Virus record (IMG/VR): IMGVR_UViG_3300035698_016806 | Coordinates: 38,563-102,562 of that record | Length of the DNA stretch: 64,000 bases | DNA from: a virus | Reading direction: 5' to 3' (one strand) | Shown here: piece after piece, positions 1 through 64,000 of the stretch | Layout of the letters: each line of letters opens with the position of its first letter | Position numbering within the stretch: the first letter of the stretch is position 1 | Translations under genes and position numbers: made by a program | Notes under the pieces: generated by a model | The model's input: only the letters and a program-made list of their open reading frames with translations | The model's database searches: none | Told to the model about the DNA's origin: nothing

Positions 1-778
1 TTTTTGGTCCTTAATAACGGTTAAATTGTTTAGCTCCGCTTGAAAAGTTGTTTTATGATATCCAAATCCTATTTATTTGGAATGTGAAAAGTTTGGGCTT
101 ATTATTTTGCGAATCAGGTTTTGGTTGCTAACCGCCCGGTCACCGCCTTTAACTTTTTATTTTTTAGGGGATGTTATAAACTGTATCATTATAAAGTTTA
201 TAAGTAGGTATCCTGTTTGGTTAACTCAGACCCACCCAACAATTATGTAAAAGATCAGCTTGACTATCCCGCCCCCTCTTGCCTTGCTCCTCTTGCTGCC
301 CCTCTCACCTGCCGTCAGGTGAAACTACTATACGCTAATAAAAAACATAACACAACCCCTTGAAATCATTGAACAATATGGCATATACCGCTTGTAAGCT
401 ATTGATATCATTGAATAATTTTTACCTATAAAAAAAATTCATCTATGCAAAAAAAGATATGTAATAAAATCAGATACTTACAAGATAAATGGAAAAATAA
501 TTAGTTTAAAAGTATTTACTAATAAAAAAACATAATAAAATCAGATAGTTATACAATTAATTTATTTTAATTTATTTTAATTTATGTTTAAAATCGGTTT
601 TTGTATGATTTAAGGCCGATTTAAACCGGTATATATATGATAGTACTCGAATAGATCAAAACCGGCTTAAATAGGCTAAATACAGCGTTTTACGCCTATT
701 TTGTCGTCTCTTATAACGTACACGGGCGCAGGCCCGGTCTATTAATTTTTTGACGGGCGCAGCGTAGAATAATCAATA

Positions 779-822
779 CAAGAATGGAGCAAGAATGGAA
801 CAAGAATGGAACAAGAATGATA
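779..822. repeat. 11-bp tandem repeat, four copies
   Basis: The unit CAAGAATGGAA occurs at about 779, 790, 801 and 812, the first copy with one change and the last truncated. It lies in the non-coding leader and has no open frame around it. Function is unknown. Confidence 0.8.
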
Positions 823-1348
823 AAATATGAATAGCGATTCCATTAAATGAATATGATTCATTGACTAAATCGGATTTAGTAAATTGAATTCATTTGTAGA
901 ATACCGCTCGATAACATGGCCCGGATCAAACCCGGATTTACTGAATTGAATTTAGCGAATAAATCAGGTTCAATTGTATACAAAAAACTGCCGTGTAACA
1001 TACTGATATTATAGGGAAAACTTGACCTATTAAGATTTGAGTTTTATACATAGGGCAGGCCCGGTCCTTGTCATACGTCTCTTAAATAGGCAAATAACAC
1101 GTTTAAACACGTTTAAACACGATATAACATTTATTACACAATTTTAATCTAAATTAATTTATGCCGGAAAAATATCAGAAATAAGAAATTATTCATCCAC
1201 TGAATCAGATTCATTATATATCACCACGATATTAAATGAATATGACGCAATATTTGACTATTGTTTAATGTGAATATACAATATAATTATAATATATAAA
1301 ATGAATCTGATTCATTTAATGAATATCGGGTCTGATTTAAACATTAAC

Positions 1349-1475
1349 TGAATTGTATTCATTCGCTGAATCAGATTCATCCACTGAATCAGATTCATCC
1401 ACTGAATTGTATTCATTCGCTGAATCAGATTCATCCACTGAATCAGATTCATCCACTGAATCAGATTCATCCACT
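1349..1475. repeat. seven tandem 18-bp iterons, each with a 13-bp palindrome
   Basis: Units start at 1349, 1367, 1385, 1403, 1421, 1439 and 1457, with exact 18-bp spacing. Five units carry the perfect palindrome TGAATCAGATTCA; two (1349, 1403) carry the related TGAATTGTATTCA. Spacers are TCGCT or TCCAC. Single outlying copies sit at 1201-1213 (same sequence) and 1302-1314 (central A changed to T). Such helically non-integral, dyad-symmetric arrays are typical binding sites for a dimeric protein, in an origin, a partition site or an operator cluster. The protein that binds is not identified. Confidence 0.85.
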
Positions 1476-1633
1476 GAAGCCCCTTTATTTTATGAAGCCG
1501 GGGCCTACTTCTCCATCACGTTGAAAAATTTCAGATATCTGTATTAACAGGTATTGCCAGTAGTATTATCTCCACGTTGAAAAATTTAAAATCCTTGTAT
1601 TACCAGTAATTATCTCCAACATATATAAAATAC

Positions 1634-1681
1634 AATATAAAATCCAATATAAAATCCAATATAAAATCCAATATAAAATCC
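1634..1681. repeat. 12-bp tandem repeat, four copies
   Basis: AATATAAAATCC is repeated four times in perfect register just upstream of the late promoter. It is purely AT-rich except for the CC step every 12 bp, so it could be an easily melted or bent segment. No coding potential. Confidence 0.85.
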
Positions 1682-1716
1682 ATTTTCCTCTTGTATTATT
1701 TTTATACATTTTACTC

Positions 1717-1745
1717 TTGACAACCCTTTATTAATGCTTTATCAT
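1717..1745 (+). promoter_or_regulatory. sigma70-type promoter for the late genes
   Basis: A perfect -35 box TTGACA (1717-1722) is followed by a 17-bp spacer and TATCAT (1740-1745). It faces the first plus-strand genes and is the best-looking promoter in the leader. The predicted start of transcription is near 1752. Confidence 0.6.
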
Positions 1746-1913
1746 CAACTCCATGAAAACAATCACCAAAAAAGAACCTACAAATAATACCTTGAATACC
1801 CAAAGGGGTCCCTTGAACAACAGTATGAGAATTTCTATCAGGATTTCTTCAGTAGTAACTTCTTTATCTATTAAAAAGAATTTAATCGCTATATGGATTT
1901 TGCTTATGAACAC
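1731..1913 (-). CDS. possible small hydrophobic membrane protein
   Basis: A 60-residue minus-strand frame from a GTG start (a TTG start at 1931 is also possible) reads as an acidic helix followed by a long hydrophobic segment of about 30 residues that ends ELMIKH. Its composition looks more like a real membrane protein than the plus-strand translation of the same DNA, which is rich in T, N and S. Against it: no clear ribosome-binding site, overlap with the late promoter, and opposite orientation to its neighbours. Treat as a weak candidate. Confidence 0.25.
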   Translation of the reverse strand: MFISKIHIAIKFFLIDKEVTTEEILIEILILLFKGPLWVFKVLFVGSFLVIVFMELMIKH

Positions 1914-2085
1914 GGACCCGAAGGATAGCAAGGATGATTTAACTGATTTCGTTTATACTTGTTTAGATAAATGGGATAAAGATACTGCCAAAGGGTTAAG
2001 TGATTTTGTTTCAGAGAAATTAATTCAAGATATGCTTGAGGCTGAAGATTATATTGAATACAAGAAAATTCTTGAGGGGTTATAA
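1906..2085 (+). CDS. hypothetical small acidic protein
   Basis: This 59-residue product from ATG 1906 is acidic and predicted helical (MNTDPKDSKDDL at the start, YIEYKKILEGL at the end). The frame stays open further upstream to 1753, but the upstream part looks like non-coding translation, so the shorter start is preferred even though no strong Shine-Dalgarno precedes it. It lies 9 nt before the terminase small subunit, whose ribosome-binding site follows its stop, so it is the first gene of the late operon. Function not recognised. Confidence 0.5.
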   Translation: MNTDPKDSKDDLTDFVYTCLDKWDKDTAKGLSDFVSEKLIQDMLEAEDYIEYKKILEGL

Positions 2086-2094
2086 GGATTAGCT

Positions 2095-2835
2095 ATGAGG
2101 AAACTAAAAAGAAAACCAGTAGGTAAACCAACATCACCAATATCAGATCCAATAACTGAACGTAAAATATTACATGCTGAGAAAGCTGAAACCAAGTCTA
2201 AATCCAAGCCAGAATCCAAACATAAGTCCATACACAAAACATTAAAGAAGGTTACTTCTAAAGCTCCTCTTAGGACAATCAGAAGATATAAAAAGCAAAA
2301 GTGTAATTTTGTTACTATAGATATTGATACCAAAGAGCCAAAGCAATGTAATTTCTTTGCTGTAGGAAAAGGAACATTATGTAAAAAGCATGGTGGAGAT
2401 CCTGTTATAAAAGAAAACTTAATTTCAATTAAGGATGAGACATTATTACCAATGCATTTATCCAAGTTTAATCCAGCAGTACATCCACTGCAATATATTA
2501 ATTTAAGTAGAGAGGGAATGTCAAAAGTAGAGATTGCAGCTTCAATGGAAATCTCTGTCCAAGTATTGAAAAGCTGGGCAGAAAGATTTGAATCCTTTAA
2601 TACTGCAAGTGAGATAGGAGATGCATTACACGAATCCTGGTGGATACAGAGAGGAAAGGGTGGGTTAGATTCAAGGAATTTCAATACTTCTTTGTTTAAA
2701 TTCTTGACCAGTAACAAATTAGGTTATTCTGATAAAATGGAAACAAAGAATACCAACATGAATATGCATGGTGTTTTATTAATACCTGATGCTGTTACCG
2801 AAGATGAATGGGAAAAGGATGCCATAGATGTCTGA
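2095..2835 (+). CDS. terminase small subunit (TerS)
   Basis: The 246-residue protein is the DNA-recognition subunit of the packaging motor. The first 65 residues are very basic. Residues 70-101 form a probable zinc knuckle (C70, C85, C96, H99, ending CKKHGG). Residues about 130-170 form a helix-turn-helix with the pattern EGMSKVEIAASMEIS. The phrase NKLGYSDKMETKN near residue 215 is typical of phage TerS families just before the linker to the oligomerisation tail. It sits two genes upstream of TerL. The extra basic and zinc-binding N-terminus is unusual and may come from host-type CCHH metal-binding proteins. TerS assignment rests on the HTH, the LGYSDK motif and gene order. Confidence 0.8.
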   Translation: MRKLKRKPVGKPTSPISDPITERKILHAEKAETKSKSKPESKHKSIHKTLKKVTSKAPLRTIRRYKKQKCNFVTIDIDTKEPKQCNFFAVGKGTLCKKHGGDPVIKENLISIKDETLLPMHLSKFNPAVHPLQYINLSREGMSKVEIAASMEISVQVLKSWAERFESFNTASEIGDALHESWWIQRGKGGLDSRNFNTSLFKFLTSNKLGYSDKMETKNTNMNMHGVLLIPDAVTEDEWEKDAIDV

Positions 2836-3304
2836 TATAAGAATTCCATCAATGTTGCTTATTTGTATTGGGAATAGTAGGGGAATGGAATGTTTCCCAT
2901 TGATAAATATGTGGAGTATTTCCAGGAAAAGACAATGGAGAGATAAGCCAGAATCAGAGAAAGAAGCTCATAGGCAAAAAATGAGAGAAGTAATGCCAGG
3001 GGTTCGTAGAAAATACATGAAGACCATAACAGCAAAGCAGAAGAAAGTATTTGCCAAGATGATGAGTGATGGAAAGAAGAAATACTGGGCTAATATTTCT
3101 GAAGAAGATAAAAAAATCCATATTGCTAAAATGGCTGCTGGTATAAAAGTAGCCCGTGAAAATAATAGATATCCCAAAAACACATTTACTCCAGAAAAAG
3201 CAAGAAGGACATTGCATGGCATTAAAGAAGTTATTGAATTGCCAAGGGTAAATACATATAGTGGAACTATCACAATGTCTGAAATGGAGAATCTAAATGC
3301 TTAA
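2828..3304 (+). CDS. hypothetical basic helical protein between terS and terL
   Basis: The frame starts in an ATGTCTGA overlap with terS, but its first 20 residues look non-coding; a start near 2886 (after GTAGGGGAATGGA) is more likely. The reliable part, from about WRDKPESEKEAHRQKM onward, is basic and helical with repeated short segments (KKVFAKMMSDGKKKYW, EEDKKIHIAKMAAGIK) that weakly recall the NUMOD3-type DNA-binding helices of homing endonucleases. A neighbouring frame at 2893-2949 also starts well (MFPIDKYVEYFQEK) and ends at a TAA, so an old frameshift in the 5' part is possible. Function unknown. Confidence 0.5.
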   Translation: MSDIRIPSMLLICIGNSRGMECFPLINMWSISRKRQWRDKPESEKEAHRQKMREVMPGVRRKYMKTITAKQKKVFAKMMSDGKKKYWANISEEDKKIHIAKMAAGIKVARENNRYPKNTFTPEKARRTLHGIKEVIELPRVNTYSGTITMSEMENLNA

Positions 3305-3319
3305 CAGGATGGATTATAA

Positions 3320-5677
3320 ATGGCAAGAAAACCTATAATCATATGGAAACCGTGGCCCGGATCTCAGCAGAAGTTCTTGACATGTCCTGCATGGGAATGT
3401 CTCCTTCATGGTAACAGAGGCGGCGGTAAAACGGACGTTCTTATTATGGATTTTCTGCAAGATGTTGATAAAGGGTTCGGGATTGATTATAAGGGGCTAT
3501 TGCTCAGAGAAGCAACCACAGAACTTGGTGATGTTATATCGAAGACAAAGAAGTGGATTCCACGAATCTTCCCTCTTGCAAAATATAATGGATCAAAGAA
3601 GATATGGACATTTTCAGATGGTGAAACTCTTTGGTTGAATTATGCTCGGGTTGAAGCTGATTATGAACAGTATCATGGGCATGAGTACCCATGGATTGGT
3701 TGGGAGGAATTAACCAACCATGCGTTTGACAAAGTTTATAAAAAATTGATGTCTTGTAATCGGTCATCCAACGCAGGAATCACACCAAAATATAGGGGAA
3801 CTTGTAATCCAAGTGGTCCAGGACATCAGTGGGTTAAGCAAAGATTCATTGATGCTACACAAACAGGTAAAATTCTTAAAGAAGATATAGAATTCGAGTA
3901 TCCCAATGAAAAGGGTGATACGGTTTCAACAACATTAACTGTAACCAGAACTCATGTCAGAAGTTTTCAAGCAGAAAATAAATCATTGGCTGAAGCTGAT
4001 CCTTTATATATGGCTAAAATATATGAATTGACTAAAGATAATGAAATGCTTAGAGCCGCATGGATTGATGGTTCCTGGGATTTATTGATTGGTGGATTTT
4101 TTACTGATGTGTGGGATAAAGATATTCATGTGTTACCAACATTCAAAGTTCCTACTTCTTGGGATCTTATCAGAAGCTTTGATTGGGGTTCTTCTAAGCC
4201 TTGGGCAGTCACTTATGGATTTATAACAAATGGGGAACAACCTGATCCTCATTTACTTGGTGGAGAGATTATTCCATATATCCCAAAGGGTTCAGTGATC
4301 ATTTGCACTGAGATATATGGATGGAACGGAAACATAAATGAAGGTGATCAAGCCGTATCTTCTGAAATAGCAGAGCGTGTTTTGGCAGTTGACAATGCTT
4401 TATTAACTGAGTATGGTATACGTTGTGTTCCTGGACCAGCAGATACTTCCATTTACGATGTAAGAGACGGGACATCAATTGGAGCTAATTTAGGATCTTG
4501 TGGATGTCATTGGACAAGAGCTTACAAAGGAGCAGGATCAAGAGTTGCTGGATGGTCAATTATTAGACAAATGTTAGGTGCTGCAAAAAGAGGTGATATA
4601 GAAACTCCACATCTGTACTTTTTTTCTCAAGCAGAGCATCACATTAGAACATTACCAGTTCAACAGAGAGATCCGAAGAAGCCAGAAGATATTCAATGTT
4701 TTGTGGCAGGTACTATGGTGTCCTTAGAAAATGGATTTAGAAAGATTGAGGATATACTGGTTGGTGATATTGTTAAAACTCCGATAGGGTTGCGAAAAGT
4801 AATAAATGCCGGTTCTACTGGATTTGCAAAAATAACAAAGGTAATTTTCGGTGAAAATGAATTAAAGGGAACTTTTGACCATCCAGTATTTGTAGAAGGT
4901 GAAGGATTAGTTTCATTAAGTAAATTGGTTAAAGGAGATATTTTATGTCAAAACTCATTACATATTTTAGAGGAATCAAATTCACAAGTGTCAATGAGGG
5001 ATACTTTGAATGCCACCACAGTAATCGTAAAATTTTTGATGGAACAACATTGTTGCACAGAGCAAAATGGCAATTCTATATTGGACCAATTCCAGCAGAA
5101 CATGAACTCCATCATAAAAATAGAATCAAATATGATTGCAGTAGGAAAAATCTTGAACTTCTTCATGGCTCAGATCACGCAAGATTCCACCTGCAAGAAA
5201 GAATGCAGAAAGGTGGGGATTGTTACGAAAAACTTAAAATATGGAGAAAATCTAAAGAGGGTAAACGACAGCTTCGATCTAATATTAAAAAATGTAGAGA
5301 AAATACTCCCGAAAGAAAATTTACGTGCGATTACTGTGGTAAGGTTGTTATTACAAAACATCCATCAAAGAAATTTTGCTCCCTTAAATGTAAAGAAGCA
5401 ATATCAGGAAAAATTAAAAAAGAATGTGTCATGTGCGGAGAATTCTTCTGGACAAAACCACACAACACAAGAGAAACACAAACTTGTGGTTACGCATGTG
5501 GATGGGAATTGCGACGAAGCAACAGTATATAATTTGACAACTGAGCAATCAGGAATGTATTATGCGAACGGCGTTCTTGTTTCTAATACAGATGGAGAGG
5601 ATCATTGTATGGATTCCGCACGTTACCTAATTGCCAGAAGAATGTCAGCAATGAAACAAAGATCAGTAAAAAGTTAA
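3320..5677 (+). CDS. terminase large subunit (TerL) carrying an intein
   Basis: TerL is the ATPase-nuclease that pumps DNA into the prohead. Of the 785 residues, 460-756 are an intein; the spliced extein would be 488 residues, a normal TerL length. Walker A is GNRGGGKT (31-38), Walker B lies in HEYPWIGWEEL (about 120-130), and a nuclease motif is RSFDWGSSKPW (about 285-295). The last nuclease motif, GEDHCMDSARYLI, comes immediately after the intein, so splicing is needed for activity. Start ATG has AGGATGG upstream. The intein coding region also carries an out-of-frame HNH gene (4945-5532). Confidence 0.93.
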   Translation: MARKPIIIWKPWPGSQQKFLTCPAWECLLHGNRGGGKTDVLIMDFLQDVDKGFGIDYKGLLLREATTELGDVISKTKKWIPRIFPLAKYNGSKKIWTFSDGETLWLNYARVEADYEQYHGHEYPWIGWEELTNHAFDKVYKKLMSCNRSSNAGITPKYRGTCNPSGPGHQWVKQRFIDATQTGKILKEDIEFEYPNEKGDTVSTTLTVTRTHVRSFQAENKSLAEADPLYMAKIYELTKDNEMLRAAWIDGSWDLLIGGFFTDVWDKDIHVLPTFKVPTSWDLIRSFDWGSSKPWAVTYGFITNGEQPDPHLLGGEIIPYIPKGSVIICTEIYGWNGNINEGDQAVSSEIAERVLAVDNALLTEYGIRCVPGPADTSIYDVRDGTSIGANLGSCGCHWTRAYKGAGSRVAGWSIIRQMLGAAKRGDIETPHLYFFSQAEHHIRTLPVQQRDPKKPEDIQCFVAGTMVSLENGFRKIEDILVGDIVKTPIGLRKVINAGSTGFAKITKVIFGENELKGTFDHPVFVEGEGLVSLSKLVKGDILCQNSLHILEESNSQVSMRDTLNATTVIVKFLMEQHCCTEQNGNSILDQFQQNMNSIIKIESNMIAVGKILNFFMAQITQDSTCKKECRKVGIVTKNLKYGENLKRVNDSFDLILKNVEKILPKENLRAITVVRLLLQNIHQRNFAPLNVKKQYQEKLKKNVSCAENSSGQNHTTQEKHKLVVTHVDGNCDEATVYNLTTEQSGMYYANGVLVSNTDGEDHCMDSARYLIARRMSAMKQRSVKS
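4697..5587 (+). other. TerL intein (Hint domain, 297 residues)
   Basis: The intein begins at C460 (block A, CFVAGTMVSLENG), contains GDIVKT and the block B histidine in GTFDHPVFVEG, and ends with block F (ATVYNLTTEQSGMYYANG) and VLVSN before T757. The residue before the final Asn is Ser, not the usual His, so splicing chemistry may be slower or non-canonical. Recognisable Hint sequence covers only about 85 N-terminal and 30 C-terminal residues. The 190 or so residues between match no intein endonuclease; they are the out-of-frame reading of an HNH gene, yet contain no stop. Confidence 0.9.
4945..5532 (+). CDS. HNH homing endonuclease nested out of frame in the TerL intein
   Basis: This 195-residue protein is read in the -1 frame relative to TerL. 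It has its own excellent ribosome-binding site (AAAGGAGATATTTT then ATG). Residues 53-82 carry an HNH_3-type motif: HELHHKNR, then NLELL, then DHARFH. The C-terminal half has two four-cysteine zinc fingers: C128/C131/C145/C149 (CDYCGK to CSLKC) and C161/C164/C181/C185 (CVMCGE to CGYAC). It would cut intein-less terL alleles to spread the intein. Its last seven codons overlap the coding sequence of intein block F. The HNH frame is clearly the conserved one here; the intein frame merely stays open through it. Confidence 0.9.
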   Translation: MSKLITYFRGIKFTSVNEGYFECHHSNRKIFDGTTLLHRAKWQFYIGPIPAEHELHHKNRIKYDCSRKNLELLHGSDHARFHLQERMQKGGDCYEKLKIWRKSKEGKRQLRSNIKKCRENTPERKFTCDYCGKVVITKHPSKKFCSLKCKEAISGKIKKECVMCGEFFWTKPHNTRETQTCGYACGWELRRSNSI

Positions 5678-5689
5678 AGGAGATAACAA

Positions 5690-7234
5690 ATGGCATCAAA
5701 AAAACAAACAACGACCACAGCATCCATAGGCGCAGTTGATACAGTTCATCCAGAATATGACAGGCACAAAGTGCCGTGGATGAGGGTTCGGGATTGTATG
5801 AAAGGGGAGGATGTTGTAAAATCCAAAAAAGAACTATATCTCCCAAGACCTTCAGGAATGACAGGTGAACGTAAGAAAGCATATGATGCCTATTTGGAAA
5901 GGGCACATTTCCCACTTGTAGTTTCCTATGCTCTTTCAGGTGCTTTGGGCATTGTAATTACAAAACTACCTGAATTTAATGTGCCAAAACAACTTGAGTA
6001 CATTCTGAAAACAGCTACCAAAGATGGTAGATCATTAAACCAATTATTTCTTGATATTGTTATTGAAATATTTCAAACTGGCAGAGTTCCTTTGCTTGTA
6101 GATGTCATTGCTTCCAAAAATGAATTCAGGTTTGTTGATTATAAAGCAGAAGCATTTATCAATTGGGGAATAAATTCAGAGCAAGAAGAAGAAAGTTTGT
6201 CTCTTGGAGTTTTGAAAGAAACAAGGCCTGATTCAGATGATATTTTTTCTCATTCCACTAAAGATGTTTATCGTGTTTTGCAGTTGGTAGAAGAAAAATA
6301 CACTACAGCTTTATATGGTACGGACGGAAATCAAATTGTAGATTCCAATGTATCGCCTGATTTAAGAGGAAAGCCAATTAATAGGATTCCTTTGTTCCTG
6401 GCAGGTTCAATTAATAACTCATTTGACATGCAACCAATTCCTTTGATCTCAGTTGCTAATTGTTCTGTACAGATTTACAGAAAAGAGGCTGATCTTGCAA
6501 ATTCAGAATACTTATCTTGTAATCCTACTCTTTGTATTGTAGGCGCAAGCAATGATGAAAATCTTCCTAATGTAGTTGGTTCCTCTGTAATGATTGTTAT
6601 TCCAGACCCGGCAGCAAGAGTTTTTTATACTGTAACTGACACAGCCGCATTAAAACATGTATCTGAACATATAACAGGGCTTTATGAAGAAGCAATCAGA
6701 CACGGTGTTGCTATCTTAGACGCACGTAAAGGAGTCGAAGCAGCAGAATCACTCAGAATACGTCAATCAACGCAGAGCGCATCATTATACTCTGTTTTTC
6801 TGTCTGCTATGAACGCAATCAAGCAGGGTCTTGAGTTAATGTGTGATTGGGGTGGATTTAACAAGGAAGAGGTTATTCTTGATGCTCCATCCTCACTTAC
6901 TCAGGGTATTCCTGATTCAACCATACTTGCTCAGATAATTGAAGGTTATGCCACTGGTGTTATCCCATTAGATGTTATCCATAGATATCTTGTTTATTCA
7001 GGTCTTCTTGATCAAACTATTGGTTATGATGATTATGTAACTTTGCTTAAATCTGATGATATGAATTTAGGCAGAAGTCCAGAAGAGGAAGGACTTTCTC
7101 TTAAAGACAAAGATGGAAATATTATTGGTGACAAAACGAAAAAAGATCCAGATAAAACGATTAGTGATCTTGAGAAAAAGAAAGCTGATGAAAAAGCTGA
7201 AAAAAGAGTTCCAAAAAAGATAGTTAAGAAGTAA
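5690..7234 (+). CDS. portal protein (DUF4055 type)
   Basis: The 514-residue protein forms the ring through which DNA enters and leaves the head. The N-terminus has the DUF4055 portal signature: VHPEYDRHKVPWMRVRDC, GEDVVKSKKELYLPR, then a conserved segment YDAYLERAHFP. The middle is mixed alpha/beta and the last 60 residues are a highly charged tail (KKDPDKTISDLEKKKADEK). It has AAAGGAGATAACA before its ATG, starts 12 nt after terL, and is followed by the scaffold and coat genes, the standard head order. Confidence 0.88.
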   Translation: MASKKQTTTTASIGAVDTVHPEYDRHKVPWMRVRDCMKGEDVVKSKKELYLPRPSGMTGERKKAYDAYLERAHFPLVVSYALSGALGIVITKLPEFNVPKQLEYILKTATKDGRSLNQLFLDIVIEIFQTGRVPLLVDVIASKNEFRFVDYKAEAFINWGINSEQEEESLSLGVLKETRPDSDDIFSHSTKDVYRVLQLVEEKYTTALYGTDGNQIVDSNVSPDLRGKPINRIPLFLAGSINNSFDMQPIPLISVANCSVQIYRKEADLANSEYLSCNPTLCIVGASNDENLPNVVGSSVMIVIPDPAARVFYTVTDTAALKHVSEHITGLYEEAIRHGVAILDARKGVEAAESLRIRQSTQSASLYSVFLSAMNAIKQGLELMCDWGGFNKEEVILDAPSSLTQGIPDSTILAQIIEGYATGVIPLDVIHRYLVYSGLLDQTIGYDDYVTLLKSDDMNLGRSPEEEGLSLKDKDGNIIGDKTKKDPDKTISDLEKKKADEKAEKRVPKKIVKK

Positions 7235-7298
7235 ATTAACGAAAGTTTGAGACTTTCACACTGGGATCTTGAGGATTCCGCAATTAAGGAGAAAGAAA

Positions 7299-8066
7299 AT
7301 GCCCGTATTTGATTTTATCGAGAACACAGAACAAAGAGAGAAAGCTGAAAATCTTCACAAAATTGAAGTTGATCAGCTTACAGTTGATTTGACCAATGCA
7401 AACAAGGTTACAACAGAGGAAGCTGTGGCTGGTTTAAAAACCAAAAATGCTGAGATTCTGGATGAGAAAAAGACCCTCTCTGATAATCTTAAAAAGTTTG
7501 AAGGATATGATCCTGAAGCTGTTAAAGTTGCCACTGATTTCTACACAAAGAATAAAGATGTCGAGTTCTTGAAAGATGGTACAGTGGAAGAACTTATCCA
7601 AACAAAAACTTCTGTGTTAACTGCTGATTTTGAAGCAAAAATTGGTGAAATGAGTGTGAATCTTACTGCTGCCCAGAAATCATCCAATGAGTACCAGGGA
7701 TTATTTGAGTCCAAAGTAATTGATGATGGTGTTCGTGCAGCCGCAGTAAAAGCTGGAATGATTGATACTGCTGTTGAGGATGCTGTACTTCGTGGACGTG
7801 GTGTATTTTCACTTGATACAAATAAAATGATTGAAGCCCGTGATGCAGAAGGGAAGTTGGCAATTTCTTCTGACAAGAAAGTTTTGACCACTGAAAATTG
7901 GGTTGAAGATCTCAAAGAAACTTCTCCTCATTATTGGCCTCCATCTCAAGGAGCAGGGGCTACAGGTGGTAAAATTGGTCCTGAGAGTGATAAGGCAACT
8001 AAACTTCAAGCTCTTGCTGATGCTGGAGATGTTACAGCGTACAGAGCCATGCGAGATAAAAAATAA
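7299..8066 (+). CDS. prohead scaffolding protein
   Basis: The 255-residue protein is acidic and largely coiled-coil over residues 5-140 (REKAENLHKIEVDQL onward), with a C-terminal region rich in charged residues, as in scaffold proteins that guide coat assembly and then leave. ATG 7299 is chosen because AAGGAG lies 6 nt upstream; an in-frame start at 7269 has no such site. It lies between portal and coat genes. Sequence alone does not prove the role; gene position and coiled-coil character do most of the work. Confidence 0.7.
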   Translation: MPVFDFIENTEQREKAENLHKIEVDQLTVDLTNANKVTTEEAVAGLKTKNAEILDEKKTLSDNLKKFEGYDPEAVKVATDFYTKNKDVEFLKDGTVEELIQTKTSVLTADFEAKIGEMSVNLTAAQKSSNEYQGLFESKVIDDGVRAAAVKAGMIDTAVEDAVLRGRGVFSLDTNKMIEARDAEGKLAISSDKKVLTTENWVEDLKETSPHYWPPSQGAGATGGKIGPESDKATKLQALADAGDVTAYRAMRDKK

Positions 8067-8090
8067 ATATGAATTCAGGACATAAACTAC

Positions 8091-8119
8091 TTGACATTGA
8101 AGATTATATAATTTAATGT
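8091..8119 (+). promoter_or_regulatory. sigma70-type promoter for the coat protein gene
   Basis: TTGACA (8091-8096), a 17-bp spacer and TAATGT (8114-8119) lie in the 183-nt gap before the coat gene. It would give the coat gene, the most abundant virion product, its own transcript with a leader of about 125 nt. Confidence 0.6.
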
Positions 8120-8171
8120 GATTATAATATTATTGGTGTTCTTGTGGGACATCTCAACAGTTTACGACCTT

Positions 8172-8223
8172 GGGGGTCAAAAACACATATGTTTTTTGGC
8201 CCCTTTCCTTTTCGAGAAGGGGC
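8172..8223 (+). promoter_or_regulatory. two mutually exclusive hairpins in the coat-gene leader
   Basis: Arm GGGGTCAAAAACA (8173-8185) can pair with TGTTTTTTGGCCCC (8190-8203), leaving a run TTTCCTTTTC after it. The same GCCCCTT (8199-8205) can instead pair with AAGGGGC (8217-8223). The first hairpin resembles a terminator stem, the second an anti-terminator or a processing hairpin. Both precede the ribosome-binding site AAAAAGGAG. Attenuation or mRNA stabilisation is inferred. Confidence 0.5.
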
Positions 8224-8249
8224 ATAATTCTTAAAAAGGAGATTTAAAA

Positions 8250-9410
8250 ATGGCTAACATTTGGGAACATCCCTCAGTAATTGCAATGGAAGCTTTGACA
8301 CATTTGGAAGATGCATTGGTCATAGCACCATTATGCGCCAAAGACGTAACAAGTGATTTCACCACTAAATCAAACGGCTGGAAAGTCGGCGATGAAGTAT
8401 CTTTTAGAACTCATGGTGAATATGAAGTTGATGAGTTTACAACCGATATCAGCACACAGGATGTTGCATCCAGCACCAGAGCCTTGAAGATTGAGAAACA
8501 TTTTGATATTTCGATTGCCATTACAGCTTCCGAGCAAGCTATGGATCTTGATTCTTTTGTGGATCAGATCATCATCCCCGCCACATACAAACTTGCCGAA
8601 AAAGTAGATACGTTTATTGGTACGAAACTTCTCCAAGGTGCTGGAGCTTATTACAGTACTGGTCTTTTTGAAACTGCTGCTGATATTGCCCTGGCGAGAA
8701 AAAACGCAACTCTGCAACAGTTGGCAATGAATCGTTTCTGTCTGGTAGATCTTGACATTGAAGCAACTCTCCTGGGTCAGACATGGTTTAATCAGTCCCA
8801 GACCCGTGGTGCAGATGGTGAAACTACTCTCCGTAATGCTGACATGGGCCGGGTAATGGGGATGGATTTCTTCTCCAGTATTGCTTTTCCGACAGAAGCT
8901 GCCCTGTATGCAGTGGGTACAATGGGAGCTACAACCACTGATTCTGCTTCCGGAACCAAAAATCTTATTGGTGGGAAGGTTCTCACCATTGATGCCCCTG
9001 GTGCTGGAACTATTGTTGCAGGAGATAGAATTATTGTTGCCGGGGCCAGGCGGCCATTGATTGCTGCTGCTGATGTGGCGGATACTACATCCATCACCAC
9101 CATTGCTCTGCGTGATCCCATTGCTGAAGTTCTTGCTGATGCTGCATCCGTAACTGTTGCTGCTGTTGGTAAAAATGTTCAGCATCACGGCGTTATTATG
9201 GATGACAGATCTCTTGCAATTGCATTTCCTATTCTTGATCTTCCTGAAGATCGGGTAGCTGCAACTGTATCCAACAATGGCGTAAGTATTCGTATTGTTA
9301 AAGGTTATGATCTTGCCAAGAAGAAAACTACAATGTCTCTTGATCTCCTGTGTGGTGGTTTTGCTCTTGATCCCCGTCGAATCACAATGATCGGTGACAA
9401 GTCAGCATAA
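8250..9410 (+). CDS. major capsid protein (P22 coat-like)
   Basis: The 386-residue protein builds the capsid shell with the HK97 fold. The segment HFDISIAITASEQAMDLDSF followed by IIIPATYKLAEKVDTFIG is the hallmark of the P22 coat superfamily, and these coats usually partner DUF4055 portals. Residues about 235-310 (VLTIDAPGAGTIVAGDRI and following) look like an inserted beta domain, comparable to the I-domain position of P22 coat. The ribosome-binding site AAAAAGGAG and a dedicated promoter suggest high expression. Codon use here is richer in G and C than in its neighbours, as expected for a strongly translated gene. Confidence 0.9.
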   Translation: MANIWEHPSVIAMEALTHLEDALVIAPLCAKDVTSDFTTKSNGWKVGDEVSFRTHGEYEVDEFTTDISTQDVASSTRALKIEKHFDISIAITASEQAMDLDSFVDQIIIPATYKLAEKVDTFIGTKLLQGAGAYYSTGLFETAADIALARKNATLQQLAMNRFCLVDLDIEATLLGQTWFNQSQTRGADGETTLRNADMGRVMGMDFFSSIAFPTEAALYAVGTMGATTTDSASGTKNLIGGKVLTIDAPGAGTIVAGDRIIVAGARRPLIAAADVADTTSITTIALRDPIAEVLADAASVTVAAVGKNVQHHGVIMDDRSLAIAFPILDLPEDRVAATVSNNGVSIRIVKGYDLAKKKTTMSLDLLCGGFALDPRRITMIGDKSA

Positions 9411-9434
9411 TTAATTTAAATTAAGCCTAAACAA

Positions 9435-9456
9435 TCCCTGAATTAATTTTCAGGGA
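9435..9456 (+). promoter_or_regulatory. hairpin just after the coat gene
   Basis: TCCCTGAA (9435-9442) and TTCAGGGA (9449-9456) form an 8-bp stem with a 6-nt loop, and the right arm runs into the GAGAAGGAG ribosome-binding site of the next gene. No T-run follows, so it is more likely to lower downstream translation or protect coat mRNA than to terminate. Confidence 0.5.
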
Positions 9457-9469
9457 GAAGGAGTACCAA

Positions 9470-9685
9470 ATGAAGCTTTTCAAAGGCGATAGAATCATGC
9501 AGAGCGTAGACAAACACCAATTGCAGGATTGTCTCGATGCCGGATGGAGCAGAACAAAGGAAACAAAGGTTCCTGTAGAAGTCCTTGAAAAAGTGGAAGT
9601 CCCTGAAAAAGTGGGAGTCCCTGAACCTGTAGCGAAAGTGAAAATTGCCACAAAGAAAAAACTTAAATCAATTAAGAAAAAATAG
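9470..9685 (+). CDS. small virion-cluster protein with Val-Pro-Glu repeats
   Basis: The 71-residue protein has an N-terminal motif (FKGDRIMQSVDKHQLQDCLD then AGW) seen in many small phage proteins that sit right after the coat gene. It continues with a repeated VPVEVLEKVEVPEKV-type stretch and a Lys-rich end. It probably belongs to head maturation or head-tail joining because of its place, but no direct function can be read from it. Strong ribosome-binding site GAAGGAG. Confidence 0.65.
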   Translation: MKLFKGDRIMQSVDKHQLQDCLDAGWSRTKETKVPVEVLEKVEVPEKVGVPEPVAKVKIATKKKLKSIKKK

Positions 9686-9694
9686 GAGGTTTAG

Positions 9695-10195
9695 ATGGCT
9701 TTAAATGCGATATTAGGTGATGCATTTGCCAACTCCTATGTTACTGCGGCTGAAGCGGAGGTATACTTTGAAGATCGTATGCATTCCTCGGCCTGGGACA
9801 CTGTTGATGACGGTGATCCTCTTTTGATCTCAGCATCACAAATGTTAGATTGGTATGTTAAGTGGAAAGGGGATAAAGCTACTGCTGCACAGGCAAGACA
9901 ATGGCCCAGGACAGATGTTACTCGCCCAGATGGTACTGAAATTGATGAGGACGCTTTACCCCCCGAAGTAAAAATTGCTGTATACGAATTAGCGTTTATG
10001 AATATAGGTGCTGATCGAACTGCTGAAGATCCTTTGGCTGGAATCGGACAGCTTAAAGCCGGTTCCCTTATGATTAAAGCTGGTGCTGAAAAACCAAATC
10101 AAACCAATCCGAAAGTTATTCCCTCTCACGTATATCAAATCATATCTGATTTGTATATTAAGAGTGGTGGTACAGTTTGGTTGGATAGGGCATAA
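9695..10195 (+). CDS. head-tail connector protein (phage DnaT-like / gp6-like)
   Basis: The 166-residue protein shows the family pattern NSYVTAAEAEVYFEDRMHSS, then LDWYVKWKGDKATAAQARQW and PRTDVTRPDG. That is the helical adaptor often annotated as DnaT-like ssDNA-binding protein but encoded in head-completion clusters. It should form the adaptor ring under the portal. GGAGG precedes the ATG. The next gene starts 1 nt after its stop. Confidence 0.78.
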   Translation: MALNAILGDAFANSYVTAAEAEVYFEDRMHSSAWDTVDDGDPLLISASQMLDWYVKWKGDKATAAQARQWPRTDVTRPDGTEIDEDALPPEVKIAVYELAFMNIGADRTAEDPLAGIGQLKAGSLMIKAGAEKPNQTNPKVIPSHVYQIISDLYIKSGGTVWLDRA

Positions 10196-10196
10196 T

Positions 10197-10559
10197 ATGA
10201 CAAGTATCAGAAATACATTTTTAAAGGGTGTTGAGACTGTTTTCGATGTATTCAATGAAGCAGTTAAAACCGGCGTTTATACGGTGATTACAGACGATGG
10301 GTTTGATGATATCTCAACTACTACTGATACCGTTCGATGCATCTTTGAAACACTAAAAGAGAAGGATTTAAACAGTCTTTCTTTTTCCAAGTTAATCCAG
10401 CCTCAAGATGTTGTTGCTTTAATGCCTTCTGTTGATTTGGTTAATTGTGTAATGACCACCACAGGAACAATTTTGTTTGATGAAGACAAATATAGTGTAA
10501 TTGCTTTTGAAGTCGATCCAATGACTGTTATTTATACACTTCTTTTTAGGAAAGTATAA
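10197..10559 (+). CDS. head closure (stopper) protein candidate
   Basis: ATG 10197 follows the previous stop directly (TAATATG); an upstream in-frame start lies inside the preceding gene and is not used. The 120-residue product is mostly beta, with a C-terminal segment DEDKYSVIAFEVDPMTVIYTLLF typical of small beta-barrel neck proteins. It occupies the head-closure slot between connector and gp10-like genes. The assignment is positional. Confidence 0.55.
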   Translation: MTSIRNTFLKGVETVFDVFNEAVKTGVYTVITDDGFDDISTTTDTVRCIFETLKEKDLNSLSFSKLIQPQDVVALMPSVDLVNCVMTTTGTILFDEDKYSVIAFEVDPMTVIYTLLFRKV

Positions 10560-10560
10560 C

Positions 10561-11022
10561 ATGGCTAACACGTTTGCAGATTTATTTAAATTCTTGGATT
10601 CAGTTCCAGAAGATATCCGAGTTAAGATAAAACGGGTATTTTCTAAGACGAAGTCTGATCTTTTGTTGAGTGAGCTTCGTGCCCATTCACCTGTGTTTAC
10701 AGGAAGATACAGGGATGCTTGGCGTGTTGACAGAGCAAGATTTACTGATGGAAGTGTTATTGCTGGTTTACGGATATACAATGAAACCCCCTATGCTGAA
10801 GCAATGGAATATGGAGCAGGGATAGGGGGATCTCCTTGGCCTTGGTATCCGAGAGTTAGGACAGGAAAGCTTGTCGAATTTGAAGGAAAAGTTTGGGCCG
10901 GAGGTCTTGATCCTGGAGGGAAAAAATCCCTTGGTGGTGCCATTTATCGAGTTAGTGCAAAACACAGAGATTTCAGAGCTTTAACCAAAGAAATTGCTGA
11001 TGCCGTTGTAAAAGGGTGGTAA
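10561..11022 (+). CDS. HK97 gp10-like tail/neck completion protein
   Basis: The 153-residue protein contains the hallmark LRAHSPVFTGRYRDAWRVDR followed by YNETPYAEAMEYGAG, matching the HK97 gp10 / tail-completion family. The Pro-Trp segment GSPWPWYPR is characteristic too. It joins tail terminator to head neck. It begins 1 nt after the previous stop and overlaps none. Confidence 0.85.
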   Translation: MANTFADLFKFLDSVPEDIRVKIKRVFSKTKSDLLLSELRAHSPVFTGRYRDAWRVDRARFTDGSVIAGLRIYNETPYAEAMEYGAGIGGSPWPWYPRVRTGKLVEFEGKVWAGGLDPGGKKSLGGAIYRVSAKHRDFRALTKEIADAVVKGW

Positions 11023-11024
11023 TA

Positions 11025-11465
11025 ATGAGTGATAATAGAGAAGCTGGATTAGTAGAAATTTATGACCGTATAAAAGCAAATCGGGTTGTATTGGGTCTTA
11101 ATTCTTTTAAAAGAACACCAACTGTTCCAGTTAAGGAATCCGATTTAACTTGTGTTTTAATGATTGAAGGTGAAGATATGATCATTAAAAAATCCAGCAG
11201 AGGCACAACAGGCTATCCAGCAACAAGACTCTTAACTGTTACTATTGAAGTCATTGCAGAAAAAACAATTGATGTGAAGCAAATTACCCGAGATTTGAGG
11301 GGTGTAATCTTTACTGATAGGGTAACAGGGAATCCATCATCAATTGTTGCTGATAATGTTTTTATCCATGAAAACCGCATGGAAGGTCCAATGGGATTTG
11401 GGTTGCCTGGCATTATTGGGATGCGTTTAATTTTAGATTTAATTTATACTGACAATGGTTTATAA
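11025..11465 (+). CDS. tail terminator protein (gpU-like)
   Basis: The 146-residue protein from ATG 11025 (AAAGGGTGG upstream) ends with GLPGIIGMRLILDLIYTDNG, the C-terminal strand pair usual for tail terminators, and it sits between gp10-like and tail tube genes. It should cap the tail tube and fix its length. A GTG start 9 nt earlier is possible but would overlap the preceding stop. Confidence 0.7.
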   Translation: MSDNREAGLVEIYDRIKANRVVLGLNSFKRTPTVPVKESDLTCVLMIEGEDMIIKKSSRGTTGYPATRLLTVTIEVIAEKTIDVKQITRDLRGVIFTDRVTGNPSSIVADNVFIHENRMEGPMGFGLPGIIGMRLILDLIYTDNGL

Positions 11466-11487
11466 ATAATAATTTTAGGAGGTCCAA

Positions 11488-12315
11488 ATGGCCAAAAGTC
11501 CAAACACCGACAATTATACACTTGGCAAAGGCGTGGTATATTTTAATCAGCTTGTTTCCGATGAGTACACAGGCGAACGAGATCTTGGGAATGCCCCCGC
11601 TTTTACATTCAACATTGCTCTTGAAAAACTTGAGCATTACAGTTCCAGAGGTGGTTTGAAAGCAAAGGATAAAGAAATTATTTCCCAGATTACTCCTGGT
11701 CTTTCTTTTACACTTGATGAAGTGAATAAGGAAAATTTTGCTTTGTTGACTTTGGGTACTATCACAGCAACCACTCAGGCTGGTGCTACAATAACTGATG
11801 AAGAAATTAAAGATGCACATCTTGGCATGAGAATGCTTACCAGTAAACGTGCAATTTCTGCTGTTATTATTGGTGATGATGCAACACCAACAATTACATA
11901 CGTAGCTGGTCCTGCATCTAATCCTCTGGCGAATTATGAAATTAGTACAACTCTGAAAGATGCTGTTATTGGGCGTATTTTGATCCATGAAGATCAATCG
12001 GGCTGTGTTGCAAAAATTACAGAAGGTCAAACTTTGTTTGTGGACTATACTTCCGGTGCGATTGCCTATGATAAGATTTCGGCGTTTGCAAATACTCAGG
12101 TTGAAGGTTTCTTACGTTTTGTTTCTGACAATCCTGCTGGACTCCAACAGGAATTACAGGTATGGCGAGTTTCCTTGACTCCGAGTGGTGATACTGCTTT
12201 GATCGGTGATGACTGGAGTACCCTCGGATTCACTGGTGAGATTCTGAAGGACGAGACAAATCATGCGTCTTCTCCTTATGCTGATATTATCATGAATCAA
12301 GTATCCACTGCATAA
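11488..12315 (+). CDS. major tail tube protein
   Basis: The 275-residue protein starts with the usual tube pattern (LGKGVVYFNQ, then RDLGNAPAFTFNIALEKLEHYSSRGG) in which a tagged strand and an 'EHYSS..G' motif mark the beta-sandwich of siphovirus tube subunits. Ribosome-binding site TAGGAGG is near perfect. It is followed by a hairpin and then by the G/GT chaperones and tape measure, in lambda order. Confidence 0.88.
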   Translation: MAKSPNTDNYTLGKGVVYFNQLVSDEYTGERDLGNAPAFTFNIALEKLEHYSSRGGLKAKDKEIISQITPGLSFTLDEVNKENFALLTLGTITATTQAGATITDEEIKDAHLGMRMLTSKRAISAVIIGDDATPTITYVAGPASNPLANYEISTTLKDAVIGRILIHEDQSGCVAKITEGQTLFVDYTSGAIAYDKISAFANTQVEGFLRFVSDNPAGLQQELQVWRVSLTPSGDTALIGDDWSTLGFTGEILKDETNHASSPYADIIMNQVSTA

Positions 12316-12338
12316 AGTAGTTTTATAATTTAAAAACT

Positions 12339-12380
12339 GTGTCCGAGAACCATTGAAACAAGAAGAAAGTTCCCGGACAC
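12339..12380 (+). terminator. hairpin after the tail tube gene
   Basis: GTGTCCGAGAAC (12339-12350) pairs with GTTCCCGGACAC (12369-12380) with one mismatch and an 18-nt loop. It has no T-run, so it may be a partial terminator or an RNA-processing site that lets the tube gene be expressed above the tail genes downstream. Confidence 0.5.
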
Positions 12381-12411
12381 ATAAACCAACATTAAAAAGA
12401 AGGAAAGACTT

Positions 12412-12837
12412 ATGACTACCTCAACAAGACAGTCCTTGTCAATTGATCTGGATACCCTATTTCCAGGAGAATCATTAAAAATAGGAAATTCCCATGTAAT
12501 TATTCGTCCACTGAGCTTACAACAAATCGCAACTGTTTCCCTGAAGGTAAAAGACTTTTTGCAGGAAATGGGAAGGAAAGATATCACTTTTTCAAATTAT
12601 GAAAGTGGTGCCAATATGGTAGAAGTAGTTGTTACTCTGTTACAAGAATTTCCTGATGTATTGGAGGAAGTCACCAATATTGCTGTTGCCGATCTTGAAC
12701 AATTACCACTTGATGTGGTAGTTGAATTGGTCGGGCTTGTTATTGAAGTGAATATGAAATCCAAGGATACATTGGAAAAAAACTTCAAGAGCTTGGCCGA
12801 GAAATTCACGGATCAAGCTCCACTAATCAAAAAGTAG
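12412..12837 (+). CDS. tail assembly chaperone (gpG-like)
   Basis: The 141-residue acidic protein lies between tail tube and tape measure, the place and size of lambda gpG (140 residues). It should coat the tape measure protein during tail assembly. GAAGGAAAGACTT precedes the start. The last codons are ATC AAA AAG TAG, where a -1 shift would continue into the T region. Confidence 0.78.
   Translation: MTTSTRQSLSIDLDTLFPGESLKIGNSHVIIRPLSLQQIATVSLKVKDFLQEMGRKDITFSNYESGANMVEVVVTLLQEFPDVLEEVTNIAVADLEQLPLDVVVELVGLVIEVNMKSKDTLEKNFKSLAEKFTDQAPLIKK
12828..12837 (+). promoter_or_regulatory. probable -1 frameshift site of the G/GT pair
   Basis: The zero-frame codons AAA AAG TAG end the G gene. The heptamer is C-AAA-AAG, imperfect in the P-site but with a strong A-site slip (AAG to AAA). 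The -1 frame is open well upstream and continues as GTA GAA GAT without a start codon, which is the classic G-T arrangement. Confidence 0.6.
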
Positions 12838-13154
12838 AAGATGTAGAGGAGGATAGCAAAGGGATATCTTTTGCTATCCAGACATTAGTAACAAACGGTC
12901 ATTCTTGGACCGATATAAAAAACTACACTTTGGCTGAGATAGGAACTTTTTTTAAAACAGTAGTATTGGTTGAGAGAAAAGAACAAGCTTCAACTTTTTC
13001 TAATATGTGGCTGGGGAACAACTTACCTTTTGATGAGTATAAAAAGAGATTGGCAGATTACGGAGTTAAAGAACCCAAACCAAAAGAACCCACAGCGAAA
13101 GAGGTTAAAAATGATTGGAATAGGTTAGCTTCATTTTTAGCAACAGGGAGTTAA
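12834..13154 (+). CDS. T extension of the tail assembly chaperone (gpGT-like)
   Basis: Read in the -1 frame this stretch gives 106 residues (VEDVEEDSKGISFAIQ to LASFLATGS) that would be fused to G to make a 247-residue GT protein by frameshifting. It has no good start of its own: the only candidate, TTG 12930, cuts off the conserved part SWTDIKNYTLAEIGTFF and has no ribosome-binding site. In the lambda system the T part binds tail tube subunits while G binds the tape measure. The tape measure gene begins 1 nt after its stop. Confidence 0.75.
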   Translation, partial: VEDVEEDSKGISFAIQTLVTNGHSWTDIKNYTLAEIGTFFKTVVLVERKEQASTFSNMWLGNNLPFDEYKKRLADYGVKEPKPKEPTAKEVKNDWNRLASFLATGS

Positions 13155-13155
13155 T

Positions 13156-16100
13156 ATGGCAGACAATGTTAAAAAACAGGTAGAAATAGTTTTTAAAGTT
13201 ATCGGGGTTGATTTAGATAATGTAGACAAACTATCTATAATGTTTAAAAATCTTCAGACTGTTGTGGATGAGACTACTGCTAAAGTTAATACGTTCAATG
13301 AATCACTGAAAAACATTAAAGCTCCTCCAGAGTTAAGTGCAGTAATCACTCCTCTAAAAGAACTGTCCAAGATAAAATTGCCATCAGTAGATAAGGTTGT
13401 CGAGGGGTTGCAAAAGTTGGTTGCTATGGGGACTCCTCCTGATTTGAAGCCATTTGTAACAGAACTTTCAAAATTCAATGAAATTAAGCTTCCAAAGTTA
13501 ACTTCTATGGTCACAGCTATTAAGAATCTTGTATCTATTTCTTTTCAAGGATTCAGTGGAAGAATTAACATTGTCAGAAGAAATTTAAGAAAATTAGCTG
13601 CAATTAATGTCGATAGTCTTGCTTCTGTTCTTAAAAATTTAAATAAAATAAATTTAAGTAAAGTGACAGCCGGTTTAAAGAGGGCTGAAAAAAGTATACG
13701 TGATGTAGGAAACACAGCACAAACAGCAGGACTAAAATTAAGATCGTTTGCTGATAAGGCAAGAACGGTTTTGACTTTCCGTGTAATCTCCAATGCAATT
13801 GTGGCTTTTAACCAAGCGATGTTTGCTGGCAGAGATGCTATCATTGAATATGATCAGGCTTTGAAAGATCTCCAAGCTATTACTGGAGCAACAGCATTTG
13901 AAGTAGCCCAAATGGGTGCTGAGATTTTGAAAGTCGCTGCCACTACTAAATTTTCTGCTTCTGAAGTAGCAGCAGGGATGAGAACAATTGGACAGGCTGG
14001 TTTTTCTGCAAGCGAAGCTGTTGAAACCATGCAAGCTGTCTCTGATTTAGCGACTGGTACTTTATCATCTATGGGTACTACGGTGGATCTTGTTACCACT
14101 GCAATGAGAATATATCAAATAAGTGCTGCTGATTCAGCTATAGTATCTGATGTGTTTGCAAATGCTGTCAACAGATCAAAACTGACCATAGATAAATTAC
14201 GTACAGCAATGAATTATGTTGGTCCAATAGCGAAAGAATCCGGTGTTTCTTTTAAAGAGTTATCAGCTTCTATGATGGTTCTTGCTAATTCTGGTTTACG
14301 GGCATCTACAACTGGTACTGGACTCAGAAGGGTTTTTGCTGAACTTGTAGATCCATCCAAGAAATTAATGGAAGCTGCTCGTAATGCTGGTATAGCTTTG
14401 AATGAACTTGATCCAACTTCTAATTCATTGTCCAGTGTTATTTCTAATCTTGGACTAATAGTAAAGGATACTGGTGTAGCATTTGACATATTTGGAAAAC
14501 GTGGTGCTGCTGCTGTCATAACCCTATCAAATACAGGCAGTGGTTTTGACCAGATGCTTGAGACTGTGAACAGAACTGGCACAGCCGCAAGAATGGCAGC
14601 AGTTCAGATGGAAGGTCTTGGTGTAGCAGCAAAGAATTTAAGAGATAGAATGGGTGTCTTGGCAATAGCTGTTGGTGAGATGGGTGTCACCGATGCAATG
14701 AGAGTCCTTATATCTGTTACCAAAGTCGTTATAGAGAGTTTAACATATTTAGCAAATAACACATTTGTTAAATTTACATCAAAAATAATTTTAGCTACTG
14801 CGGCTGTATTTGGATTAGTTGCAGCTTTCACTGCTCTTAAATCCCTTTTACTTTTGAAATTCATACCTATTGCCATATTCCAAATGACAGGATTGGCAAT
14901 TTCGGTAGTTACTGTAAAAACAGCTATGCTTAGTTTATTAGCAACTATCGCACCTATAGCTGCTGCCCTTGCTGTCATTGGAGGGGTTGCTTATTTTGCA
15001 TTTTCACAATTTAAAAATTCTGCGGAGGAAGCTTCAGAAGCTACGGCAGTATTGGCAATAGAGTTAAATGGTTTAACTAAAAAAGTAAAAAGTTATAGAT
15101 TAGCTACTGTAAATATGGTTAAAGGCTCCAATGAATTGAAGGAATCATCATTGACATTGCGTAGGGAGCTTTTGGAAGTCTCAAGAGGAACAACGGAAGT
15201 TGCTGATGAAGCCTTGGCAGCAGCAGAAGCAATTGATCCTTTAACTGGTGAGATTACTGATGCCTCGGAAGCTCTTGATATATACGCTGAGTCCTTAAAG
15301 AAAGTTCAAAATGCACAATTTGTAAAATCATTAGAAGAAGCTGGTGAAGCTGTACAATTTGTAACTGGCAAAACTAATACATTTAAAACTGGTTTTGTAA
15401 ATATTTTTTCTTCCATCAAAAAAGCTGGTAAGGCCGCTTTTAAAGCATTGAATGCTAAACTTATATCTGATCCTGCTAACACTGCCGCAATGGTCTGGAA
15501 TAGGACTATGACTGGAATTATTACTGATGCTGAAAAAGCCAAAGCAGCATTAAATTTTTCAGCAGCATTTAATGAAGGTAAAAAATCATTCCAAGAGTTA
15601 GCTGATGAGGTTGGTTCATATGATCCTGGTGCTATGGTAGCACAGCAAGTTTCTTTAAAGGAATCATTTATTTTCCTAAAAGCAAGAGCGTCTGAGTACG
15701 TTGATCAATTGAGAGTAGCTGGAACTATTAGTTTAGATGGAAGTGTAGAGGGTTTTGAAAATATAGCTACAAAAGCTGGATTAACTGGAACTGCTCTTGA
15801 AGCCGCAACTGCTGAATTTATAAGACTTAGCACTGCTGCCGAAAGTACATTTGATAATATCATTGAAAAGCAGATCCGGGCTAATGATCCTGAATTTATT
15901 ACCAAATATGTTGATGAGTTTGTAAAAGCTCATGGCAAAATATCTGATGCTCAGATAGATGAGTTAAAAGCTGCTGAAGAATTGAGGCAGCAACGGATAG
16001 AAGATTTCAAACAGTTAAAAATTAATTACGATAAGGCCAAAGCTGAAAATCAGGATATGACTGAATTTAGCAAAGGTCAATATGTGAAAGAAAAAGAACT

Positions 16101-18024
16101 ACTTCTATTAGCTGGTGAAGATAGAAAGACTCTTTCTGAATTAGAAATAGCCCAAATGGTACTATCTTTTGGGAAAGAGATGGAAATACGAAATGCAAGA
16201 CTTGCTCAATTGTCAGTGATATATGAAAAAGGGTATACTTTAGATAGGCAAAGAGCTAAATATTTATTTGAATCAGATCAAAGAATACAGGCTATTCTTG
16301 ATGGTGAACCAATTGGGAGTGAAAGAAAAAATCAAAATCAATTATATAAAAATGAATTAAAAGAAAGAGAAGCAGCACACGCATTATCACTGGCAAATAT
16401 CAAAAAACAACAAGCTGCTCATGATATTACAGACCAAGCAGCTCTTGAAAAGAAACAGAAGGAAAATATTGCCTTTTATGCAAAATCAGTTGAAATGGCA
16501 AAAAGACATCTTGCTTCTGGTGATAGTGAAGCTGTTGATCCTAAAGAATATAGAAAAAGATACAACTTGGTTCTTGAAGCACAGAAGAAACTTAATGTCC
16601 AAGAGGGTAGATCAGCAATAGAACTTGCGGATATGAAAGATGATTTAAAAGAGGCTGAATTTGATAAGGCAGAGACAATTAGTAGTGCCATTTACGAAGC
16701 TGCTCAGAAGAAACAAGAGGAAGCTCGTAAGACACTGAATTTGACGCTTAAAGCTGCTTATGATGCTGACACATCAACACGAACTGCATACTTCGCAAAA
16801 CAAAGGGATTTAGCTGAAAAAGCGACAAGAAAAGAATCTGATGATATTGCAAAGAGATCAAAAGCAAGAGAAGCTGAATTTAATGACCAGATAGATGCTG
16901 AAAATGATGCTGCAAAGAAGCTTGACTTACAAGCAGAATTAAAAGTATATCTTATAGAAGTGGAAGCTGAATTAAATACTGTTAGGGAGGAAGGACGCCA
17001 AACAATAATTAAATATACATCTGCGGAGGAGAAAGCTAACACAGCAGCAGATAAATCAATTACAAGAGTTTTGGACAAAATAAAGAAAAGTAGAGACAAT
17101 GCTCTAAAAGCTGTCCCTGGCACATCTGTTGAAGACCAAATGAAACTTGACTTAGATGCTATGAAGAGAGGTCATGCAGCACAACTTGCAGAATTGAAGG
17201 ATAAGGGGTTAAAAGGGCTTGCGTTACAAAAAGCAATAGCTGATCAGAGTGAGGAAGTTCACCTTACTGAAGTGACCAATAAGAAAAAGTTAGATGATTT
17301 GCTTCTTGAGCAAAAAGTAGAATTTGCAGGATCGATGACTTCAATTATGGAGGGATTACTTTCCACTTCTTTGGGACAAAATGAGAAGTTTTTTAAAGCC
17401 TATAAAGCCTTTGCAATAGCGGAAGCAACTATCAGTACCTATGCATCGGCACAAGCAGCGTATGAGAAAGGAATGCTTATTAAAGGGCCAATGGGATATG
17501 CACTTGCTATAGCCGGGGCAGCAGCAGCAATAGCGCAAGGGTTAGGGAAAATAGCAATTATATCTGGAACTGCCCCAAGTTTTGCTGATGGTGGTGAGAT
17601 TCCTGGTTCTTCCCCTCATTCAAAATCTGATAATATTCCAATCAATGCCACTGCTGGTGAATATATGCAACCAGTTTCGGCAGTTAAGAAATACGGAAAA
17701 AGAGCCATGAATGCAATTAGAACTTTGCAAATTCCAGCAGATGAATTAAACAATTTGATCCGGGGTACTGCAAGAGGTTTAATGACTCCGTTCCCATCAT
17801 ACGCTCTTGCTTCAGGTGGATCAGTACCTTCTATGAGTAATACTGGATCTACAGGAGAGACCATTGTAAATTTACATACTCCCCAAGGAGTACCAATGGA
17901 AATTACATCTCAGAGTTCTCGTCTAAATAAGGATGAAAAGAAAGTTATTGATATAGTTTTAAAGTACACAAGCAATAATACGAATAATTTTAAAAATAAT
18001 ATGAAAGGTATGTTGGGAGCCTAA
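13156..18024 (+). CDS. tail tape measure protein
   Basis: The 1622-residue protein sets tail length and is expected to enter the host with DNA. Residues about 210-470 match the TP901-type tape measure domain (AMFAGRDAIIEYDQALKDL, then FSASEVAAGMRTIGQAGFSA). Hydrophobic segments at about 530-625 could insert in membrane. Residues 640-1400 are largely coiled-coil. The end has the typical C-terminal tape measure pattern FADGGEIPGSSPHSKSDNIP then AGEYMQP. At roughly 0.15 nm per residue the tail would be about 240 nm. No lysozyme or peptidase domain is seen. Confidence 0.92.
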   Translation: MADNVKKQVEIVFKVIGVDLDNVDKLSIMFKNLQTVVDETTAKVNTFNESLKNIKAPPELSAVITPLKELSKIKLPSVDKVVEGLQKLVAMGTPPDLKPFVTELSKFNEIKLPKLTSMVTAIKNLVSISFQGFSGRINIVRRNLRKLAAINVDSLASVLKNLNKINLSKVTAGLKRAEKSIRDVGNTAQTAGLKLRSFADKARTVLTFRVISNAIVAFNQAMFAGRDAIIEYDQALKDLQAITGATAFEVAQMGAEILKVAATTKFSASEVAAGMRTIGQAGFSASEAVETMQAVSDLATGTLSSMGTTVDLVTTAMRIYQISAADSAIVSDVFANAVNRSKLTIDKLRTAMNYVGPIAKESGVSFKELSASMMVLANSGLRASTTGTGLRRVFAELVDPSKKLMEAARNAGIALNELDPTSNSLSSVISNLGLIVKDTGVAFDIFGKRGAAAVITLSNTGSGFDQMLETVNRTGTAARMAAVQMEGLGVAAKNLRDRMGVLAIAVGEMGVTDAMRVLISVTKVVIESLTYLANNTFVKFTSKIILATAAVFGLVAAFTALKSLLLLKFIPIAIFQMTGLAISVVTVKTAMLSLLATIAPIAAALAVIGGVAYFAFSQFKNSAEEASEATAVLAIELNGLTKKVKSYRLATVNMVKGSNELKESSLTLRRELLEVSRGTTEVADEALAAAEAIDPLTGEITDASEALDIYAESLKKVQNAQFVKSLEEAGEAVQFVTGKTNTFKTGFVNIFSSIKKAGKAAFKALNAKLISDPANTAAMVWNRTMTGIITDAEKAKAALNFSAAFNEGKKSFQELADEVGSYDPGAMVAQQVSLKESFIFLKARASEYVDQLRVAGTISLDGSVEGFENIATKAGLTGTALEAATAEFIRLSTAAESTFDNIIEKQIRANDPEFITKYVDEFVKAHGKISDAQIDELKAAEELRQQRIEDFKQLKINYDKAKAENQDMTEFSKGQYVKEKELLLLAGEDRKTLSELEIAQMVLSFGKEMEIRNARLAQLSVIYEKGYTLDRQRAKYLFESDQRIQAILDGEPIGSERKNQNQLYKNELKEREAAHALSLANIKKQQAAHDITDQAALEKKQKENIAFYAKSVEMAKRHLASGDSEAVDPKEYRKRYNLVLEAQKKLNVQEGRSAIELADMKDDLKEAEFDKAETISSAIYEAAQKKQEEARKTLNLTLKAAYDADTSTRTAYFAKQRDLAEKATRKESDDIAKRSKAREAEFNDQIDAENDAAKKLDLQAELKVYLIEVEAELNTVREEGRQTIIKYTSAEEKANTAADKSITRVLDKIKKSRDNALKAVPGTSVEDQMKLDLDAMKRGHAAQLAELKDKGLKGLALQKAIADQSEEVHLTEVTNKKKLDDLLLEQKVEFAGSMTSIMEGLLSTSLGQNEKFFKAYKAFAIAEATISTYASAQAAYEKGMLIKGPMGYALAIAGAAAAIAQGLGKIAIISGTAPSFADGGEIPGSSPHSKSDNIPINATAGEYMQPVSAVKKYGKRAMNAIRTLQIPADELNNLIRGTARGLMTPFPSYALASGGSVPSMSNTGSTGETIVNLHTPQGVPMEITSQSSRLNKDEKKVIDIVLKYTSNNTNNFKNNMKGMLGA

Positions 18025-18027
18025 TTT

Positions 18028-18378
18028 ATGAACACTTTTCCAGTATTAGACACAGATCCAGCAAGTATAGAAGAAATCATATTTTCTACTGTAAAAAAAG
18101 CTGTCAGTGAAAACAGATATCCAATGATACGAAGATCAGGTACTCGGTTAATGCGGGAATGGGTAATTACTTATGACAGAGAAACTTTTTTAACTACGGC
18201 TGAAAAGTCTTCAATTAAGACATTTATTGATGCTAATATGGGATTATTTTTTAATTGGACTAATATAGATACTTCTGAATCTGTTGTAGTATTTCTTAAT
18301 TCTGACTCCATTACTTTTGTTCCATTATTCACAGGATCAACTTACTATACAACTCAATTTACTTTGACCGGGGTGTAA
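18028..18378 (+). CDS. minor tail protein (gpM-like)
   Basis: The 116-residue beta protein sits directly between the tape measure and the gpL-like gene, as lambda gpM does. The pattern YPMIRRSGTRLMREWVITYD resembles the first strands of the gpM/distal-tail beta sandwich. It begins 3 nt after the tape measure stop and ends 2 nt before the next gene. Assignment is mostly by order and size. Confidence 0.65.
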   Translation: MNTFPVLDTDPASIEEIIFSTVKKAVSENRYPMIRRSGTRLMREWVITYDRETFLTTAEKSSIKTFIDANMGLFFNWTNIDTSESVVVFLNSDSITFVPLFTGSTYYTTQFTLTGV

Positions 18379-18380
18379 TC

Positions 18381-19472
18381 ATGCCTTTAGCTATATCAGA
18401 TGGAGCATCATTAGAAAAAAACAAAATAAATACGGATAGTGTTTGGTTAACATTAATGGAAGTTACTTTTCCTAACCAAACGCCTGTGAGAGTTTGCCTT
18501 AACAATGAAGTAGTTTCTTGGAGTGATGTTGAATGGTCACCGGCTATTTTTTCTTTAAGTGGGCAATCAGAAACTAAAGATGCAGAAATACCTTCAGTAA
18601 GTTTATCTATTTTTGATGCCTATAGAAATATAATACCGTATCTTGATGATTATTCTGGGGGAATAGGTGCTGCCGTTGTAATTTATGTTGTAAATTCCAA
18701 ATATTTAATCCCTTCTGTATTAGATTCGGAACTGATATCCAATTCGGTGGTTGTCTCAAATCTTCCTCTTCTTGGCGGTGTTTCATTAACACCTGATAGA
18801 TGTACTCTTTCGGTATCTTCTGTGGAATATTATTCATCTCCGTCTTCTTTATGCTTAACCAAAAATGATGCCATAGAAGCTTCAAGATTTGAATTTGTTG
18901 GTGGAGCATCATGTGGATTAGTATCAGGAAAATCATATCATATTTCTGTAATGGTTTATTTGCCCCTTTCCCAAGATATAACTGCAATAAGTTTAAGATA
19001 CCAAGATAGTGAAAAGAATTGGTACACTTTAGATAAAACGGAAGTTATTGATTCTTGGGTTCTTTTAGAAGGTACATATTTAGAGGACGGGTCTGTTAAA
19101 ACATTTACTGTGCGTGAAGAAGGAGGGACAGTATCAGGAGAAAAAATATACTGTGATAATTTCTCGGTTAAAGAGATGGAGCAGTATTATGAATCAAAAA
19201 ATGTATTTTCTATTATTGGATGTACTGTTAGTAGTGGTTCAATGATTAATTTAACATTAGGATCTGAAAATCTTATTAATAGAATGTGTCCAGAACATAG
19301 ATATCTAAAAAATCATTGTAGATTTTATTTCAAGGATGAATTTTGTAAATATTCTGGCACTGAAACTTCATGCAATAGATCTTTAGATAGGTGCAAAGTG
19401 TTGGGCAATATGCTTAATTTTGGTGGATTTCCCGGAATAGGCCAAAGTGGTGTAATCTATAACGAATCTTAG
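18381..19472 (+). CDS. minor tail protein L-like, with an inserted sugar-binding-type domain
   Basis: The C-terminal 70 residues carry four cysteines in the gpL pattern (NHCRFYFKDEFCKYSG, then SCNRSLDRCK, then GGFPGIG) that in lambda gpL hold an iron-sulfur cluster. Residues 1-110 match the gpL N-terminal beta domain. Between them, about residues 113-272, lies an extra beta-sandwich-like segment (SPSSLCLTK, GKSYHISVMVYLPLSQ, SWVLLEGTY, GEKIYCDNFSVKEM) that resembles carbohydrate-binding modules. This explains the length of 363 against 232 in lambda. The gene continues into a gpK-like gene 9 nt on. Confidence 0.8.
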   Translation: MPLAISDGASLEKNKINTDSVWLTLMEVTFPNQTPVRVCLNNEVVSWSDVEWSPAIFSLSGQSETKDAEIPSVSLSIFDAYRNIIPYLDDYSGGIGAAVVIYVVNSKYLIPSVLDSELISNSVVVSNLPLLGGVSLTPDRCTLSVSSVEYYSSPSSLCLTKNDAIEASRFEFVGGASCGLVSGKSYHISVMVYLPLSQDITAISLRYQDSEKNWYTLDKTEVIDSWVLLEGTYLEDGSVKTFTVREEGGTVSGEKIYCDNFSVKEMEQYYESKNVFSIIGCTVSSGSMINLTLGSENLINRMCPEHRYLKNHCRFYFKDEFCKYSGTETSCNRSLDRCKVLGNMLNFGGFPGIGQSGVIYNES

Positions 19473-19481
19473 GAGTTTGTT

Positions 19482-19880
19482 TTGGTTAATTTAAATGATT
19501 TGATCGGAAAACCTTTTAGTAATGACGGATATGGTCCTGACAGTTATTCTTGTTTTGGGTTAGGTGTTGAAGTTTTTAGACGATATGGGATAACTATAGA
19601 AAGAACTAATATTTCAGTCTGTGCTTGCAAAGAAGTTTCTCAGAAAAAAATACAAGAGCGACTTGCTTTAAATTGGCAATTAACTGATTTAACCGAAAAT
19701 CCTCCAATTGCAGTATTAATTCGTTCTGGTGATGCTCGCTATGCAGATCATATTGGTGTTTATATTGGAAAAGGAAGAATGATTCATATCTTTAAAAAAA
19801 CCAATGTTGTTGTAGAAAGAATTTCTAATTGGAAACATAAAATTATAGGATACTATAAATATGTCAATCACACTTGTTAA
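19482..19880 (+). CDS. tail tip NlpC/P60-type peptidase (gpK-like)
   Basis: The 132-residue protein starts at TTG 19482, with TAGGAG 9-10 nt upstream; no ATG gives a complete domain. The pattern GKPFSNDGYGPDSYSCFGL contains the catalytic Cys in the usual D-x-x-x-C-x-x-L setting, and DHIGVYIGKGRMIHIFK contains the catalytic His. It would cleave peptidoglycan cross-links during DNA entry or help tip assembly. The C-terminus overlaps the next gene by 20 nt. Confidence 0.82.
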   Translation: MVNLNDLIGKPFSNDGYGPDSYSCFGLGVEVFRRYGITIERTNISVCACKEVSQKKIQERLALNWQLTDLTENPPIAVLIRSGDARYADHIGVYIGKGRMIHIFKKTNVVVERISNWKHKIIGYYKYVNHTC

Positions 19881-22800
19881 AATACCTAATCCGTTTCAAC
19901 CAGAAATTAATAAGAAAGAATATTTTGATTTTGAAAGTGATAGGTTGCATACTTATTTAAAAGATATACCGTTTCATCATGAAGATATTAATTTTGTGGT
20001 AGCTGTTAATGGCGTATTTATAGTTGGGCCTTATCAAGATGTAATTATTGAAGATCATGCTATAATTTCGGTTACAGCAAAAGTAGAAGCAACTGGGATG
20101 GCAGCATCGGCAGCAACAGCAACAATTTCTTCATCGGCTGGTGCTACAGGTGTAATTACAAGTTTAGCCACTGCATTTGAGTTCGGGGGTATTGCAGGAG
20201 CAGTAGCATATGCATCCGTGTACGTTCTGACATCCTTTGTAATTGGGTATGGTATGAGTATGTTGGCTTCTTTATTAGCCCCTGATATTGCTTCCGAAGA
20301 AACACCGAAGACAGTATATTCTTGGGCTTTAGATGGTGTTTTAAACCAAGAAGGTATAAATATACCATTAATATATGGAAAAAATAGATTACCGGGATTA
20401 TTATTAAATTCTTATTTAAGTCTTGATCCTATAGATAAAACAGATGTTACTAAATTAATTGATTACTTGGTTGTAACCGGAAGTGATATTAATTTTGTTC
20501 TTGGAGCTGGTACTGAAATTTGGGATAATGATGCAGGTCCGAATGGAAATCGTGTAACTTCCTATGATACTTCCTATCTTACTTCTACATCTGGCATATT
20601 TACTTCTACTGATTTTCCTATAAATGATGCAGGGGATACTACAACTACATTTATTATGGGTGTTGTAGGAAGTACTACTAATGATGGATCGTATAGATGC
20701 ATGGTAGACACTGCAAATAAATTATGGGTATATTCACGATCATCAGGGTCAGACTTTGCCGATAGAGGTAGGACTCTTACTTCTGAAGTTGGTACAGACG
20801 GAATGAAATTTCTTAGCCCTCCGACTAATGACGCTCACGATGATTTTTTACATATTCAACTTGGTTTGGGTATCGGTCCAGTGGATACTATTTCGGATTT
20901 ATATATTGATGCCCAAAATGAAGAAAACTATAGCGATGAAAATGTTTCCTTAGATTATAGATTAGGCACTGCTACCCAAGATATTATGGAGGGATTTGAC
21001 GAAGTTACGGAAACTGCAAGTAAAAATGAGGAGGTATTGTATGCTGAAGCTCCATTGGTAATGACTACGCCTGGAGTTTGTGACAAAGTAAATGTTGTTG
21101 TTGCTTTCCCAAATGGGGTTTGGAATTTAGATAAAACCAAAGGGGGAATATATAAAGCACAAGTGAGTTATAGTGTGGAGTATAAAGCAACTACAGACCC
21201 AGACACCTCTTACGTATTTAAACAATTTCAAAATTTTGATGAAGATGGAGATCCGTATACAGTTTTGCATAATTATCGATCTTTTTGGGCCGCAAGTAGA
21301 ACTGAAATTAAGCATAAAATTGTTTTTGAGGATTTAGCCCGTGATCAATATGATATAAGAGTGACAAAACTAACCGTGGATTCAGAAGTTAGTGATATAA
21401 TGAATACTCTTATTTTTTCATATGTCCAAGGGGTTTATGCTGAAATTCTTTCTTATCCTGGATTAGCTATGTATTCAGTTGCAATAAAAGCTTCAACTCA
21501 ATTTTCTGGGGGTATCCCACAAGTTAGCGTGTCTGTTGATAAGAAAACTTTAAGTATATGGGATAAATCTTCAACACCATATTGGGATACTACTAAATTA
21601 GCAACTAATCCAGCCTGGTTAGTTTGGGATTTAATTTGCAATAAAGCAGGTATTTCCAAAGAACGGTTAATTTGGGAAGATTTTAAGGATTGGGCAGATT
21701 ATTGTGATGAAAATGTTGCAGATTCTGGGGATCTCCCAGAAAAAAGGTTTGAAGTAAATATTATTATTTCAGAGGGGAATTTTTGGGATAACATCCAAAA
21801 AGTTGCTAAAATAGGCAGGGCTGCCATAATTAGAAGGGGTTATGATTATGGAGTTTTTATTGATAAATGGGAAGGCACAACACCTGTAGTATCGCATGTA
21901 TTTAATTCTGGAAATATAATAGAAGATTCTTTTGAATTACATTATATTCCAAGTAACGACAGAGCTAATATTATAGAGGTAGAATACTCTGATGCAGATC
22001 AAGAATATACAAGACAAATAGTAAGTGCTTTTTCTTCTGATTATTTAGATGAAGATAAAATTGTTAGAAAAGCAGTAATCACAATAGATGCAGCTATCTC
22101 ACAAGCCCAGGCTATGCGTGAAGCGGTATATAGAATCAATTCTAATGTCCTTCTGAATAAAATTATCACCTTCGATGCTTTTTCTGATAGTTTCACTTGT
22201 GTTGTTGGTGATTTATTTCATTTTCAACATGAGGATGTTAGTTATAATTACCAAGTTTCTGGAAGAATTGTTTCTGCAACTCAATATACTGTTACATTGG
22301 ATCAAGAAGTTGAATTAATTGCTGGAATTTCATACAATATTTTAATTAGAATTGGCAGTATTGCTGGAGATAATAATAATATATATGAAAAGCAAATTAC
22401 AAATGTACCTGGCTTAACTTCAGAATTGACTTTGTTGAGTGCTGCTGGATGGGATACAATCCCAGAGAAGTTTGATCTTTTTACTTTCGGGGAAGTTGGC
22501 ACATACGATAAAATATACAAAATTACAGGTGTAACAGGGGAGGTTGATTCAGTAAGAACAATTACAGGAGGTGAATATGTTCCAGAAATATTCACTAATA
22601 ATGATGCTGAAGTCATAACCGATAACATACGAAAGTTAAAAATACAAAAAGCTATGTCTGTAATAGTCAATGAATTTTTAGCATATAATCCAGATGGTAG
22701 TTTTAGTGTTCATGCCCAGGTGGTTTGGTCTCAATATTTTTCACATATCTCTACTATTTGGGAAGTATGGATGTCAAGTATATCCGAAAATGCAAATGGT

Positions 22801-25800
22801 ACTTCTTCTGAATCTGACCCGGCTAAAATAAGAACTGGTAGGTCAATTATGTCAATAGAAGTTAAGGACATTCTTGAGACTGGTATTACTTATAAATTTT
22901 ATATTAATGTGAAGGGACAAGGCCCATATGACCATGGAACAAATACAAAACAGATAACCATTGCAGGATTAACGGCTCCTCCTGCTGACATTTCTGTGTT
23001 TGCGGCAACCTGGAATCCAGTAACTTTAAATGTAGAATTTTCATGGACTGAAATTGGGGATATTGATTTAGAATATTATTTTATACGAGAAGGAGTCGCC
23101 TGGTTAGGCGGAGATGATATAGTGTGGCCCTTAAAAGGAAATGCTACCGTAAATCTTGCTATTCCATTAACTGGCGATCTCACAGAAAAAACATATTGGA
23201 TGAAGGGGGTTGATACCACCGGGAATCCTTCAGCAATAGAAGCACAGGCATTGGTAGGTGGTCTTGCAGTTCCTTTGGAAATAGACACAACTGTAGGAAC
23301 AGTCTTAAATTTTGATGGTGAATGGGATATTCCAACACATAAAGTTAAACTGACTTGGGATGCTGTTCTGTTGTCTGATGGAGTAACCCTGAACCCTCAT
23401 ATAGACAGATATGAAATTTATCATGGGTTTGCATGGGCAACTTCTGTTAAATCTGGACCTTATCCTTCAGGCGATGTCACAGAGATATATTTCGATGTAG
23501 AAGAAGGAACTAACGGGAATAGAACATATTGGATTCGTGCAGTTGATACAGCAGGGAATTATGCTGATATAGCTGGAACTCCTCCAGTACCACATTCAAG
23601 TAAAGTTGTTGCTATTGATACTTCTTTATCTAATGGAATGGTTCCTGTTGGATTAACTGCTACAAGTGATTCCATCATAAATGAAGATGGTACTAATTCA
23701 GCAATATTGATAGTTTCTTGCACTGCAATGAATTTGGTTACATACCCTGAATTTTTAAAGTATTCTATTGAAATTACAAATAAAACTGAATCTCCTTTAA
23801 AACCCGTAATATATGAATATCCATTGGATGTTAACACATTCACATTTCCTGCTATACCTAACACATCTTATGGTATCAGAATTAGGTCTGTTGATATTAG
23901 AGGAAACTTTTTTGATTGGTCAACTGAATTTCCCATTACCAGTGCATACGATACAACTGCCCCTGCTGTTCCAACTGGTTTAACAGCTACAAGTTCATGG
24001 GCAAGTATTGTTTTAACTTGGACGATAACTGATGTTGCTGATCTAAGTCATTTTGTAATATACAGAAGAACAGTTAATAGTAGTCCTGGAAGTGCTTATG
24101 TAATTGGACAAATTGCTAAGTCAATTTCTGGTACTGCTTCCATGTACATAGACTCTCCACCGACTTCAGATTCTTATTATTATTGGGTAAGATCTGTTGA
24201 TAGAACTGGTAATACCAGTACTTATTCAGCTTCGGCAATAGGACAAACAGGCACAATCAATAGCATGGACAATACCCTCGCTTCTGTTATTGCCATGGAA
24301 GATGACCAAGTTCTTTCTGTTACTGAAAAATCTGCATGGAGAACCCAATGGGTAAGCCTGGAAAGTGCATATGATGTACTGATAGCTTTTGCTGCTTCGC
24401 TGTCTGTTTCATCAACTACGTTTGCAGGGCTTTATACTACCCTACATGAGTATTTAAGAGATGACTTGCATGTGTGGGATCAGCAAACAGTTTCTCACTC
24501 GATAACTGGTACTGCTTTGACTTCTAAAACAACAGCTTATTTTGATGAGTTTACAACATTAACCAATGCCTGTAATGAAGAAGCAAAAGTATCAACTACT
24601 TTATCCAGCTTAACAAATGATTCTTGTACTGTAACAACTTATGCAGATGGCAGTGGTGGAACATACAGTACTGGAAATACAACAACTACAATGCAGATAT
24701 TTACAGGTACTACATTACAAACAGGTTGGTCTTTTTCCAAAGTAGAAGGGTCAGGGCTTAATGCCACCCTTGGATCATCTTCTGGTATTTGTGTTATTAC
24801 ATCATTGACTGATGCTACTGATGAAAGTTATGTTACCATTACAGCATCAAAATCTGGTTATTCTAACCAAACGTCAACATTTACTATTTCTAAATCCAAG
24901 ACAGGTGCAGAAGGTACTCCACTTGTAAATAGATGGTTAACATCCAGTGTAGGTGCAATTGGAAAGAGTGAGGCTGGTGATTATAATCCAACAACTATTA
25001 CTTTTTATGCATGGACACAAACAGGGGAAGATGCTCCAACTGCATTTACTGGCGGTATGCGAGTTTATGAAAATACTACTTTAAAGGATTATGGGGGTGT
25101 ACCTTCAATAACACGCACACCAAGTCCAACAGGTGTAGATAGTGTAACCTGTAAATTATATACAACAACCTCTTATTCTGTTTTGTTAGATACTGAAGGT
25201 GTTCCAGTAGTATTTGATGGAGATGCAGGGGTAGATGGAACTGATGGGACGAATGGTACTGATGGATCTGATGGTATTGATGGTAGAACAGTTAATATTA
25301 CAGCAACAGATTATAGTATTGAATACAATATTCATGGGAATACCCCTAATCCAAGTACTATACCCATCACAGCTACAAAACACAACAGCACCGGTGATGC
25401 ATATTATAATTTTGAGGTAGATGGTGTTACTAAACAACATACAACAAGTAATACATACACATACTCTTGTCCATCAAGTATATCTGGAGATCCACAAAAG
25501 ATAACTGTAGAATTAAGGGAAGATGGTACAGGTACATCTTTACTTGCAACAGATGAAACAACAATTGCAAAATTGCAAGAGGCAAGTGGTGCGACCACAA
25601 TTACTCTCTCAAATCCTGCTCATACAATGTATACTGACTTTGGTGGTGCAAATCTTGATGTAAGTGGTTCTGGTAATGATATTAAAGTTTGGATTGGTAC
25701 AACACCAATCCCTTATGATGGCACATCATCATATGCTACTCCAAGTTTTAGGATTAGTACTGCTGTAACTACAGGTTTGGTGATTGACTCTCCAAGTACT

Positions 25801-28785
25801 ATATCTACATATACGAGGCAATGGACTAATATAACTTCTATGTCGGAGACAACATCTCAAGTAACCTATACGGTTACAGTTGTTGATAAGACTGGTATAG
25901 AAACTGAACATGAAGTAACACAATCATTAAGCCAAAGTCCAAGTGGTGATACTGGTGATAACGCCCAAATAGTAAGAGTAACAGGAAATCAATCATTCAA
26001 GTATTTAGATGGTGCGACTGATCCAACTGAAACTACCATAACCCTAACTGCCACATTATCTGGAGAACTAACCACATATGATTGGGAATACTGGAATGGA
26101 TCATCTTGGACAAACTTATCAGGAACACAAACGTCAGCCACGTACAGTCTTTTGCCCACTAATGCTGCTTGGGGTTCTGATACATCTTTAAGAGTAAGGT
26201 GTTTATCAGGTACTATATTTGATGAAATATCTATAGCGAAATTGTATGATGGAACAAACACAGTTTCAGGATATCTCACCAATCCAAGTAGCCCTTTATC
26301 TGCATTGTATGACGGTACAGGATATAGTTTAACCACGTCTGGTGGAACTTTCAAGGTTTTCAAAGGCATTACTGATGTAACAACGTCAAGTTCATTTGCT
26401 GGAACTACAACCAAGAACGGGTTAACTTTTACAATTAATTCAAGTACTGGTGTATACGTATTAACTGGTGGTTCTTGGACTTCTGATTCAGAAACATTCA
26501 CTGCTACAGCAACTTACGAGGGTACAGTAATCTCGAAAGTTTACACTATCTCTAAAGCAAAAATGGGCGATGATGGAACCAACGGAAAAACTTATGTTCT
26601 AAATATTACAGGAGGATCAAGAACTTTTACTTGGGATTCTGCTGGAACAAGTTATACTCCTGGTCCTGCAACTGCACTAACCGCTGAATTAAGAGAGGAT
26701 GGTGTTGTAGTCGCTCCTACGTATGCGTGGACAACTGGAGGAACTTCCGTTGGGCTAATTTCTGGATCAGGATCTACTTCAGTATTTACTCCTACTGTTA
26801 CAAATACCTGGGATGAAACCAAGGGAACAAACTGGATATCAGTAACTTGTGTTTTCGCTGGACAAACAATAAAACAAACTATTCCAATTTCTTGTTCTAA
26901 GATTGGAAATGTTGGAGTGGATGCTACTAATTGGAGCAGTGACATTGTGTTCACCTCTACTGATCATAATGATATTGCATGGGCAGGACCATCAGGGTCA
27001 ACAGGACGTATAGATAGTGCCGAGGGTTCATATACTGGAATTAGTGGTGGGACCAAATTAGGGATGACAACTGGATATTATGTTTATTTTGATCCAACTT
27101 CCTCAACAATACTTAAAACGACAACAAGCCCTGCAACGGCTGTTGGTATTGGAAATGTTATCCTTGCTTATGCAATTAATAATCCTGATGGTGTTGGAAC
27201 ATTAGCAATTCTTAATGTTTTTGGTGGCACTGGTGGTTCGGTTGTTGCAGCCGATCAAGTTACCGCAAATTCCATTTCAGCCATATCTACAAATGTTGGA
27301 GTACTTATAACTGGAGTGATTCAAAATCCAACAGGCACATTTGTAATAAATTTAACTAATGGAACTATAAATGTGGCAAAAGCAGAAGGACTCACTGTCA
27401 ATGCTTCTGGTGGGTTAATTATTGGGAATGATGGGGATATTATTTTCCAGAACAGTGATGCAATACCTGCTACAGATGGTATACTTGAAAATAAAGACTA
27501 CACAGCACCAGTAGGAACTAAGAAAGTGTATATGGCTTTAAAGGCAGGACCAGACGGAGAAGATTATGTTGAAATTCCTGGGATTGTCTCCATTGTTAAC
27601 CCTCTTGTTACAGCAAGTATTAGACGAGGTCATCCCACAGATGGAGATATCGGTCTTCTGGGAACTCCATATGGTACTGCTTATGTTGAAAATCTTACTA
27701 TAGTTGGAAGTGGGAAAATATTACCAACAACCAATGGATCTTGTTGGATTGGTGATTCTACTCATCGTTTTGATAACGGATATATAAATGACATTCTTAT
27801 AACCACTCTCGATAGTACTGGTACATCTATTTCCCTTGAAGTGGATCTTGTCCCAAATGGCACACTCGACCTTGGATCATCGTCAGCACATTTTGCACTT
27901 GGCTACATTGACACTATTTATTGCAACACCAAAATCTCCACATCTCTTGTACAGTTCGACACTGGAACTGTAACTGGTGTTGACACAATATCAGTTGCAA
28001 AGGACGGTACTTATGATTGGATGGATTTTACAACTGATGATGCTATAATATTATCAGTAGGTAAGAGTGATTCAGGGAATGAAACTGTATATGCTTACAA
28101 CAAACTCCACAGTGTTGGGAACTTGTCTACTGGAGGGGATCTTGATTGTACCGGTACTGCTTCTGCAAATGTAAAAGCTTTTTTAATCGACCATCCCCTT
28201 GATCCTGAAAATAAACTACTCCGGTATTCTTCTATTGAAGGTCCAAAATGTGATCTTATTCATAGAGGAACTGTAAAAATGGTAAATGGATTCGCAACTG
28301 TGGATATAGATGCAGAATATGATCTTACACCGGGAACTTTTGAAGCTTTATGCCAAGATTCTGAAGTTACAAGTTTGATTACCAAAAATTCATTTGAGCG
28401 AGTAAAGTCAACAAGTATATTAGGTTCAGTATTTACAATTGAATCAGAATCAAACGAGTTTAATGGTGATGTTAATTGGGTTGTAATTGGTGAAAGAAAA
28501 GACCCTGCTATTCGGATAGCTGACACTACCGATGAAACAGGGCATTTAATAAACGAGGTTATTAAATCATCTCCTTTAGAAACTGCTCTTGATCCTATTA
28601 CCAAAGAAACAAACAGTATTGAAAAATCTGATGTAATTGAATCCGAAGTTGTTTCTATGCAATCTGCAAAAGGATATTATAGACATCCCACAGCCTATGG
28701 GAAAACAGAACCTACAAGAAACGTAACCTATAAATACAAAGCTAAGAAAGTAACACCTAACCCCAAAGAAGGAGAGAAAACATGA
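19861..28785 (+). CDS. giant gpI-gpJ-type tail tip protein fused to a central fiber
   Basis: At 2974 residues this is by far the largest product. Residues 1-150 are gpI-like: a ThiS-like beta-grasp (MSITLVKIPNPF to VNGVFIVGPYQDV), then two hydrophobic Ala/Gly segments. About 150-1000 match the gpJ tip domains (YGKNRLPGLLLNSY, then WLVWDLICNKAGISKERLIW, then the segment RAAIIRRGYDYGVFI). About 1000-1480 hold FN3-type beta sandwiches. A short collagen-like run lies near 1787-1808 (GVDGTDGTNGTDGSDG). The last 200 residues carry a fiber-tip pattern (FLIDHPLDPENKLLRYSSIEG, WVVIGERKDP). It would close the tail tip and contact the host receptor. Confidence 0.88.
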   Translation: MSITLVKIPNPFQPEINKKEYFDFESDRLHTYLKDIPFHHEDINFVVAVNGVFIVGPYQDVIIEDHAIISVTAKVEATGMAASAATATISSSAGATGVITSLATAFEFGGIAGAVAYASVYVLTSFVIGYGMSMLASLLAPDIASEETPKTVYSWALDGVLNQEGINIPLIYGKNRLPGLLLNSYLSLDPIDKTDVTKLIDYLVVTGSDINFVLGAGTEIWDNDAGPNGNRVTSYDTSYLTSTSGIFTSTDFPINDAGDTTTTFIMGVVGSTTNDGSYRCMVDTANKLWVYSRSSGSDFADRGRTLTSEVGTDGMKFLSPPTNDAHDDFLHIQLGLGIGPVDTISDLYIDAQNEENYSDENVSLDYRLGTATQDIMEGFDEVTETASKNEEVLYAEAPLVMTTPGVCDKVNVVVAFPNGVWNLDKTKGGIYKAQVSYSVEYKATTDPDTSYVFKQFQNFDEDGDPYTVLHNYRSFWAASRTEIKHKIVFEDLARDQYDIRVTKLTVDSEVSDIMNTLIFSYVQGVYAEILSYPGLAMYSVAIKASTQFSGGIPQVSVSVDKKTLSIWDKSSTPYWDTTKLATNPAWLVWDLICNKAGISKERLIWEDFKDWADYCDENVADSGDLPEKRFEVNIIISEGNFWDNIQKVAKIGRAAIIRRGYDYGVFIDKWEGTTPVVSHVFNSGNIIEDSFELHYIPSNDRANIIEVEYSDADQEYTRQIVSAFSSDYLDEDKIVRKAVITIDAAISQAQAMREAVYRINSNVLLNKIITFDAFSDSFTCVVGDLFHFQHEDVSYNYQVSGRIVSATQYTVTLDQEVELIAGISYNILIRIGSIAGDNNNIYEKQITNVPGLTSELTLLSAAGWDTIPEKFDLFTFGEVGTYDKIYKITGVTGEVDSVRTITGGEYVPEIFTNNDAEVITDNIRKLKIQKAMSVIVNEFLAYNPDGSFSVHAQVVWSQYFSHISTIWEVWMSSISENANGTSSESDPAKIRTGRSIMSIEVKDILETGITYKFYINVKGQGPYDHGTNTKQITIAGLTAPPADISVFAATWNPVTLNVEFSWTEIGDIDLEYYFIREGVAWLGGDDIVWPLKGNATVNLAIPLTGDLTEKTYWMKGVDTTGNPSAIEAQALVGGLAVPLEIDTTVGTVLNFDGEWDIPTHKVKLTWDAVLLSDGVTLNPHIDRYEIYHGFAWATSVKSGPYPSGDVTEIYFDVEEGTNGNRTYWIRAVDTAGNYADIAGTPPVPHSSKVVAIDTSLSNGMVPVGLTATSDSIINEDGTNSAILIVSCTAMNLVTYPEFLKYSIEITNKTESPLKPVIYEYPLDVNTFTFPAIPNTSYGIRIRSVDIRGNFFDWSTEFPITSAYDTTAPAVPTGLTATSSWASIVLTWTITDVADLSHFVIYRRTVNSSPGSAYVIGQIAKSISGTASMYIDSPPTSDSYYYWVRSVDRTGNTSTYSASAIGQTGTINSMDNTLASVIAMEDDQVLSVTEKSAWRTQWVSLESAYDVLIAFAASLSVSSTTFAGLYTTLHEYLRDDLHVWDQQTVSHSITGTALTSKTTAYFDEFTTLTNACNEEAKVSTTLSSLTNDSCTVTTYADGSGGTYSTGNTTTTMQIFTGTTLQTGWSFSKVEGSGLNATLGSSSGICVITSLTDATDESYVTITASKSGYSNQTSTFTISKSKTGAEGTPLVNRWLTSSVGAIGKSEAGDYNPTTITFYAWTQTGEDAPTAFTGGMRVYENTTLKDYGGVPSITRTPSPTGVDSVTCKLYTTTSYSVLLDTEGVPVVFDGDAGVDGTDGTNGTDGSDGIDGRTVNITATDYSIEYNIHGNTPNPSTIPITATKHNSTGDAYYNFEVDGVTKQHTTSNTYTYSCPSSISGDPQKITVELREDGTGTSLLATDETTIAKLQEASGATTITLSNPAHTMYTDFGGANLDVSGSGNDIKVWIGTTPIPYDGTSSYATPSFRISTAVTTGLVIDSPSTISTYTRQWTNITSMSETTSQVTYTVTVVDKTGIETEHEVTQSLSQSPSGDTGDNAQIVRVTGNQSFKYLDGATDPTETTITLTATLSGELTTYDWEYWNGSSWTNLSGTQTSATYSLLPTNAAWGSDTSLRVRCLSGTIFDEISIAKLYDGTNTVSGYLTNPSSPLSALYDGTGYSLTTSGGTFKVFKGITDVTTSSSFAGTTTKNGLTFTINSSTGVYVLTGGSWTSDSETFTATATYEGTVISKVYTISKAKMGDDGTNGKTYVLNITGGSRTFTWDSAGTSYTPGPATALTAELREDGVVVAPTYAWTTGGTSVGLISGSGSTSVFTPTVTNTWDETKGTNWISVTCVFAGQTIKQTIPISCSKIGNVGVDATNWSSDIVFTSTDHNDIAWAGPSGSTGRIDSAEGSYTGISGGTKLGMTTGYYVYFDPTSSTILKTTTSPATAVGIGNVILAYAINNPDGVGTLAILNVFGGTGGSVVAADQVTANSISAISTNVGVLITGVIQNPTGTFVINLTNGTINVAKAEGLTVNASGGLIIGNDGDIIFQNSDAIPATDGILENKDYTAPVGTKKVYMALKAGPDGEDYVEIPGIVSIVNPLVTASIRRGHPTDGDIGLLGTPYGTAYVENLTIVGSGKILPTTNGSCWIGDSTHRFDNGYINDILITTLDSTGTSISLEVDLVPNGTLDLGSSSAHFALGYIDTIYCNTKISTSLVQFDTGTVTGVDTISVAKDGTYDWMDFTTDDAIILSVGKSDSGNETVYAYNKLHSVGNLSTGGDLDCTGTASANVKAFLIDHPLDPENKLLRYSSIEGPKCDLIHRGTVKMVNGFATVDIDAEYDLTPGTFEALCQDSEVTSLITKNSFERVKSTSILGSVFTIESESNEFNGDVNWVVIGERKDPAIRIADTTDETGHLINEVIKSSPLETALDPITKETNSIEKSDVIESEVVSMQSAKGYYRHPTAYGKTEPTRNVTYKYKAKKVTPNPKEGEKT

Positions 28786-29108
28786 AAAAGTTGTTGATCG
28801 TTTTATTTATCAGTTTGTTTGTTTGTGGAAATGCATTGGCATTTACAGCACATCGAAAAGGGCAAGTTATTTACAGGGAATGGCAAGGAAACAAGAGTGT
28901 TTACCTTGTTTTAATTGGTGATGAAACAGTTGAAGTGTCAAGTAGTGAGGTTACTGCCTACATTGGGGATGATGTAATGGTGTTAATTGATAGATTACCT
29001 TACAGTCCAAAATTATCTATTATTTATAAATTTATACCTCCAACACCTCCTCCTGGCAGTGAGTGGCATCCTCCAGAAGATACAAAACCACCGGGAACTA
29101 AATTCTAA
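28782..29108 (+). CDS. small exported protein
   Basis: The 108-residue product has a clean signal peptide (MKKLLIVLFISLFVCGNALA, cleavage after ALA) and a Pro-rich end (PPTPPPGSEWHPPEDTKPPG). The mature part is a small beta domain. It overlaps the fiber gene by ATGA, so it is co-translated with it. An envelope role such as superinfection exclusion or help in lysis is possible but not shown. Confidence 0.75.
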   Translation: MKKLLIVLFISLFVCGNALAFTAHRKGQVIYREWQGNKSVYLVLIGDETVEVSSSEVTAYIGDDVMVLIDRLPYSPKLSIIYKFIPPTPPPGSEWHPPEDTKPPGTKF

Positions 29109-29135
29109 GAAATTTAATCACTGTAAGGAATAAAA

Positions 29136-29576
29136 ATGAAACTACATAGAGATTTAAATTTACTGCATCCACATCTACATTCTTGTGTTAAGTTAATTCA
29201 ATCTAAAATAATTGACCCTCATAATGTACCCATTCGCATATTTGAAACTGGCAGAGATCATGAACGTCATCAAATGCTTTTGAAGAAAGGAAAGACTACA
29301 AGTGTTATTTCCAAACATTGGTATAATTTAGAAAATAGTCCTCCTTTGTATGCAACAGCAATATCATATGTTTACTTTGACACAAAATGGTCATGGAATT
29401 TAAGAGACTCTACCACAAATGCATGGTATAATTTGTTTGGAAATCTTGTTCTTGATCTATGTCCAGAGCTTCAATGGGGAGGGTATAGCAGAAAATCAGT
29501 GAATTTTTGTCATTTTGAATTGTCCCGGCCTTTCATTATTGACACTCTGAGCGTAATACCTTGTGTTTTAACGTAG
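29136..29576 (+). CDS. M15-like (VanY/endolysin-fold) protein, possibly degenerate
   Basis: The 146-residue protein resembles M15 peptidases: RIFETGRDHERHQMLLKKG corresponds to the conserved entry segment, SKHWYN to the first metal-binding SxH, and NFCHFELSRP to the last His strand. The region that normally reads GxAxD is expanded and changed (PPLYATAISYVYFD), so the metal Asp is uncertain. A second, canonical M15 enzyme lies at 36843. This copy may be a virion-associated or inactive relative. GTAAGGAATAAAA precedes the ATG. Confidence 0.6.
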   Translation: MKLHRDLNLLHPHLHSCVKLIQSKIIDPHNVPIRIFETGRDHERHQMLLKKGKTTSVISKHWYNLENSPPLYATAISYVYFDTKWSWNLRDSTTNAWYNLFGNLVLDLCPELQWGGYSRKSVNFCHFELSRPFIIDTLSVIPCVLT

Positions 29577-29595
29577 GTTCATTGAATATTGATGC

Positions 29596-29654
29596 AAGTG
29601 TATGATCGTTATTTTGAATGTCTATTAAACAGCACTTAAAACGATCATACACTT
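29596..29654. repeat. perfect 15-bp inverted repeat
   Basis: AAGTGTATGATCGTT (29596-29610) and AACGATCATACACTT (29640-29654) are exact reverse complements with a 29-nt loop. It may end transcription of the tail block or bind a regulator. The right arm is followed by AAATTTATC rather than a T-run. Confidence 0.75.
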
Positions 29655-29679
29655 AAATTTATCTACTTGAAATTTTTAC

Positions 29680-29740
29680 TTGACATTACGTAAAATAATA
29701 GAAATTTCTTGACAAAATTGATTTTAACGTGAAATATAAA
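29680..29740 (+). promoter_or_regulatory. possible promoter pair before the fiber/decoration genes
   Basis: Two TTGACA boxes lie 29 bp apart (29680-29685 and 29709-29714). The second is followed by the AT-rich GAAATATAAAG, with AAATAT at 17-bp spacing and TATAAA at 20-bp spacing. The pairings are imperfect, so this is only a candidate for a promoter reading into the repeat-protein gene at 29803. Confidence 0.35.
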
Positions 29741-29802
29741 GAATCTTTACTGGGTTGATTAACTGATTAAACAATAATAGGAAGAAATGGGTAAAAGGTA
29801 TT

Positions 29803-30852
29803 ATGTCTTTTCTGCTTTTAGAAACTGGTGATGGGCTTTTATTAGAGACAGGTGATAATCTTCTACTTGAGATATCCTTAGTCAATCTTTTTGTTTCTTT
29901 ATCTAATTCTTCTAATACCACTGCCATTGATTTTAATTTAACAAGAGATTTACTGATAAGTTTAAAAAATTCCTCAACCACAACTAATATTGATTTTGCA
30001 TATATTAGAAAACTTCTTGTTAACTTAGAAAATTCGTCCACCACAACAAGTATTGATTTTGTTTTATTACGGGAATTATTTGTTAGTTTGGGAAATGTAT
30101 CCAACACAACTGATATCGACATAATTCTATTAGGAATAATTTTATTTGTTGCAAGTATTTCCAATACATCGTCAACTTCTGATATTGATATTTCATTTAT
30201 AAGGGAGTTTTTTGTTAGTTTGGAGAATAGTACAAATTTAACTGACATAGATATTAGTTTTATAAAGAATTTTTTGGTTTCATTATCAAATATTTCATCT
30301 ACATCTGAAATAGATAAAGTAATTTTAAGGGAATTGTTTGTACGGATTGCTAATAATTCTGAAACATCCAGTATATATGCATCTATTGGTAGAATTTTAT
30401 TTGCTTCATTGACTAACACTTCATATATGTCAGATATTAGCATTGCTTATGCAAGAATATTTTTTGCTTCTATTGCAAATCAATCAAACCTAAGTGCTTT
30501 AGACATAGCAAAAAAGATCAACTTTTATGTAGATCTTACTAATTTTTCAAGTCTTACGGATATTGAATCATATATTAAACGACTCTTATCTGTTAATTTA
30601 ACCAATCAAAGTTTAGTTTCTGATGATATTGAGAAGGTGTTTAGTTCATTCAAACTTTTTGCTTGTGATGTTTTGGGTTTGGACGCAACACAAACCACTT
30701 TCACTACTTCTTTAACACAAGATACTTTTTCTGTTACTTTAGATGATGGTTCTTTTGGAGTTGTTCTAACACAGGACACTCTTACTGTTACTTTGGAAAG
30801 CGAAGACTATACAATTTTACTAACACAAGATGACTTTACAAATAATTGCTAA
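29803..30852 (+). CDS. repeat protein built from about twelve 21-residue units
   Basis: The 349-residue protein starts with a doubled LLLETGD motif found at the start of some phage virion proteins. Residues 28-282 are about twelve repeats of a mostly 21-residue unit with the form [LF]xVSLxNSSxTTxIDFxxIR, one of them slightly longer. The end has three repeats around LTQDTFSVTL and VLTQDTLTVTL. Each unit looks like a strand, an Asn/Ser turn, an IDI strand and a short basic link, suggesting a beta-solenoid or a stack of beta-arches. It probably belongs to the virion exterior because of its neighbours. Function not recognised. Confidence 0.75.
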   Translation: MSFLLLETGDGLLLETGDNLLLEISLVNLFVSLSNSSNTTAIDFNLTRDLLISLKNSSTTTNIDFAYIRKLLVNLENSSTTTSIDFVLLRELFVSLGNVSNTTDIDIILLGIILFVASISNTSSTSDIDISFIREFFVSLENSTNLTDIDISFIKNFLVSLSNISSTSEIDKVILRELFVRIANNSETSSIYASIGRILFASLTNTSYMSDISIAYARIFFASIANQSNLSALDIAKKINFYVDLTNFSSLTDIESYIKRLLSVNLTNQSLVSDDIEKVFSSFKLFACDVLGLDATQTTFTTSLTQDTFSVTLDDGSFGVVLTQDTLTVTLESEDYTILLTQDDFTNNC

Positions 30853-30868
30853 TCAGGAGAATATTTAA

Positions 30869-31693
30869 ATGGGGACTTTAACAAACTTTGCAACAACGAA
30901 ATTGGTAGACCATGTGTTTAAATCCGCATATACCACAATAGCCACTTTATACCTGACTCTTTGCACAACTGCACCAACCGTAGCAAGTACTGGTTCAAAT
31001 ATTGTGGAAACTGATTATGGTGATTATGCAAGGACTTCGTTTACATCCACTTTCTTCAATGCTGCTGCATTAAGAAAGATTGTTCAGGCATTAGACATTG
31101 AGTTTGAAACAGCAACAGGAGTCAGCGCCAGTAATATTACTCATTATGCTATATGTGATGCGTTAACTGGTGGTAATGTTCTTGGGTTTGGATCATTCAT
31201 TACACCTTGGAATGTTGTATCAGGAAACACACCAAAAATAGTTGCTGGAAAGATTGAGATTTCGTTAAATGCAAGTGTTGATGGATTCACGGATATTGCC
31301 GTTCATAAAATGTTGAATCTTATGTTCAGAAATGTAGCGTGGACAACTCCAAGTACAACTCTTCATTTTGGTCTTGCAAAAACAATTATTGCAGATGCGG
31401 AATCCATGACTGATATTAATGAATGTTCTGGGAATAATTATGCACGACAACCTGTACCAGCATCAAGTTTTGACGCAGCAGTAGCAGGAGTTACGACCAA
31501 TAATGTGGATATTACTTTTAATGTTCCTACTGATACCTGGGGATTAGTTACTTCCTTAATCGTTGTAAATAATTTATCAGGAACCACAGGAGATTTACTG
31601 GCATTTGACAATACACATATTGTAGATCAGACCCCTACCACAGATGATACAGTTACAATTCCATCCGGTGGGTTTGATTGTGATCTTGACTAA
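30869..31693 (+). CDS. virion appendage protein with a duplicated domain
   Basis: The 274-residue protein consists of two halves with the same layout. The first has LYLTLCTTAPTVAS, DYGDYARTSF and ITHYAICDALTGGNVLGFG. The second has LHFGLAKTIIADAES, GNNYARQPVP and LIVVNNLSGTTGDLLAF. This is the layout of small phage fiber or decoration domains that bind at the tail tip or head. TCAGGAG precedes the start at a slightly long distance. The exact role is unknown. Confidence 0.7.
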   Translation: MGTLTNFATTKLVDHVFKSAYTTIATLYLTLCTTAPTVASTGSNIVETDYGDYARTSFTSTFFNAAALRKIVQALDIEFETATGVSASNITHYAICDALTGGNVLGFGSFITPWNVVSGNTPKIVAGKIEISLNASVDGFTDIAVHKMLNLMFRNVAWTTPSTTLHFGLAKTIIADAESMTDINECSGNNYARQPVPASSFDAAVAGVTTNNVDITFNVPTDTWGLVTSLIVVNNLSGTTGDLLAFDNTHIVDQTPTTDDTVTIPSGGFDCDLD

Positions 31694-31706
31694 AAGGAGT
31701 TAATCA

Positions 31707-32039
31707 ATGGCAACCGACACAGTAATATGTTATGAAGACCGTGATAATTCATTTTTTGTTACATTAAAGATAAATGATGTAACATTGACAGAAGGTCAAA
31801 TGGATTTGCTTACTAAATTTGAAATCAAATATTCTGGTGTTTATTATGATTCTGATGATTTTCCTTTAGCTTTTGTTCGTGATGATGAAAATGGAACAGT
31901 ACAAATTAAACCCGTTGAATTAGGGTTGGTCGTAGGCTCTGATAAGACCGAGTTTCTTGTTTATGATGCTGGTGCATATTCAAATGGATTGATGTGGGAT
32001 CAGTTCAAACTAAAAATGAAAGGTGATGTTACCATTTAA
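31707..32039 (+). CDS. hypothetical virion-cluster protein
   Basis: The 110-residue beta-rich protein (ENGTVQIKPVELGLVVGSDK then TEFLVYDAGAYSNGLMW) looks like a small Ig-like or jelly-roll fold. It starts after AAAGGAG, and the next fiber gene follows it by 11 nt. A spacer or collar role between decoration protein and fiber is plausible only from context. Confidence 0.6.
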   Translation: MATDTVICYEDRDNSFFVTLKINDVTLTEGQMDLLTKFEIKYSGVYYDSDDFPLAFVRDDENGTVQIKPVELGLVVGSDKTEFLVYDAGAYSNGLMWDQFKLKMKGDVTI

Positions 32040-32050
32040 GGGAGTATGTT

Positions 32051-35000
32051 ATGGCTGATGAAAAACTGACAGGTATACCACAATTAACAACACCTCCAAT
32101 AGCTGCGGATTTAATTTATGTTGTAATTGATATTGTTGGAACTCCCACAAGCATGTCCACTACTTTTGCGAATCTGGTTCTTGGGATTACTCTCGATGCC
32201 AGCGCAATAGAAATAACAGATTTAGCTGATTATTATGTTGCAGAAGATGTGGAGGGTGTCTTTGCGGAAATAGGAGAAACCAGAAGTATTAATGGATATG
32301 ATTTAACTGATCCTGATTCCCTTCCTGATTTAGCTTTTAATAATAGCACTCTGACATTTAGCTGTTCTGTTAAAAGTGGTCAATCAAGTTTTCATTTTTG
32401 GGCAGATGATAAGAAAATAATTAAAACTACGTCACAAAGCGTAGTTATTCCTGATATCACAGGCACATATTATATCATTTTTGATACCACAGGCACCCTT
32501 ATATATGTCAACCAAGATGCTGTAGCCCAAGATGACTTTTATGAACACGCTATTACTGGTTTGGTTTATTGGAATAAAACAGCCCAGGCAAGTATGGTTG
32601 GTGATGAAAGACATGGTATCTTAATGGACCCCAGAACCCATCATTATAATCACAGCACATTTGGGTCAAGATATGAAAGTGGTCTAAATATTAATGGGTT
32701 AGCTGATGCCAGTCCTACGTATACTGAAACAACAAGTGGATTTTTCTGGGATGAAGACATTCGACATACTCTTGCATTACAAAGCACTCATCCATTTATT
32801 TATAAATTAGGCGCAACTGGTGAATGGACTGGCACAACCCCCGATAACAAGGTTGGGTTTGAGAATGGAACTGGTGATGTTGTGTACAATGAGTGGACTG
32901 GCACAACTTGGCAATTAACCCAGAGTGCTGCTGCTACTGACTTTATGATTTACTTCATGATAGCAACCCCTGATATTCTTGGGTATAATGTTAAAAAAAT
33001 CATAGGTCAAAACGGTTATTCCACAAGAGGCAATGCAAGAGCAGCAATAGAAAGTGAGCTACAGAAACTCGTAATGGAAGGTCTTCCTTCACCTGAATTT
33101 ATATTCCTTTATGCTTATATTGTAAAAAGAAATGGTGATTTAGAGGACATGGCAGATGGCAGTCTCTACCTCGATTTACGCACAAGTAAAGGGGGTGTAG
33201 GAGGTAGTGTTAGTGGATTATCCAGTGTAGCTGCTGATGTAAGTATTGCTGATGCTGGAAATATTATAACTGCTACAGAAGTTGAGGGGGCATTACAGGA
33301 AAACCGCACAGCAATTGATTTTAATACTGCAAAAGTAACCAATGCAACACATACTGGTGAGGTTACTGGCTCTGAGGTATTAACAATCACTGACAATGTG
33401 ATTGATGAGTCCAATTTAAAACTGGATGAAGCGGGTTCTAATGATTATATATTAACAAAAGATACAGCGAAAACTGGTGGTATGAAGTGGTCTGCTCCTG
33501 CGGATGTTTCAGTAGAATTGGGTTTTGTAAACAAATCAAATTGGGTAGACGATGAACAAATCACAATCACTCTGGATACTCCCGCTGATGCTATTACTGA
33601 GGCCCATGTATCTGTCTATGAGGAAGTTCCCCAAGATACCCTTACAAATAATTCTTGGGACATCACAACAGGAGATACAGGTTTTACACTGGAAGACACA
33701 GCTTATGCTGTAACCCTGACACCAGGAGCCGTAACAGGCGGCTCAGTGAGCTTTACACTTGGATCTGGGTCTTGGGCATCAACAGATGTTTCTAAGATTA
33801 TCAAAAATGTGAGTTCTGGTGAAACTGGAGAAGCAAGAATTATCTCCATAGCAAGTGGTGTTGCTACTTGTCAGATTAGCATAGATTTTACCAACACTGA
33901 TGCAATTGCAAGTGGTGATTGGGAGATGGTTGCTGGTGAGTTTGTTAATGGTGCATTTGAATTGGGGTTTGCTGTTGATCCAGCTGTTGCTGGTGGTATT
34001 GCTGCTGTTTTTGAGAGTGCAAGTACATATTATACATCAGTAGTTATGATATCCGCTACCAAAGCAATTGTTTGCTACCAAGATGTTGGTAACTCCAGTT
34101 ATGGAACAGCTTGCATCTTAGACATTTCTGGTTCAACCATCACACCAGGAACACCAGCGGTTTTTGCGAGTTCTATTGTTACAACTACCTCAGTGGCAAT
34201 GCTAACATCAACCAAAGCAATTGTTTGCTACCAAGATGATGGTAATTTAGAATACGGCACAGCCTGTATCTTAGACATTTCTGGTTCAACCATCACACCA
34301 GGAACACCAGCGGTTTTTGCGAGTTCTGAAATCTTTTGGTCTTCAGTAGCGATGCTAACATCAACTAAAGCAATTGTTTGCTACAGAGATGATGATACTT
34401 CAAACTATGGCACAGCTTGCGTGTTAGACATTTCAGGGTCTATAATCACTCCAGCAACACCAGTGGTATTTGATAGCACATATGTTAACAGTCCATCAGT
34501 AGCGATGCTAACATCAACCAAAGCAATTGTTTGCTACCAAGATGTTGGTAACTCCAGTTATGGAACAGCTTGCATCTTAGACATTTCTGGTTCAACAATA
34601 ACACCAGGAACACCAGCAGTTTTTGAGAGTGCATCTACCACATATACCTCAGTGGCAATGCTAACATCTACAAAAGCAATTGTTTGCTATCGGGATAACG
34701 GTAATTTAGAATACGGCACAGCCTGTATCTTAGACATCGTTACTTCGACAATTACCCCAGGAACACCAGTGGTCTTTGAGAGTGCAAGTACATATTATAC
34801 CTCAGTAGCAATGCTGACATCAGATCAGGCAATTGTTTGCTATAGAGATGTTGGTAACTCCAGTTACGGCACAGCTTGTGTGTTAGACATCGCTACCTCG
34901 ACGATCACCCCAGGAACACCAGCAGTTTTTGAAAGTGCAAGGTCTGACTATGTTGCAGTAACAGCACTGTCCTATTCAAAAGTAATAACCGTGTATAAAG

Positions 35001-35680
35001 ATTTAGGCAACTCAGGCTACGGAACATCAGTAATAATAGATACATCCTCAACAGCATACCTCGACAACCAATTCATCCCCACAATCTCAGGCTCAGATTC
35101 AGTAGACACAGACCTGTACACTGATTTAGTTTCCATGACAACAACCGAGACACTAAATGATCAGACCATAAACTACGCCTTCTCCTTTGATCCAACTTTC
35201 ATTGATATGGAATTGAATGGCGGGACATTTATAGTTGTCGGTTCAGGTGAAACAATTGCAAGAAATATAATCAGTTCACTTAACTCAATCCATGGGGGTG
35301 TAGAAGGAAATTGGTACATCAATACTAATTCTGTGTATGCTTCTGAAACATGGACGGCAGCAACAATAAACAACCCTTATGCAGCATTATCACAAGCAAT
35401 GGAAACAGTCAATAATACCATGAGTGGCACAGCCACAAATGCCGTAGCAGATGCTAACTGGCCCTCTTTTGGGTCTTATTTTGCTGCATCAATTATCCTT
35501 CACACAGATGATGACACGGTTACACCAAGTGCAGACAAAATCAGCTTTGAGTATGAGGCGAATGCCTTCAATGTCTTGAGCCATGAATATGAAGTTATTA
35601 TGAACACTGTGGATACTGTTCTTGTTACAGCACCGAGTTCTGGTGGTCCAAGGAATGCCAGAGTTTACATAAGCAAATAG
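32051..35680 (+). CDS. receptor-binding tail fiber with a predicted seven-bladed propeller
   Basis: The 1209-residue protein begins with a fiber N-terminus (KLTGIPQLTTPPIAADLIY). Residues 1-650 are beta-rich with Gly/Thr/Asp. Residues 652-1008 are exactly seven copies of a 51-residue unit of the form AVFESAS..YTSVAMLTSTKAIVCYRD.GN..YGTACILDISGSTITPGTP. The last 200 residues form a separate globular tip with two long helices around 1120-1140. Seven equal four-strand units is the classic count for a beta-propeller, which would be the receptor or glycan contact. AGGGAG precedes the start. Confidence 0.8.
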   Translation: MADEKLTGIPQLTTPPIAADLIYVVIDIVGTPTSMSTTFANLVLGITLDASAIEITDLADYYVAEDVEGVFAEIGETRSINGYDLTDPDSLPDLAFNNSTLTFSCSVKSGQSSFHFWADDKKIIKTTSQSVVIPDITGTYYIIFDTTGTLIYVNQDAVAQDDFYEHAITGLVYWNKTAQASMVGDERHGILMDPRTHHYNHSTFGSRYESGLNINGLADASPTYTETTSGFFWDEDIRHTLALQSTHPFIYKLGATGEWTGTTPDNKVGFENGTGDVVYNEWTGTTWQLTQSAAATDFMIYFMIATPDILGYNVKKIIGQNGYSTRGNARAAIESELQKLVMEGLPSPEFIFLYAYIVKRNGDLEDMADGSLYLDLRTSKGGVGGSVSGLSSVAADVSIADAGNIITATEVEGALQENRTAIDFNTAKVTNATHTGEVTGSEVLTITDNVIDESNLKLDEAGSNDYILTKDTAKTGGMKWSAPADVSVELGFVNKSNWVDDEQITITLDTPADAITEAHVSVYEEVPQDTLTNNSWDITTGDTGFTLEDTAYAVTLTPGAVTGGSVSFTLGSGSWASTDVSKIIKNVSSGETGEARIISIASGVATCQISIDFTNTDAIASGDWEMVAGEFVNGAFELGFAVDPAVAGGIAAVFESASTYYTSVVMISATKAIVCYQDVGNSSYGTACILDISGSTITPGTPAVFASSIVTTTSVAMLTSTKAIVCYQDDGNLEYGTACILDISGSTITPGTPAVFASSEIFWSSVAMLTSTKAIVCYRDDDTSNYGTACVLDISGSIITPATPVVFDSTYVNSPSVAMLTSTKAIVCYQDVGNSSYGTACILDISGSTITPGTPAVFESASTTYTSVAMLTSTKAIVCYRDNGNLEYGTACILDIVTSTITPGTPVVFESASTYYTSVAMLTSDQAIVCYRDVGNSSYGTACVLDIATSTITPGTPAVFESARSDYVAVTALSYSKVITVYKDLGNSGYGTSVIIDTSSTAYLDNQFIPTISGSDSVDTDLYTDLVSMTTTETLNDQTINYAFSFDPTFIDMELNGGTFIVVGSGETIARNIISSLNSIHGGVEGNWYINTNSVYASETWTAATINNPYAALSQAMETVNNTMSGTATNAVADANWPSFGSYFAASIILHTDDDTVTPSADKISFEYEANAFNVLSHEYEVIMNTVDTVLVTAPSSGGPRNARVYISK
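34004..35074 (+). repeat. seven in-frame 153-bp repeats in the fiber gene
   Basis: Copies begin at 34004, 34157, 34310, 34463, 34616, 34769 and 34922 with no length change. Several share long identical stretches, such as the run coding for TSTKAIVCYQD, which points to recent expansion or gene conversion. The last copy is the most divergent. Confidence 0.9.
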
Positions 35681-35689
35681 GGGATCATT

Positions 35690-35854
35690 ATGAAACATAC
35701 AAAAGAAGAGTTGCAAGCGATAATTGACGGGAAAAAACCTGCCGATTTACTGATGGAACTAATTGATCTGCTGATAGATAAAAAGATTATTAAAGAAAAA
35801 GATTTTAGCGGAAAAGCCCAAAAGCAAAAGAAGGTTAAAAAGGATAAGAAATGA
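35690..35854 (+). CDS. small lysine-rich helical protein
   Basis: The 54-residue product has an amphipathic helix (MELIDLLIDKKIIKEKDF) and a very basic end (KQKKVKKDKK). AGGGGATCATT lies before its ATG, and it follows the fiber gene by 9 nt. It may be a fiber-assembly helper, which often follow fiber genes in phages, but this is not shown. Confidence 0.65.
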   Translation: MKHTKEELQAIIDGKKPADLLMELIDLLIDKKIIKEKDFSGKAQKQKKVKKDKK

Positions 35855-35869
35855 AAATAATCTGGGCGT

Positions 35870-36013
35870 TTGACATTTACAGTATACCAAGACATCATTG
35901 TAAAATGGAAAAACAAAGACAATACTTTTGTTGATTTGACCATAGAGGATATCTGTAAGTTACAAGAACTGGCACTTAACAAGATACAAGAAGTTTGGAC
36001 AAAGTGGGGATAA
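35870..36013 (+). CDS. small hypothetical protein (TTG start)
   Basis: A 47-residue frame from TTG 35870 reads as a well-composed short protein (VYQDIIVKWKNKDNTFVDL, then EDICKLQELALNKIQE) of two short strands and a helix. The ATG at 35851 in another frame gives only 27 residues. There is no strong ribosome-binding site, so start and expression are uncertain. Confidence 0.45.
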   Translation: MTFTVYQDIIVKWKNKDNTFVDLTIEDICKLQELALNKIQEVWTKWG

Positions 36014-36092
36014 CAGATGGCCCTACCAAATGACAAAACTATTAAAAGCGGTTATCGAGAAATAGTTTAATTTTTAATGAGGAGACACCTTT

Positions 36093-36359
36093 ATGCCACC
36101 CACTCCCTTGACAACTGGTCAGATACTTTGGGGCCTAAATTCTTTTTTGTTTATTGTATGCTTCTTCTTTGTGAAGGTTTGGATTAATAATTTAGGTCAT
36201 AATATGAATAAGATGGAGGCCAATCTGAATCTTAAACTTGATAAAATCACATGTGCCGAACGAAATGCTGATGTGAAATTGGACTGTGCGTCTATGGCAA
36301 AACACAAACACGCCACAACCAGAGAAGATGGCTCTGGCGGAGAGGTGATTCTTGGATAA
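36093..36359 (+). CDS. single-span membrane protein, holin candidate
   Basis: The 88-residue protein has one transmembrane segment (LWGLNSFLFIVCFFFVKVWI, residues 12-31) and a charged tail ending HKHATTREDGSGGEVILG. It stands at the head of a block with another membrane protein and the M15 endolysin, so a holin or holin-regulator role is likely. GAGGAG lies upstream. It overlaps the open frame of the next gene, which starts properly 17 nt downstream. Confidence 0.6.
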   Translation: MPPTPLTTGQILWGLNSFLFIVCFFFVKVWINNLGHNMNKMEANLNLKLDKITCAERNADVKLDCASMAKHKHATTREDGSGGEVILG

Positions 36360-36375
36360 CAAGGGGGAAGAAGAT

Positions 36376-36846
36376 ATGAAAAGGCTACAAGAAAAAACTC
36401 TGTTTAATCGGCGCAGAACAGATTCCTATATATTTCATTGGGTAATCAGGGCAACTGCGGTTAGTTTCATTGGGGTGTATTTATTAATAACATACTGGTT
36501 ATTTTGGCCATATGTTCCTATCACCTGTGATAAAATAACCATCCTTAATGCAGATAAGCAAGTTGCAGTTGGTGACATGCTTTGGTATCGGGCAGATTTA
36601 GATAAAAAAATGAATATAGAATCTGTTGTGTATCACCAGCTATTAAATGATTTTGTTATTGATTATTCCCCTTCCCCCGGAACTCTTCCTGTAGGAAAAC
36701 GCACTATTACCTACCCTTTAGAAATACCAAATTATGCACAGCCAGGGGTATACAAATTAAAATGGGAGGGGCATTACCAAGTTAACCCTCTCAGAGAAAT
36801 AATTGTGACAGTTTGGAGTGAACCTTTTATGGTGGTGACAAAATGA
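36376..36846 (+). CDS. membrane-anchored protein with periplasmic beta domain (lysis block)
   Basis: ATG 36376, preceded by GGGGGAAG, gives 156 residues; an upstream TTG at 36352 lacks such a site. Residues 20-46 hold one transmembrane span (AVSFIGVYLLITYWLFWPYV) and the rest is a periplasmic Ig-like beta domain (ADKQVAVGDMLWYRADL, YAQPGVYKLKWEGHY). It overlaps the endolysin gene by 4 nt (ATGA). It may regulate or assist lysis; it has no spanin or lysozyme signature. Confidence 0.65.
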   Translation: MKRLQEKTLFNRRRTDSYIFHWVIRATAVSFIGVYLLITYWLFWPYVPITCDKITILNADKQVAVGDMLWYRADLDKKMNIESVVYHQLLNDFVIDYSPSPGTLPVGKRTITYPLEIPNYAQPGVYKLKWEGHYQVNPLREIIVTVWSEPFMVVTK

Positions 36847-37196
36847 GTGTATCAAAAAAACAACGAGAATTTACTGTGTGCTGTGCCAAGTTAGTTTTGT
36901 TTGCTGATTCTAAAGGTTACGGATTAACAACAGGAGATGGGTATAGAGATCCGAGATTGCATGGAGAATTTGGGGAAGATGGTGGGTACGGTTCAAAGAA
37001 TAGTGTCCATAAAAAACGTCTTGCCCAGGATTACAATCTTTTTATTGGTGATGACTATATCACTGATGGAGATAATCCTGTATACACTGAGCTTGGGGAA
37101 TATTGGGAAAGTCTCCATGAAGATGCCCGATGGGGCGGAAGGTTCAAATCGGTAGACTCGAATCACTTTTCATTTGAACTCTGGGGATGTAAATGA
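36843..37196 (+). CDS. endolysin, M15 L-alanyl-D-glutamate type peptidase
   Basis: The 117-residue enzyme has a full M15 metal site: H56 and D63 in NSVHKKRLAQDYNLF and H108 in SVDSNHFSFEL, with WGGRF in between. It should cut the peptide stem of peptidoglycan at the end of infection. It has no signal peptide, so it needs a holin. It lies in an unbroken chain of overlaps with the membrane proteins upstream and a small gene downstream. Confidence 0.88.
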   Translation: MSVSKKQREFTVCCAKLVLFADSKGYGLTTGDGYRDPRLHGEFGEDGGYGSKNSVHKKRLAQDYNLFIGDDYITDGDNPVYTELGEYWESLHEDARWGGRFKSVDSNHFSFELWGCK

Positions 37197-37363
37197 GTAC
37201 GCCGTCTGATTTAGAAGATCATATGGATTTAGTTCGTTTGATATCAGAAGAATCAGAATTGCTGGATACTGAAACTTCACCTGATAGAATAAAAAGACAC
37301 ACTCGAATAATGTATTTTCTTCTGGAGTTGCAATCGTATACATCAAAAGGATTAATTTTATGA
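37193..37363 (+). CDS. small acidic protein in the lysis block
   Basis: The 56-residue product (MSTPSDLEDHMDLVRLISEE and following) overlaps the endolysin stop by ATGA and the next start by ATGA, so it is very likely translated. It is predicted to be two helices (SELLDTETSPDRIKRH between them). No known family recognised. Confidence 0.7.
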   Translation: MSTPSDLEDHMDLVRLISEESELLDTETSPDRIKRHTRIMYFLLELQSYTSKGLIL

Positions 37364-37896
37364 AAACCATATGCATAAGAACTTACAAGAATGAATTACA
37401 TTTCCCTATCATGCAAGGAGTTCCCATTAAGAAAGAAACAAATCTGTTTAAGAGATTCATTAAGTTTCTTATTTTTAGACGTAGATGGACAGTTTTGTGT
37501 GACTATTGTTTATGGGTTCCTGCACTTGGAAAATGGATATTTGTTCCTATGGATTTTATATTTGATGGTGCAAGTGTTCCAAAGATACTAAATGGTATTT
37601 ACAGTCCTACTGGAATGTTATTGTTAGGTGCTGTTCCACATGACTTTGGTTATAGATACAAAGGATTACTCCATGTAAATTATTTAGGAGAGATTTATTT
37701 TGTTTCTTATACTAAATCACAATTAGATTCTATCTTTCATATTCTAAATACATATGAAAGTGGAATGCCCCACGCATCTTATGTTGCCAAGTTTGTTTTA
37801 ACTCTCGTAGGGTTTCTTGGTTGGAGAGAAAACAGAAAATCAAATAGAATTTTAATGACTGATCATCCAGAAATATTTATAGAAGATAATATTTAA
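37360..37896 (+). CDS. DUF1353-type protein
   Basis: The 178-residue protein contains the family core: a strand entry WIFVPMDFIFDGASVPKI, then LLGAVPHDFGYRYKGLLH with the conserved HDF. A hydrophobic helix follows (KFVLTLVGFLGW). DUF1353 members are common beside phage lysis and tail genes and have a conserved Asp/Ser-His-Asp set that suggests an enzyme, but the reaction is not established. It is the last gene of the overlapping lysis chain. Confidence 0.75.
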   Translation: MKTICIRTYKNELHFPIMQGVPIKKETNLFKRFIKFLIFRRRWTVLCDYCLWVPALGKWIFVPMDFIFDGASVPKILNGIYSPTGMLLLGAVPHDFGYRYKGLLHVNYLGEIYFVSYTKSQLDSIFHILNTYESGMPHASYVAKFVLTLVGFLGWRENRKSNRILMTDHPEIFIEDNI

Positions 37897-37918
37897 CCCT
37901 AAGTAAAGGAAAGGAAAA

Positions 37919-38929
37919 ATGACATTAGCAGAAAGGAATTGGAATTACAATTTACAAAACGGAAACTTTGGTGTAGGTGGAAACTTTTTCCAGGCAGTTA
38001 AACATATTGCTGCTGATTACTCTTACAATCCTGGTGATGGTCTTTTGTGCATAGACACAAGTGTTGGTAATGTAACAATTACACTGCCTCCGATTGCAGG
38101 TTGGCCGAATCAAGATTACAGAATCATACTTCCCATCATGCATACAGCAGGATTAAATGGAGTATATGTTCAATTGTCAGGTGACGAGACATTTCTTCTT
38201 GGTAATACTACTTTTCTTTTAGGTGCTGCTCCTTTCTCTTTTGATTTCTACGTTATTAATTCGGATGATTTGTCTACTTATGGACTAATTAGTGATCTTA
38301 CTATTAAAGCCACTACAGCAATGGTTGATGCTTTTGCTGCTGCTTCCTGGGCAACTATCGCTGTGATTCCTTTTGGTATTGAACTTGAGAATACTGGACC
38401 TGAACTTTTGGTATACCAAGCAGATGGTTCTGGTGTTATTGCAAGTGCCGTAACTGGGACAGGTATTGTCACTTTTACTGATGAAGCTCATGGATTATCT
38501 GTAGGAGAAACTATCACAATTGCGGGAACAACCAGTTATAATGATGAATATGTGGTAACTGCCATTCCTGATGTTGATACATTTTCGATTGCAGAAACTT
38601 TTGTCGCTGATGAATCAGGTACATGGACTCGATCTGCCAGATATACAGTTCTTGCGCCTGGATTGTATACAATGTCTTTTACTGCTCAGATTGATTCTAC
38701 TGGTGGTGCTGCATGGGGAGCAACTGGATCTATTTACGTGGATGATACCATAATCAGTAATGCTATTGTTTCTGTATCAGGAATTGCTGGAGAGAATAAA
38801 TCAATGAATCTTGTCCCTGTTGAAACGTATCTCACCGCAGGACAGGTTGTAACTGTTAAGATGGATAATGATACTCTGACAGGTGATTTAACTGAAGTTG
38901 TCTTAAACATAGCAATGAAAGCCCTCTAA
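37919..38929 (+). CDS. virion decoration or fiber protein
   Basis: The 336-residue beta-rich protein has an N-terminal fiber-like part (GDGLLCIDTSVGNVTITLPP), a middle Ala-rich section, a small repeat-type domain (AHGLSVGETITIAGTTSYND) and a C-terminal jelly roll resembling C1q/TNF-type trimer heads (VLAPGLYTMSFTAQIDS, then GQVVTVKMDNDT). It is probably a trimeric surface protein. AAGGAAAGGAAAA precedes the ATG. Confidence 0.65.
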   Translation: MTLAERNWNYNLQNGNFGVGGNFFQAVKHIAADYSYNPGDGLLCIDTSVGNVTITLPPIAGWPNQDYRIILPIMHTAGLNGVYVQLSGDETFLLGNTTFLLGAAPFSFDFYVINSDDLSTYGLISDLTIKATTAMVDAFAAASWATIAVIPFGIELENTGPELLVYQADGSGVIASAVTGTGIVTFTDEAHGLSVGETITIAGTTSYNDEYVVTAIPDVDTFSIAETFVADESGTWTRSARYTVLAPGLYTMSFTAQIDSTGGAAWGATGSIYVDDTIISNAIVSVSGIAGENKSMNLVPVETYLTAGQVVTVKMDNDTLTGDLTEVVLNIAMKAL

Positions 38930-38993
38930 TTGGGGGGAAACCTATATGACTTAAAAATTAAAACAAAGATACTTAACAAAGGGGAGTTTTACT

Positions 38994-39272
38994 ATGATTT
39001 TGAATGTAGATGTAAACAATGCCACTTACACAGCAATAACTCTTGATGCTGATTCTTATTGTTCCCATTTTTTGATTAAATCAAGAACGGGATCTAAATT
39101 CTTTCTAAAAGAAAAGGATGAGGAGAGTGCTCCTTATTTTACTATTGATGTTAACGATTGGTATTCCCAACCTAATACATCAAGAAAAGCAGGAGAAGAC
39201 ATTTTGTTATATGTATTAGGGTCTATATCAACCGATACAATAGAAGTGATTACGGTGTTGGCAAATAATTAG
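38994..39272 (+). CDS. small hypothetical virion-cluster protein
   Basis: The 92-residue beta protein (NNATYTAITLDADSYCSHFL, then KFFLKEKDEESAPYFTID) looks like a compact jelly roll and sits between two adhesin-like genes. AGGGGAG precedes the ATG. A fiber-linking role is guesswork. Confidence 0.6.
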   Translation: MILNVDVNNATYTAITLDADSYCSHFLIKSRTGSKFFLKEKDEESAPYFTIDVNDWYSQPNTSRKAGEDILLYVLGSISTDTIEVITVLANN

Positions 39273-39304
39273 AACTGTTTAAGTGGATTGGTAGGGAGCT
39301 ATAT

Positions 39305-42300
39305 ATGAAAAATTACAGGGGAGCTAATTTTCTTGGTCATGGACCAATGGATGGTCCTGCATTGAGATCCAGATTACGTAAGGATTACCAATTTCGCCTT
39401 AACGGGATAGAGGATATTGTGTCCCTAAACTCCCTGCTATGCTCATCAGCAGGGCCAGCTTACTACATTCACCCAACCACCGGCGAACTTGTAACAGTGC
39501 CAGCGGGGACACCATTGAATCACCCGGTGCTTGGTCTGACAGGCTTTGGGAACTATGAACAGCTTTGCCAGGATTCGGAAGACCCTGGGGGGTGGGTTTT
39601 ATTTAGTGGTGCTACTCGGTCTGCTACAGGTGAGACTTTCGGTCCTTTTGTAGAATACAATATTGTTGATGCTGGCGGACTAAACGATGGAACGTCACTG
39701 TGGATATCTACTGTATCCGGTGCAATAACAAGTAAACTTTATGGGGTTATTCGTTACCAAGCTGGGACGTCCAATTCAATCCGTATTAACTGCCGGAACG
39801 ATACAACAGCAGACGAATCCAGGTATTTTGGTGTTATAGGAGAACAAACCGTAACTCAGGAAAATGCTGGAAGTCTTGTTATTATATCAGACGAGTATGA
39901 TTCAAATTTGGGTTATTATACTGTTAAATTTTCTATAGATTTCACAACTAAAACAGATGACCAAAGAATAGTTTTTGGCCCAAACTCCACCGACAACTCA
40001 AACATAAAAGTCCTCGGAGCAGACGTAAGCGAGGACAGAACAATACTTGATTTCCATGTGCCGAGTGGGGTTGGTGATGGGGTTGAGTTGATCCAAAACG
40101 GATTTGACACTTGGACAGACACTAACGCAGATGGTCTTGCTGATGATTGGGCAAAGGGAGTTGCTGGTAACGTAGCGACAGTAGTGTCTGATGTAGATGG
40201 GATGTACCAAAAATTAACTAAAAATGGGGAATCGAATATCTTTCTCCTTTCAGATACAAATCTTTTGCTGGGCACTGAAAAATACGCAGTTACACTTATT
40301 TATAGAGCAGATGGGGCTATAACAGACGGCACTTCTGGGTATGTTTATCCAACAATAGCAGCAGCAGCAATCCCAACATCAATCTCGTTTAAGATTACAA
40401 TATCAGGTGGAGATAGGACATTAAACTTTGTCAGTGCTGGTTCTTATATAGATATTTTCAGCGTGTCTGTCGAGAAGATAACAACAGGCAACATCTCCAT
40501 AGGCTCCAGAGCAGGGACGATAACTGCGAGCGAGGGGAAAGCTGATGGTACGATTGCGCTGGATGATGATTTTAGCACTGATACGAGTGGGGATTACTCT
40601 GAAAATGACACAGCAGTAGCGTATAATTCTGGATCTGATTTTTTAACTGTTACTTTTACTACAAGTACAGATAACAACCGTGGATTGATAAAAGACACCA
40701 CACTGACAATAGGGAAAAGATATAAAGCAACTTTTAAAGCAAAAGGGACAAGGCTTCAAGCTTTTACAGGGATTGGGCAGACAGGGGTTTTAGAATATAC
40801 TGTAAATCCTGTTCTGACTTCAAGTTGGCAAAACTATTCTGGCAGATTTACTGCTGTGGATGTTAAATTTAAAGTGTATCAAGCGTTGGGCGGTATTAGC
40901 GAATACGTAGATTTTGACGATATAAAAGTCCAAGAAATCCCTAACACCACCCTCCCCACAGCCTACCCGAAGCTTTACGATGCGCTTGGTGGTGTGGCTG
41001 ACGGGGTAGAACTATTAACTGACGCTAACGCAACAAGTGACCCAAACGGGAACGAAGCAAATGCAACCACAGGATTCACAAATGCTGGGGTTAATTTATT
41101 TGAGAGTCAGAGTTCTGTAGTGAATACAGGAACCTATGCACTTCAAATTAACTCAAATGGATCTCCATCTGCTGATGCAAGAGTATATAAGGATATATCC
41201 TCACTATGCACAAATGGGGTACGGTATAGACTCACATTCCCTTGGCGTCATGTTGGTACTGGTGGTAGTTGGAATTGTAAAATGTCGTCAACTACAACAG
41301 GATTAACCAATTCAGTTGGGAGTATAGCAAACACCGCAACGGCTTTCACTGAAATAACTTATGATTTTATATATGATGCAACATTCAAATATTTAATCTT
41401 TAGAGAACGGAACGCTGATAACGATGGTGGAATATATCTCGATAATTTAAGTCTTAAACAAATCTCCCCAGCATCTGCCACCCATTCCTTCGACTGGACA
41501 CCTGGGGTTGATTACTCAGCAACCAGTGGAATAGGGAATCTACTGAATTGTGCTACCGGAGATGGGTTTTTCCAGCATGACGATGATGGCACTGTGATCC
41601 TGGATGATGGGACGACTGAGGTAACTGAAGACCCTGCCTTTGTTGCTGGAGTACCTTATCCAATTGCCCTCGTCACAGGGGTTAAGGATGATGATACTCT
41701 GAGTGCTGAGAAGGTTGTGAATGGGGATATGGAATCTGGCGTAACTAATTGGACAGCGGATAATGCAACAGTAACATCCGAAACAACAATTGTATATGCT
41801 GGCTCAAAATCATTGAAAGTAGTTGATGATGGGTCTGGGGCGAAAGCTTATCAGGCCATTACTACTATCATAGGTAAAACCTATCTGATTGAGGGTTGCG
41901 TTTATGGGGCAAGCGCAAACGCAGGGTCATTTTTGTCAAGGATAGGAGCCGCAAATGACTTTAGTGATGGTTCATCGGATTGGCTGACAAAGAATGGTAC
42001 AACTGAGGGCATTACTAATGATGATGCTTGGCATACAAATACAGACTCTTTTGTAGCAGAAGCGACTACAACATATATCATACTGGTCACACAGAATACA
42101 ACGGGTGACACTAACTATTTTGACGCCATATCAATTAAAGCAACCAACCAACCCAAGATGCAACTCCAAGTAAAAGTCTCAGGAACCTGGCAGCACAGCC
42201 CAGTGACGGATTTCGACGGATCGTTTGATCCTGGGGATGCACTGACTTATTTTCTCGGGAACGATTATCAGAACTCGATTGCAGATCACAAGATAACAAC

Positions 42301-42334
42301 GCTTAAACAAAGCGACTGGAAGGTGGCAACGTGA
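39305..42334 (+). CDS. large adhesin/tail fiber with several carbohydrate-binding-type modules
   Basis: The 1009-residue protein starts with a short virion-attachment part (NYRGANFLGHGPMDGP, then RKDYQFRLNGIED). At least four beta-sandwich modules follow with the CBM4/9-like layout: NGVRYRLTFPWRHVG and GGIYLDNLSLKQI; then GKRYKATFKAKG and YVDFDDIKVQEI; then AGSKSLKVVDDG and GKTYLIEGCVYG. The last 70 residues form the tip. Such modules bind glycans on the host surface. It is followed by a gene overlapping by 1 nt that may help its folding. Confidence 0.75.
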   Translation: MKNYRGANFLGHGPMDGPALRSRLRKDYQFRLNGIEDIVSLNSLLCSSAGPAYYIHPTTGELVTVPAGTPLNHPVLGLTGFGNYEQLCQDSEDPGGWVLFSGATRSATGETFGPFVEYNIVDAGGLNDGTSLWISTVSGAITSKLYGVIRYQAGTSNSIRINCRNDTTADESRYFGVIGEQTVTQENAGSLVIISDEYDSNLGYYTVKFSIDFTTKTDDQRIVFGPNSTDNSNIKVLGADVSEDRTILDFHVPSGVGDGVELIQNGFDTWTDTNADGLADDWAKGVAGNVATVVSDVDGMYQKLTKNGESNIFLLSDTNLLLGTEKYAVTLIYRADGAITDGTSGYVYPTIAAAAIPTSISFKITISGGDRTLNFVSAGSYIDIFSVSVEKITTGNISIGSRAGTITASEGKADGTIALDDDFSTDTSGDYSENDTAVAYNSGSDFLTVTFTTSTDNNRGLIKDTTLTIGKRYKATFKAKGTRLQAFTGIGQTGVLEYTVNPVLTSSWQNYSGRFTAVDVKFKVYQALGGISEYVDFDDIKVQEIPNTTLPTAYPKLYDALGGVADGVELLTDANATSDPNGNEANATTGFTNAGVNLFESQSSVVNTGTYALQINSNGSPSADARVYKDISSLCTNGVRYRLTFPWRHVGTGGSWNCKMSSTTTGLTNSVGSIANTATAFTEITYDFIYDATFKYLIFRERNADNDGGIYLDNLSLKQISPASATHSFDWTPGVDYSATSGIGNLLNCATGDGFFQHDDDGTVILDDGTTEVTEDPAFVAGVPYPIALVTGVKDDDTLSAEKVVNGDMESGVTNWTADNATVTSETTIVYAGSKSLKVVDDGSGAKAYQAITTIIGKTYLIEGCVYGASANAGSFLSRIGAANDFSDGSSDWLTKNGTTEGITNDDAWHTNTDSFVAEATTTYIILVTQNTTGDTNYFDAISIKATNQPKMQLQVKVSGTWQHSPVTDFDGSFDPGDALTYFLGNDYQNSIADHKITTLKQSDWKVAT

Positions 42335-42804
42335 TGCTTTTTATAGTAGTACCAGAAGCAAACGCAGGTCCGTGGAAGTGTGATATTGTTATGAAAAACG
42401 ATGTCGCAATATTCGAAAAGATTCCTGTTAATGCTCAGAGGTTTAAAATTCACGAAGGAGAAGCCTTCCTTTCAATGATTCCCGGCAGAGTCCAAGAGAT
42501 TGTTGCAGTGATTCAGGAACTCACAGGTCTTGAAGACCCAATGTCAGATGAGAATATTGAGTTCACTAACACAGCATTACAGACTTACCTCCAGGGCAAA
42601 GTGTTTGGGTCTAAAGAACAGTTGTTCAAGGCGTATCCTGATCTTGACGGGCTTATCCAATCAGGAACGATAGAGGAACATTATGAATCTGTGCAAGTTG
42701 GGGGATCAGATGATGAGCCTATATACGAGGAAGTGTTTGTTCCAGAAGCACTGAGGATGGTTCCTATAACTCAATTCGGGAATTGGGCAACATGTTCTGG
42801 TTAG
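42334..42804 (+). CDS. hypothetical protein after the adhesin gene, possible fiber chaperone
   Basis: The 156-residue protein begins at ATG in a TGATG overlap with the adhesin stop. It has helical parts (RVQEIVAVIQELTG, NTALQTYLQGKVFG) and an acidic end. Tail fiber chaperones often directly follow and overlap their fiber gene, so that role is suggested by place only. Confidence 0.6.
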   Translation: MLFIVVPEANAGPWKCDIVMKNDVAIFEKIPVNAQRFKIHEGEAFLSMIPGRVQEIVAVIQELTGLEDPMSDENIEFTNTALQTYLQGKVFGSKEQLFKAYPDLDGLIQSGTIEEHYESVQVGGSDDEPIYEEVFVPEALRMVPITQFGNWATCSG

Positions 42805-42893
42805 CAAAAAGAGCAATACCGTTCATGACTGGGTTTGCAGTCGGTTTGCTGGTTGCTTTGTACCTGACTTGGGAATCAGGCGTTTGGGGTTAA
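42792..42893 (+). CDS. 33-residue single-span membrane peptide
   Basis: Starting 13 nt inside the previous gene in another frame, this short frame encodes MFWLAKRAIPFM then TGFAVGLLVALYLTWES, a basic N-terminus plus one transmembrane helix. It resembles small phage membrane peptides, but no strong ribosome-binding site is visible. Confidence 0.5.
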   Translation: MFWLAKRAIPFMTGFAVGLLVALYLTWESGVWG

Positions 42894-42967
42894 TATTGTT
42901 AGAAAACATATAGGATACACGAATTAATTATAGAGGGAATCATCCCTAAACAAGAAGGAGAGAAGTG

Positions 42968-43360
42968 ATGAAATTGATGAAATTGATGAAATCGTTTAAG
43001 TTACATCCAGTTCAGTTAATTATGGTGATGTGTTTATTTTTAATGTCCTGTGCTGTTGGTGGTATGACTACTCAAAAGCAATTAATTGTTGCTTATGGGA
43101 CATACAATTCTCAGTTTGCTTCTTACATGACTGAAACAGGGTATGTTGTGGATTTGCAGGGGGAGTGGGCAAAAGTATCTAACCCTGCTTTGTCGGAAGA
43201 TCAAAAGAAAATTCTTAGAAAGAAATATGTAATTCTGGAAAAGATGTATCCGTTGTTGAAAATATATGACAGTATGGTGTTGGGGTCTATCCCATACTCT
43301 GCGGATATTGAGCAGCAATTGATTGATCTGGTGGGCGATCTCGATAAGCTCATTGAATGA
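42968..43360 (+). CDS. phage lipoprotein
   Basis: ATG 42968, 13 nt after GAAGGAGA, gives a 131-residue product with a signal peptide and lipobox (VMCLFLMSC, Cys near residue 29). The mature part is helical (ALSEDQKKILRKKYVIL and DIEQQLIDLVGDLDKLIE). The 5' end has a tiny repeat (AAATTGATG three times), so alternative starts are possible. Roles could be outer-membrane spanin-like, or receptor blocking. No family recognised. Confidence 0.72.
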   Translation: MKLMKLMKSFKLHPVQLIMVMCLFLMSCAVGGMTTQKQLIVAYGTYNSQFASYMTETGYVVDLQGEWAKVSNPALSEDQKKILRKKYVILEKMYPLLKIYDSMVLGSIPYSADIEQQLIDLVGDLDKLIE

Positions 43361-43422
43361 TTAGGTGATACTTTGATTCTGTCTGTAGCAATGCTATAAC
43401 CATCAATAACAAAGGATATAAT

Positions 43423-43581
43423 ATGTCACCCGCAATAATAGAAGCTTTAAAATTGGCAATGGGACTTTACTTTTCAATTGCAAAAATGAATAATGCAACT
43501 GAACAAGAATTGAATAAAATTTATCAAAGTGAAAAGTCTAAGTTTTTGAAAAATTTACCGTCAAAGTTAGAACAAGTTTAA
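43423..43581 (+). CDS. small helical protein, last gene of the late operon
   Basis: The 52-residue product (MSPAIIEALKLAMGLYFSI, then EQELNKIYQSEKSKF) follows AAAGGATATAAT. It is amphipathic and ends 45 nt before the shared terminator. Function unknown. Confidence 0.6.
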   Translation: MSPAIIEALKLAMGLYFSIAKMNNATEQELNKIYQSEKSKFLKNLPSKLEQV

Positions 43582-43625
43582 GCACTATTTAAGAGCTATT
43601 TAAACAGAACTGATAGCAATAGGTA

Positions 43626-43672
43626 AAAGCACGTTCAAACTCGCTAAAACGCAAGGAGAATGAACGTGCTTT
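43626..43672. terminator. terminator between convergent operons, possibly bidirectional
   Basis: AAAGCACGTTCA (43626-43637) pairs perfectly with TGAACGTGCTTT (43661-43672). The plus-strand side is followed by AAATTTTTTAAG, and the minus-strand side by TTACC. Plus-strand genes end at 43581 and minus-strand genes at 43701, so it separates the late and early blocks. Confidence 0.8.
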
Positions 43673-43700
43673 AAATTTTTTAAGTGTTTGTAAAACTATA

Positions 43701-44579
43701 TCATATCATATCATCCTGCGCTCCCCCTGAATCCTGGGCATCCTCAAACAACATCTGCCTACTACTTTTTCCGATCATTTCATTTTTAAATTCTTCTGCG
43801 GAACGACCACGAATGGTTTCTGCAATTTCCCAAACATAGTTATACAGGTGGAGTCCTTTAGATGTTGCAATGATTTCTCCATTTTCCACACCAATCTGTT
43901 CAGCACAGTACTGTTTCATCAACTCAATTGCACCAAGATTGGCAGGAAGACCACCCCAAAGATCCCAGGAACGGAAATAAGGATAAAAGTGAAGTTTTCC
44001 ATCTTGAATTCTGGTATCAATATGACGTAAGCATGGGGGATCTTTCAGAAGCATGTCAGAAGGTTGTCCCACCTGCATAATCATCTGATTGTCCCTGAAT
44101 CCTTTATTTTTATAAGTCCAGATCATTAATTCCATTTGGTTGACTTCAAACCCGTAATTTACACCTTTTATAATTTTTTTATCATGCAGTGCGTTTAAAT
44201 CATCAATCAAAATATTGTTAATTTTGGCTAATTTAGTAGTTAAAATGTCCATCATAAATGCTTTGCATATTCTACTTCCATAGGTATAACTTTCACCTTT
44301 AGCTTCTTCACCGGTCATAAGATATGGGAGATAATCATCCATATAATCCTGAGCAACAGGATCATCCAACCCTAAAGCTGGATTCAATTTAGGCAGAAGT
44401 TCTCCAACCCCTGGACATTTTGCATGAAGAATCACATAATCCATTTCTTTTCTTTTCTGTCCTGCAAATGATCCTGTATCAACTGTAAAATCTCTCCCTA
44501 ACTCAATTGCTTTGTAAAGAGTTTGGAACCATAAGTCAGGTAAATTAGTAGCTTCTACATGAATAATATTTTGTGTCAT
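43701..44579 (-). CDS. thymidylate synthase-family enzyme (ThyA-like)
   Basis: The 292-residue protein has the ThyA active-site order: catalytic Cys in DPPCLRH, then YFRSWDLWGGLPANLGA (Arg-Ser, Asp and the base-reading Asn), then GLHLYNYVWEI (His-Leu-Tyr). It adds one carbon to C5 of a pyrimidine nucleotide. The Asn in LPAN fits dUMP rather than dCMP as substrate. It could be a true thymidylate synthase or a hydroxymethylase making a modified base, since both share these residues. It is the last gene of the minus operon; GGGAG precedes its start. Confidence 0.82.
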   Translation of the reverse strand: MTQNIIHVEATNLPDLWFQTLYKAIELGRDFTVDTGSFAGQKRKEMDYVILHAKCPGVGELLPKLNPALGLDDPVAQDYMDDYLPYLMTGEEAKGESYTYGSRICKAFMMDILTTKLAKINNILIDDLNALHDKKIIKGVNYGFEVNQMELMIWTYKNKGFRDNQMIMQVGQPSDMLLKDPPCLRHIDTRIQDGKLHFYPYFRSWDLWGGLPANLGAIELMKQYCAEQIGVENGEIIATSKGLHLYNYVWEIAETIRGRSAEEFKNEMIGKSSRQMLFEDAQDSGGAQDDMI

Positions 44580-44580
44580 T

Positions 44581-44874
44581 TTATTTAATTCTCCCTATTA
44601 TCAATTGTAAATCTTGCACATCAACACGCTGAACTCTATGATCTACCTCTGGATGCGGTCCCCACATTAACATAACCCAAGTTTCTGTTATTGCTGTGGC
44701 TGTTAACATATTCTCAGAGGAATCATCATTAATCACATAAGGATTTCCACGTGCAAATGTAAGTGTTGCGTTATCATACTGCCATACAAGACCAGTGTAA
44801 AAATAATGGTTGTCTGGATCTCGATAAATATGCATAATTTTGTTTTTTGAAAGTATTACTGTTTCGATATTCAT
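44581..44874 (-). CDS. member 1 of a three-gene family of small beta proteins
   Basis: The 97-residue product is related to the proteins at 45037 and 45309: a first strand, then HIYRDPDNHYFYTGLV, then ARGNPYVINDD, a strand TWVMLMWG, and an ending VDVQDLQLIIG. Ribosome-binding site AGGAGG is perfect, so it is probably well expressed. Function not recognised. Confidence 0.7.
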   Translation of the reverse strand: MNIETVILSKNKIMHIYRDPDNHYFYTGLVWQYDNATLTFARGNPYVINDDSSENMLTATAITETWVMLMWGPHPEVDHRVQRVDVQDLQLIIGRIK

Positions 44875-44876
44875 AA

Positions 44877-45020
44877 TTACCTCCTGTTGTTAATGGTAGT
44901 AGCTACCCATAATCCTAAACAAAATCCTAATGAAATACAGGATGCCCACGAGATAGTATTATTTTGTAGCGCAAATGGAATTTGAATCACCACTATTATA
45001 AAATAAATTAAATGGCACAT
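44877..45020 (-). CDS. small two-span membrane protein
   Basis: A 47-residue frame encodes MCHLIYFIIVVIQIPFA and WASCISLGFCLGLWVATT, two hydrophobic segments joined by a short loop. AGGGAG lies 12 nt before its ATG. It ends 3 nt before the next start, and its last Arg-Arg codons (AGG AGG) are the ribosome-binding site of that gene. Placed between two members of the small beta family. Confidence 0.55.
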   Translation of the reverse strand: MCHLIYFIIVVIQIPFALQNNTISWASCISLGFCLGLWVATTINNRR

Positions 45021-45036
45021 AATATTAGTTTGCTCC

Positions 45037-45309
45037 CTATATAATTTCTTTTATTTTTAAATCCAACCCATGTATGTTTACAACTACCCCTTTGCCAGAT
45101 TCAAAGAAGATTATGATATCTTCTTGTGATAGTTTAGTTACACTACTGATCACTAAATTAGGTTCTGTGTCCAGCACTAAAGGCTTGCCAGCGGTTAGTT
45201 CCACACCATCAATATATGTGACAATGACTGTGTTATATCCGGTATCAGGATCAGGATATACAAGCAATGCACGATCTTCTGATATGACCATTAATCGGCG
45301 AGTATCCAT
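45037..45309 (-). CDS. member 2 of the small beta protein family
   Basis: The 90-residue product shares with its neighbours the layout LLVYPDPDTGYNTVIV, then LTAGKPLVLDTEP, SQEDIIIFFESG and a last strand GLDLKIKEII. The start overlaps the stop of member 3 by one base (TAATG), so the two are coupled. Function not recognised. Confidence 0.7.
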   Translation of the reverse strand: MDTRRLMVISEDRALLVYPDPDTGYNTVIVTYIDGVELTAGKPLVLDTEPNLVISSVTKLSQEDIIIFFESGKGVVVNIHGLDLKIKEII

Positions 45310-45608
45310 TATTGACCCTCAAAAGGTTTATGAGTACGCACTGTTATACAAATATCCACTATATGCAAACGAGTTGTGTGTGTTATTTTTTCAGATGATT
45401 TTCCGTAGTGTAGTGTAACATAGTCGCTATTATCATTGGTTGCAAATTGTATAATTGATTTTGGGCATACATCAATTATTACAGGAGTTCCTGGTCTTAT
45501 AAATAGATCTTTATTTAAAATAACTGCCATATTGTAGTTATGATTTTTAGAGTCTTTATATATTTTTAACTGCCTGTTCAATGATAAATCAATTATTATT
45601 GTTTTCAT
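45309..45608 (-). CDS. member 3 of the small beta protein family
   Basis: The 99-residue product has the same layout: LKIYKDSKNHNYNMAVIL, then IRPGTPVIIDVCP, NSDYVTLHYG, LHIVDICITV. CGGAGAATCCCT precedes the ATG, and the start overlaps the end of the upstream gene by 20 nt. The three copies are clearly related but well diverged, so the duplications are old. Confidence 0.7.
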   Translation of the reverse strand: MKTIIIDLSLNRQLKIYKDSKNHNYNMAVILNKDLFIRPGTPVIIDVCPKSIIQFATNDNSDYVTLHYGKSSEKITHTTRLHIVDICITVRTHKPFEGQ

Positions 45609-46020
45609 AGGGATTCTCCGTTAAATATTTCTTATGAGCTTCAATTTGTTCTTTCATTACTTCGTTGTTCCACCCATCTGGCTTATGATTCTTGTCACGA
45701 TCATCCAATTCAGGATGGTTATCGTATGTATCAAGCATACAAAGAATAGAAAACAATGCGCCAGCTAAATGGTGTTTAATGATTCCCAATTCTTGTGCTG
45801 AATGATCATAATTTTCACCATCCCTGTAAGCTATTAAATGCCGCATAGCACCAGAAAACATAGAGGTAGTAGCGAACCCTAATTCCCAGGATCTTTTATA
45901 ATATTTGATTAAACCTTCCTCATATGCTGGAGGTAAATGTTTTGCTATCAATCCCCAAGGAATTAAATCCATATCAGGCTTGTTTTCATTGATTGTATTT
46001 TTTGGGGCTTTGCTTTTCAT
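45589..46020 (-). CDS. DUF5664-type dATP/dGTP pyrophosphohydrolase
   Basis: The 143-residue protein matches the family pattern: DLIPWGLIAKHLPPAYEEG, KYYKRSWELG, then SGAMRHLIAYRDGENYDHSA with conserved His, Glu and Asp, and a helix LGIIKHHLAGALFSIL. Members hydrolyse purine dNTPs and shape the phage nucleotide pool; some work with base-substitution systems. No PurZ-like gene is seen in this window, so ordinary pool control is the safe reading. Confidence 0.75.
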   Translation of the reverse strand: MKSKAPKNTINENKPDMDLIPWGLIAKHLPPAYEEGLIKYYKRSWELGFATTSMFSGAMRHLIAYRDGENYDHSAQELGIIKHHLAGALFSILCMLDTYDNHPELDDRDKNHKPDGWNNEVMKEQIEAHKKYLTENPYENNNN

Positions 46021-46021
46021 T

Positions 46022-46492
46022 TTAAACTTTCTCCTCTTCTCTCAATCCAGCCTCTTTTACAAGTGCTACTACTTTTTTTGCTCTGGCATCACGATCAAAC
46101 TTGGTGAAAACTGCATGAGGTTCAAGAAGTTTATCATCCTTATCAGTGAAAACATAAATCCCATCTTTGATTTTGTCTGTATCATTTAGCTTTCGCTTGT
46201 ATTTGAGGATAATCTTTTTTAGACTTACTGACTGAATAGCAAAAACGTGTTTTTTAAGTACCACGAACTCATGTGTTTTGTCGAACTTAGGGAGTCCACT
46301 AAGTTTTATATTAACATCTTGTGGATTTTTATTCTTCTTGATTTCTTTTTCAATTAGTTCTTCCAACTCAGGCGAAACTGAATCATCATCAGGATTGAAA
46401 TATTCACAATCAATTCCACAACCATCAACTTCATTGAAATTAATACAAGAAACATCAGTAACAGGTACAAGTTTACAAGGTTGTTCAGTCAT
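46022..46492 (-). CDS. hypothetical acidic protein with N-terminal cysteines
   Basis: The 156-residue protein begins with five cysteines in the first 30 residues (CKLV, SCINFNEVDGCGIDCEYF), which could bind metal. The rest is a mixed domain with FVVLKKHVFAIQSVSLKKI and a helical end. AAAAGGAGATTAAA gives a strong start. Function not recognised. Confidence 0.65.
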   Translation of the reverse strand: MTEQPCKLVPVTDVSCINFNEVDGCGIDCEYFNPDDDSVSPELEELIEKEIKKNKNPQDVNIKLSGLPKFDKTHEFVVLKKHVFAIQSVSLKKIILKYKRKLNDTDKIKDGIYVFTDKDDKLLEPHAVFTKFDRDARAKKVVALVKEAGLREEEKV

Positions 46493-46577
46493 TTTAATCT
46501 CCTTTTAAATAATTGTTTTATTTTATTCCATATAATTATCAAAACTATCAGTGGGTATATCTGAAACCTATTGAACT

Positions 46578-46889
46578 TCATAGGATTCTTTTCATCCTTG
46601 CAATCTGTCTGCGAAAGGTATCAATATTCTTAAACCTTTCTTTTGGATCTTTAGCGGCAGACAGGCATAAAACAATAAGTTTATTGAAAGAGGCAGTTTC
46701 TTCGCTTAATCCAAAATGAGTTTGAATAACTTCGTCATGGTCATCTGATAATCTTTGTAATTTAGTAAGGTTTCTTTTGTATGGTCCACCGAGTCCGAAC
46801 TTATAAAACTTCCAGTCATCAGTACCAAAAAGAATAACCTGTTCCTCAAATACTTCTTCCAGCATTTTTAATGAATGTTCAATTGGCAT
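46578..46889 (-). CDS. hypothetical helical protein
   Basis: The 103-residue product is mostly helical (HSLKMLEEVFEEQVILFG, ASFNKLIVLCLSAAKDPKER). It overlaps the SbcC C-half gene by 11 nt, so it is co-translated with the recombination genes. Function not recognised. Confidence 0.65.
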   Translation of the reverse strand: MPIEHSLKMLEEVFEEQVILFGTDDWKFYKFGLGGPYKRNLTKLQRLSDDHDEVIQTHFGLSEETASFNKLIVLCLSAAKDPKERFKNIDTFRRQIARMKRIL

Positions 46890-47496
46890 TTTCTATCTCC
46901 TTTTGCGTAACATGCGATATATAATTTTCCTTAACTACTGTAAAAAGTCTATCTGCTGATTCTGCCAGTGCTTTTTGGTGAGTTACTATAATGAATTGAA
47001 GTCCTCCTTCCATTCTACTGAGTTCTCTAATCATCATACTTGCCAATGGTTGTTTGTCTACAGAAAGATTACGTGTCGGCTCATCCAACGCAAGCACATT
47101 CCTTGCTTCACCGTCAAGTTTCCAGTAAGCAACACGTAAAGCAAGAGAAGCAATATCAGCGGCACCATAACCACACGAATCAAGAGGTTTCTTTCGTTTT
47201 CCATTTTGCTCAAACCACAAATCGGCTTCAGTTGTATTTCTTCGTTCAACAAACTCAACCACGAAGGAATAAGGAAACCCTACAGCAGATAAAGCACTTG
47301 TAACGATACCAGATATCTGTTCTGATAATTGTGTTTGTGTGACCTGGGAAGCCTTTTGAAAAATAGCTCTTGCCTCATTCAGGTTTTCCATATGAATTAA
47401 ATTTTTTTCTAATTTGGCTATAGTAATTTCCAGAATTTTTTCTGAAGTCCTACGATCTTGGAGTTTATCTTTTAGGTTTTCTAATAATTTATTCAT
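46879..47496 (-). CDS. C-terminal half of a split SbcC/Rad50-type ATPase (gp46-like)
   Basis: The 205-residue protein has a short coiled coil (residues 1-70) followed by ATPase lobe II: an ABC-signature region CGYGAADIASLALRVAYW, Walker B VLALDEPTRNLS and the switch FIIVTHQKALAE. It lacks Walker A, which lies in the separate gene at 49320. Together the two would make one SMC-type ATPase head that drives the SbcD-like nuclease at 48406. AAAGGCAAC precedes the ATG. Confidence 0.8.
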   Translation of the reverse strand: MNKLLENLKDKLQDRRTSEKILEITIAKLEKNLIHMENLNEARAIFQKASQVTQTQLSEQISGIVTSALSAVGFPYSFVVEFVERRNTTEADLWFEQNGKRKKPLDSCGYGAADIASLALRVAYWKLDGEARNVLALDEPTRNLSVDKQPLASMMIRELSRMEGGLQFIIVTHQKALAESADRLFTVVKENYISHVTQKEIENAN

Positions 47497-47522
47497 GTTG
47501 CCTTTGTAAACATTATATATTA

Positions 47523-47804
47523 TTAAGATTCTTTATTATCGCAGTACATACTATGCAACTTTTCGTCGTTGCTGGTTCTTATCTTACCTATAATTTCCGC
47601 ACCTGGATCTGATTTACTCACCTTCACGCATTCTTTAACCAGCATGGATTGCATCAGCTCTATGTTCTCTTGTCGCCGTTTCTCAACTTCTTTTCTGAGT
47701 CGGGTATTGAAAAAACTCAATATTAATGCAGAAAAAAGCACTACCACAAAAGTACTCAATACCATCATTGTTGGGCCTGAGATGTTTATCATTATTGTTT
47801 TCAT
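47523..47804 (-). CDS. single-span membrane protein
   Basis: The 93-residue product has one N-terminal transmembrane helix (PTMMVLSTFVVVLFSALILS) and a charged, partly coiled-coil cytoplasmic part (LRKEVEKRRQENIELMQ). AAGGAG precedes its ATG. It lies inside the recombination operon, but its role is not apparent. Confidence 0.65.
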   Translation of the reverse strand: MKTIMINISGPTMMVLSTFVVVLFSALILSFFNTRLRKEVEKRRQENIELMQSMLVKECVKVSKSDPGAEIIGKIRTSNDEKLHSMYCDNKES

Positions 47805-47839
47805 TTTATTCTCCTTGTAAACTTAATACCTTGATAAGT

Positions 47840-48070
47840 TTAATTCAGTAAATGGCCAAACTGCTCCTTGAATTTATCTTCACCTTTTTGATAATGAACA
47901 TTCATTTTTTGCACTTCATCTTTAAGTTCAGTGGATATTTTTACTGCTTGAACTATATTTTCATAGCCGAGATCATTGAGACTTTGCATCAACATCTCAC
48001 GCTGACCTAATAATTTATTTCGTTCCTTATCCTTAGACTCTACTTTTTTGATCGCTTGTATTAGATCCAT
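47840..48070 (-). CDS. small coiled-coil protein beside the SbcC/SbcD genes
   Basis: The 76-residue product is almost entirely heptad-like (QAIKKVESKDKERNKLLGQR, then STELKDEVQKMNVHY). It lies between the two parts of the split SbcC and could supply part of the missing coiled-coil arm, though this is only suggested by place. Its start overlaps the previous stop region (AAAAGTAAATGG). Confidence 0.6.
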   Translation of the reverse strand: MDLIQAIKKVESKDKERNKLLGQREMLMQSLNDLGYENIVQAVKISTELKDEVQKMNVHYQKGEDKFKEQFGHLLN

Positions 48071-48280
48071 TTACTTTTCCTCTAATATTTTTTCAATTCG
48101 GGCAACACCATCTTCTATACCTTCCCCAGGCATTAATTGGGCAACAGCCCATATTTCATGTGCCTTTGAAACATTTGCTTTTGCCTCTTCCTCCCTATCC
48201 CACTGCTCCTGTCTTGTGGGGGAAACACCATTTTTCTTAGCTCTTGCCATAAAATCACTCCAGGATTCATTCTTCTTCAA
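48071..48280 (-). CDS. small protein with NESWSDF motif, paralogue 2
   Basis: TTG 48280 is chosen because AAAGGAG lies 6 nt upstream and because the resulting start (MKKNESWSDFMARAKKNG) aligns with the start of its upstream paralogue. The product is 69 residues, helical and acidic. An ATG at 48316 exists but would overlap the other gene without a ribosome-binding site. Function not recognised. Confidence 0.6.
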   Translation of the reverse strand: MKKNESWSDFMARAKKNGVSPTRQEQWDREEEAKANVSKAHEIWAVAQLMPGEGIEDGVARIEKILEEK

Positions 48281-48404
48281 TTGTAATCTCCTTTGGACCA
48301 GTTTTATATATTTCAATATGATCCAGTTTGTCTTGCGTTACGAGATCGTTGCCATTTTTTTCAGCCCTATTCACAAACTGAGTCCATGTTTCATTTAATA
48401 GCAA
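48267..48404 (-). CDS. small protein with NETWTQF motif, paralogue 1
   Basis: A 45-residue frame from TTG 48404 reads MLLNETWTQFVNRAEKNG and so on, clearly related to the next gene downstream (NE[ST]W[ST]xF[MV]xRA[KE]KNG). GGAG lies 10 nt upstream, inside the last codons of the SbcD gene. The two copies overlap each other by 14 nt. Probably a tandem duplication. Confidence 0.55.
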   Translation of the reverse strand: MLLNETWTQFVNRAEKNGNDLVTQDKLDHIEIYKTGPKEITIEEE

Positions 48405-48405
48405 T

Positions 48406-49323
48406 TCAGATAGTCTCCATAATATTATTTATAATATCTCTTACATCTTGTTTAGGATTTGCATGAGCTATAACAGAACTTAGAATAGTTTTGAAATTAG
48501 GCTTATCTACTTGATTCTTTGGAAGCATACTAATAAATTCTGCAATCTTTGCCTCTGCCTCTTTCTTTGCTTCATCTTTTAATTCCGTAACTGCAATTTT
48601 ATTAAAGTCAAAAACATCCTCCGCAGGAAGACATGGAATCTTAATTGATTTTGATGTCCAATCATCACTATCAATCAAATGAACTCTTGGTTGAAATCCT
48701 ATTTGAGATTTTGTTGATCTTGGAACGGCTCCACAGTTTATTTGTAATTTCTTATTCTGTAGTCTAAGTACATGAGGAGCATGATTATCTCCACTGAGGA
48801 TACATTTTGCCCAGGGATACTTACGTAAAATTGCGTGTGCAGTGCTGTAATTTGTTTGTCCTGACCAAAGTTCACCTTTCTTTGTTATCATCAAATGCAT
48901 CAATAATACATCAGCTTCCACTGAAGGTTTTTCATTCCAACCACAACCCATAAAAGTAACTCCATTTATCTCAGTGATAGAATCAGGTTTGAGAATTTCA
49001 ACAGCTTTTGCCGTTTCAAGAATACCTAAAGGAGTATTTTTTAATCCCCCTGTGTGGTAATGGAGGTCATGCTGTCCAGGTACTGCCAATATTCTTACGT
49101 CATTATATTTTTGTACCAGTGATAGCACCCTGTTAGTAACTTCGTATTTAACTTTCGCAGAATTAAAGAAGTCACCAGCAACTACAATAACTTTTGAATC
49201 AGTTTTCATTGCTGTTTTTAGAATAAATTCAAACTTATTCATTATCTGCCCAAAATAGTCACCTTTTCGGTTTGTCGGACATCTATCTGTAATATGAATA
49301 TCTGCTGCTCCAATGAATTTCAT
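48406..49323 (-). CDS. SbcD/Mre11-type nuclease (gp47-like)
   Basis: ATG 49323, after GGAAGGAGTGGATT, gives 305 residues. Metallophosphoesterase motifs are in order: AADIH, VVAGDFFNS, VPGQHDLHY, LLMHLMI, ILSGDNHAPH. The C-terminal 80 residues are helical and would bind the ATPase coiled coil. With the split SbcC pair it should resect or process DNA ends for recombination-dependent replication, as T4 gp46/47 do. The start overlaps the SbcC N-half stop by ATGA. Confidence 0.88.
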   Translation of the reverse strand: MKFIGAADIHITDRCPTNRKGDYFGQIMNKFEFILKTAMKTDSKVIVVAGDFFNSAKVKYEVTNRVLSLVQKYNDVRILAVPGQHDLHYHTGGLKNTPLGILETAKAVEILKPDSITEINGVTFMGCGWNEKPSVEADVLLMHLMITKKGELWSGQTNYSTAHAILRKYPWAKCILSGDNHAPHVLRLQNKKLQINCGAVPRSTKSQIGFQPRVHLIDSDDWTSKSIKIPCLPAEDVFDFNKIAVTELKDEAKKEAEAKIAEFISMLPKNQVDKPNFKTILSSVIAHANPKQDVRDIINNIMETI

Positions 49324-50414
49324 AATCCACTCCTTCCACACACAGGACACTCTGTTTCTGCCCTGATTTTATCGTGTTGTTTTATGGCTTCATTCACTTC
49401 TTTAGTAGCTATTTTATGTTGTTCTTCATTTCTTTTAATTTTTACCAAAAGATCTCGGACAATTTCAATTTGTTCATTGTATTTATTGATAAATATCTTT
49501 TGCTTCTGTAGTGCTTTTAACGCTGTTAGAGCTTCAACAGTATCACTACTATCAGAAAGCTTTAAATCAACAAGTTTGATAGCTTCAACAGTGTTTTGAA
49601 TGATAGCTCTTTGATCTTCCTTGTTGCTAAGAGCTTCGCTTTGATCACAAAGACGTACAAGAGCTATTTTGGCTATACCAATATCATCGAACTCTTTCAA
49701 TTTTTCGTCAATATTTTTAATGAGTCTTATATTTTCAGATAATTCTTGGAACTCAATTTTTTTATGTTCTGCTTTGTGCATAAACTGTTCTAATTTCTTG
49801 GCAAACTTCTCTGCCTTCAGTACCCATTCAGTTTCTTTGAGTTCTTTTTGACGATCTTCAATTCCTTTTTTATGCACACCTATCTCAGCATTACATGATC
49901 TGACCTGTGAATTAATACTTTTTATTGCATCATCCATTATAGTCAGTCCAGCAACTTTGTTAAATTGCTTTGCTACCTGTCCTGGCTTATCTGCCAGTAG
50001 GAAGTATTGTTCTGTGGGATGCTGTCCCTGAATGTTGACTTCCTTCATTCTGGTTATTTCTTGTACTTCATCAGGAACATCAGTTTTCAAAGCTCTAAGA
50101 GGTTCTTGATTATCTATTTGATAATGATTTATACCCCCAGCATAACCATCTCTTGCTCTTGTTACAGTCCCAGAATCTTTATATTTGATTATGACTTCAG
50201 TGGCTTTTAATTTATCCTCTTTCTTTTTGGGATCAAGTTTATCATCTCTGTAACTATCACCTTGAGGACGATTCTGGGCATTCCATTTTATCTGTCTGAT
50301 TAAACCAGATTTACCTTCATCACTCGCACCAATTAAAATATTCACACCTTCATGTAATTCTATGTGCATATCTTGGTGTGTTTCAAAATATTTACTTTCA
50401 ATAGAATCAATCAT
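49320..50414 (-). CDS. N-terminal half of a split SbcC/Rad50-type ATPase (gp46-like)
   Basis: The 364-residue protein holds ATPase lobe I (Walker A GASDEGKSGLIRQI near residues 32-45, Q-loop region VNIQGQHPTEQYFLL) and one arm of coiled coil. It stops five residues after the zinc-hook motif CPVC (ECPVCGRSGL). Lobe II is encoded apart at 46879. The last codons double as the ribosome-binding site for SbcD. Its own ATG overlaps the stop of an HNH gene (TAATG), which supplies its ribosome-binding site. Confidence 0.85.
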   Translation of the reverse strand: MIDSIESKYFETHQDMHIELHEGVNILIGASDEGKSGLIRQIKWNAQNRPQGDSYRDDKLDPKKKEDKLKATEVIIKYKDSGTVTRARDGYAGGINHYQIDNQEPLRALKTDVPDEVQEITRMKEVNIQGQHPTEQYFLLADKPGQVAKQFNKVAGLTIMDDAIKSINSQVRSCNAEIGVHKKGIEDRQKELKETEWVLKAEKFAKKLEQFMHKAEHKKIEFQELSENIRLIKNIDEKLKEFDDIGIAKIALVRLCDQSEALSNKEDQRAIIQNTVEAIKLVDLKLSDSSDTVEALTALKALQKQKIFINKYNEQIEIVRDLLVKIKRNEEQHKIATKEVNEAIKQHDKIRAETECPVCGRSGL

Positions 50415-50953
50415 TATTGAATATTCTCCTTTACATAGTTATATGCAGGGCTATCACAACAAACCCATCCAACACATTGCTCTGCTGCAAGTCTTGCACA
50501 AACAGCATTATCAAAATCAACATATCTATCAAGATGTATAGTTTTCTGATTTATTTTTATTTTTGATTCCCATTTATTTCTGCTCTTACAATAATAAACT
50601 CCTTTAATGCCTGATGTATTATGTTTAAAATTTCCTGTATTTTGTAAATTACGTTTGTGTGTTAATTCTCTTAGATTACAAATACGGTTATCGTTTTTAA
50701 TTCTGTTTATATGATCAATATCATTTTTAGGTAAATACCCATAAAAACCTATCCAAATAATTTGATGTGCATAAAATCTTGAATTACCTATACCAACTCT
50801 TAAATAACCATTACAAGAATCTTTTATTATATCCCCAATTTTTATACGTGGACAATTTGGGCATTTCCATCTGAGAACTCCTGTTTTTTTATTATATGAA
50901 AATAATTTCCTAACTTCTTTTTGTGTTGGGGTTACTTTTTTTAATTTCTGCAT
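50414..50953 (-). CDS. free-standing HNH homing endonuclease with AP2-like domain (copy 1)
   Basis: ATG 50953 is 8 nt after AGGAG and yields 179 residues. An HNH_3-type nuclease motif is PKNDIDHINRIKNDNRICNL, and the C-terminal half is AP2-like (NTSGIKGVYYCKSRNKWESK). The protein ends AYNYVKENIQ. It overlaps the upstream ribbon-helix-helix gene by 44 nt and the downstream SbcC gene by one base. It would cut and spread this locus between phage genomes. Confidence 0.88.
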   Translation of the reverse strand: MQKLKKVTPTQKEVRKLFSYNKKTGVLRWKCPNCPRIKIGDIIKDSCNGYLRVGIGNSRFYAHQIIWIGFYGYLPKNDIDHINRIKNDNRICNLRELTHKRNLQNTGNFKHNTSGIKGVYYCKSRNKWESKIKINQKTIHLDRYVDFDNAVCARLAAEQCVGWVCCDSPAYNYVKENIQ

Positions 50954-51062
50954 CAATCATTCTCCTAATTATTGCCGACAGACTTCTTTCTTCTTCTGTT
51001 GCAATCTTTTTAATGTACTTTAGTTGTTCATCTGATAGTCTTATTCCCAATGTTTTTTTCAT
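50910..51062 (-). CDS. ribbon-helix-helix DNA-binding protein paired with HNH copy 1
   Basis: The 50-residue product MKKTLGIRLSDEQLKYIKKI and so on has a basic beta strand followed by two helices (SLSAIIRRMIDAEI), the Arc/CopG fold. Its codons for RRMI contain AGGAG, the ribosome-binding site of the overlapping HNH gene. It has its own promoter. A similar gene precedes HNH copy 3. It probably regulates the cassette. Confidence 0.78.
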   Translation of the reverse strand: MKKTLGIRLSDEQLKYIKKIATEEERSLSAIIRRMIDAEIKKSNPNTKRS

Positions 51063-51073
51063 TTTCATATCCT

Positions 51074-51102
51074 ATTTTAGCATAATTTGTTTAACAATGC
51101 AA
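51074..51102 (-). promoter_or_regulatory. promoter of the RHH-HNH cassette 1
   Basis: On the minus strand TTGCAT, 17 bp, TAAAAT lies about 12 nt before the RHH start. The -35 region shares the words GTGTTGCA with the promoter of cassette 2 at 58205. Confidence 0.6.
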
Positions 51103-51106
51103 CACA

Positions 51107-51532
51107 TTAAATATAGTTAAGTTCTACATCTGCGTCAACAAACATTTTTTCAGTTATTTTAATTTTATCACCCCATCTTTTAAATTGTTCTACATTGGCA
51201 TAACAAGTTACAACCCGTATTATTCCAGATTGAATTATTGCAGAAGCACATTGAGAACATGGTGGCATAGGTCATACATAAAGAGTAAACCCAGTAAGAT
51301 CTTCTTTACTAAAAAGAATTGCATTTAATTCCCCATGGATTACTTTTGCATATTTATTTTGTCTGTTATTAAGATCATCATCAGGTATGCCTTTAGGATA
51401 ACCATTAAATCCAAGAGATACAATTCTCTTATTGTCAGTGATAACAGATCCAACTTTAGTTGATGGATCTTTTGACCAGAATGCAATATGTTCTGCTAAT
51501 TTTATAAATCTATTATCCCATTTATCATTCAT
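51107..51532 (-). pseudogene. dCMP deaminase interrupted by an in-frame TGA
   Basis: The first 86 codons encode a deaminase N-terminus (DPSTKVGSVITDNKRIVSLG, then NGYPKGIP, and the catalytic HGE in VIHGELNAI) and stop at TGA 51272-51274 after TLYV. The same frame continues for 54 codons with PMPPCSQCASAIIQSGIIRV, the zinc motif PCxxC. Without the second part the enzyme has no metal site. So this is a nonsense mutant, a readthrough gene (the context is UGA-C) or a sequence error. The enzyme would make dUMP for the ThyA-like synthase. Confidence 0.75.
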
Positions 51533-51666
51533 AGTATATATCCAGTAGCAAGAATCCTTTTATCTTTAACGGCAATAGCTCCAATTTGTCTTCTGAGACA
51601 GGAGCTTTTAGTGGCAACAACTTTTGTGATACTGAAGAAATATTCATCCCAGGAAAGCTTACTCAT
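51529..51666 (-). pseudogene. N-terminal fragment of a second dCMP deaminase
   Basis: A 45-residue frame [18 protein letters not shown], then [21 protein letters not shown], is the start of a typical ComEB-type dCMP deaminase but ends at GYIL, just where NG would follow, and then overlaps the next deaminase by ATGA. It lacks all catalytic residues. It may be the remnant of a recombination between two deaminase genes, or a short peptide kept for coupling. Confidence 0.65.
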
Positions 51667-51773
51667 TTTTTAGTTTCCTTTATAATAAAGTGGACAGGTT
51701 TTATACTGCCATTCTTACTGGGAAGAACCTGAGCAACCCCCAGATCAGTCGGAAGCGATCCGACATCATTCAT
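51663..51773 (-). CDS. 36-residue hypothetical peptide
   Basis: The frame [15 protein letters not shown] to FIIKETKK starts in a TAATG overlap with the SPFH gene and ends in an ATGA overlap with the deaminase fragment. Tight overlaps on both sides support translation. GGAG is rather far upstream. Function not recognised. Confidence 0.45.
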
Positions 51774-52630
51774 TATTTGAACATTTTGATTTGTGCTCCA
51801 ATTGATGTCATACCCTCTACAGGCATAAACACAGCAGCTTTATTCTCTGACATTTTTTCAAGAACTTCTAATCTCCTGAGTTCAATTAGTGCTGGAGTAA
51901 CGCCTTCCCCAATTATCTTATTCTTATCCCTGATTGCCTTAGCTTTTGTGATCTCAATTTGATAATCAGCTTCAGCCAGCAATAGCTCATTTTTCTTTTT
52001 GGTCATATCAATCAATGCTTGATTTTCTTCCTTTTCTATTGACATCTGCCGCTCTTTGGACATATTCACAGCATCAGTAACAACTTTAGGGTAAGCTATT
52101 TCCCCGAGAGCAATATCAGAAATTTCAAGAGGGGTATTTATTAAAACCTTTGTCAATGATGCCTTTATCTCCCCTGATAATCTTGCATAGTTTTTATGCA
52201 CATCTTCAACATTGTATTTACTAAGAATCTCACGGGCTTTATTACGTACAGCCATTCGTCCATACACATTATAAACTTCCATGAACTGCACAATCTTATC
52301 ATCACCTGGAGTAATATCATTAAACATGGAATTGATTACATCCTGAGATCCAGCAATTCTCCCCCTGAATTTGACATGGGCAGTAATGGTAAGTTTGTCC
52401 TGCAAAATCACCTTAACACTTTCGGAATAAGTAGCTGTATTTGTCTGCAATAGTACCAATTCATCCCGACCCCATAAAGTGTATTTTCCAGGGACCAAAA
52501 CATCAAGGCTGTATCCACTTGTGGTAAGAATCTTCCCTTTCGCAGTAGGTGGAACAGTTTCCCATCCACATGAATACATTGCCATTAACAATAGCAGGAA
52601 TACGATGGATAATAAATTAATTTTCTTCAT
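51773..52630 (-). CDS. SPFH/prohibitin-like lipoprotein
   Basis: ATG 52630, after AAAAAGGAG, gives 285 residues. The start is a lipoprotein signal (NLLSIVFLLLLMAMYSCGWE) and the body is a band-7 domain (LVPGKYTLWGRDELVLLQT, KLTITAHVKFRGRIAGSQ, LINTPLEISDIALGEIAYP). It continues with the charged helical region found after SPFH domains (SKERQMSIEKEENQALIDM). Such proteins form large rings or microdomains in membranes. A lipid anchor on the periplasmic face is implied. In phages the role is not settled; protection against other phages or lysis control are options. Confidence 0.82.
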   Translation of the reverse strand: MKKINLLSIVFLLLLMAMYSCGWETVPPTAKGKILTTSGYSLDVLVPGKYTLWGRDELVLLQTNTATYSESVKVILQDKLTITAHVKFRGRIAGSQDVINSMFNDITPGDDKIVQFMEVYNVYGRMAVRNKAREILSKYNVEDVHKNYARLSGEIKASLTKVLINTPLEISDIALGEIAYPKVVTDAVNMSKERQMSIEKEENQALIDMTKKKNELLLAEADYQIEITKAKAIRDKNKIIGEGVTPALIELRRLEVLEKMSENKAAVFMPVEGMTSIGAQIKMFK

Positions 52631-52925
52631 TGTTGAAACTCCTTTTTGAGTCTGATTTAAGTTCTGCCATATCAATGGCTTGTTGTTTTTTAAATGTTAA
52701 TTTCTGCACCACAACCCTTTCTGGCAATGCTGTATTGATCGTACTTGACCTCCTTTCAATTTTTGATATTCCCTCTTGTTTGAAACGTATTGGATTAACT
52801 AAAAATAAAATAGCCATTATAATGATAAGCATAATTCTTACTTCATTATTTTTTACTTTATAGGTAGCAAATATAAGAAAGGCTCCTACAACAACCTGAA
52901 TTAATTGAACAGTTTGAATTTCCAT
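52617..52925 (-). CDS. two-span membrane protein coupled to the SPFH gene
   Basis: The 102-residue product has two hydrophobic helices (VQLIQVVVGAFLIFATYKV, then RIMLIIIMAILFLVNPI) and a charged tail. It overlaps the SPFH start by 14 nt, so the two are probably made together and may work together. AAAGGAAGAATAA precedes the start. Confidence 0.68.
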   Translation of the reverse strand: MEIQTVQLIQVVVGAFLIFATYKVKNNEVRIMLIIIMAILFLVNPIRFKQEGISKIERRSSTINTALPERVVVQKLTFKKQQAIDMAELKSDSKRSFNNEEN

Positions 52926-53315
52926 TTATTCTTCCTTTGGCATTATAACTTCAATGAATAAATCAGGCGCATTAACAATTAAACGATCTTCCAGCATGGT
53001 AACTGCGGAATAGTCGATATCTTTTGAATGAGATACAATAACAATAGCACCAACAGGGATTGATATTTTTCCCATTTCTTCAATTGGTTTTACTTCTGAA
53101 GCAACAGGATCAGGAAGCATTCCAGGCAAAGAATTTAGATCAATGAGCATTTGAATATCATCAGCTTCTAAATCCAAAGAAACTTGATACTCTGCGAAGT
53201 CGTCACTCTTGCCTGTTTCCATGCAAAACCAATCTAAATCACCATCTTCTATATCGTCTTCATACATCCATGTATTATCTGACCATACAAAAATTTTTAT
53301 TAATTCCTCTGACAT
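52926..53315 (-). CDS. hypothetical acidic protein
   Basis: The 129-residue acidic product (YEDDIEDGDLDWFCMETG; later ISIPVGAIVIVSHSKDIDYS) has no recognised fold. Its ATG lies inside the last codons of HNH copy 2, whose YVKEN codons give the ribosome-binding site. Confidence 0.65.
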   Translation of the reverse strand: MSEELIKIFVWSDNTWMYEDDIEDGDLDWFCMETGKSDDFAEYQVSLDLEADDIQMLIDLNSLPGMLPDPVASEVKPIEEMGKISIPVGAIVIVSHSKDIDYSAVTMLEDRLIVNAPDLFIEVIMPKEE

Positions 53316-53851
53316 TGTATATTCTCCTTCACATATTGGTAAGCAGGACTACTACTATCACACCCTTCCCAATTTAAACATTGCTCTCCTGCTAAACGAG
53401 CGCATACGGCATTGTTAAAATCTTTATAATACCCAAGCCCTTTATTTTTGAAATTTAAAGTAATTTGAGCTATCCATTTACTTCTATTTTTATTCCATAC
53501 AACTCCTTTTACACCGCTTGTATTATTTTTAGGAGTTCCTTGATTTCTTTGTTGACATTGATCAGAAGCTTCTCTTAGATTTAAAATCCAATTGTGATGT
53601 TTTATTTGATCTTCGTGATCAATTTGATTTTCAGGCATATACCCGTGATAGTGGAAATATGCAAGTCTATGAGCTAAGTACAATTTTCCATTTACACATA
53701 TTTGGATGTATCCTTTTTTATTTTTAGATCCTGCAATATCACCTATTTTTACTCTTGAACTATTTGATATTTTTCTTATAAAAATACCAGTTAATGAGTT
53801 GTAATCTAATTGTCGCAGGAGTTCCTTATAAGTTAGTTTTTCAGTCCTCAT
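53300..53851 (-). CDS. free-standing HNH homing endonuclease with AP2-like domain (copy 2)
   Basis: The 183-residue protein shares the layout of the other copies: an N-terminal piece LTGIFIRKISNSSRVKIGDI, HNH motif MPENQIDHEDQIKHHNWILN, AP2-like NTSGVKGVVWNKNRSKWIAQ, end YQYVKENIQCQRN. One HNH position reads HED where others read HID. It has no RHH partner. Its start overlaps the upstream gene (ATGAGGACTGA), and AAGGATTCTTAG there is its ribosome-binding site. Confidence 0.85.
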   Translation of the reverse strand: MRTEKLTYKELLRQLDYNSLTGIFIRKISNSSRVKIGDIAGSKNKKGYIQICVNGKLYLAHRLAYFHYHGYMPENQIDHEDQIKHHNWILNLREASDQCQQRNQGTPKNNTSGVKGVVWNKNRSKWIAQITLNFKNKGLGYYKDFNNAVCARLAGEQCLNWEGCDSSSPAYQYVKENIQCQRN

Positions 53852-54041
53852 CTAAGAATCCTTTCTTTTCAGCTAACCATTCAGGAATAAAGAAAACAAT
53901 TTCTTTTCCGACTTCAGGCTCATCAACATAGTCAGCTAATGAATCAGGAACCCATCCAGTTACTCCATCAACATTGATAAGGCAAGCATTTTGACTTACC
54001 TCTTTTACTTCACCATTGAACTCAAGCATTTCATCCCCCAT
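53841..54041 (-). CDS. small hypothetical acidic beta protein
   Basis: The 66-residue product (EMLEFNGEVKEVSQNACLIN, then VTGWVPDSLADYV) looks like a small OB or SH3-like barrel. TAGGAG precedes the ATG, and the gene is overlapped on both sides. Function not recognised. Confidence 0.65.
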   Translation of the reverse strand: MGDEMLEFNGEVKEVSQNACLINVDGVTGWVPDSLADYVDEPEVGKEIVFFIPEWLAEKKGFLDED

Positions 54042-54483
54042 TGAACATTTCTCCTATTAGTTTCCAGTTTTCATCAAATTCTTTGCCATTATAAATATCC
54101 CTATAGGTAATATTATCTTGCCGTTCATAATAGTCAAGTATGTCGGAAAGATATTCAGTTAATTTTTTATCATAAGCTGATTTTGATCGTTCAAGAAAAG
54201 CAAGGCAGAAAGAAACAACAGATCCTATGTGAGTTTCGCCATCAATCCAATGAAGGGCATCAGATAATGTCTCAAGCCATATTTTAATTCCAGCTTCATT
54301 ATCAGCAAAGAAATTCTTATCCATCATTTTAATTTGACATAGTTCAACATCAACCAACATTTTTATAAACTCAAATCTTGTTTTGAGTCTTCCTGGTTTT
54401 AAAGGTTCTACAAGAAAACTCTCCATTGAACGAATGATTCCTAACTCAGCCGCACGAATTATTAATTCTTTATCAGCTTTCAT
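54031..54483 (-). CDS. hypothetical helical protein
   Basis: The 150-residue product is predicted all-helical (LIIRAAELGIIRSMESFL; LSDALHWIDGETHIGSVVSF). It overlaps its neighbours by 11 nt on both sides. No family recognised. Confidence 0.65.
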   Translation of the reverse strand: MKADKELIIRAAELGIIRSMESFLVEPLKPGRLKTRFEFIKMLVDVELCQIKMMDKNFFADNEAGIKIWLETLSDALHWIDGETHIGSVVSFCLAFLERSKSAYDKKLTEYLSDILDYYERQDNITYRDIYNGKEFDENWKLIGEMFNGG

Positions 54484-54679
54484 TTTTTAGGTATTCCTTT
54501 TGGGCTTGTTTACTAAGAGGTTTGCAAATCATTTTTCTGATACCTGCCAATGAAAGGGAGCAGAATTGAGGAATATTACAAGACTCAGAACCAGTCTCTT
54601 TGATGTGAGGTCTGCCGTGTCTGCATAGAGTAATGCAGTGTTTGGATTTCTTTTTAGCATTACAAATAACCATATTCAT
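54473..54679 (-). CDS. small cysteine-rich protein
   Basis: ATG 54679 is favoured over 54688 because AGGA then lies at proper distance. The product of about 68 residues has five cysteines and several histidines (CITLCRHGRPHIKETG, CNIPQFCSL, MICKPL) and may bind zinc. It is the first gene after the promoter at 54721. Confidence 0.6.
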   Translation of the reverse strand: MNMVICNAKKKSKHCITLCRHGRPHIKETGSESCNIPQFCSLSLAGIRKMICKPLSKQAQKEYLKNES

Positions 54680-54720
54680 TGTTTCCATCCTAAGTTATTT
54701 TTCATTATTTTTCATAGTAT

Positions 54721-54750
54721 TTTATACTACAATTCAAATGAGCTTGTCAA
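54721..54750 (-). promoter_or_regulatory. sigma70-type promoter, minus strand
   Basis: On the minus strand TTGACA (54750-54745), 18 bp, TATAAA (54726-54721) lies 40 nt before the cysteine-rich gene. The 92-nt gap here is otherwise empty. It likely starts a transcript covering the SPFH, dCMP deaminase and recombination genes. Confidence 0.65.
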
Positions 54751-54780
54751 GAACTTATTAAGAAATTAATAATAAATCAA

Positions 54781-55005
54781 TTATTGTGTGATTTTAAATC
54801 CTAATTCAGCAAAGAAATTGAATAAATCCTTTTTGCCAATAACAGTCCAAATTCCCATCCCTTGAGTACCTATGCGAAATTCACCATCATTAACATCACC
54901 ATCAACATGATAAAATTCAATCTCATTGTCGTTTTCAGTGCAAAGGTATTTATGTCCAATTACATTCTCACCTTTTGTTATTATTTCAAAATTTATATCT
55001 GCCAT
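54781..55005 (-). CDS. small hypothetical beta protein (intact paralogue)
   Basis: The 74-residue product ends IWTVIGKKDLFNFFAELGF then KITQ. It shares HVDGDV, WTV[IM]GKKDLF and LGFKITQ with the truncated copy at 55188. TAGGAG precedes the ATG. Function not recognised. Confidence 0.65.
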   Translation of the reverse strand: MADINFEIITKGENVIGHKYLCTENDNEIEFYHVDGDVNDGEFRIGTQGMGIWTVIGKKDLFNFFAELGFKITQ

Positions 55006-55016
55006 TTTCGGATCTC

Positions 55017-55169
55017 CTATGTTGCAGTTACTACTCCTGACTTTTTATCATACTTGATTCCACGATGATCTTTCTTCCATTTAATTTTGGAGATCTTCGT
55101 TTTAACTTCTGCCGGTTTTAAATCTTTCCCAATCTTTCTTGCTTCTTTGTCTGATTCGATTGTTCCCAT
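55017..55169 (-). CDS. small basic protein
   Basis: A 50-residue lysine-rich product (DKEARKIGKDLKPAEVKTK; WKKDHRGIKYDKKSG) after GGAGAGGAGATTAAA. It lies between the two paralogous beta genes. It may bind nucleic acid judging by charge only. Confidence 0.6.
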   Translation of the reverse strand: MGTIESDKEARKIGKDLKPAEVKTKISKIKWKKDHRGIKYDKKSGVVTAT

Positions 55170-55187
55170 TTTAATCTCCTCTCCTGT

Positions 55188-55364
55188 TTATTGTGTGATT
55201 TTAAAACCTAATGCATCCAAAAAATCAAATAGATCTTTTTTACCCATAACAGTCCAATCACCCATACAACGAATACCGAAATGAAATTCACTATCTTCAA
55301 CATCACCATCAACGTGTCTGAATTGTATTTCCGCATCGTTCTGGGTACATTCATATTTTATAAA
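55188..55364 (-). pseudogene. 5'-truncated copy of the 54781 gene
   Basis: The frame encodes KYECTQNDAEIQFRHVDGDV to LDALGFKITQ, aligning with residues 19-74 of the intact paralogue, but runs into an in-frame stop at 55365-55367 with no usable start. The zinc-ribbon gene upstream ends inside it. Its N-terminal 18 codons appear to have been lost in a rearrangement. Confidence 0.7.
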
Positions 55365-55660
55365 TCATCTTTACGAATTAATCCTTTTAAATGGACTTTT
55401 TTGGTTTTAGACTCAAAATATATCTTTTTGCACTTAGGACAAACTATATCCCCTGATAATGCTAATTCCATTAACTGAACATCAGTCCCGCAGGGACAAA
55501 ACACTGTTGCTTCCCCGTCATCATAATCATCACAAAAATCAAATTTTATGTGGTTGTTATTACGTTCTGTCCCTTTTATAAATGCATAAAGACAAATACC
55601 GAACAAAATAAAAAATTCAAATACGCCAACAATGGCAAGTATCCCCATAATTGTTTTCAT
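55358..55660 (-). CDS. membrane protein with zinc-ribbon-like end
   Basis: The 100-residue product has one transmembrane helix (GILAIVGVFEFFILFGICLY) and a cytoplasmic part with two CxxC-type pairs (VFCPCGTDVQ and IVCPKCKKIY), a zinc ribbon. It overlaps the next gene by 4 nt. Function not recognised. Confidence 0.7.
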   Translation of the reverse strand: MKTIMGILAIVGVFEFFILFGICLYAFIKGTERNNNHIKFDFCDDYDDGEATVFCPCGTDVQLMELALSGDIVCPKCKKIYFESKTKKVHLKGLIRKDDL

Positions 55661-55884
55661 CGGTTTTGTAAATCATCAAGTGTATCGGCATCATTCCTTT
55701 CTGGACGGAGTTCAAGATTCCTTGGAAGATAAAGAGAATAAATCCCTGGCTTTGATTTATCGCTTATTAAACCTTCAAATTCCAAAGAAGCAATCATCCT
55801 TTCATTATTTCCAAAAGGACTGCCAGGAACTTTCTTGTTTTTATATACCTGGCCACTTTTCAGTACAATTGTTGCTTTTGCCAT
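55657..55884 (-). CDS. small hypothetical basic protein
   Basis: ATG 55884 follows AAGGAGAAAGAAA and gives 75 residues; an upstream start at 55980 would lie inside the neighbour. The product (MAKATIVLKSGQVYKNKKV; GLISDKSKPGIYSLYLPRN) looks like a small beta protein. Function not recognised. Confidence 0.65.
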   Translation of the reverse strand: MAKATIVLKSGQVYKNKKVPGSPFGNNERMIASLEFEGLISDKSKPGIYSLYLPRNLELRPERNDADTLDDLQNR

Positions 55885-55895
55885 TTTCTTTCTCC

Positions 55896-56165
55896 TTAGA
55901 ATCCCATTTCTTTTGTTATGTAACTTTGCATCACGGTTAACAATGAAACCATTTCGCTGTATTTCATACCTGCTTGACAAAAATTAGTATGATAATTACC
56001 TTCTGTATCATCTAACACAAGAATTAAAAGCTTTTTACCATTTTTGAATGCTCCTCTTTTGCCGATGTCATTATCCAGGCAATCTTGTAAGATTTGTGCA
56101 GGAGTAATCATCAAAGCATTTCCAGCATGATCACCTAATGAAACTACGTTATTTTTATCACTCAT
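55896..56165 (-). CDS. small hypothetical protein
   Basis: The 89-residue product is alpha/beta (NALMITPAQILQDCLDNDIG; KLLILVLDDTEGNYHTNFCQ; EMVSLLTVMQSYI). AAAAAGGGGTAAAG precedes the ATG. Proteins of this layout are common in phage early regions, but no activity is assigned. Confidence 0.65.
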   Translation of the reverse strand: MSDKNNVVSLGDHAGNALMITPAQILQDCLDNDIGKRGAFKNGKKLLILVLDDTEGNYHTNFCQAGMKYSEMVSLLTVMQSYITKEMGF

Positions 56166-56167
56166 CT

Positions 56168-56740
56168 TTACCCCTTTTTAAAATCTGGTTCAATACCGAA
56201 TTCTGAAAACAGTCTTTCAAGCCCTGTCGTCATTCTCTTATCTTTATCTTTGATCACTCCTCTTTTGGTTTTCTTTTGCTTATAAATCAAGACAGGAGGG
56301 ATTTTCTTATTGGGATATTTCTCTTTGAATGCCTTTACCAATTTGTTAATGCTGGATTTCATTAACTTTTTATCTTTAGGCTTTTCATTAGGATGGAGAT
56401 AGTTCAGGTGTGTCATGGGAGGCTCCTCAATAAAGTCAGCTAAGTTTCTTAAAAAATCAGGAAGGGTAATATCTTTTTCTTTATGGAGTCCGGTCCTGAT
56501 ATATGCATTGGTTACTTTACCTTCAAGTGCGTTTGCAAATCGGTTGATTACTCCCCTTAATAATCCGGCCTCTTCTGGATGTCCAAGATTTCTGGCATTA
56601 TTGCTGTGATTGTGGTCAACTACCATTTCAGATTCAGGGAATTTTATCTTTAAAACAGGACAAATATGATTTTGTTTTTTATGGAAATGTTTTCTGATCT
56701 TTGCTAATTCATCCTGTTTGATTTGTCGTTGCTTTTTCAA
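56168..56740 (-). CDS. recombination endonuclease VII-like nuclease (gp49-like)
   Basis: The 190-residue protein matches the T4 endonuclease VII core: ICPVLKIKFPESEMVVDHNH, then the segment EEAGLLRGVINRFANALEGK and ayirTGLHKE. The His-His-Asn nuclease motif (DHNHS) is intact, while only one of the usual zinc cysteines is present. It would resolve branched DNA before packaging. Start is TTG 56740 with AAAAAGGAAATATT upstream. The C-terminal half is extra, basic sequence. Confidence 0.82.
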   Translation of the reverse strand: MKKQRQIKQDELAKIRKHFHKKQNHICPVLKIKFPESEMVVDHNHSNNARNLGHPEEAGLLRGVINRFANALEGKVTNAYIRTGLHKEKDITLPDFLRNLADFIEEPPMTHLNYLHPNEKPKDKKLMKSSINKLVKAFKEKYPNKKIPPVLIYKQKKTKRGVIKDKDKRMTTGLERLFSEFGIEPDFKKG

Positions 56741-56795
56741 AATATTTCCTTTTTAAATTGGGGTCAATGGAACTCGGGGTAAAAAATATATGAAT

Positions 56796-56825
56796 AAATT
56801 AAACTTTACCTAAAAGGTTAGTCAA
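56796..56825 (-). promoter_or_regulatory. possible promoter before the endonuclease VII gene
   Basis: On the minus strand TTGACT, 18 bp, TAATTT lies in the 128-nt gap upstream of 56740. Boxes are weaker than at 54721, so confidence is low. No gene is seen in the gap. Confidence 0.35.
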
Positions 56826-56868
56826 CCCCTATCCACCCGTTGTGGTGTCCCATCAACCTCAAACTGTT

Positions 56869-57168
56869 TCATGATTTCTTCCCCGATTCAATGTTTCCAC
56901 CATATACACTTCTTTTCTCATTACTTTTGAAAGGCTTTCCTGCTTTAGTGTAACATGTCCCATAATAACAACCTTCAGGGAAGTCCTTAGCAAATCCCAT
57001 CGTAGCAGTGATTCTTTCCACTTTTACAGTTCCAGTATGATCAGTGACAAACTCACCTATTTTAGCTTTTGCATTGGTAAGTACAAATTGTTTTGCCAGA
57101 AATGAATTTTCTTCTTGATGCTTTCTGTTCAATAGGTTCTTTTTGTCCAGATATTCAGCTTTATTCAT
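56869..57168 (-). CDS. hypothetical protein common in phage early regions
   Basis: The 99-residue product begins with a helix (MNKAEYLDKKNLLNRKHQEE) and continues as a small beta domain (KIGEFVTDHTGTVKVERIT; GCYYGTCYTKAGKPFKSNEK). TAGGAG precedes it. The pattern recalls widespread phage proteins without known function. Confidence 0.65.
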   Translation of the reverse strand: MNKAEYLDKKNLLNRKHQEENSFLAKQFVLTNAKAKIGEFVTDHTGTVKVERITATMGFAKDFPEGCYYGTCYTKAGKPFKSNEKRSVYGGNIESGKKS

Positions 57169-57362
57169 GTTGTTTCTCCTATTTCAATGTATCCTAAATT
57201 TACAAGAGACTGGATAACATTCTCGATTTCTTCCTCACACACGGAAAAGTCAGTACCTTTCATATCAAAATAAACTGCTTGGATCTGTTCTCTGTTTAAC
57301 TGCCATTGATCTTTTTGACCGAATGTTTCTGATCTTTTGAATTTTTTAATAGTATTTGTCAT
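57165..57362 (-). CDS. small hypothetical protein
   Basis: The 65-residue product is helical at the end (EEIENVIQSLVNLGYIEIGE), resembling a small winged-helix segment. It overlaps the next gene by 4 nt. The 100-nt gap upstream (57363-57462) shows no gene or clear signal. Confidence 0.6.
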   Translation of the reverse strand: MTNTIKKFKRSETFGQKDQWQLNREQIQAVYFDMKGTDFSVCEEEIENVIQSLVNLGYIEIGETT

Positions 57363-57462
57363 TTAATCTCGCTTTTGATCGTCAAAATCTTTCGTTTGAT
57401 AGCGTTTTAGATCTTTTGCATGTCAGTGTATCAGTTAAAACTCAATAACTCTTCAATAACAC

Positions 57463-58089
57463 TTATTCATTCAATTCTATGACTTCCTCAGATTTAATTT
57501 TCTTCAGTACATCTTTTGATGATCCTACGGCAATACTGATTTTTCTGACATGATTCTTTACATATTGATAAGCAGGACTACACGAATCACAACCTTCCCA
57601 ATTTAAACATTGTTCTACTGCAAGACGGCAACAAACAGCATCATCAAAATCTTTGAAAGTTCCTAAATTTTTTGTTTTTTGATTTATAGCAATCATAGCT
57701 GTCCAATATCTATCTCTTTTAGAAAAAGTGACTCCCTTAACTCCACTTTTATTATCCTTTCTATTTCCTGCATTTTTAATATTACATGATCTGGAAACTT
57801 CCCTAAGATTACTAATCCGATTATTATGCTTTACTCTATCAATATGATCAATATCATTTTCCGGAAAATAACAATAAACATAAAACCAAGCAAGTCTATG
57901 AGCTTTGTACTGTGTTGTATTAACACGTATAGCAATATACCCTTCAGAATTTTTATACCCTGCAATTTCTCCAATCTTAACACTTTGATTATTAGAAATT
58001 TTTCTTATAAAAATTCCTGTTAATGGATCATAATCAAGTTGCCTTACCAATTCTTCGTGAGTCAATTTTTCTTTTTCTAAGTGATTCAT
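57463..58089 (-). CDS. free-standing HNH homing endonuclease with AP2-like domain (copy 3)
   Basis: The 208-residue protein has the family layout (LTGIFIRKISNNQSVKIGEI; HNH FPENDIDHIDRVKHNNRIS; AP2-like KSGVKGVTFSKRDRYWTAM). Near its end it diverges after YQYVK into a 30-residue extension (ISIAVGSSKDVLKKIKSEEV) that the other copies lack, perhaps captured from a displaced gene. AGGAG in the RHH codons RRM lies 8 nt before its ATG; the two genes overlap by 56 nt. Confidence 0.85.
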   Translation of the reverse strand: MNHLEKEKLTHEELVRQLDYDPLTGIFIRKISNNQSVKIGEIAGYKNSEGYIAIRVNTTQYKAHRLAWFYVYCYFPENDIDHIDRVKHNNRISNLREVSRSCNIKNAGNRKDNKSGVKGVTFSKRDRYWTAMIAINQKTKNLGTFKDFDDAVCCRLAVEQCLNWEGCDSCSPAYQYVKNHVRKISIAVGSSKDVLKKIKSEEVIELNE

Positions 58090-58198
58090 CTATCATTCTC
58101 CTAAGTACATCAGAAACAGTTCTACCTTCCTGTTCTGAAATCTTTTTAAGATTTTTCAACTGTTCATCTGATAGTCTAACTGCAAATGTTTTTTTCAT
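58034..58198 (-). CDS. ribbon-helix-helix DNA-binding protein paired with HNH copy 3
   Basis: The 54-residue product starts MKKTFAVRLSDEQLKNLKKI and has the second helix TVSDVLRRMIDESL, an Arc/CopG-type fold very like the protein at 50910. It has its own promoter and hands on translation to the overlapping HNH gene. A role as autoregulator of the cassette is inferred. Confidence 0.78.
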   Translation of the reverse strand: MKKTFAVRLSDEQLKNLKKISEQEGRTVSDVLRRMIDESLRKRKIDSRRIGKAT

Positions 58199-58204
58199 AG
58201 AATC

Positions 58205-58233
58205 ACTTTATCACTTCATGTATTACAGTGCAA
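58205..58233 (-). promoter_or_regulatory. promoter of the RHH-HNH cassette 2
   Basis: On the minus strand TTGCAC, 17 bp, TAAAGT lies just before the RHH start. The upstream word GTGTTGCA is shared with the promoter of the other cassette. Confidence 0.5.
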
Positions 58234-58241
58234 CACATTTT

Positions 58242-59138
58242 TTATTTTAATTTCAGTACTTGTTTCCAGGGATGTATATTCTCAAGTATGGCATCAAACT
58301 GGTATTCGACACACAACTGGATAAACTTACGTAAACTTGGGTGATCTGGCCTTATTGTGAAATCAGGAGTACCACGCATAGGCAATATTACTAATGCCTT
58401 ATTCCTGTTTATGATGTTCTTTCCAGCACGACTTTCTATTGCTTTGTATGCTTTAGTGGTGGACTTCATTTTTCCGGTTAAGTAATTTAACGCCCCTGTT
58501 TGTGCCACATGCATCTGTTTTTTAGTAGGATCAGATTTAGGAATTTCTACACCTTTAATGTTGTCGCTTGCACAACCGCCCATTGCCTTAACACGCTTCC
58601 ACATCTTAGATGGTATTTTAAATTCTCTTTCAAAATCAGTAATGGTATAATAGTTATTGGTTTTAGCATTGAGCATACACACATTATTGGTAAGTAACAT
58701 ATACATATCATGATCCGTACTACAAATTACAATCTGTTCATTTGGGTATTTCTTGCAGATACGTCCAATAGAATCATCAGCTTCAAATCCTTCAGAACCA
58801 AATAGATTTCTGTATCCTATTGTTGGAAGAACATAGTCAATAATCTTTTCAAATTGGGGATGAGCCAAATTATCAAGAATGATTTGCTGTTCTGTTCTGT
58901 TCTGTCCTCGTTTCTCTTTGTACGTTGGGTATAATTCTTTTCGTTTTGATGAATGGCTATCAAGAGCAAAGACTATTTGGTTTGCTCCTGTTTTTTTTAT
59001 GAGGAAATTCAATTTCATTAGGAAGCCATAAATAATGAAAGTGTGCTTTTCATTCTCAGATAATCTATTTTTACCTAAAGAAAATTTTATTGTATGAAGG
59101 ACTGCCAGAAGATCAAGGATTAATATTCTTTGTTTCAT
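58242..59138 (-). CDS. 5'-3' exonuclease / flap endonuclease (RNase H-like)
   Basis: ATG 59138 (AACAGGAACAGAT upstream) gives 298 residues. Metal-binding motifs of the FEN family are in order: LILDLLAVLHT, FALDSHSSKRKELYPTYKEK, GFEADDSIGRI, CSTDHDMYMLL, MGGCASDNIKGV. It should remove RNA primers and flaps during lagging-strand synthesis, like T4 RNase H or T5 D15. It is separated from the upstream gene by a terminator. Confidence 0.88.
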   Translation of the reverse strand: MKQRILILDLLAVLHTIKFSLGKNRLSENEKHTFIIYGFLMKLNFLIKKTGANQIVFALDSHSSKRKELYPTYKEKRGQNRTEQQIILDNLAHPQFEKIIDYVLPTIGYRNLFGSEGFEADDSIGRICKKYPNEQIVICSTDHDMYMLLTNNVCMLNAKTNNYYTITDFEREFKIPSKMWKRVKAMGGCASDNIKGVEIPKSDPTKKQMHVAQTGALNYLTGKMKSTTKAYKAIESRAGKNIINRNKALVILPMRGTPDFTIRPDHPSLRKFIQLCVEYQFDAILENIHPWKQVLKLK

Positions 59139-59151
59139 ATCTGTTCCTGTT

Positions 59152-59183
59152 AAAAAGGGATGTGTACATAAAGCACACACCCC
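59152..59183 (-). terminator. rho-independent terminator, minus strand
   Basis: On the minus strand GGGGTGTGT pairs with ACACATCCC (9 bp, one G-U) around a 9-nt loop and is followed directly by TTTTT. It lies between the acidic gene at 59233 and the exonuclease, so it ends the UvsX/SSB transcript at least partly. Confidence 0.75.
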
Positions 59184-59232
59184 TATATTATAAAATCAAA
59201 AAATTAGGAGTTAGATTCTAATCTTTTATTAA

Positions 59233-59820
59233 TCAATCATCCCATTCCGAATCATCCCATTCGTCAGCATCGCCAGCATCGCCAGAACCTTCTTCACCAT
59301 CTTCTTCAAACAGAGCATCAATTACAGCGGCCCGGAAATCATCAATCTTTTTGAAATCTTTTGGATTGAGTTCCAGTTCTTCTTCAGCAATCAGAGCAAC
59401 AAGCTCCGCTTTTTTCATTTTTTTGATGTCATCTTCCGTGAGTTCATCACCTTCTCCATCTTCAGTTCCGTTGTCAAGTTCTCCAGCATCGGGACCATCA
59501 TCTACAATTTCCTCTTCCTCATCTGTTTCAACGATTTCCTCTTCCCCGTCACCAACAAGACGATCAAACAGTTCGTCAAGTTTTGTTTCCAAGATGTCAT
59601 AGATCTGATCAGCAAGAACCATGGGATCATTACCCTCTTTTACATTTTCAGAAAGAGAAATAGAAGCTTTCTCTTTACCGAAATCAGAGGAGATGCCGAT
59701 GGATACTGTCAATCGCCTGTCTTTCAGAAATATCGCTTCAATTGCAGTTTCTACTGTGGGTGATACTGTTGTACCTGTTGCTGTGTCTGCTTTTTTTACT
59801 ACTTTTTTACGAATAGCCAT
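59233..59820 (-). CDS. acidic protein with SAP-like motif
   Basis: The 195-residue protein has a folded N-terminal part (RRLTVSIGISSDFGKEKASI), a very acidic linker, a SAP/HeH-like helical segment (DIKKMKKAELVALIAEEE) and an acidic tail ending DEWDDSEWDD. Acidic tails of this sort in phage replication proteins usually contact partner proteins. It lies in the UvsX-SSB group, so a recombination accessory role is possible. CTGGAG precedes the ATG. Confidence 0.6.
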   Translation of the reverse strand: MAIRKKVVKKADTATGTTVSPTVETAIEAIFLKDRRLTVSIGISSDFGKEKASISLSENVKEGNDPMVLADQIYDILETKLDELFDRLVGDGEEEIVETDEEEEIVDDGPDAGELDNGTEDGEGDELTEDDIKKMKKAELVALIAEEELELNPKDFKKIDDFRAAVIDALFEEDGEEGSGDAGDADEWDDSEWDD

Positions 59821-59858
59821 TTATAATTCTCCAGTTAAATGTTATTGATTGATAAACC

Positions 59859-62279
59859 CTAATATTTCCTCTTTCTCTGGGGCTTTAATTTGCCTATGAC
59901 ATTATCATAAGTTTCCTGACAGAGAGCAAATAATTCTTCCTCTCTGTTGTTATCTTCAATATCAGCAATTAATTGTTTCATGGATGGATTAATCCATTTA
60001 TCTTCATCGGATTTCTTTTTCTTTGGTGCTAATACTGTTAAAAATCCTTTTGTATTAATTGCTTTGGCAGTTCCAGTCCAGACACCTTCTTCCACAATGA
60101 ATATGATACAAGATGTTAAATTATCTACACCGTAATCAAATAGAATGGGGAAGTAAGCTTCTCCATGTCTGCCTGTCAATTTGTTCTTTGTAATTTTGGC
60201 TTGAACATTTGTAATCACTGTTCTTTTACCTTTTTTCTCTCGCTTTTGACAAGCTAACCAAATTTCATGTGCTGCATAAAATTTAAGAGCTTTACCTCCA
60301 GATCTTACTTTCGGAGTAAACTTTGCCCCGAATCCTATATTATCTCTTGTCTGTGAAATAACAATTAATAATGAACCATGATCATTTAGATCCTGTGTCC
60401 GTTGGGAAAACATTTCTGATGCTTTTTTTGCCTTACCATCTCCGAAACTTCCGGTTGTTTCATTATCTTTTTCTCTTTTCTTCCTGTTTTCTGAATCTTT
60501 TTTCATAGCAGCTTCAGAGGTCAATCCATCAAATGAATCAAGAACATAGATGAATGGTTCATCTTCCTTCAAAGCTCTTGCAAGATTATCATTTAAATCT
60601 TCAATTGTTTTAGAACGAATATCCTTTTCAATTCTATCAAAGACCATCTCACCAAAAAGATAAGCAATATCAAATTCGTCAGCGGCTTCAACGTCATCAA
60701 AGATGAATCGAAAGTTATTGAATCTTTTTTCCAATGTACACTCTGCAAAAACAGTTAATGCAAATAAAGTATTATGACTCACAAACCCATTGCTCCAAAA
60801 TAGGTGAGTATTTGGTATATGAACATCGTAAACAACTGTTTCTTTTTCTATATGTTTAACTTCTTTTATTGCATCAAAACAATATCCTGAATTTTGTATT
60901 TGTCTGTATAGGGATAAATCAATTGGTAATTCAGAAAATGTTTTAATAAATTCATTAATTAATCTTTTTGACCCATTTTTTACATTTGCAAATTTGAATC
61001 TTGGAAAAATTCCATCGTAATATCTACATCTACCATTTTTTGCCCATCCTAACTTTCTCCTAAGTTTGTTTATGTCCTCTTTCATTTTATTTGCTAAGTT
61101 TGGAACAGAATCATAATCACTATTTCGATATTCACTTTTTACTGGAATATTATATTTTAAACTTCCTATTTGTTCTCTATAAATATTTAATTCATTACCA
61201 TAAAAAGCAACAGCCCAATACTTATGATCATGAAATTTTACTCCGTCAAAAGCACCATCCTTAAATGATAGTGTAGATATAATTCCAAAATTTAGCAACA
61301 TTAAATGAACTTGGTTTGCTAATTGTTTGGATGTCGAAAAGTATGTTATTTCTTTATCAGATCCTCCGCTATCACAGTCAAACAAAGCTCTTAAAAATGC
61401 AGCTTGAATTGATTTCGGTGATTGAAGAATACAATCAGGTACATATTTATATCTTGCTGTAAAATTATCAAGATTAAATATTTTTGAGATTATCATTTGA
61501 AGATGCTTACTTGATATTCCGTTTAAGTTTAAATGTAACCCGAGATTATCACTAATAACTTCTAAATCTTTTCTAATATACTTTTTTGTATTTGAAATAT
61601 GGACTTGATTTTTGGATATGTTTCCATCCGCAACAATATATCCTAATAATCTTGCAAAATTTTCATCTACATGTTCTGGAATGTTTGCTTGTTTTACATT
61701 AGTTCCTTTAACAATAATTTTTGGCAATTTAAATAAATTTAAAGGGAAACAGTTTGTGGAACGAGCTATTATAGCACAATCACCTTGTTTTATATCTTTC
61801 AATTTTTTCATTTCAAATTGAAAATTGTTATTGAAAATCATAATAGGGTGATCTTTTGTTCCTTCTATTGAATATCCTTTATTTGTTTTAATTTTTATTG
61901 TTTTTGCAACTTCTTCTTTCCAAAAATGTGATGTTGTGTCAGAGATTCCTTTTGAAGTTGCCAATTTTTGTTTATACATTGAAGTCCCAAAATCAAAAGA
62001 TTTGCCGATAGAATCAATATATTCCATTCCGTTTTCTGTTAAAATATAGGAATCCCTAACACATTTCCCTGCATGAGAATCACCAATTAAATTGATTAAC
62101 TTGCCGAATTTAAATGCGCCTTCAATTCTACCAGAACATTCAAGATTAAAAGTTATTGACCCAGTAGGTACTAATTTTTCTGGATCGACTTCTTTAGATT
62201 TTATTACTTTCTTTTTCAATGAATCTTTGAAATCCTTTTTAATCTTTTTAATCCTACTTATCTTTTTGAGTTTAGACAT
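59859..62279 (-). CDS. UvsX/RecA-type recombinase carrying a LAGLIDADG intein
   Basis: Of 806 residues, 73-503 are an intein placed inside Walker A (GDSHAGK, then intein, then T). The spliced protein is 375 residues, close to T4 UvsX. Extein motifs include KLVPTGSITFNLECSGRIEG, Walker B FIYVLDSFDGL, LLIVISQTRDNIGFG and KVRSGGKALKFYAAHEIW. The recombinase catalyses strand exchange with the gp32-like protein next door. Without splicing the ATP site is destroyed. AAGGTAAATT precedes the ATG. Confidence 0.9.
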   Translation of the reverse strand: MSKLKKISRIKKIKKDFKDSLKKKVIKSKEVDPEKLVPTGSITFNLECSGRIEGAFKFGKLINLIGDSHAGKCVRDSYILTENGMEYIDSIGKSFDFGTSMYKQKLATSKGISDTTSHFWKEEVAKTIKIKTNKGYSIEGTKDHPIMIFNNNFQFEMKKLKDIKQGDCAIIARSTNCFPLNLFKLPKIIVKGTNVKQANIPEHVDENFARLLGYIVADGNISKNQVHISNTKKYIRKDLEVISDNLGLHLNLNGISSKHLQMIISKIFNLDNFTARYKYVPDCILQSPKSIQAAFLRALFDCDSGGSDKEITYFSTSKQLANQVHLMLLNFGIISTLSFKDGAFDGVKFHDHKYWAVAFYGNELNIYREQIGSLKYNIPVKSEYRNSDYDSVPNLANKMKEDINKLRRKLGWAKNGRCRYYDGIFPRFKFANVKNGSKRLINEFIKTFSELPIDLSLYRQIQNSGYCFDAIKEVKHIEKETVVYDVHIPNTHLFWSNGFVSHNTLFALTVFAECTLEKRFNNFRFIFDDVEAADEFDIAYLFGEMVFDRIEKDIRSKTIEDLNDNLARALKEDEPFIYVLDSFDGLTSEAAMKKDSENRKKREKDNETTGSFGDGKAKKASEMFSQRTQDLNDHGSLLIVISQTRDNIGFGAKFTPKVRSGGKALKFYAAHEIWLACQKREKKGKRTVITNVQAKITKNKLTGRHGEAYFPILFDYGVDNLTSCIIFIVEEGVWTGTAKAINTKGFLTVLAPKKKKSDEDKWINPSMKQLIADIEDNNREEELFALCQETYDNVIGKLKPQRKRKY
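60771..62063 (-). other. UvsX intein with in-frame LAGLIDADG endonuclease (431 residues)
   Basis: It starts with C73 (CVRDSYILTENG), has block B histidine in GTKDHPIMIF, two dodecapeptide motifs (LLGYIVADGNIS and FLRALFDCDSGG) and ends with VYDVHIPNTHLFWSNGF then VSHN before Thr. All splice-site residues are canonical. The GK-T site is a well-known insertion point of inteins in P-loop proteins. Confidence 0.92.
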
Positions 62280-62282
62280 AAT

Positions 62283-63251
62283 TTACCTTTTACGGCGTTT
62301 TCTTTTCACAGTAGTTCCGTCAGAACCGGATGGTTTTGTTCTGTCAGCAGGACGTTTTCTTTTAGGAGGAGTGGGTGTGTCCTCTTCCTTGTCATCACCG
62401 AAACCAGAATCATCAATATCCGTACTCTCATCATCAGCCCAAGGATTATCTTCTGCATCTCCTGGACCATCAGGCTCATCCAGCAGTTTCATCTTTTTCA
62501 ATGTGCCACGGAATTCTTTTTCAATTTCTGCATAATCAGGGTGCATATTTACGATGCTATCCAAGGGGAATGTAAGATCAAGAATTTTATTTGGGATTGG
62601 TGAGTCTCTTTCAACTAAACGATGGCCGAGATGAGTTGTATTTGTCATACTGGCACCCTTACGAGTCCAGGCAAGAGATCTCCCTGAATCAGGATCAGAG
62701 AATTTTACGAACCCACCACCTTTTGGCAGTTTGGCAATTGCTTCAATATTTGCTTCCATAAAGAAATGTGAAGCTTCATGAATCTGAATGCCTTTCCTCT
62801 CTTCTTCCCTGTTATCATGAACCCACAGAAAATAAACAACCCGATGTTTTGCTACGAGGTTTTTCCAGTCATCTTTGTCAAGCTTGTTTGCTTTCATGAA
62901 TTCACAGATAGGACAAGGTTCACCAAAGTTTTCATGCGGACAAACATAAGGTTTGAGCATTTCCCCTACATTTGTATGGACAAATAAGTCCAGAACATAA
63001 TCCAAATTACCTTCTTCCGTTACCGGCTGAAGCCGTTCATCAAAAGGCATATCAGGACCAGCTTCAAAGGGAATGATATCAACAATATGTTCTCCCTCTT
63101 TACATTTCCAGAACTCAACTCCTTCGGGAACTTTGTCCTTATTGAAGATGGTTGGAAATCTTCCCCCACCTGTTGATTTAGTGCCTTGATTGTGCCTTTT
63201 TCCAAGGCTTTTACTACCGCCGCTTTTCGCCATCCTATCTCTGAAACCCAT
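62283..63251 (-). CDS. single-stranded DNA-binding protein (gp32-like)
   Basis: The 322-residue protein has a zinc site H92, C104, C113, C116 whose spacing nearly equals that of T4 gp32 (H-x12-C-x9-C-x2-C), in the segment PYVCPHENFGEPCPICEF. The start is basic and the second half ends in acidic stretches (DDESTDIDDSGFGDD) followed by a basic end. It coats ssDNA for replication and recombination. It lies directly upstream of UvsX with a 3-nt gap, and TTAGGAG precedes it. Confidence 0.87.
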   Translation of the reverse strand: MGFRDRMAKSGGSKSLGKRHNQGTKSTGGGRFPTIFNKDKVPEGVEFWKCKEGEHIVDIIPFEAGPDMPFDERLQPVTEEGNLDYVLDLFVHTNVGEMLKPYVCPHENFGEPCPICEFMKANKLDKDDWKNLVAKHRVVYFLWVHDNREEERKGIQIHEASHFFMEANIEAIAKLPKGGGFVKFSDPDSGRSLAWTRKGASMTNTTHLGHRLVERDSPIPNKILDLTFPLDSIVNMHPDYAEIEKEFRGTLKKMKLLDEPDGPGDAEDNPWADDESTDIDDSGFGDDKEEDTPTPPKRKRPADRTKPSGSDGTTVKRKRRKR

Positions 63252-63295
63252 GCTCTTTCTCCTAATTTACTGTTTGCCTTAATTGGGCGATGCCC

Positions 63296-63793
63296 TTACT
63301 TGGCTTTTTTTCTTCTTGTTCCGTTGTTCAATGATTTTTTCTGTGCCTGATAACTCCCCTTTTCTTTTAGATTGTCAACATCTCTTTGTTTATTCCTTGG
63401 TTCAGAATAAAACCCACCTATTTTTAATGATGTAAGATTGCTCAGAGCTAATTTTCTATGATCAAAAGCAGTTTTAACCCCAAGTAATACATTGGCATCC
63501 CTTGCGGCATCAATAAATTTTCGTTCAGCTTCCCTATAACTTTTTGATTTTGCAATGTATTCTTTGATAGCTGGTTCAGTTGGTTTTGAGTCAAAGAATT
63601 TTTCCCAATCTTTTTTGATTGAGGAATATGCTTGAGCATAAACAAGATCAGCTTTTGACTTCATTAAATCTCTGTTATGCAATGCATCAGCATGTGAGGT
63701 TGCGTAATATAAAAAATGAGAGGCTTGAGTCAACCATTCTGACTCAAGATCAAATTCATTTATTTTTATATCTTCGTTATATTTATGTTCCAT
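63296..63793 (-). CDS. hypothetical helical protein, possible UvsY-like mediator
   Basis: The 165-residue, all-helical protein (LESEWLTQASHFLYYATSHA; DARDANVLLGVKTAFDHRKL in rough form) lies immediately before the gp32-like and UvsX-like genes. T4 UvsY is helical, of similar size, and loads UvsX onto gp32-coated DNA. Sequence likeness is weak, so the name is only a proposal from context. Its ATG overlaps the stop of the HNH gene upstream and uses the AAGGAG in that gene's last codons. Confidence 0.5.
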   Translation of the reverse strand: MEHKYNEDIKINEFDLESEWLTQASHFLYYATSHADALHNRDLMKSKADLVYAQAYSSIKKDWEKFFDSKPTEPAIKEYIAKSKSYREAERKFIDAARDANVLLGVKTAFDHRKLALSNLTSLKIGGFYSEPRNKQRDVDNLKEKGSYQAQKKSLNNGTRRKKAK

Positions 63794-64000
63794 TATTGAA
63801 TATTCTCCTTTACATATAAATATGCAGGGCTATTACTATCACAACCTTCCCAATTAACACATTGCTCTGCTGTCAATCTATAACAAACAGCTTCATCAAA
63901 AGTTTTACAAAATCTTAAATCCAGTCTTTTCCCACTTATAAAAATGTTTGCTACCCATCTATTTCTATTTTTATACCAACTAACTCCTTTAATTCCTGAA
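63793..64000 (-). CDS. HNH-AP2 homing endonuclease, C-terminal part (copy 4, cut by window end)
   Basis: The visible 68 codons encode SGIKGVSWYKNRNRWVANIF, then EAVCYRLTAEQCVNWEGCDS and the ending AYLYVKENIQ, the same AP2-like domain and C-terminus as the other copies. The nuclease part lies beyond 64000. The stop overlaps the next start (TAATG). Confidence 0.85.
   Translation of the reverse strand, partial: SGIKGVSWYKNRNRWVANIFISGKRLDLRFCKTFDEAVCYRLTAEQCVNWEGCDSNSPAYLYVKENIQ

Follow-up and report, generated by a model that had tools for sequence, protein, structure and literature searches.

The window, by which we mean the whole stretch of 64,000 nucleotides analyzed here, is the last 64 kb of the 102,562-base contig C25 and lies within a 3.0-Mb genome bin. 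It belongs to a tailed phage, with terminase, portal, major head protein and tape measure genes on its left side and replication and recombination genes on its right side; a search of the window found no tRNA. Three HNH genes of one family are located on the minus strand, and two of them (HNH 1 and HNH 2) are preceded by an overlapping gene for a ribbon-helix-helix (RHH) protein (Table 1). Other IMG/VR phage contigs contributed three more examples of the same RHH-HNH build (L005, L009 and L141), which together with cassettes 1 and 2 of the window makes five instances.

Table 1. Coordinates of the cassette features and the comparison copy in the window
Feature	Position	Strand	Basis
-35 box TTGCAT, cassette 1	51097..51102	-	sequence
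Putative operator TGTTAAACA in promoter spacer, cassette 1	51088..51096	-	9-mer common to relatives
-10 box TAAAAT, cassette 1, ends 5 nt before ATG 51068	51074..51079	-	promoter scoring
RHH (Arc/CopG-type) gene 1	50910..51068	-	PF01402 26.9 bits; PDB profile matches Arc, CopG
Shine-Dalgarno AGGAG in RHH codons AGG AGA (RR), 8 nt before HNH ATG	50962..50966	-	sequence
HNH homing endonuclease gene 1, 179 aa	50414..50953	-	PF13392 56.3 bits; PHROG 99 2.6e-55; I-HmuI 1u3e
SbcC/Rad50-like half gene downstream; ATG overlaps HNH 1 stop (TAATG)	49320..50414	-	sequence, PHROG
-35 box TTGCAC, cassette 2	58228..58233	-	sequence, promoter scoring
Putative operator TGTAATACA, cassette 2	58219..58227	-	9-mer common to relatives
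-10 box TAAAGT, cassette 2, ends 6 nt before ATG	58205..58210	-	sequence, promoter scoring
RHH gene 2, 54 aa	58034..58198	-	PF01402 24.9 bits
Nested Shine-Dalgarno AGGAG of HNH 2, 8 nt before ATG	58098..58102	-	sequence
HNH homing endonuclease gene 2, 208 aa	57463..58089	-	PF13392 50.4 bits; PHROG 99 1.1e-59
HNH gene 3, same family, without RHH (comparison copy)	53300..53851	-	Pfam, alignment

All five cassette RHH proteins match RHH_1 (PF01402) above its Pfam cut-off of 20.5 bits, the relatives with 23.5-37.9 bits. The nearest solved structures in a PDB profile search are the Arc and CopG repressors, which are likewise single-domain RHH proteins (45-53 aa) but have no link to an endonuclease. 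The RHH strand was aligned to that of Arc by eye. The positions equivalent to the Arc strand residues that contact bases read T-(G/A/T)-R in every cassette RHH except that of L141 (P-G-R), which makes similar operators plausible. The polypeptide stops about 8-12 residues past the fold, and this tail is encoded by the gene overlap and is variable.

The HNH proteins had previously been described as HNH-AP2. The HNH part of this assignment holds, with HNH_3 (PF13392) scores of 56 and 50 bits against a cut-off of 24.8, but AP2 is weak by Pfam: HNH 1 reaches 22.0 of the required 33.3 bits, HNH 3 is also below the cut-off, and no AP2 domain was detected in HNH 2 by the Pfam scan. PHROG 99 (HNH endonuclease) fits both HNH 1 and HNH 2 at 1e-54 or better, the IDH...N..N region of the HNH core is invariant in our alignment, and the closest solved relative is I-HmuI (PDB 1u3e, E 1.7e-6). 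I-HmuI sits in a group I intron, whereas the cassette HNH genes are separate open reading frames between genes, in neither an intron nor an intein, and Rfam gave no match in the window. The HNH proteins are predicted to cleave DNA.

Nested genes and the promoter on the RHH start

RHH gene 1 encodes 52 residues from ATG 51068, or the 50 residues reported earlier if translation begins at ATG 51062, and overlaps HNH 1 by 44 nt as had been described. Its codons ATT AGG AGA ATG ATT GAT GCA contain AGGAG and, after 8 nt, the ATG of HNH 1 at 50953. The HNH 1 tail, AAG GAG AAT ATT CAA TAATG, in turn comprises a Shine-Dalgarno sequence and the start codon for the SbcC-like gene, so both nested signals proposed in the earlier note are present. 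The KENIQ tail codons of HNH 1 (50414-50435) and HNH 3 (53300-53330) are both AAGGAGAATAT, the predicted Shine-Dalgarno sequence of the next gene, which in the latter case starts at 53315. As read from these codons, HNH inserts 1 and 3 bring the start signal of the gene downstream. The gene upstream of HNH 3 (53841-54041) is not an RHH gene; it overlaps HNH 3 by 11 nt.

Cassette 2 repeats much of this build, as the earlier note had pointed out: it has a promoter (TTGCAC-17-TAAAGT), the AGGAG-8-ATG arrangement and an RHH-HNH overlap, here of 56 nt. The nested start for a downstream gene is missing, and a gap of about 100 nt follows instead. Between the two cassettes, the RHH proteins are 50% and the HNH proteins 44% identical.

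The genes flanking cassette 1 show features of their own. The SbcC/Rad50-like gene stops right after a CPVC zinc-hook motif, and its relative in contig L233 likewise stops soon after a CPTC motif; half length is apparently characteristic of the family. Directly upstream of the cassette, a dCMP deaminase gene (51107-51532, minus strand) contains one in-frame TGA (51272-51274, LYV*PMPPCSQC), which may reflect a broken gene, a sequence error or recoding, and 51529-51666 resembles a second, truncated deaminase start.

All five cassettes, and also a further, methylase-linked RHH gene of L009, have a sigma70-like -10 box whose end is separated from the RHH ATG by 5-7 nt. With the gap set to 5-7 nt, the best promoter fit among all gaps from 1 to 69 nt, the summed score of the five cassettes is 39.2, compared with 24.0 +/- 2.2 in shuffles (0/3000); the underlying model is that of E. 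coli sigma70, from which the sigma factor of the phage's host may differ, and the five sequences are partly related, which the shuffles do not model. The previously noted promoter of cassette 1, TTGCAT-17-TAAAAT, was recovered. Where the deaminase gene ends, 41 nt upstream of ATG 51068, a second promoter-like site (TTGACG-17-TATATT) outscores it.

Transcription starts about 7 nt after a -10 box. Because the box here lies 5-7 nt before the ATG, the RHH mRNA should be leaderless. We found no Shine-Dalgarno sequence before the RHH starts, save a possible one in cassette 1, where an AGGA is suitably spaced from the second ATG (51062), and a distant one at the second RHH gene of L009.

A related 9-mer occupies the spacer between the -35 and -10 boxes in all five cassettes and is exactly TGTNANACA in three of them. 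The spacer 9-mers of six promoters, including that of the methylase-linked RHH gene (TGTTAAACA, TGTAATACA, CGCAATACG, TCTAAAGAA, CATAATACA and TGTAAAACA), have an information content of 6.43, compared with 4.42 +/- 0.40 in shuffles (0/60). TGTNANACA occurs six times in the window, which is below expectation, and two of these occurrences are exactly at the cassette promoters. Elsewhere in the genome the full promoter motif has a single near-match, located within a coding gene that is unrelated (C160). The promoters contain no better perfect palindromes than their shuffled versions do, and we therefore define the putative operator by the common 9-mer alone. In contrast to the spacer 9-mer, the DNA upstream of the promoters is unrelated, with only 28% ungapped identity, and RHH third codon positions have 48%.

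The two arginines of the RRMID/RRFID motif are encoded by AGG AGA in 5/5 cassettes, a count that is somewhat circular in that L141 was retrieved with a pattern for the nested start itself. Since AGG accounts for only 17-27% of arginine codons, this choice fits selection for the nested Shine-Dalgarno sequence. RNA folds around the nested start have z values of -1.5 to +0.6, with no common structure hiding the Shine-Dalgarno sequence.

Relatives and insertion sites

Contig L005 was found with an alignment of the two window RHH proteins and L009 with an alignment of three HNH proteins. In L005, L009 and L141 the frame relation is unchanged, and genes for RHH proteins of 50-54 aa overlap the HNH gene by 44, 38 and 56 nt, respectively. 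When all five RHH sequences were aligned and used as a query blind to neighboring genes, these three contigs alone were returned. The cassette RHH proteins score at least 96 bits, compared with 36 bits for the next RHH, the methylase-linked protein of L009. Every close relative of the cassette RHH that we found overlaps an HNH gene (5/5), whereas 76 of 81 distinct HNH-family genes with enough upstream DNA are without this RHH, and a Pfam scan of 121 open reading frames upstream of 69 HNH genes detected RHH_1 in two, both already known cases. The association is thus one-sided: RHH genes of this family go with HNH, whereas HNH genes mostly go without RHH. The earlier proposal to ask whether the two genes occur independently in relatives receives a split answer.

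Scans with single proteins (HNH 1 against viral contigs, RHH 1 against phage records) gave no matches, and alignments were needed. Neither a peptide search nor the nested-signal pattern located the RHH in GTDB genomes, the latter returning nine chance matches. Among 125 genomes of the phylum this RHH was not found outside the window's own contig, bar one weak match, and phage or plasmid records contained nothing above noise. Matches to the short pattern AGGAGAATGATNGATG are mostly chance (2 real among about 118).

On the HNH tree the five genes linked to an RHH look scattered (5 changes, compared with 4.9 in shuffles), but a single clade passes the AU test (p-AU 0.34). The tree therefore does not demonstrate that the RHH gene hops between HNH genes, and the association may have had one origin followed by losses or may have arisen by repeated capture. 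The correlation between RHH and HNH identities is weak (r 0.15 for 10 pairs drawn from five sequences).

Two further RHH genes deserve description. The one in L009 (940-1077, plus strand) encodes 45 residues behind TTGCAA-17-TAGTAT-6-ATG, a geometry as in the cassettes and hence predicted leaderless; the gene coupled to it via TAATG has a DPPY motif resembling that of DNA methylases. A sixth RHH-HNH pair (C25:901-1685, L096, minus strand) consists of an 87-residue CopG-like RHH just under the PF01402 cut-off and a distant HNH protein; it has a consensus promoter (TTGACA-17-TATAAT), and the HNH start uses GGAGG within the end of the RHH gene, with a 4-nt overlap. This pair suggests that RHH-HNH pairing arose more than once.

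By way of the helicase genes that lie downstream in L005 and L141 we reached contig L236. For the L005 cassette, as opposed to those in the window, this contig represents an empty site: the stop of the primase gene and the start of the helicase gene overlap there as TAATG. L005 carries about 758 extra nt exactly at this stop-start junction, comprising about 90 nt, the RHH gene and the HNH gene, with the helicase start within the HNH end and nothing else recognizable. The helicases of the two contigs are 74% identical in DNA and the primases 45% in protein. A 27-residue open reading frame before the L005 cassette was considered as a leftover helicase N terminus but gave no significant match. 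In the window the cassettes occupy two other sites, one ahead of the SbcC-like gene and one following a 5'-3' exonuclease gene, and L009 has its copy elsewhere again; no RHH or HNH gene lies at the 5' end of the distantly related SbcC-like genes of L232 and L233. The earlier view of the cassette as a mobile unit is supported by the several different sites of its five copies, together with the empty site in L236, and the tested promoter position, spacer motif and arginine codons agree with its conclusion that the build is not due to chance.

A candidate self-limiting homing element

We interpret the build as a free-standing, intronless HNH homing cassette with its own RHH-autoregulated promoter, a predicted leaderless RHH gene and a nested HNH start, and assign this reading a probability of roughly two-thirds. 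Transcription would start at or beside the A of the RHH ATG, so that RHH is translated from a leaderless mRNA, and HNH translation would start inside the RHH gene, using the two arginine codons of RRMID as Shine-Dalgarno sequence. An RHH dimer would then probably bind the spacer element (TGTNANACA) between the -35 and -10 boxes and close the promoter. The expected result is a brief pulse of endonuclease, after which the element limits its own expression. By inserting at gene junctions in replication and recombination operons, where it can supply the start of the next gene, the cassette would leave the operon readable. Control of the HNH gene by an RHH repressor, as originally suggested, is plausible, and better founded now because the predicted leaderless promoter sits on the RHH start, a common motif lies between its -35 and -10 boxes, and RHH is an Arc/CopG-like single-domain protein. 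Homing as such does not require the repressor, since most of the HNH relatives lack this RHH.

A broader reading, which we put forward tentatively and consider rather improbable, regards RHH and its leaderless promoter as a portable control cap exchanged between cargo genes, namely different HNH genes and the DNA methylase-like gene of L009. Each RHH could in addition repress other cassettes, because the copies in one phage share an operator core. Total nuclease would then be constant within a phage, and incoming cassettes would be silenced at co-infection, amounting to homing immunity.

It is unlikely that the RHH gene acts as a translational starter only, providing promoter and ribosome loading for a fixed low HNH level by coupling, without repression. 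The overlaps and the Shine-Dalgarno sequence in the RHH codons are conserved, and excerpts of an account of phage T4 describe start codons of free-standing endonucleases as often overlapping upstream genes, with segC, mobA and mobC doing so without a regulator (PMC2988022). Yet RHH is conserved as a protein, with identities of 0.65, 0.79 and 0.48 at codon positions 1, 2 and 3; all five copies exceed the Pfam cut-off and share the spacer motif, and a DNA-binding fold would be superfluous in a mere starter.

Still less probable is a toxin-antitoxin pair in which RHH also neutralizes the nuclease by contact. Such operons usually place an RHH antitoxin first and an overlapping toxin second, as is the case here, and some weaker Pfam matches are antitoxin families. 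However, the short and variable tail past the RHH fold leaves almost no neutralizing region, and, unlike the toxin of a type II system, the HNH occurs without such an RHH in most relatives, including HNH 3 of the same phage. Nested translation would yield matched amounts of both proteins, as might be expected if RHH were instead a split DNA-targeting subunit of the nuclease, but we regard this as very improbable: the HNH proteins retain their own C-terminal region, most of their relatives are without RHH, and the common motif sits in the promoter. Chance adjacency of two unrelated genes with an incidental overlap, for which the overlap of HNH 3 with an unrelated gene could be cited, is scarcely credible given that frame relation, start site and promoter geometry agree in five instances and that a further pair, of different families, stands at C25:901-1685.

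We compared the putatively RHH-regulated cassette with known systems. Excerpts of a 2025 account of moraphages place CcdA/HicB-like antitoxin genes beside PacI-like homing endonucleases, with regulation suggested (PMC12619734). These pairs, too, combine a small antitoxin-type repressor gene with a homing nuclease in several copies per phage, but the families of both proteins differ, and the nested start, promoter geometry, operator and empty site described here are absent from those excerpts. In the T4 account, I-TevI is a transcriptional autorepressor of its own promoter (PMC2988022); an element-encoded protein thus shuts the endonuclease promoter and limits expression, as proposed for the cassette, but there the endonuclease itself is the repressor and lies inside a group I intron, whereas we propose a separate RHH protein. 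The T4 mob and seg genes resemble the cassettes in their intergenic insertion near replication and nucleotide genes and in their overlapping starts, and mob endonucleases are of the HNH type; seven of these genes have no promoter of their own, and none is described with an RHH partner in the same excerpts (PMC2988022). The element may still be called unusual, as the earlier note did, but the pairing of a repressor with a homing nuclease has precedent. We found no report of an RHH-HNH_3 cassette with a nested start in the open-access literature, and the cassette is a new version of an emerging idea. The molecular details of how selfish homing genes spare their carrier phage are known in few cases (T4), and this compact arrangement of separate candidate repressor, predicted leaderless transcript and nested nuclease start offers a directly testable second solution. 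The common operator core also raises the question of whether such elements, when present in several copies, keep one another in check.

The window phage is loaded with homing elements. Its UvsX-like recombinase gene (59859-62279) is split by a LAGLIDADG intein, and the DNA polymerase gene at C25:1840-6444 (L096) contains large intein/HNH-like inserts. A further RHH-like gene with a basic tail (MAATRLSFSYPEELKEKIMELALRDGRTLSSYVQKV..., C25:25861-26118, L097, minus strand) is followed by a different, lysine-rich open reading frame that is not HNH. Partial or frameshifted HNH genes of the same family as those in the window are found at C25:29669-30201 and C25:21406-21615 and are probably decaying copies.
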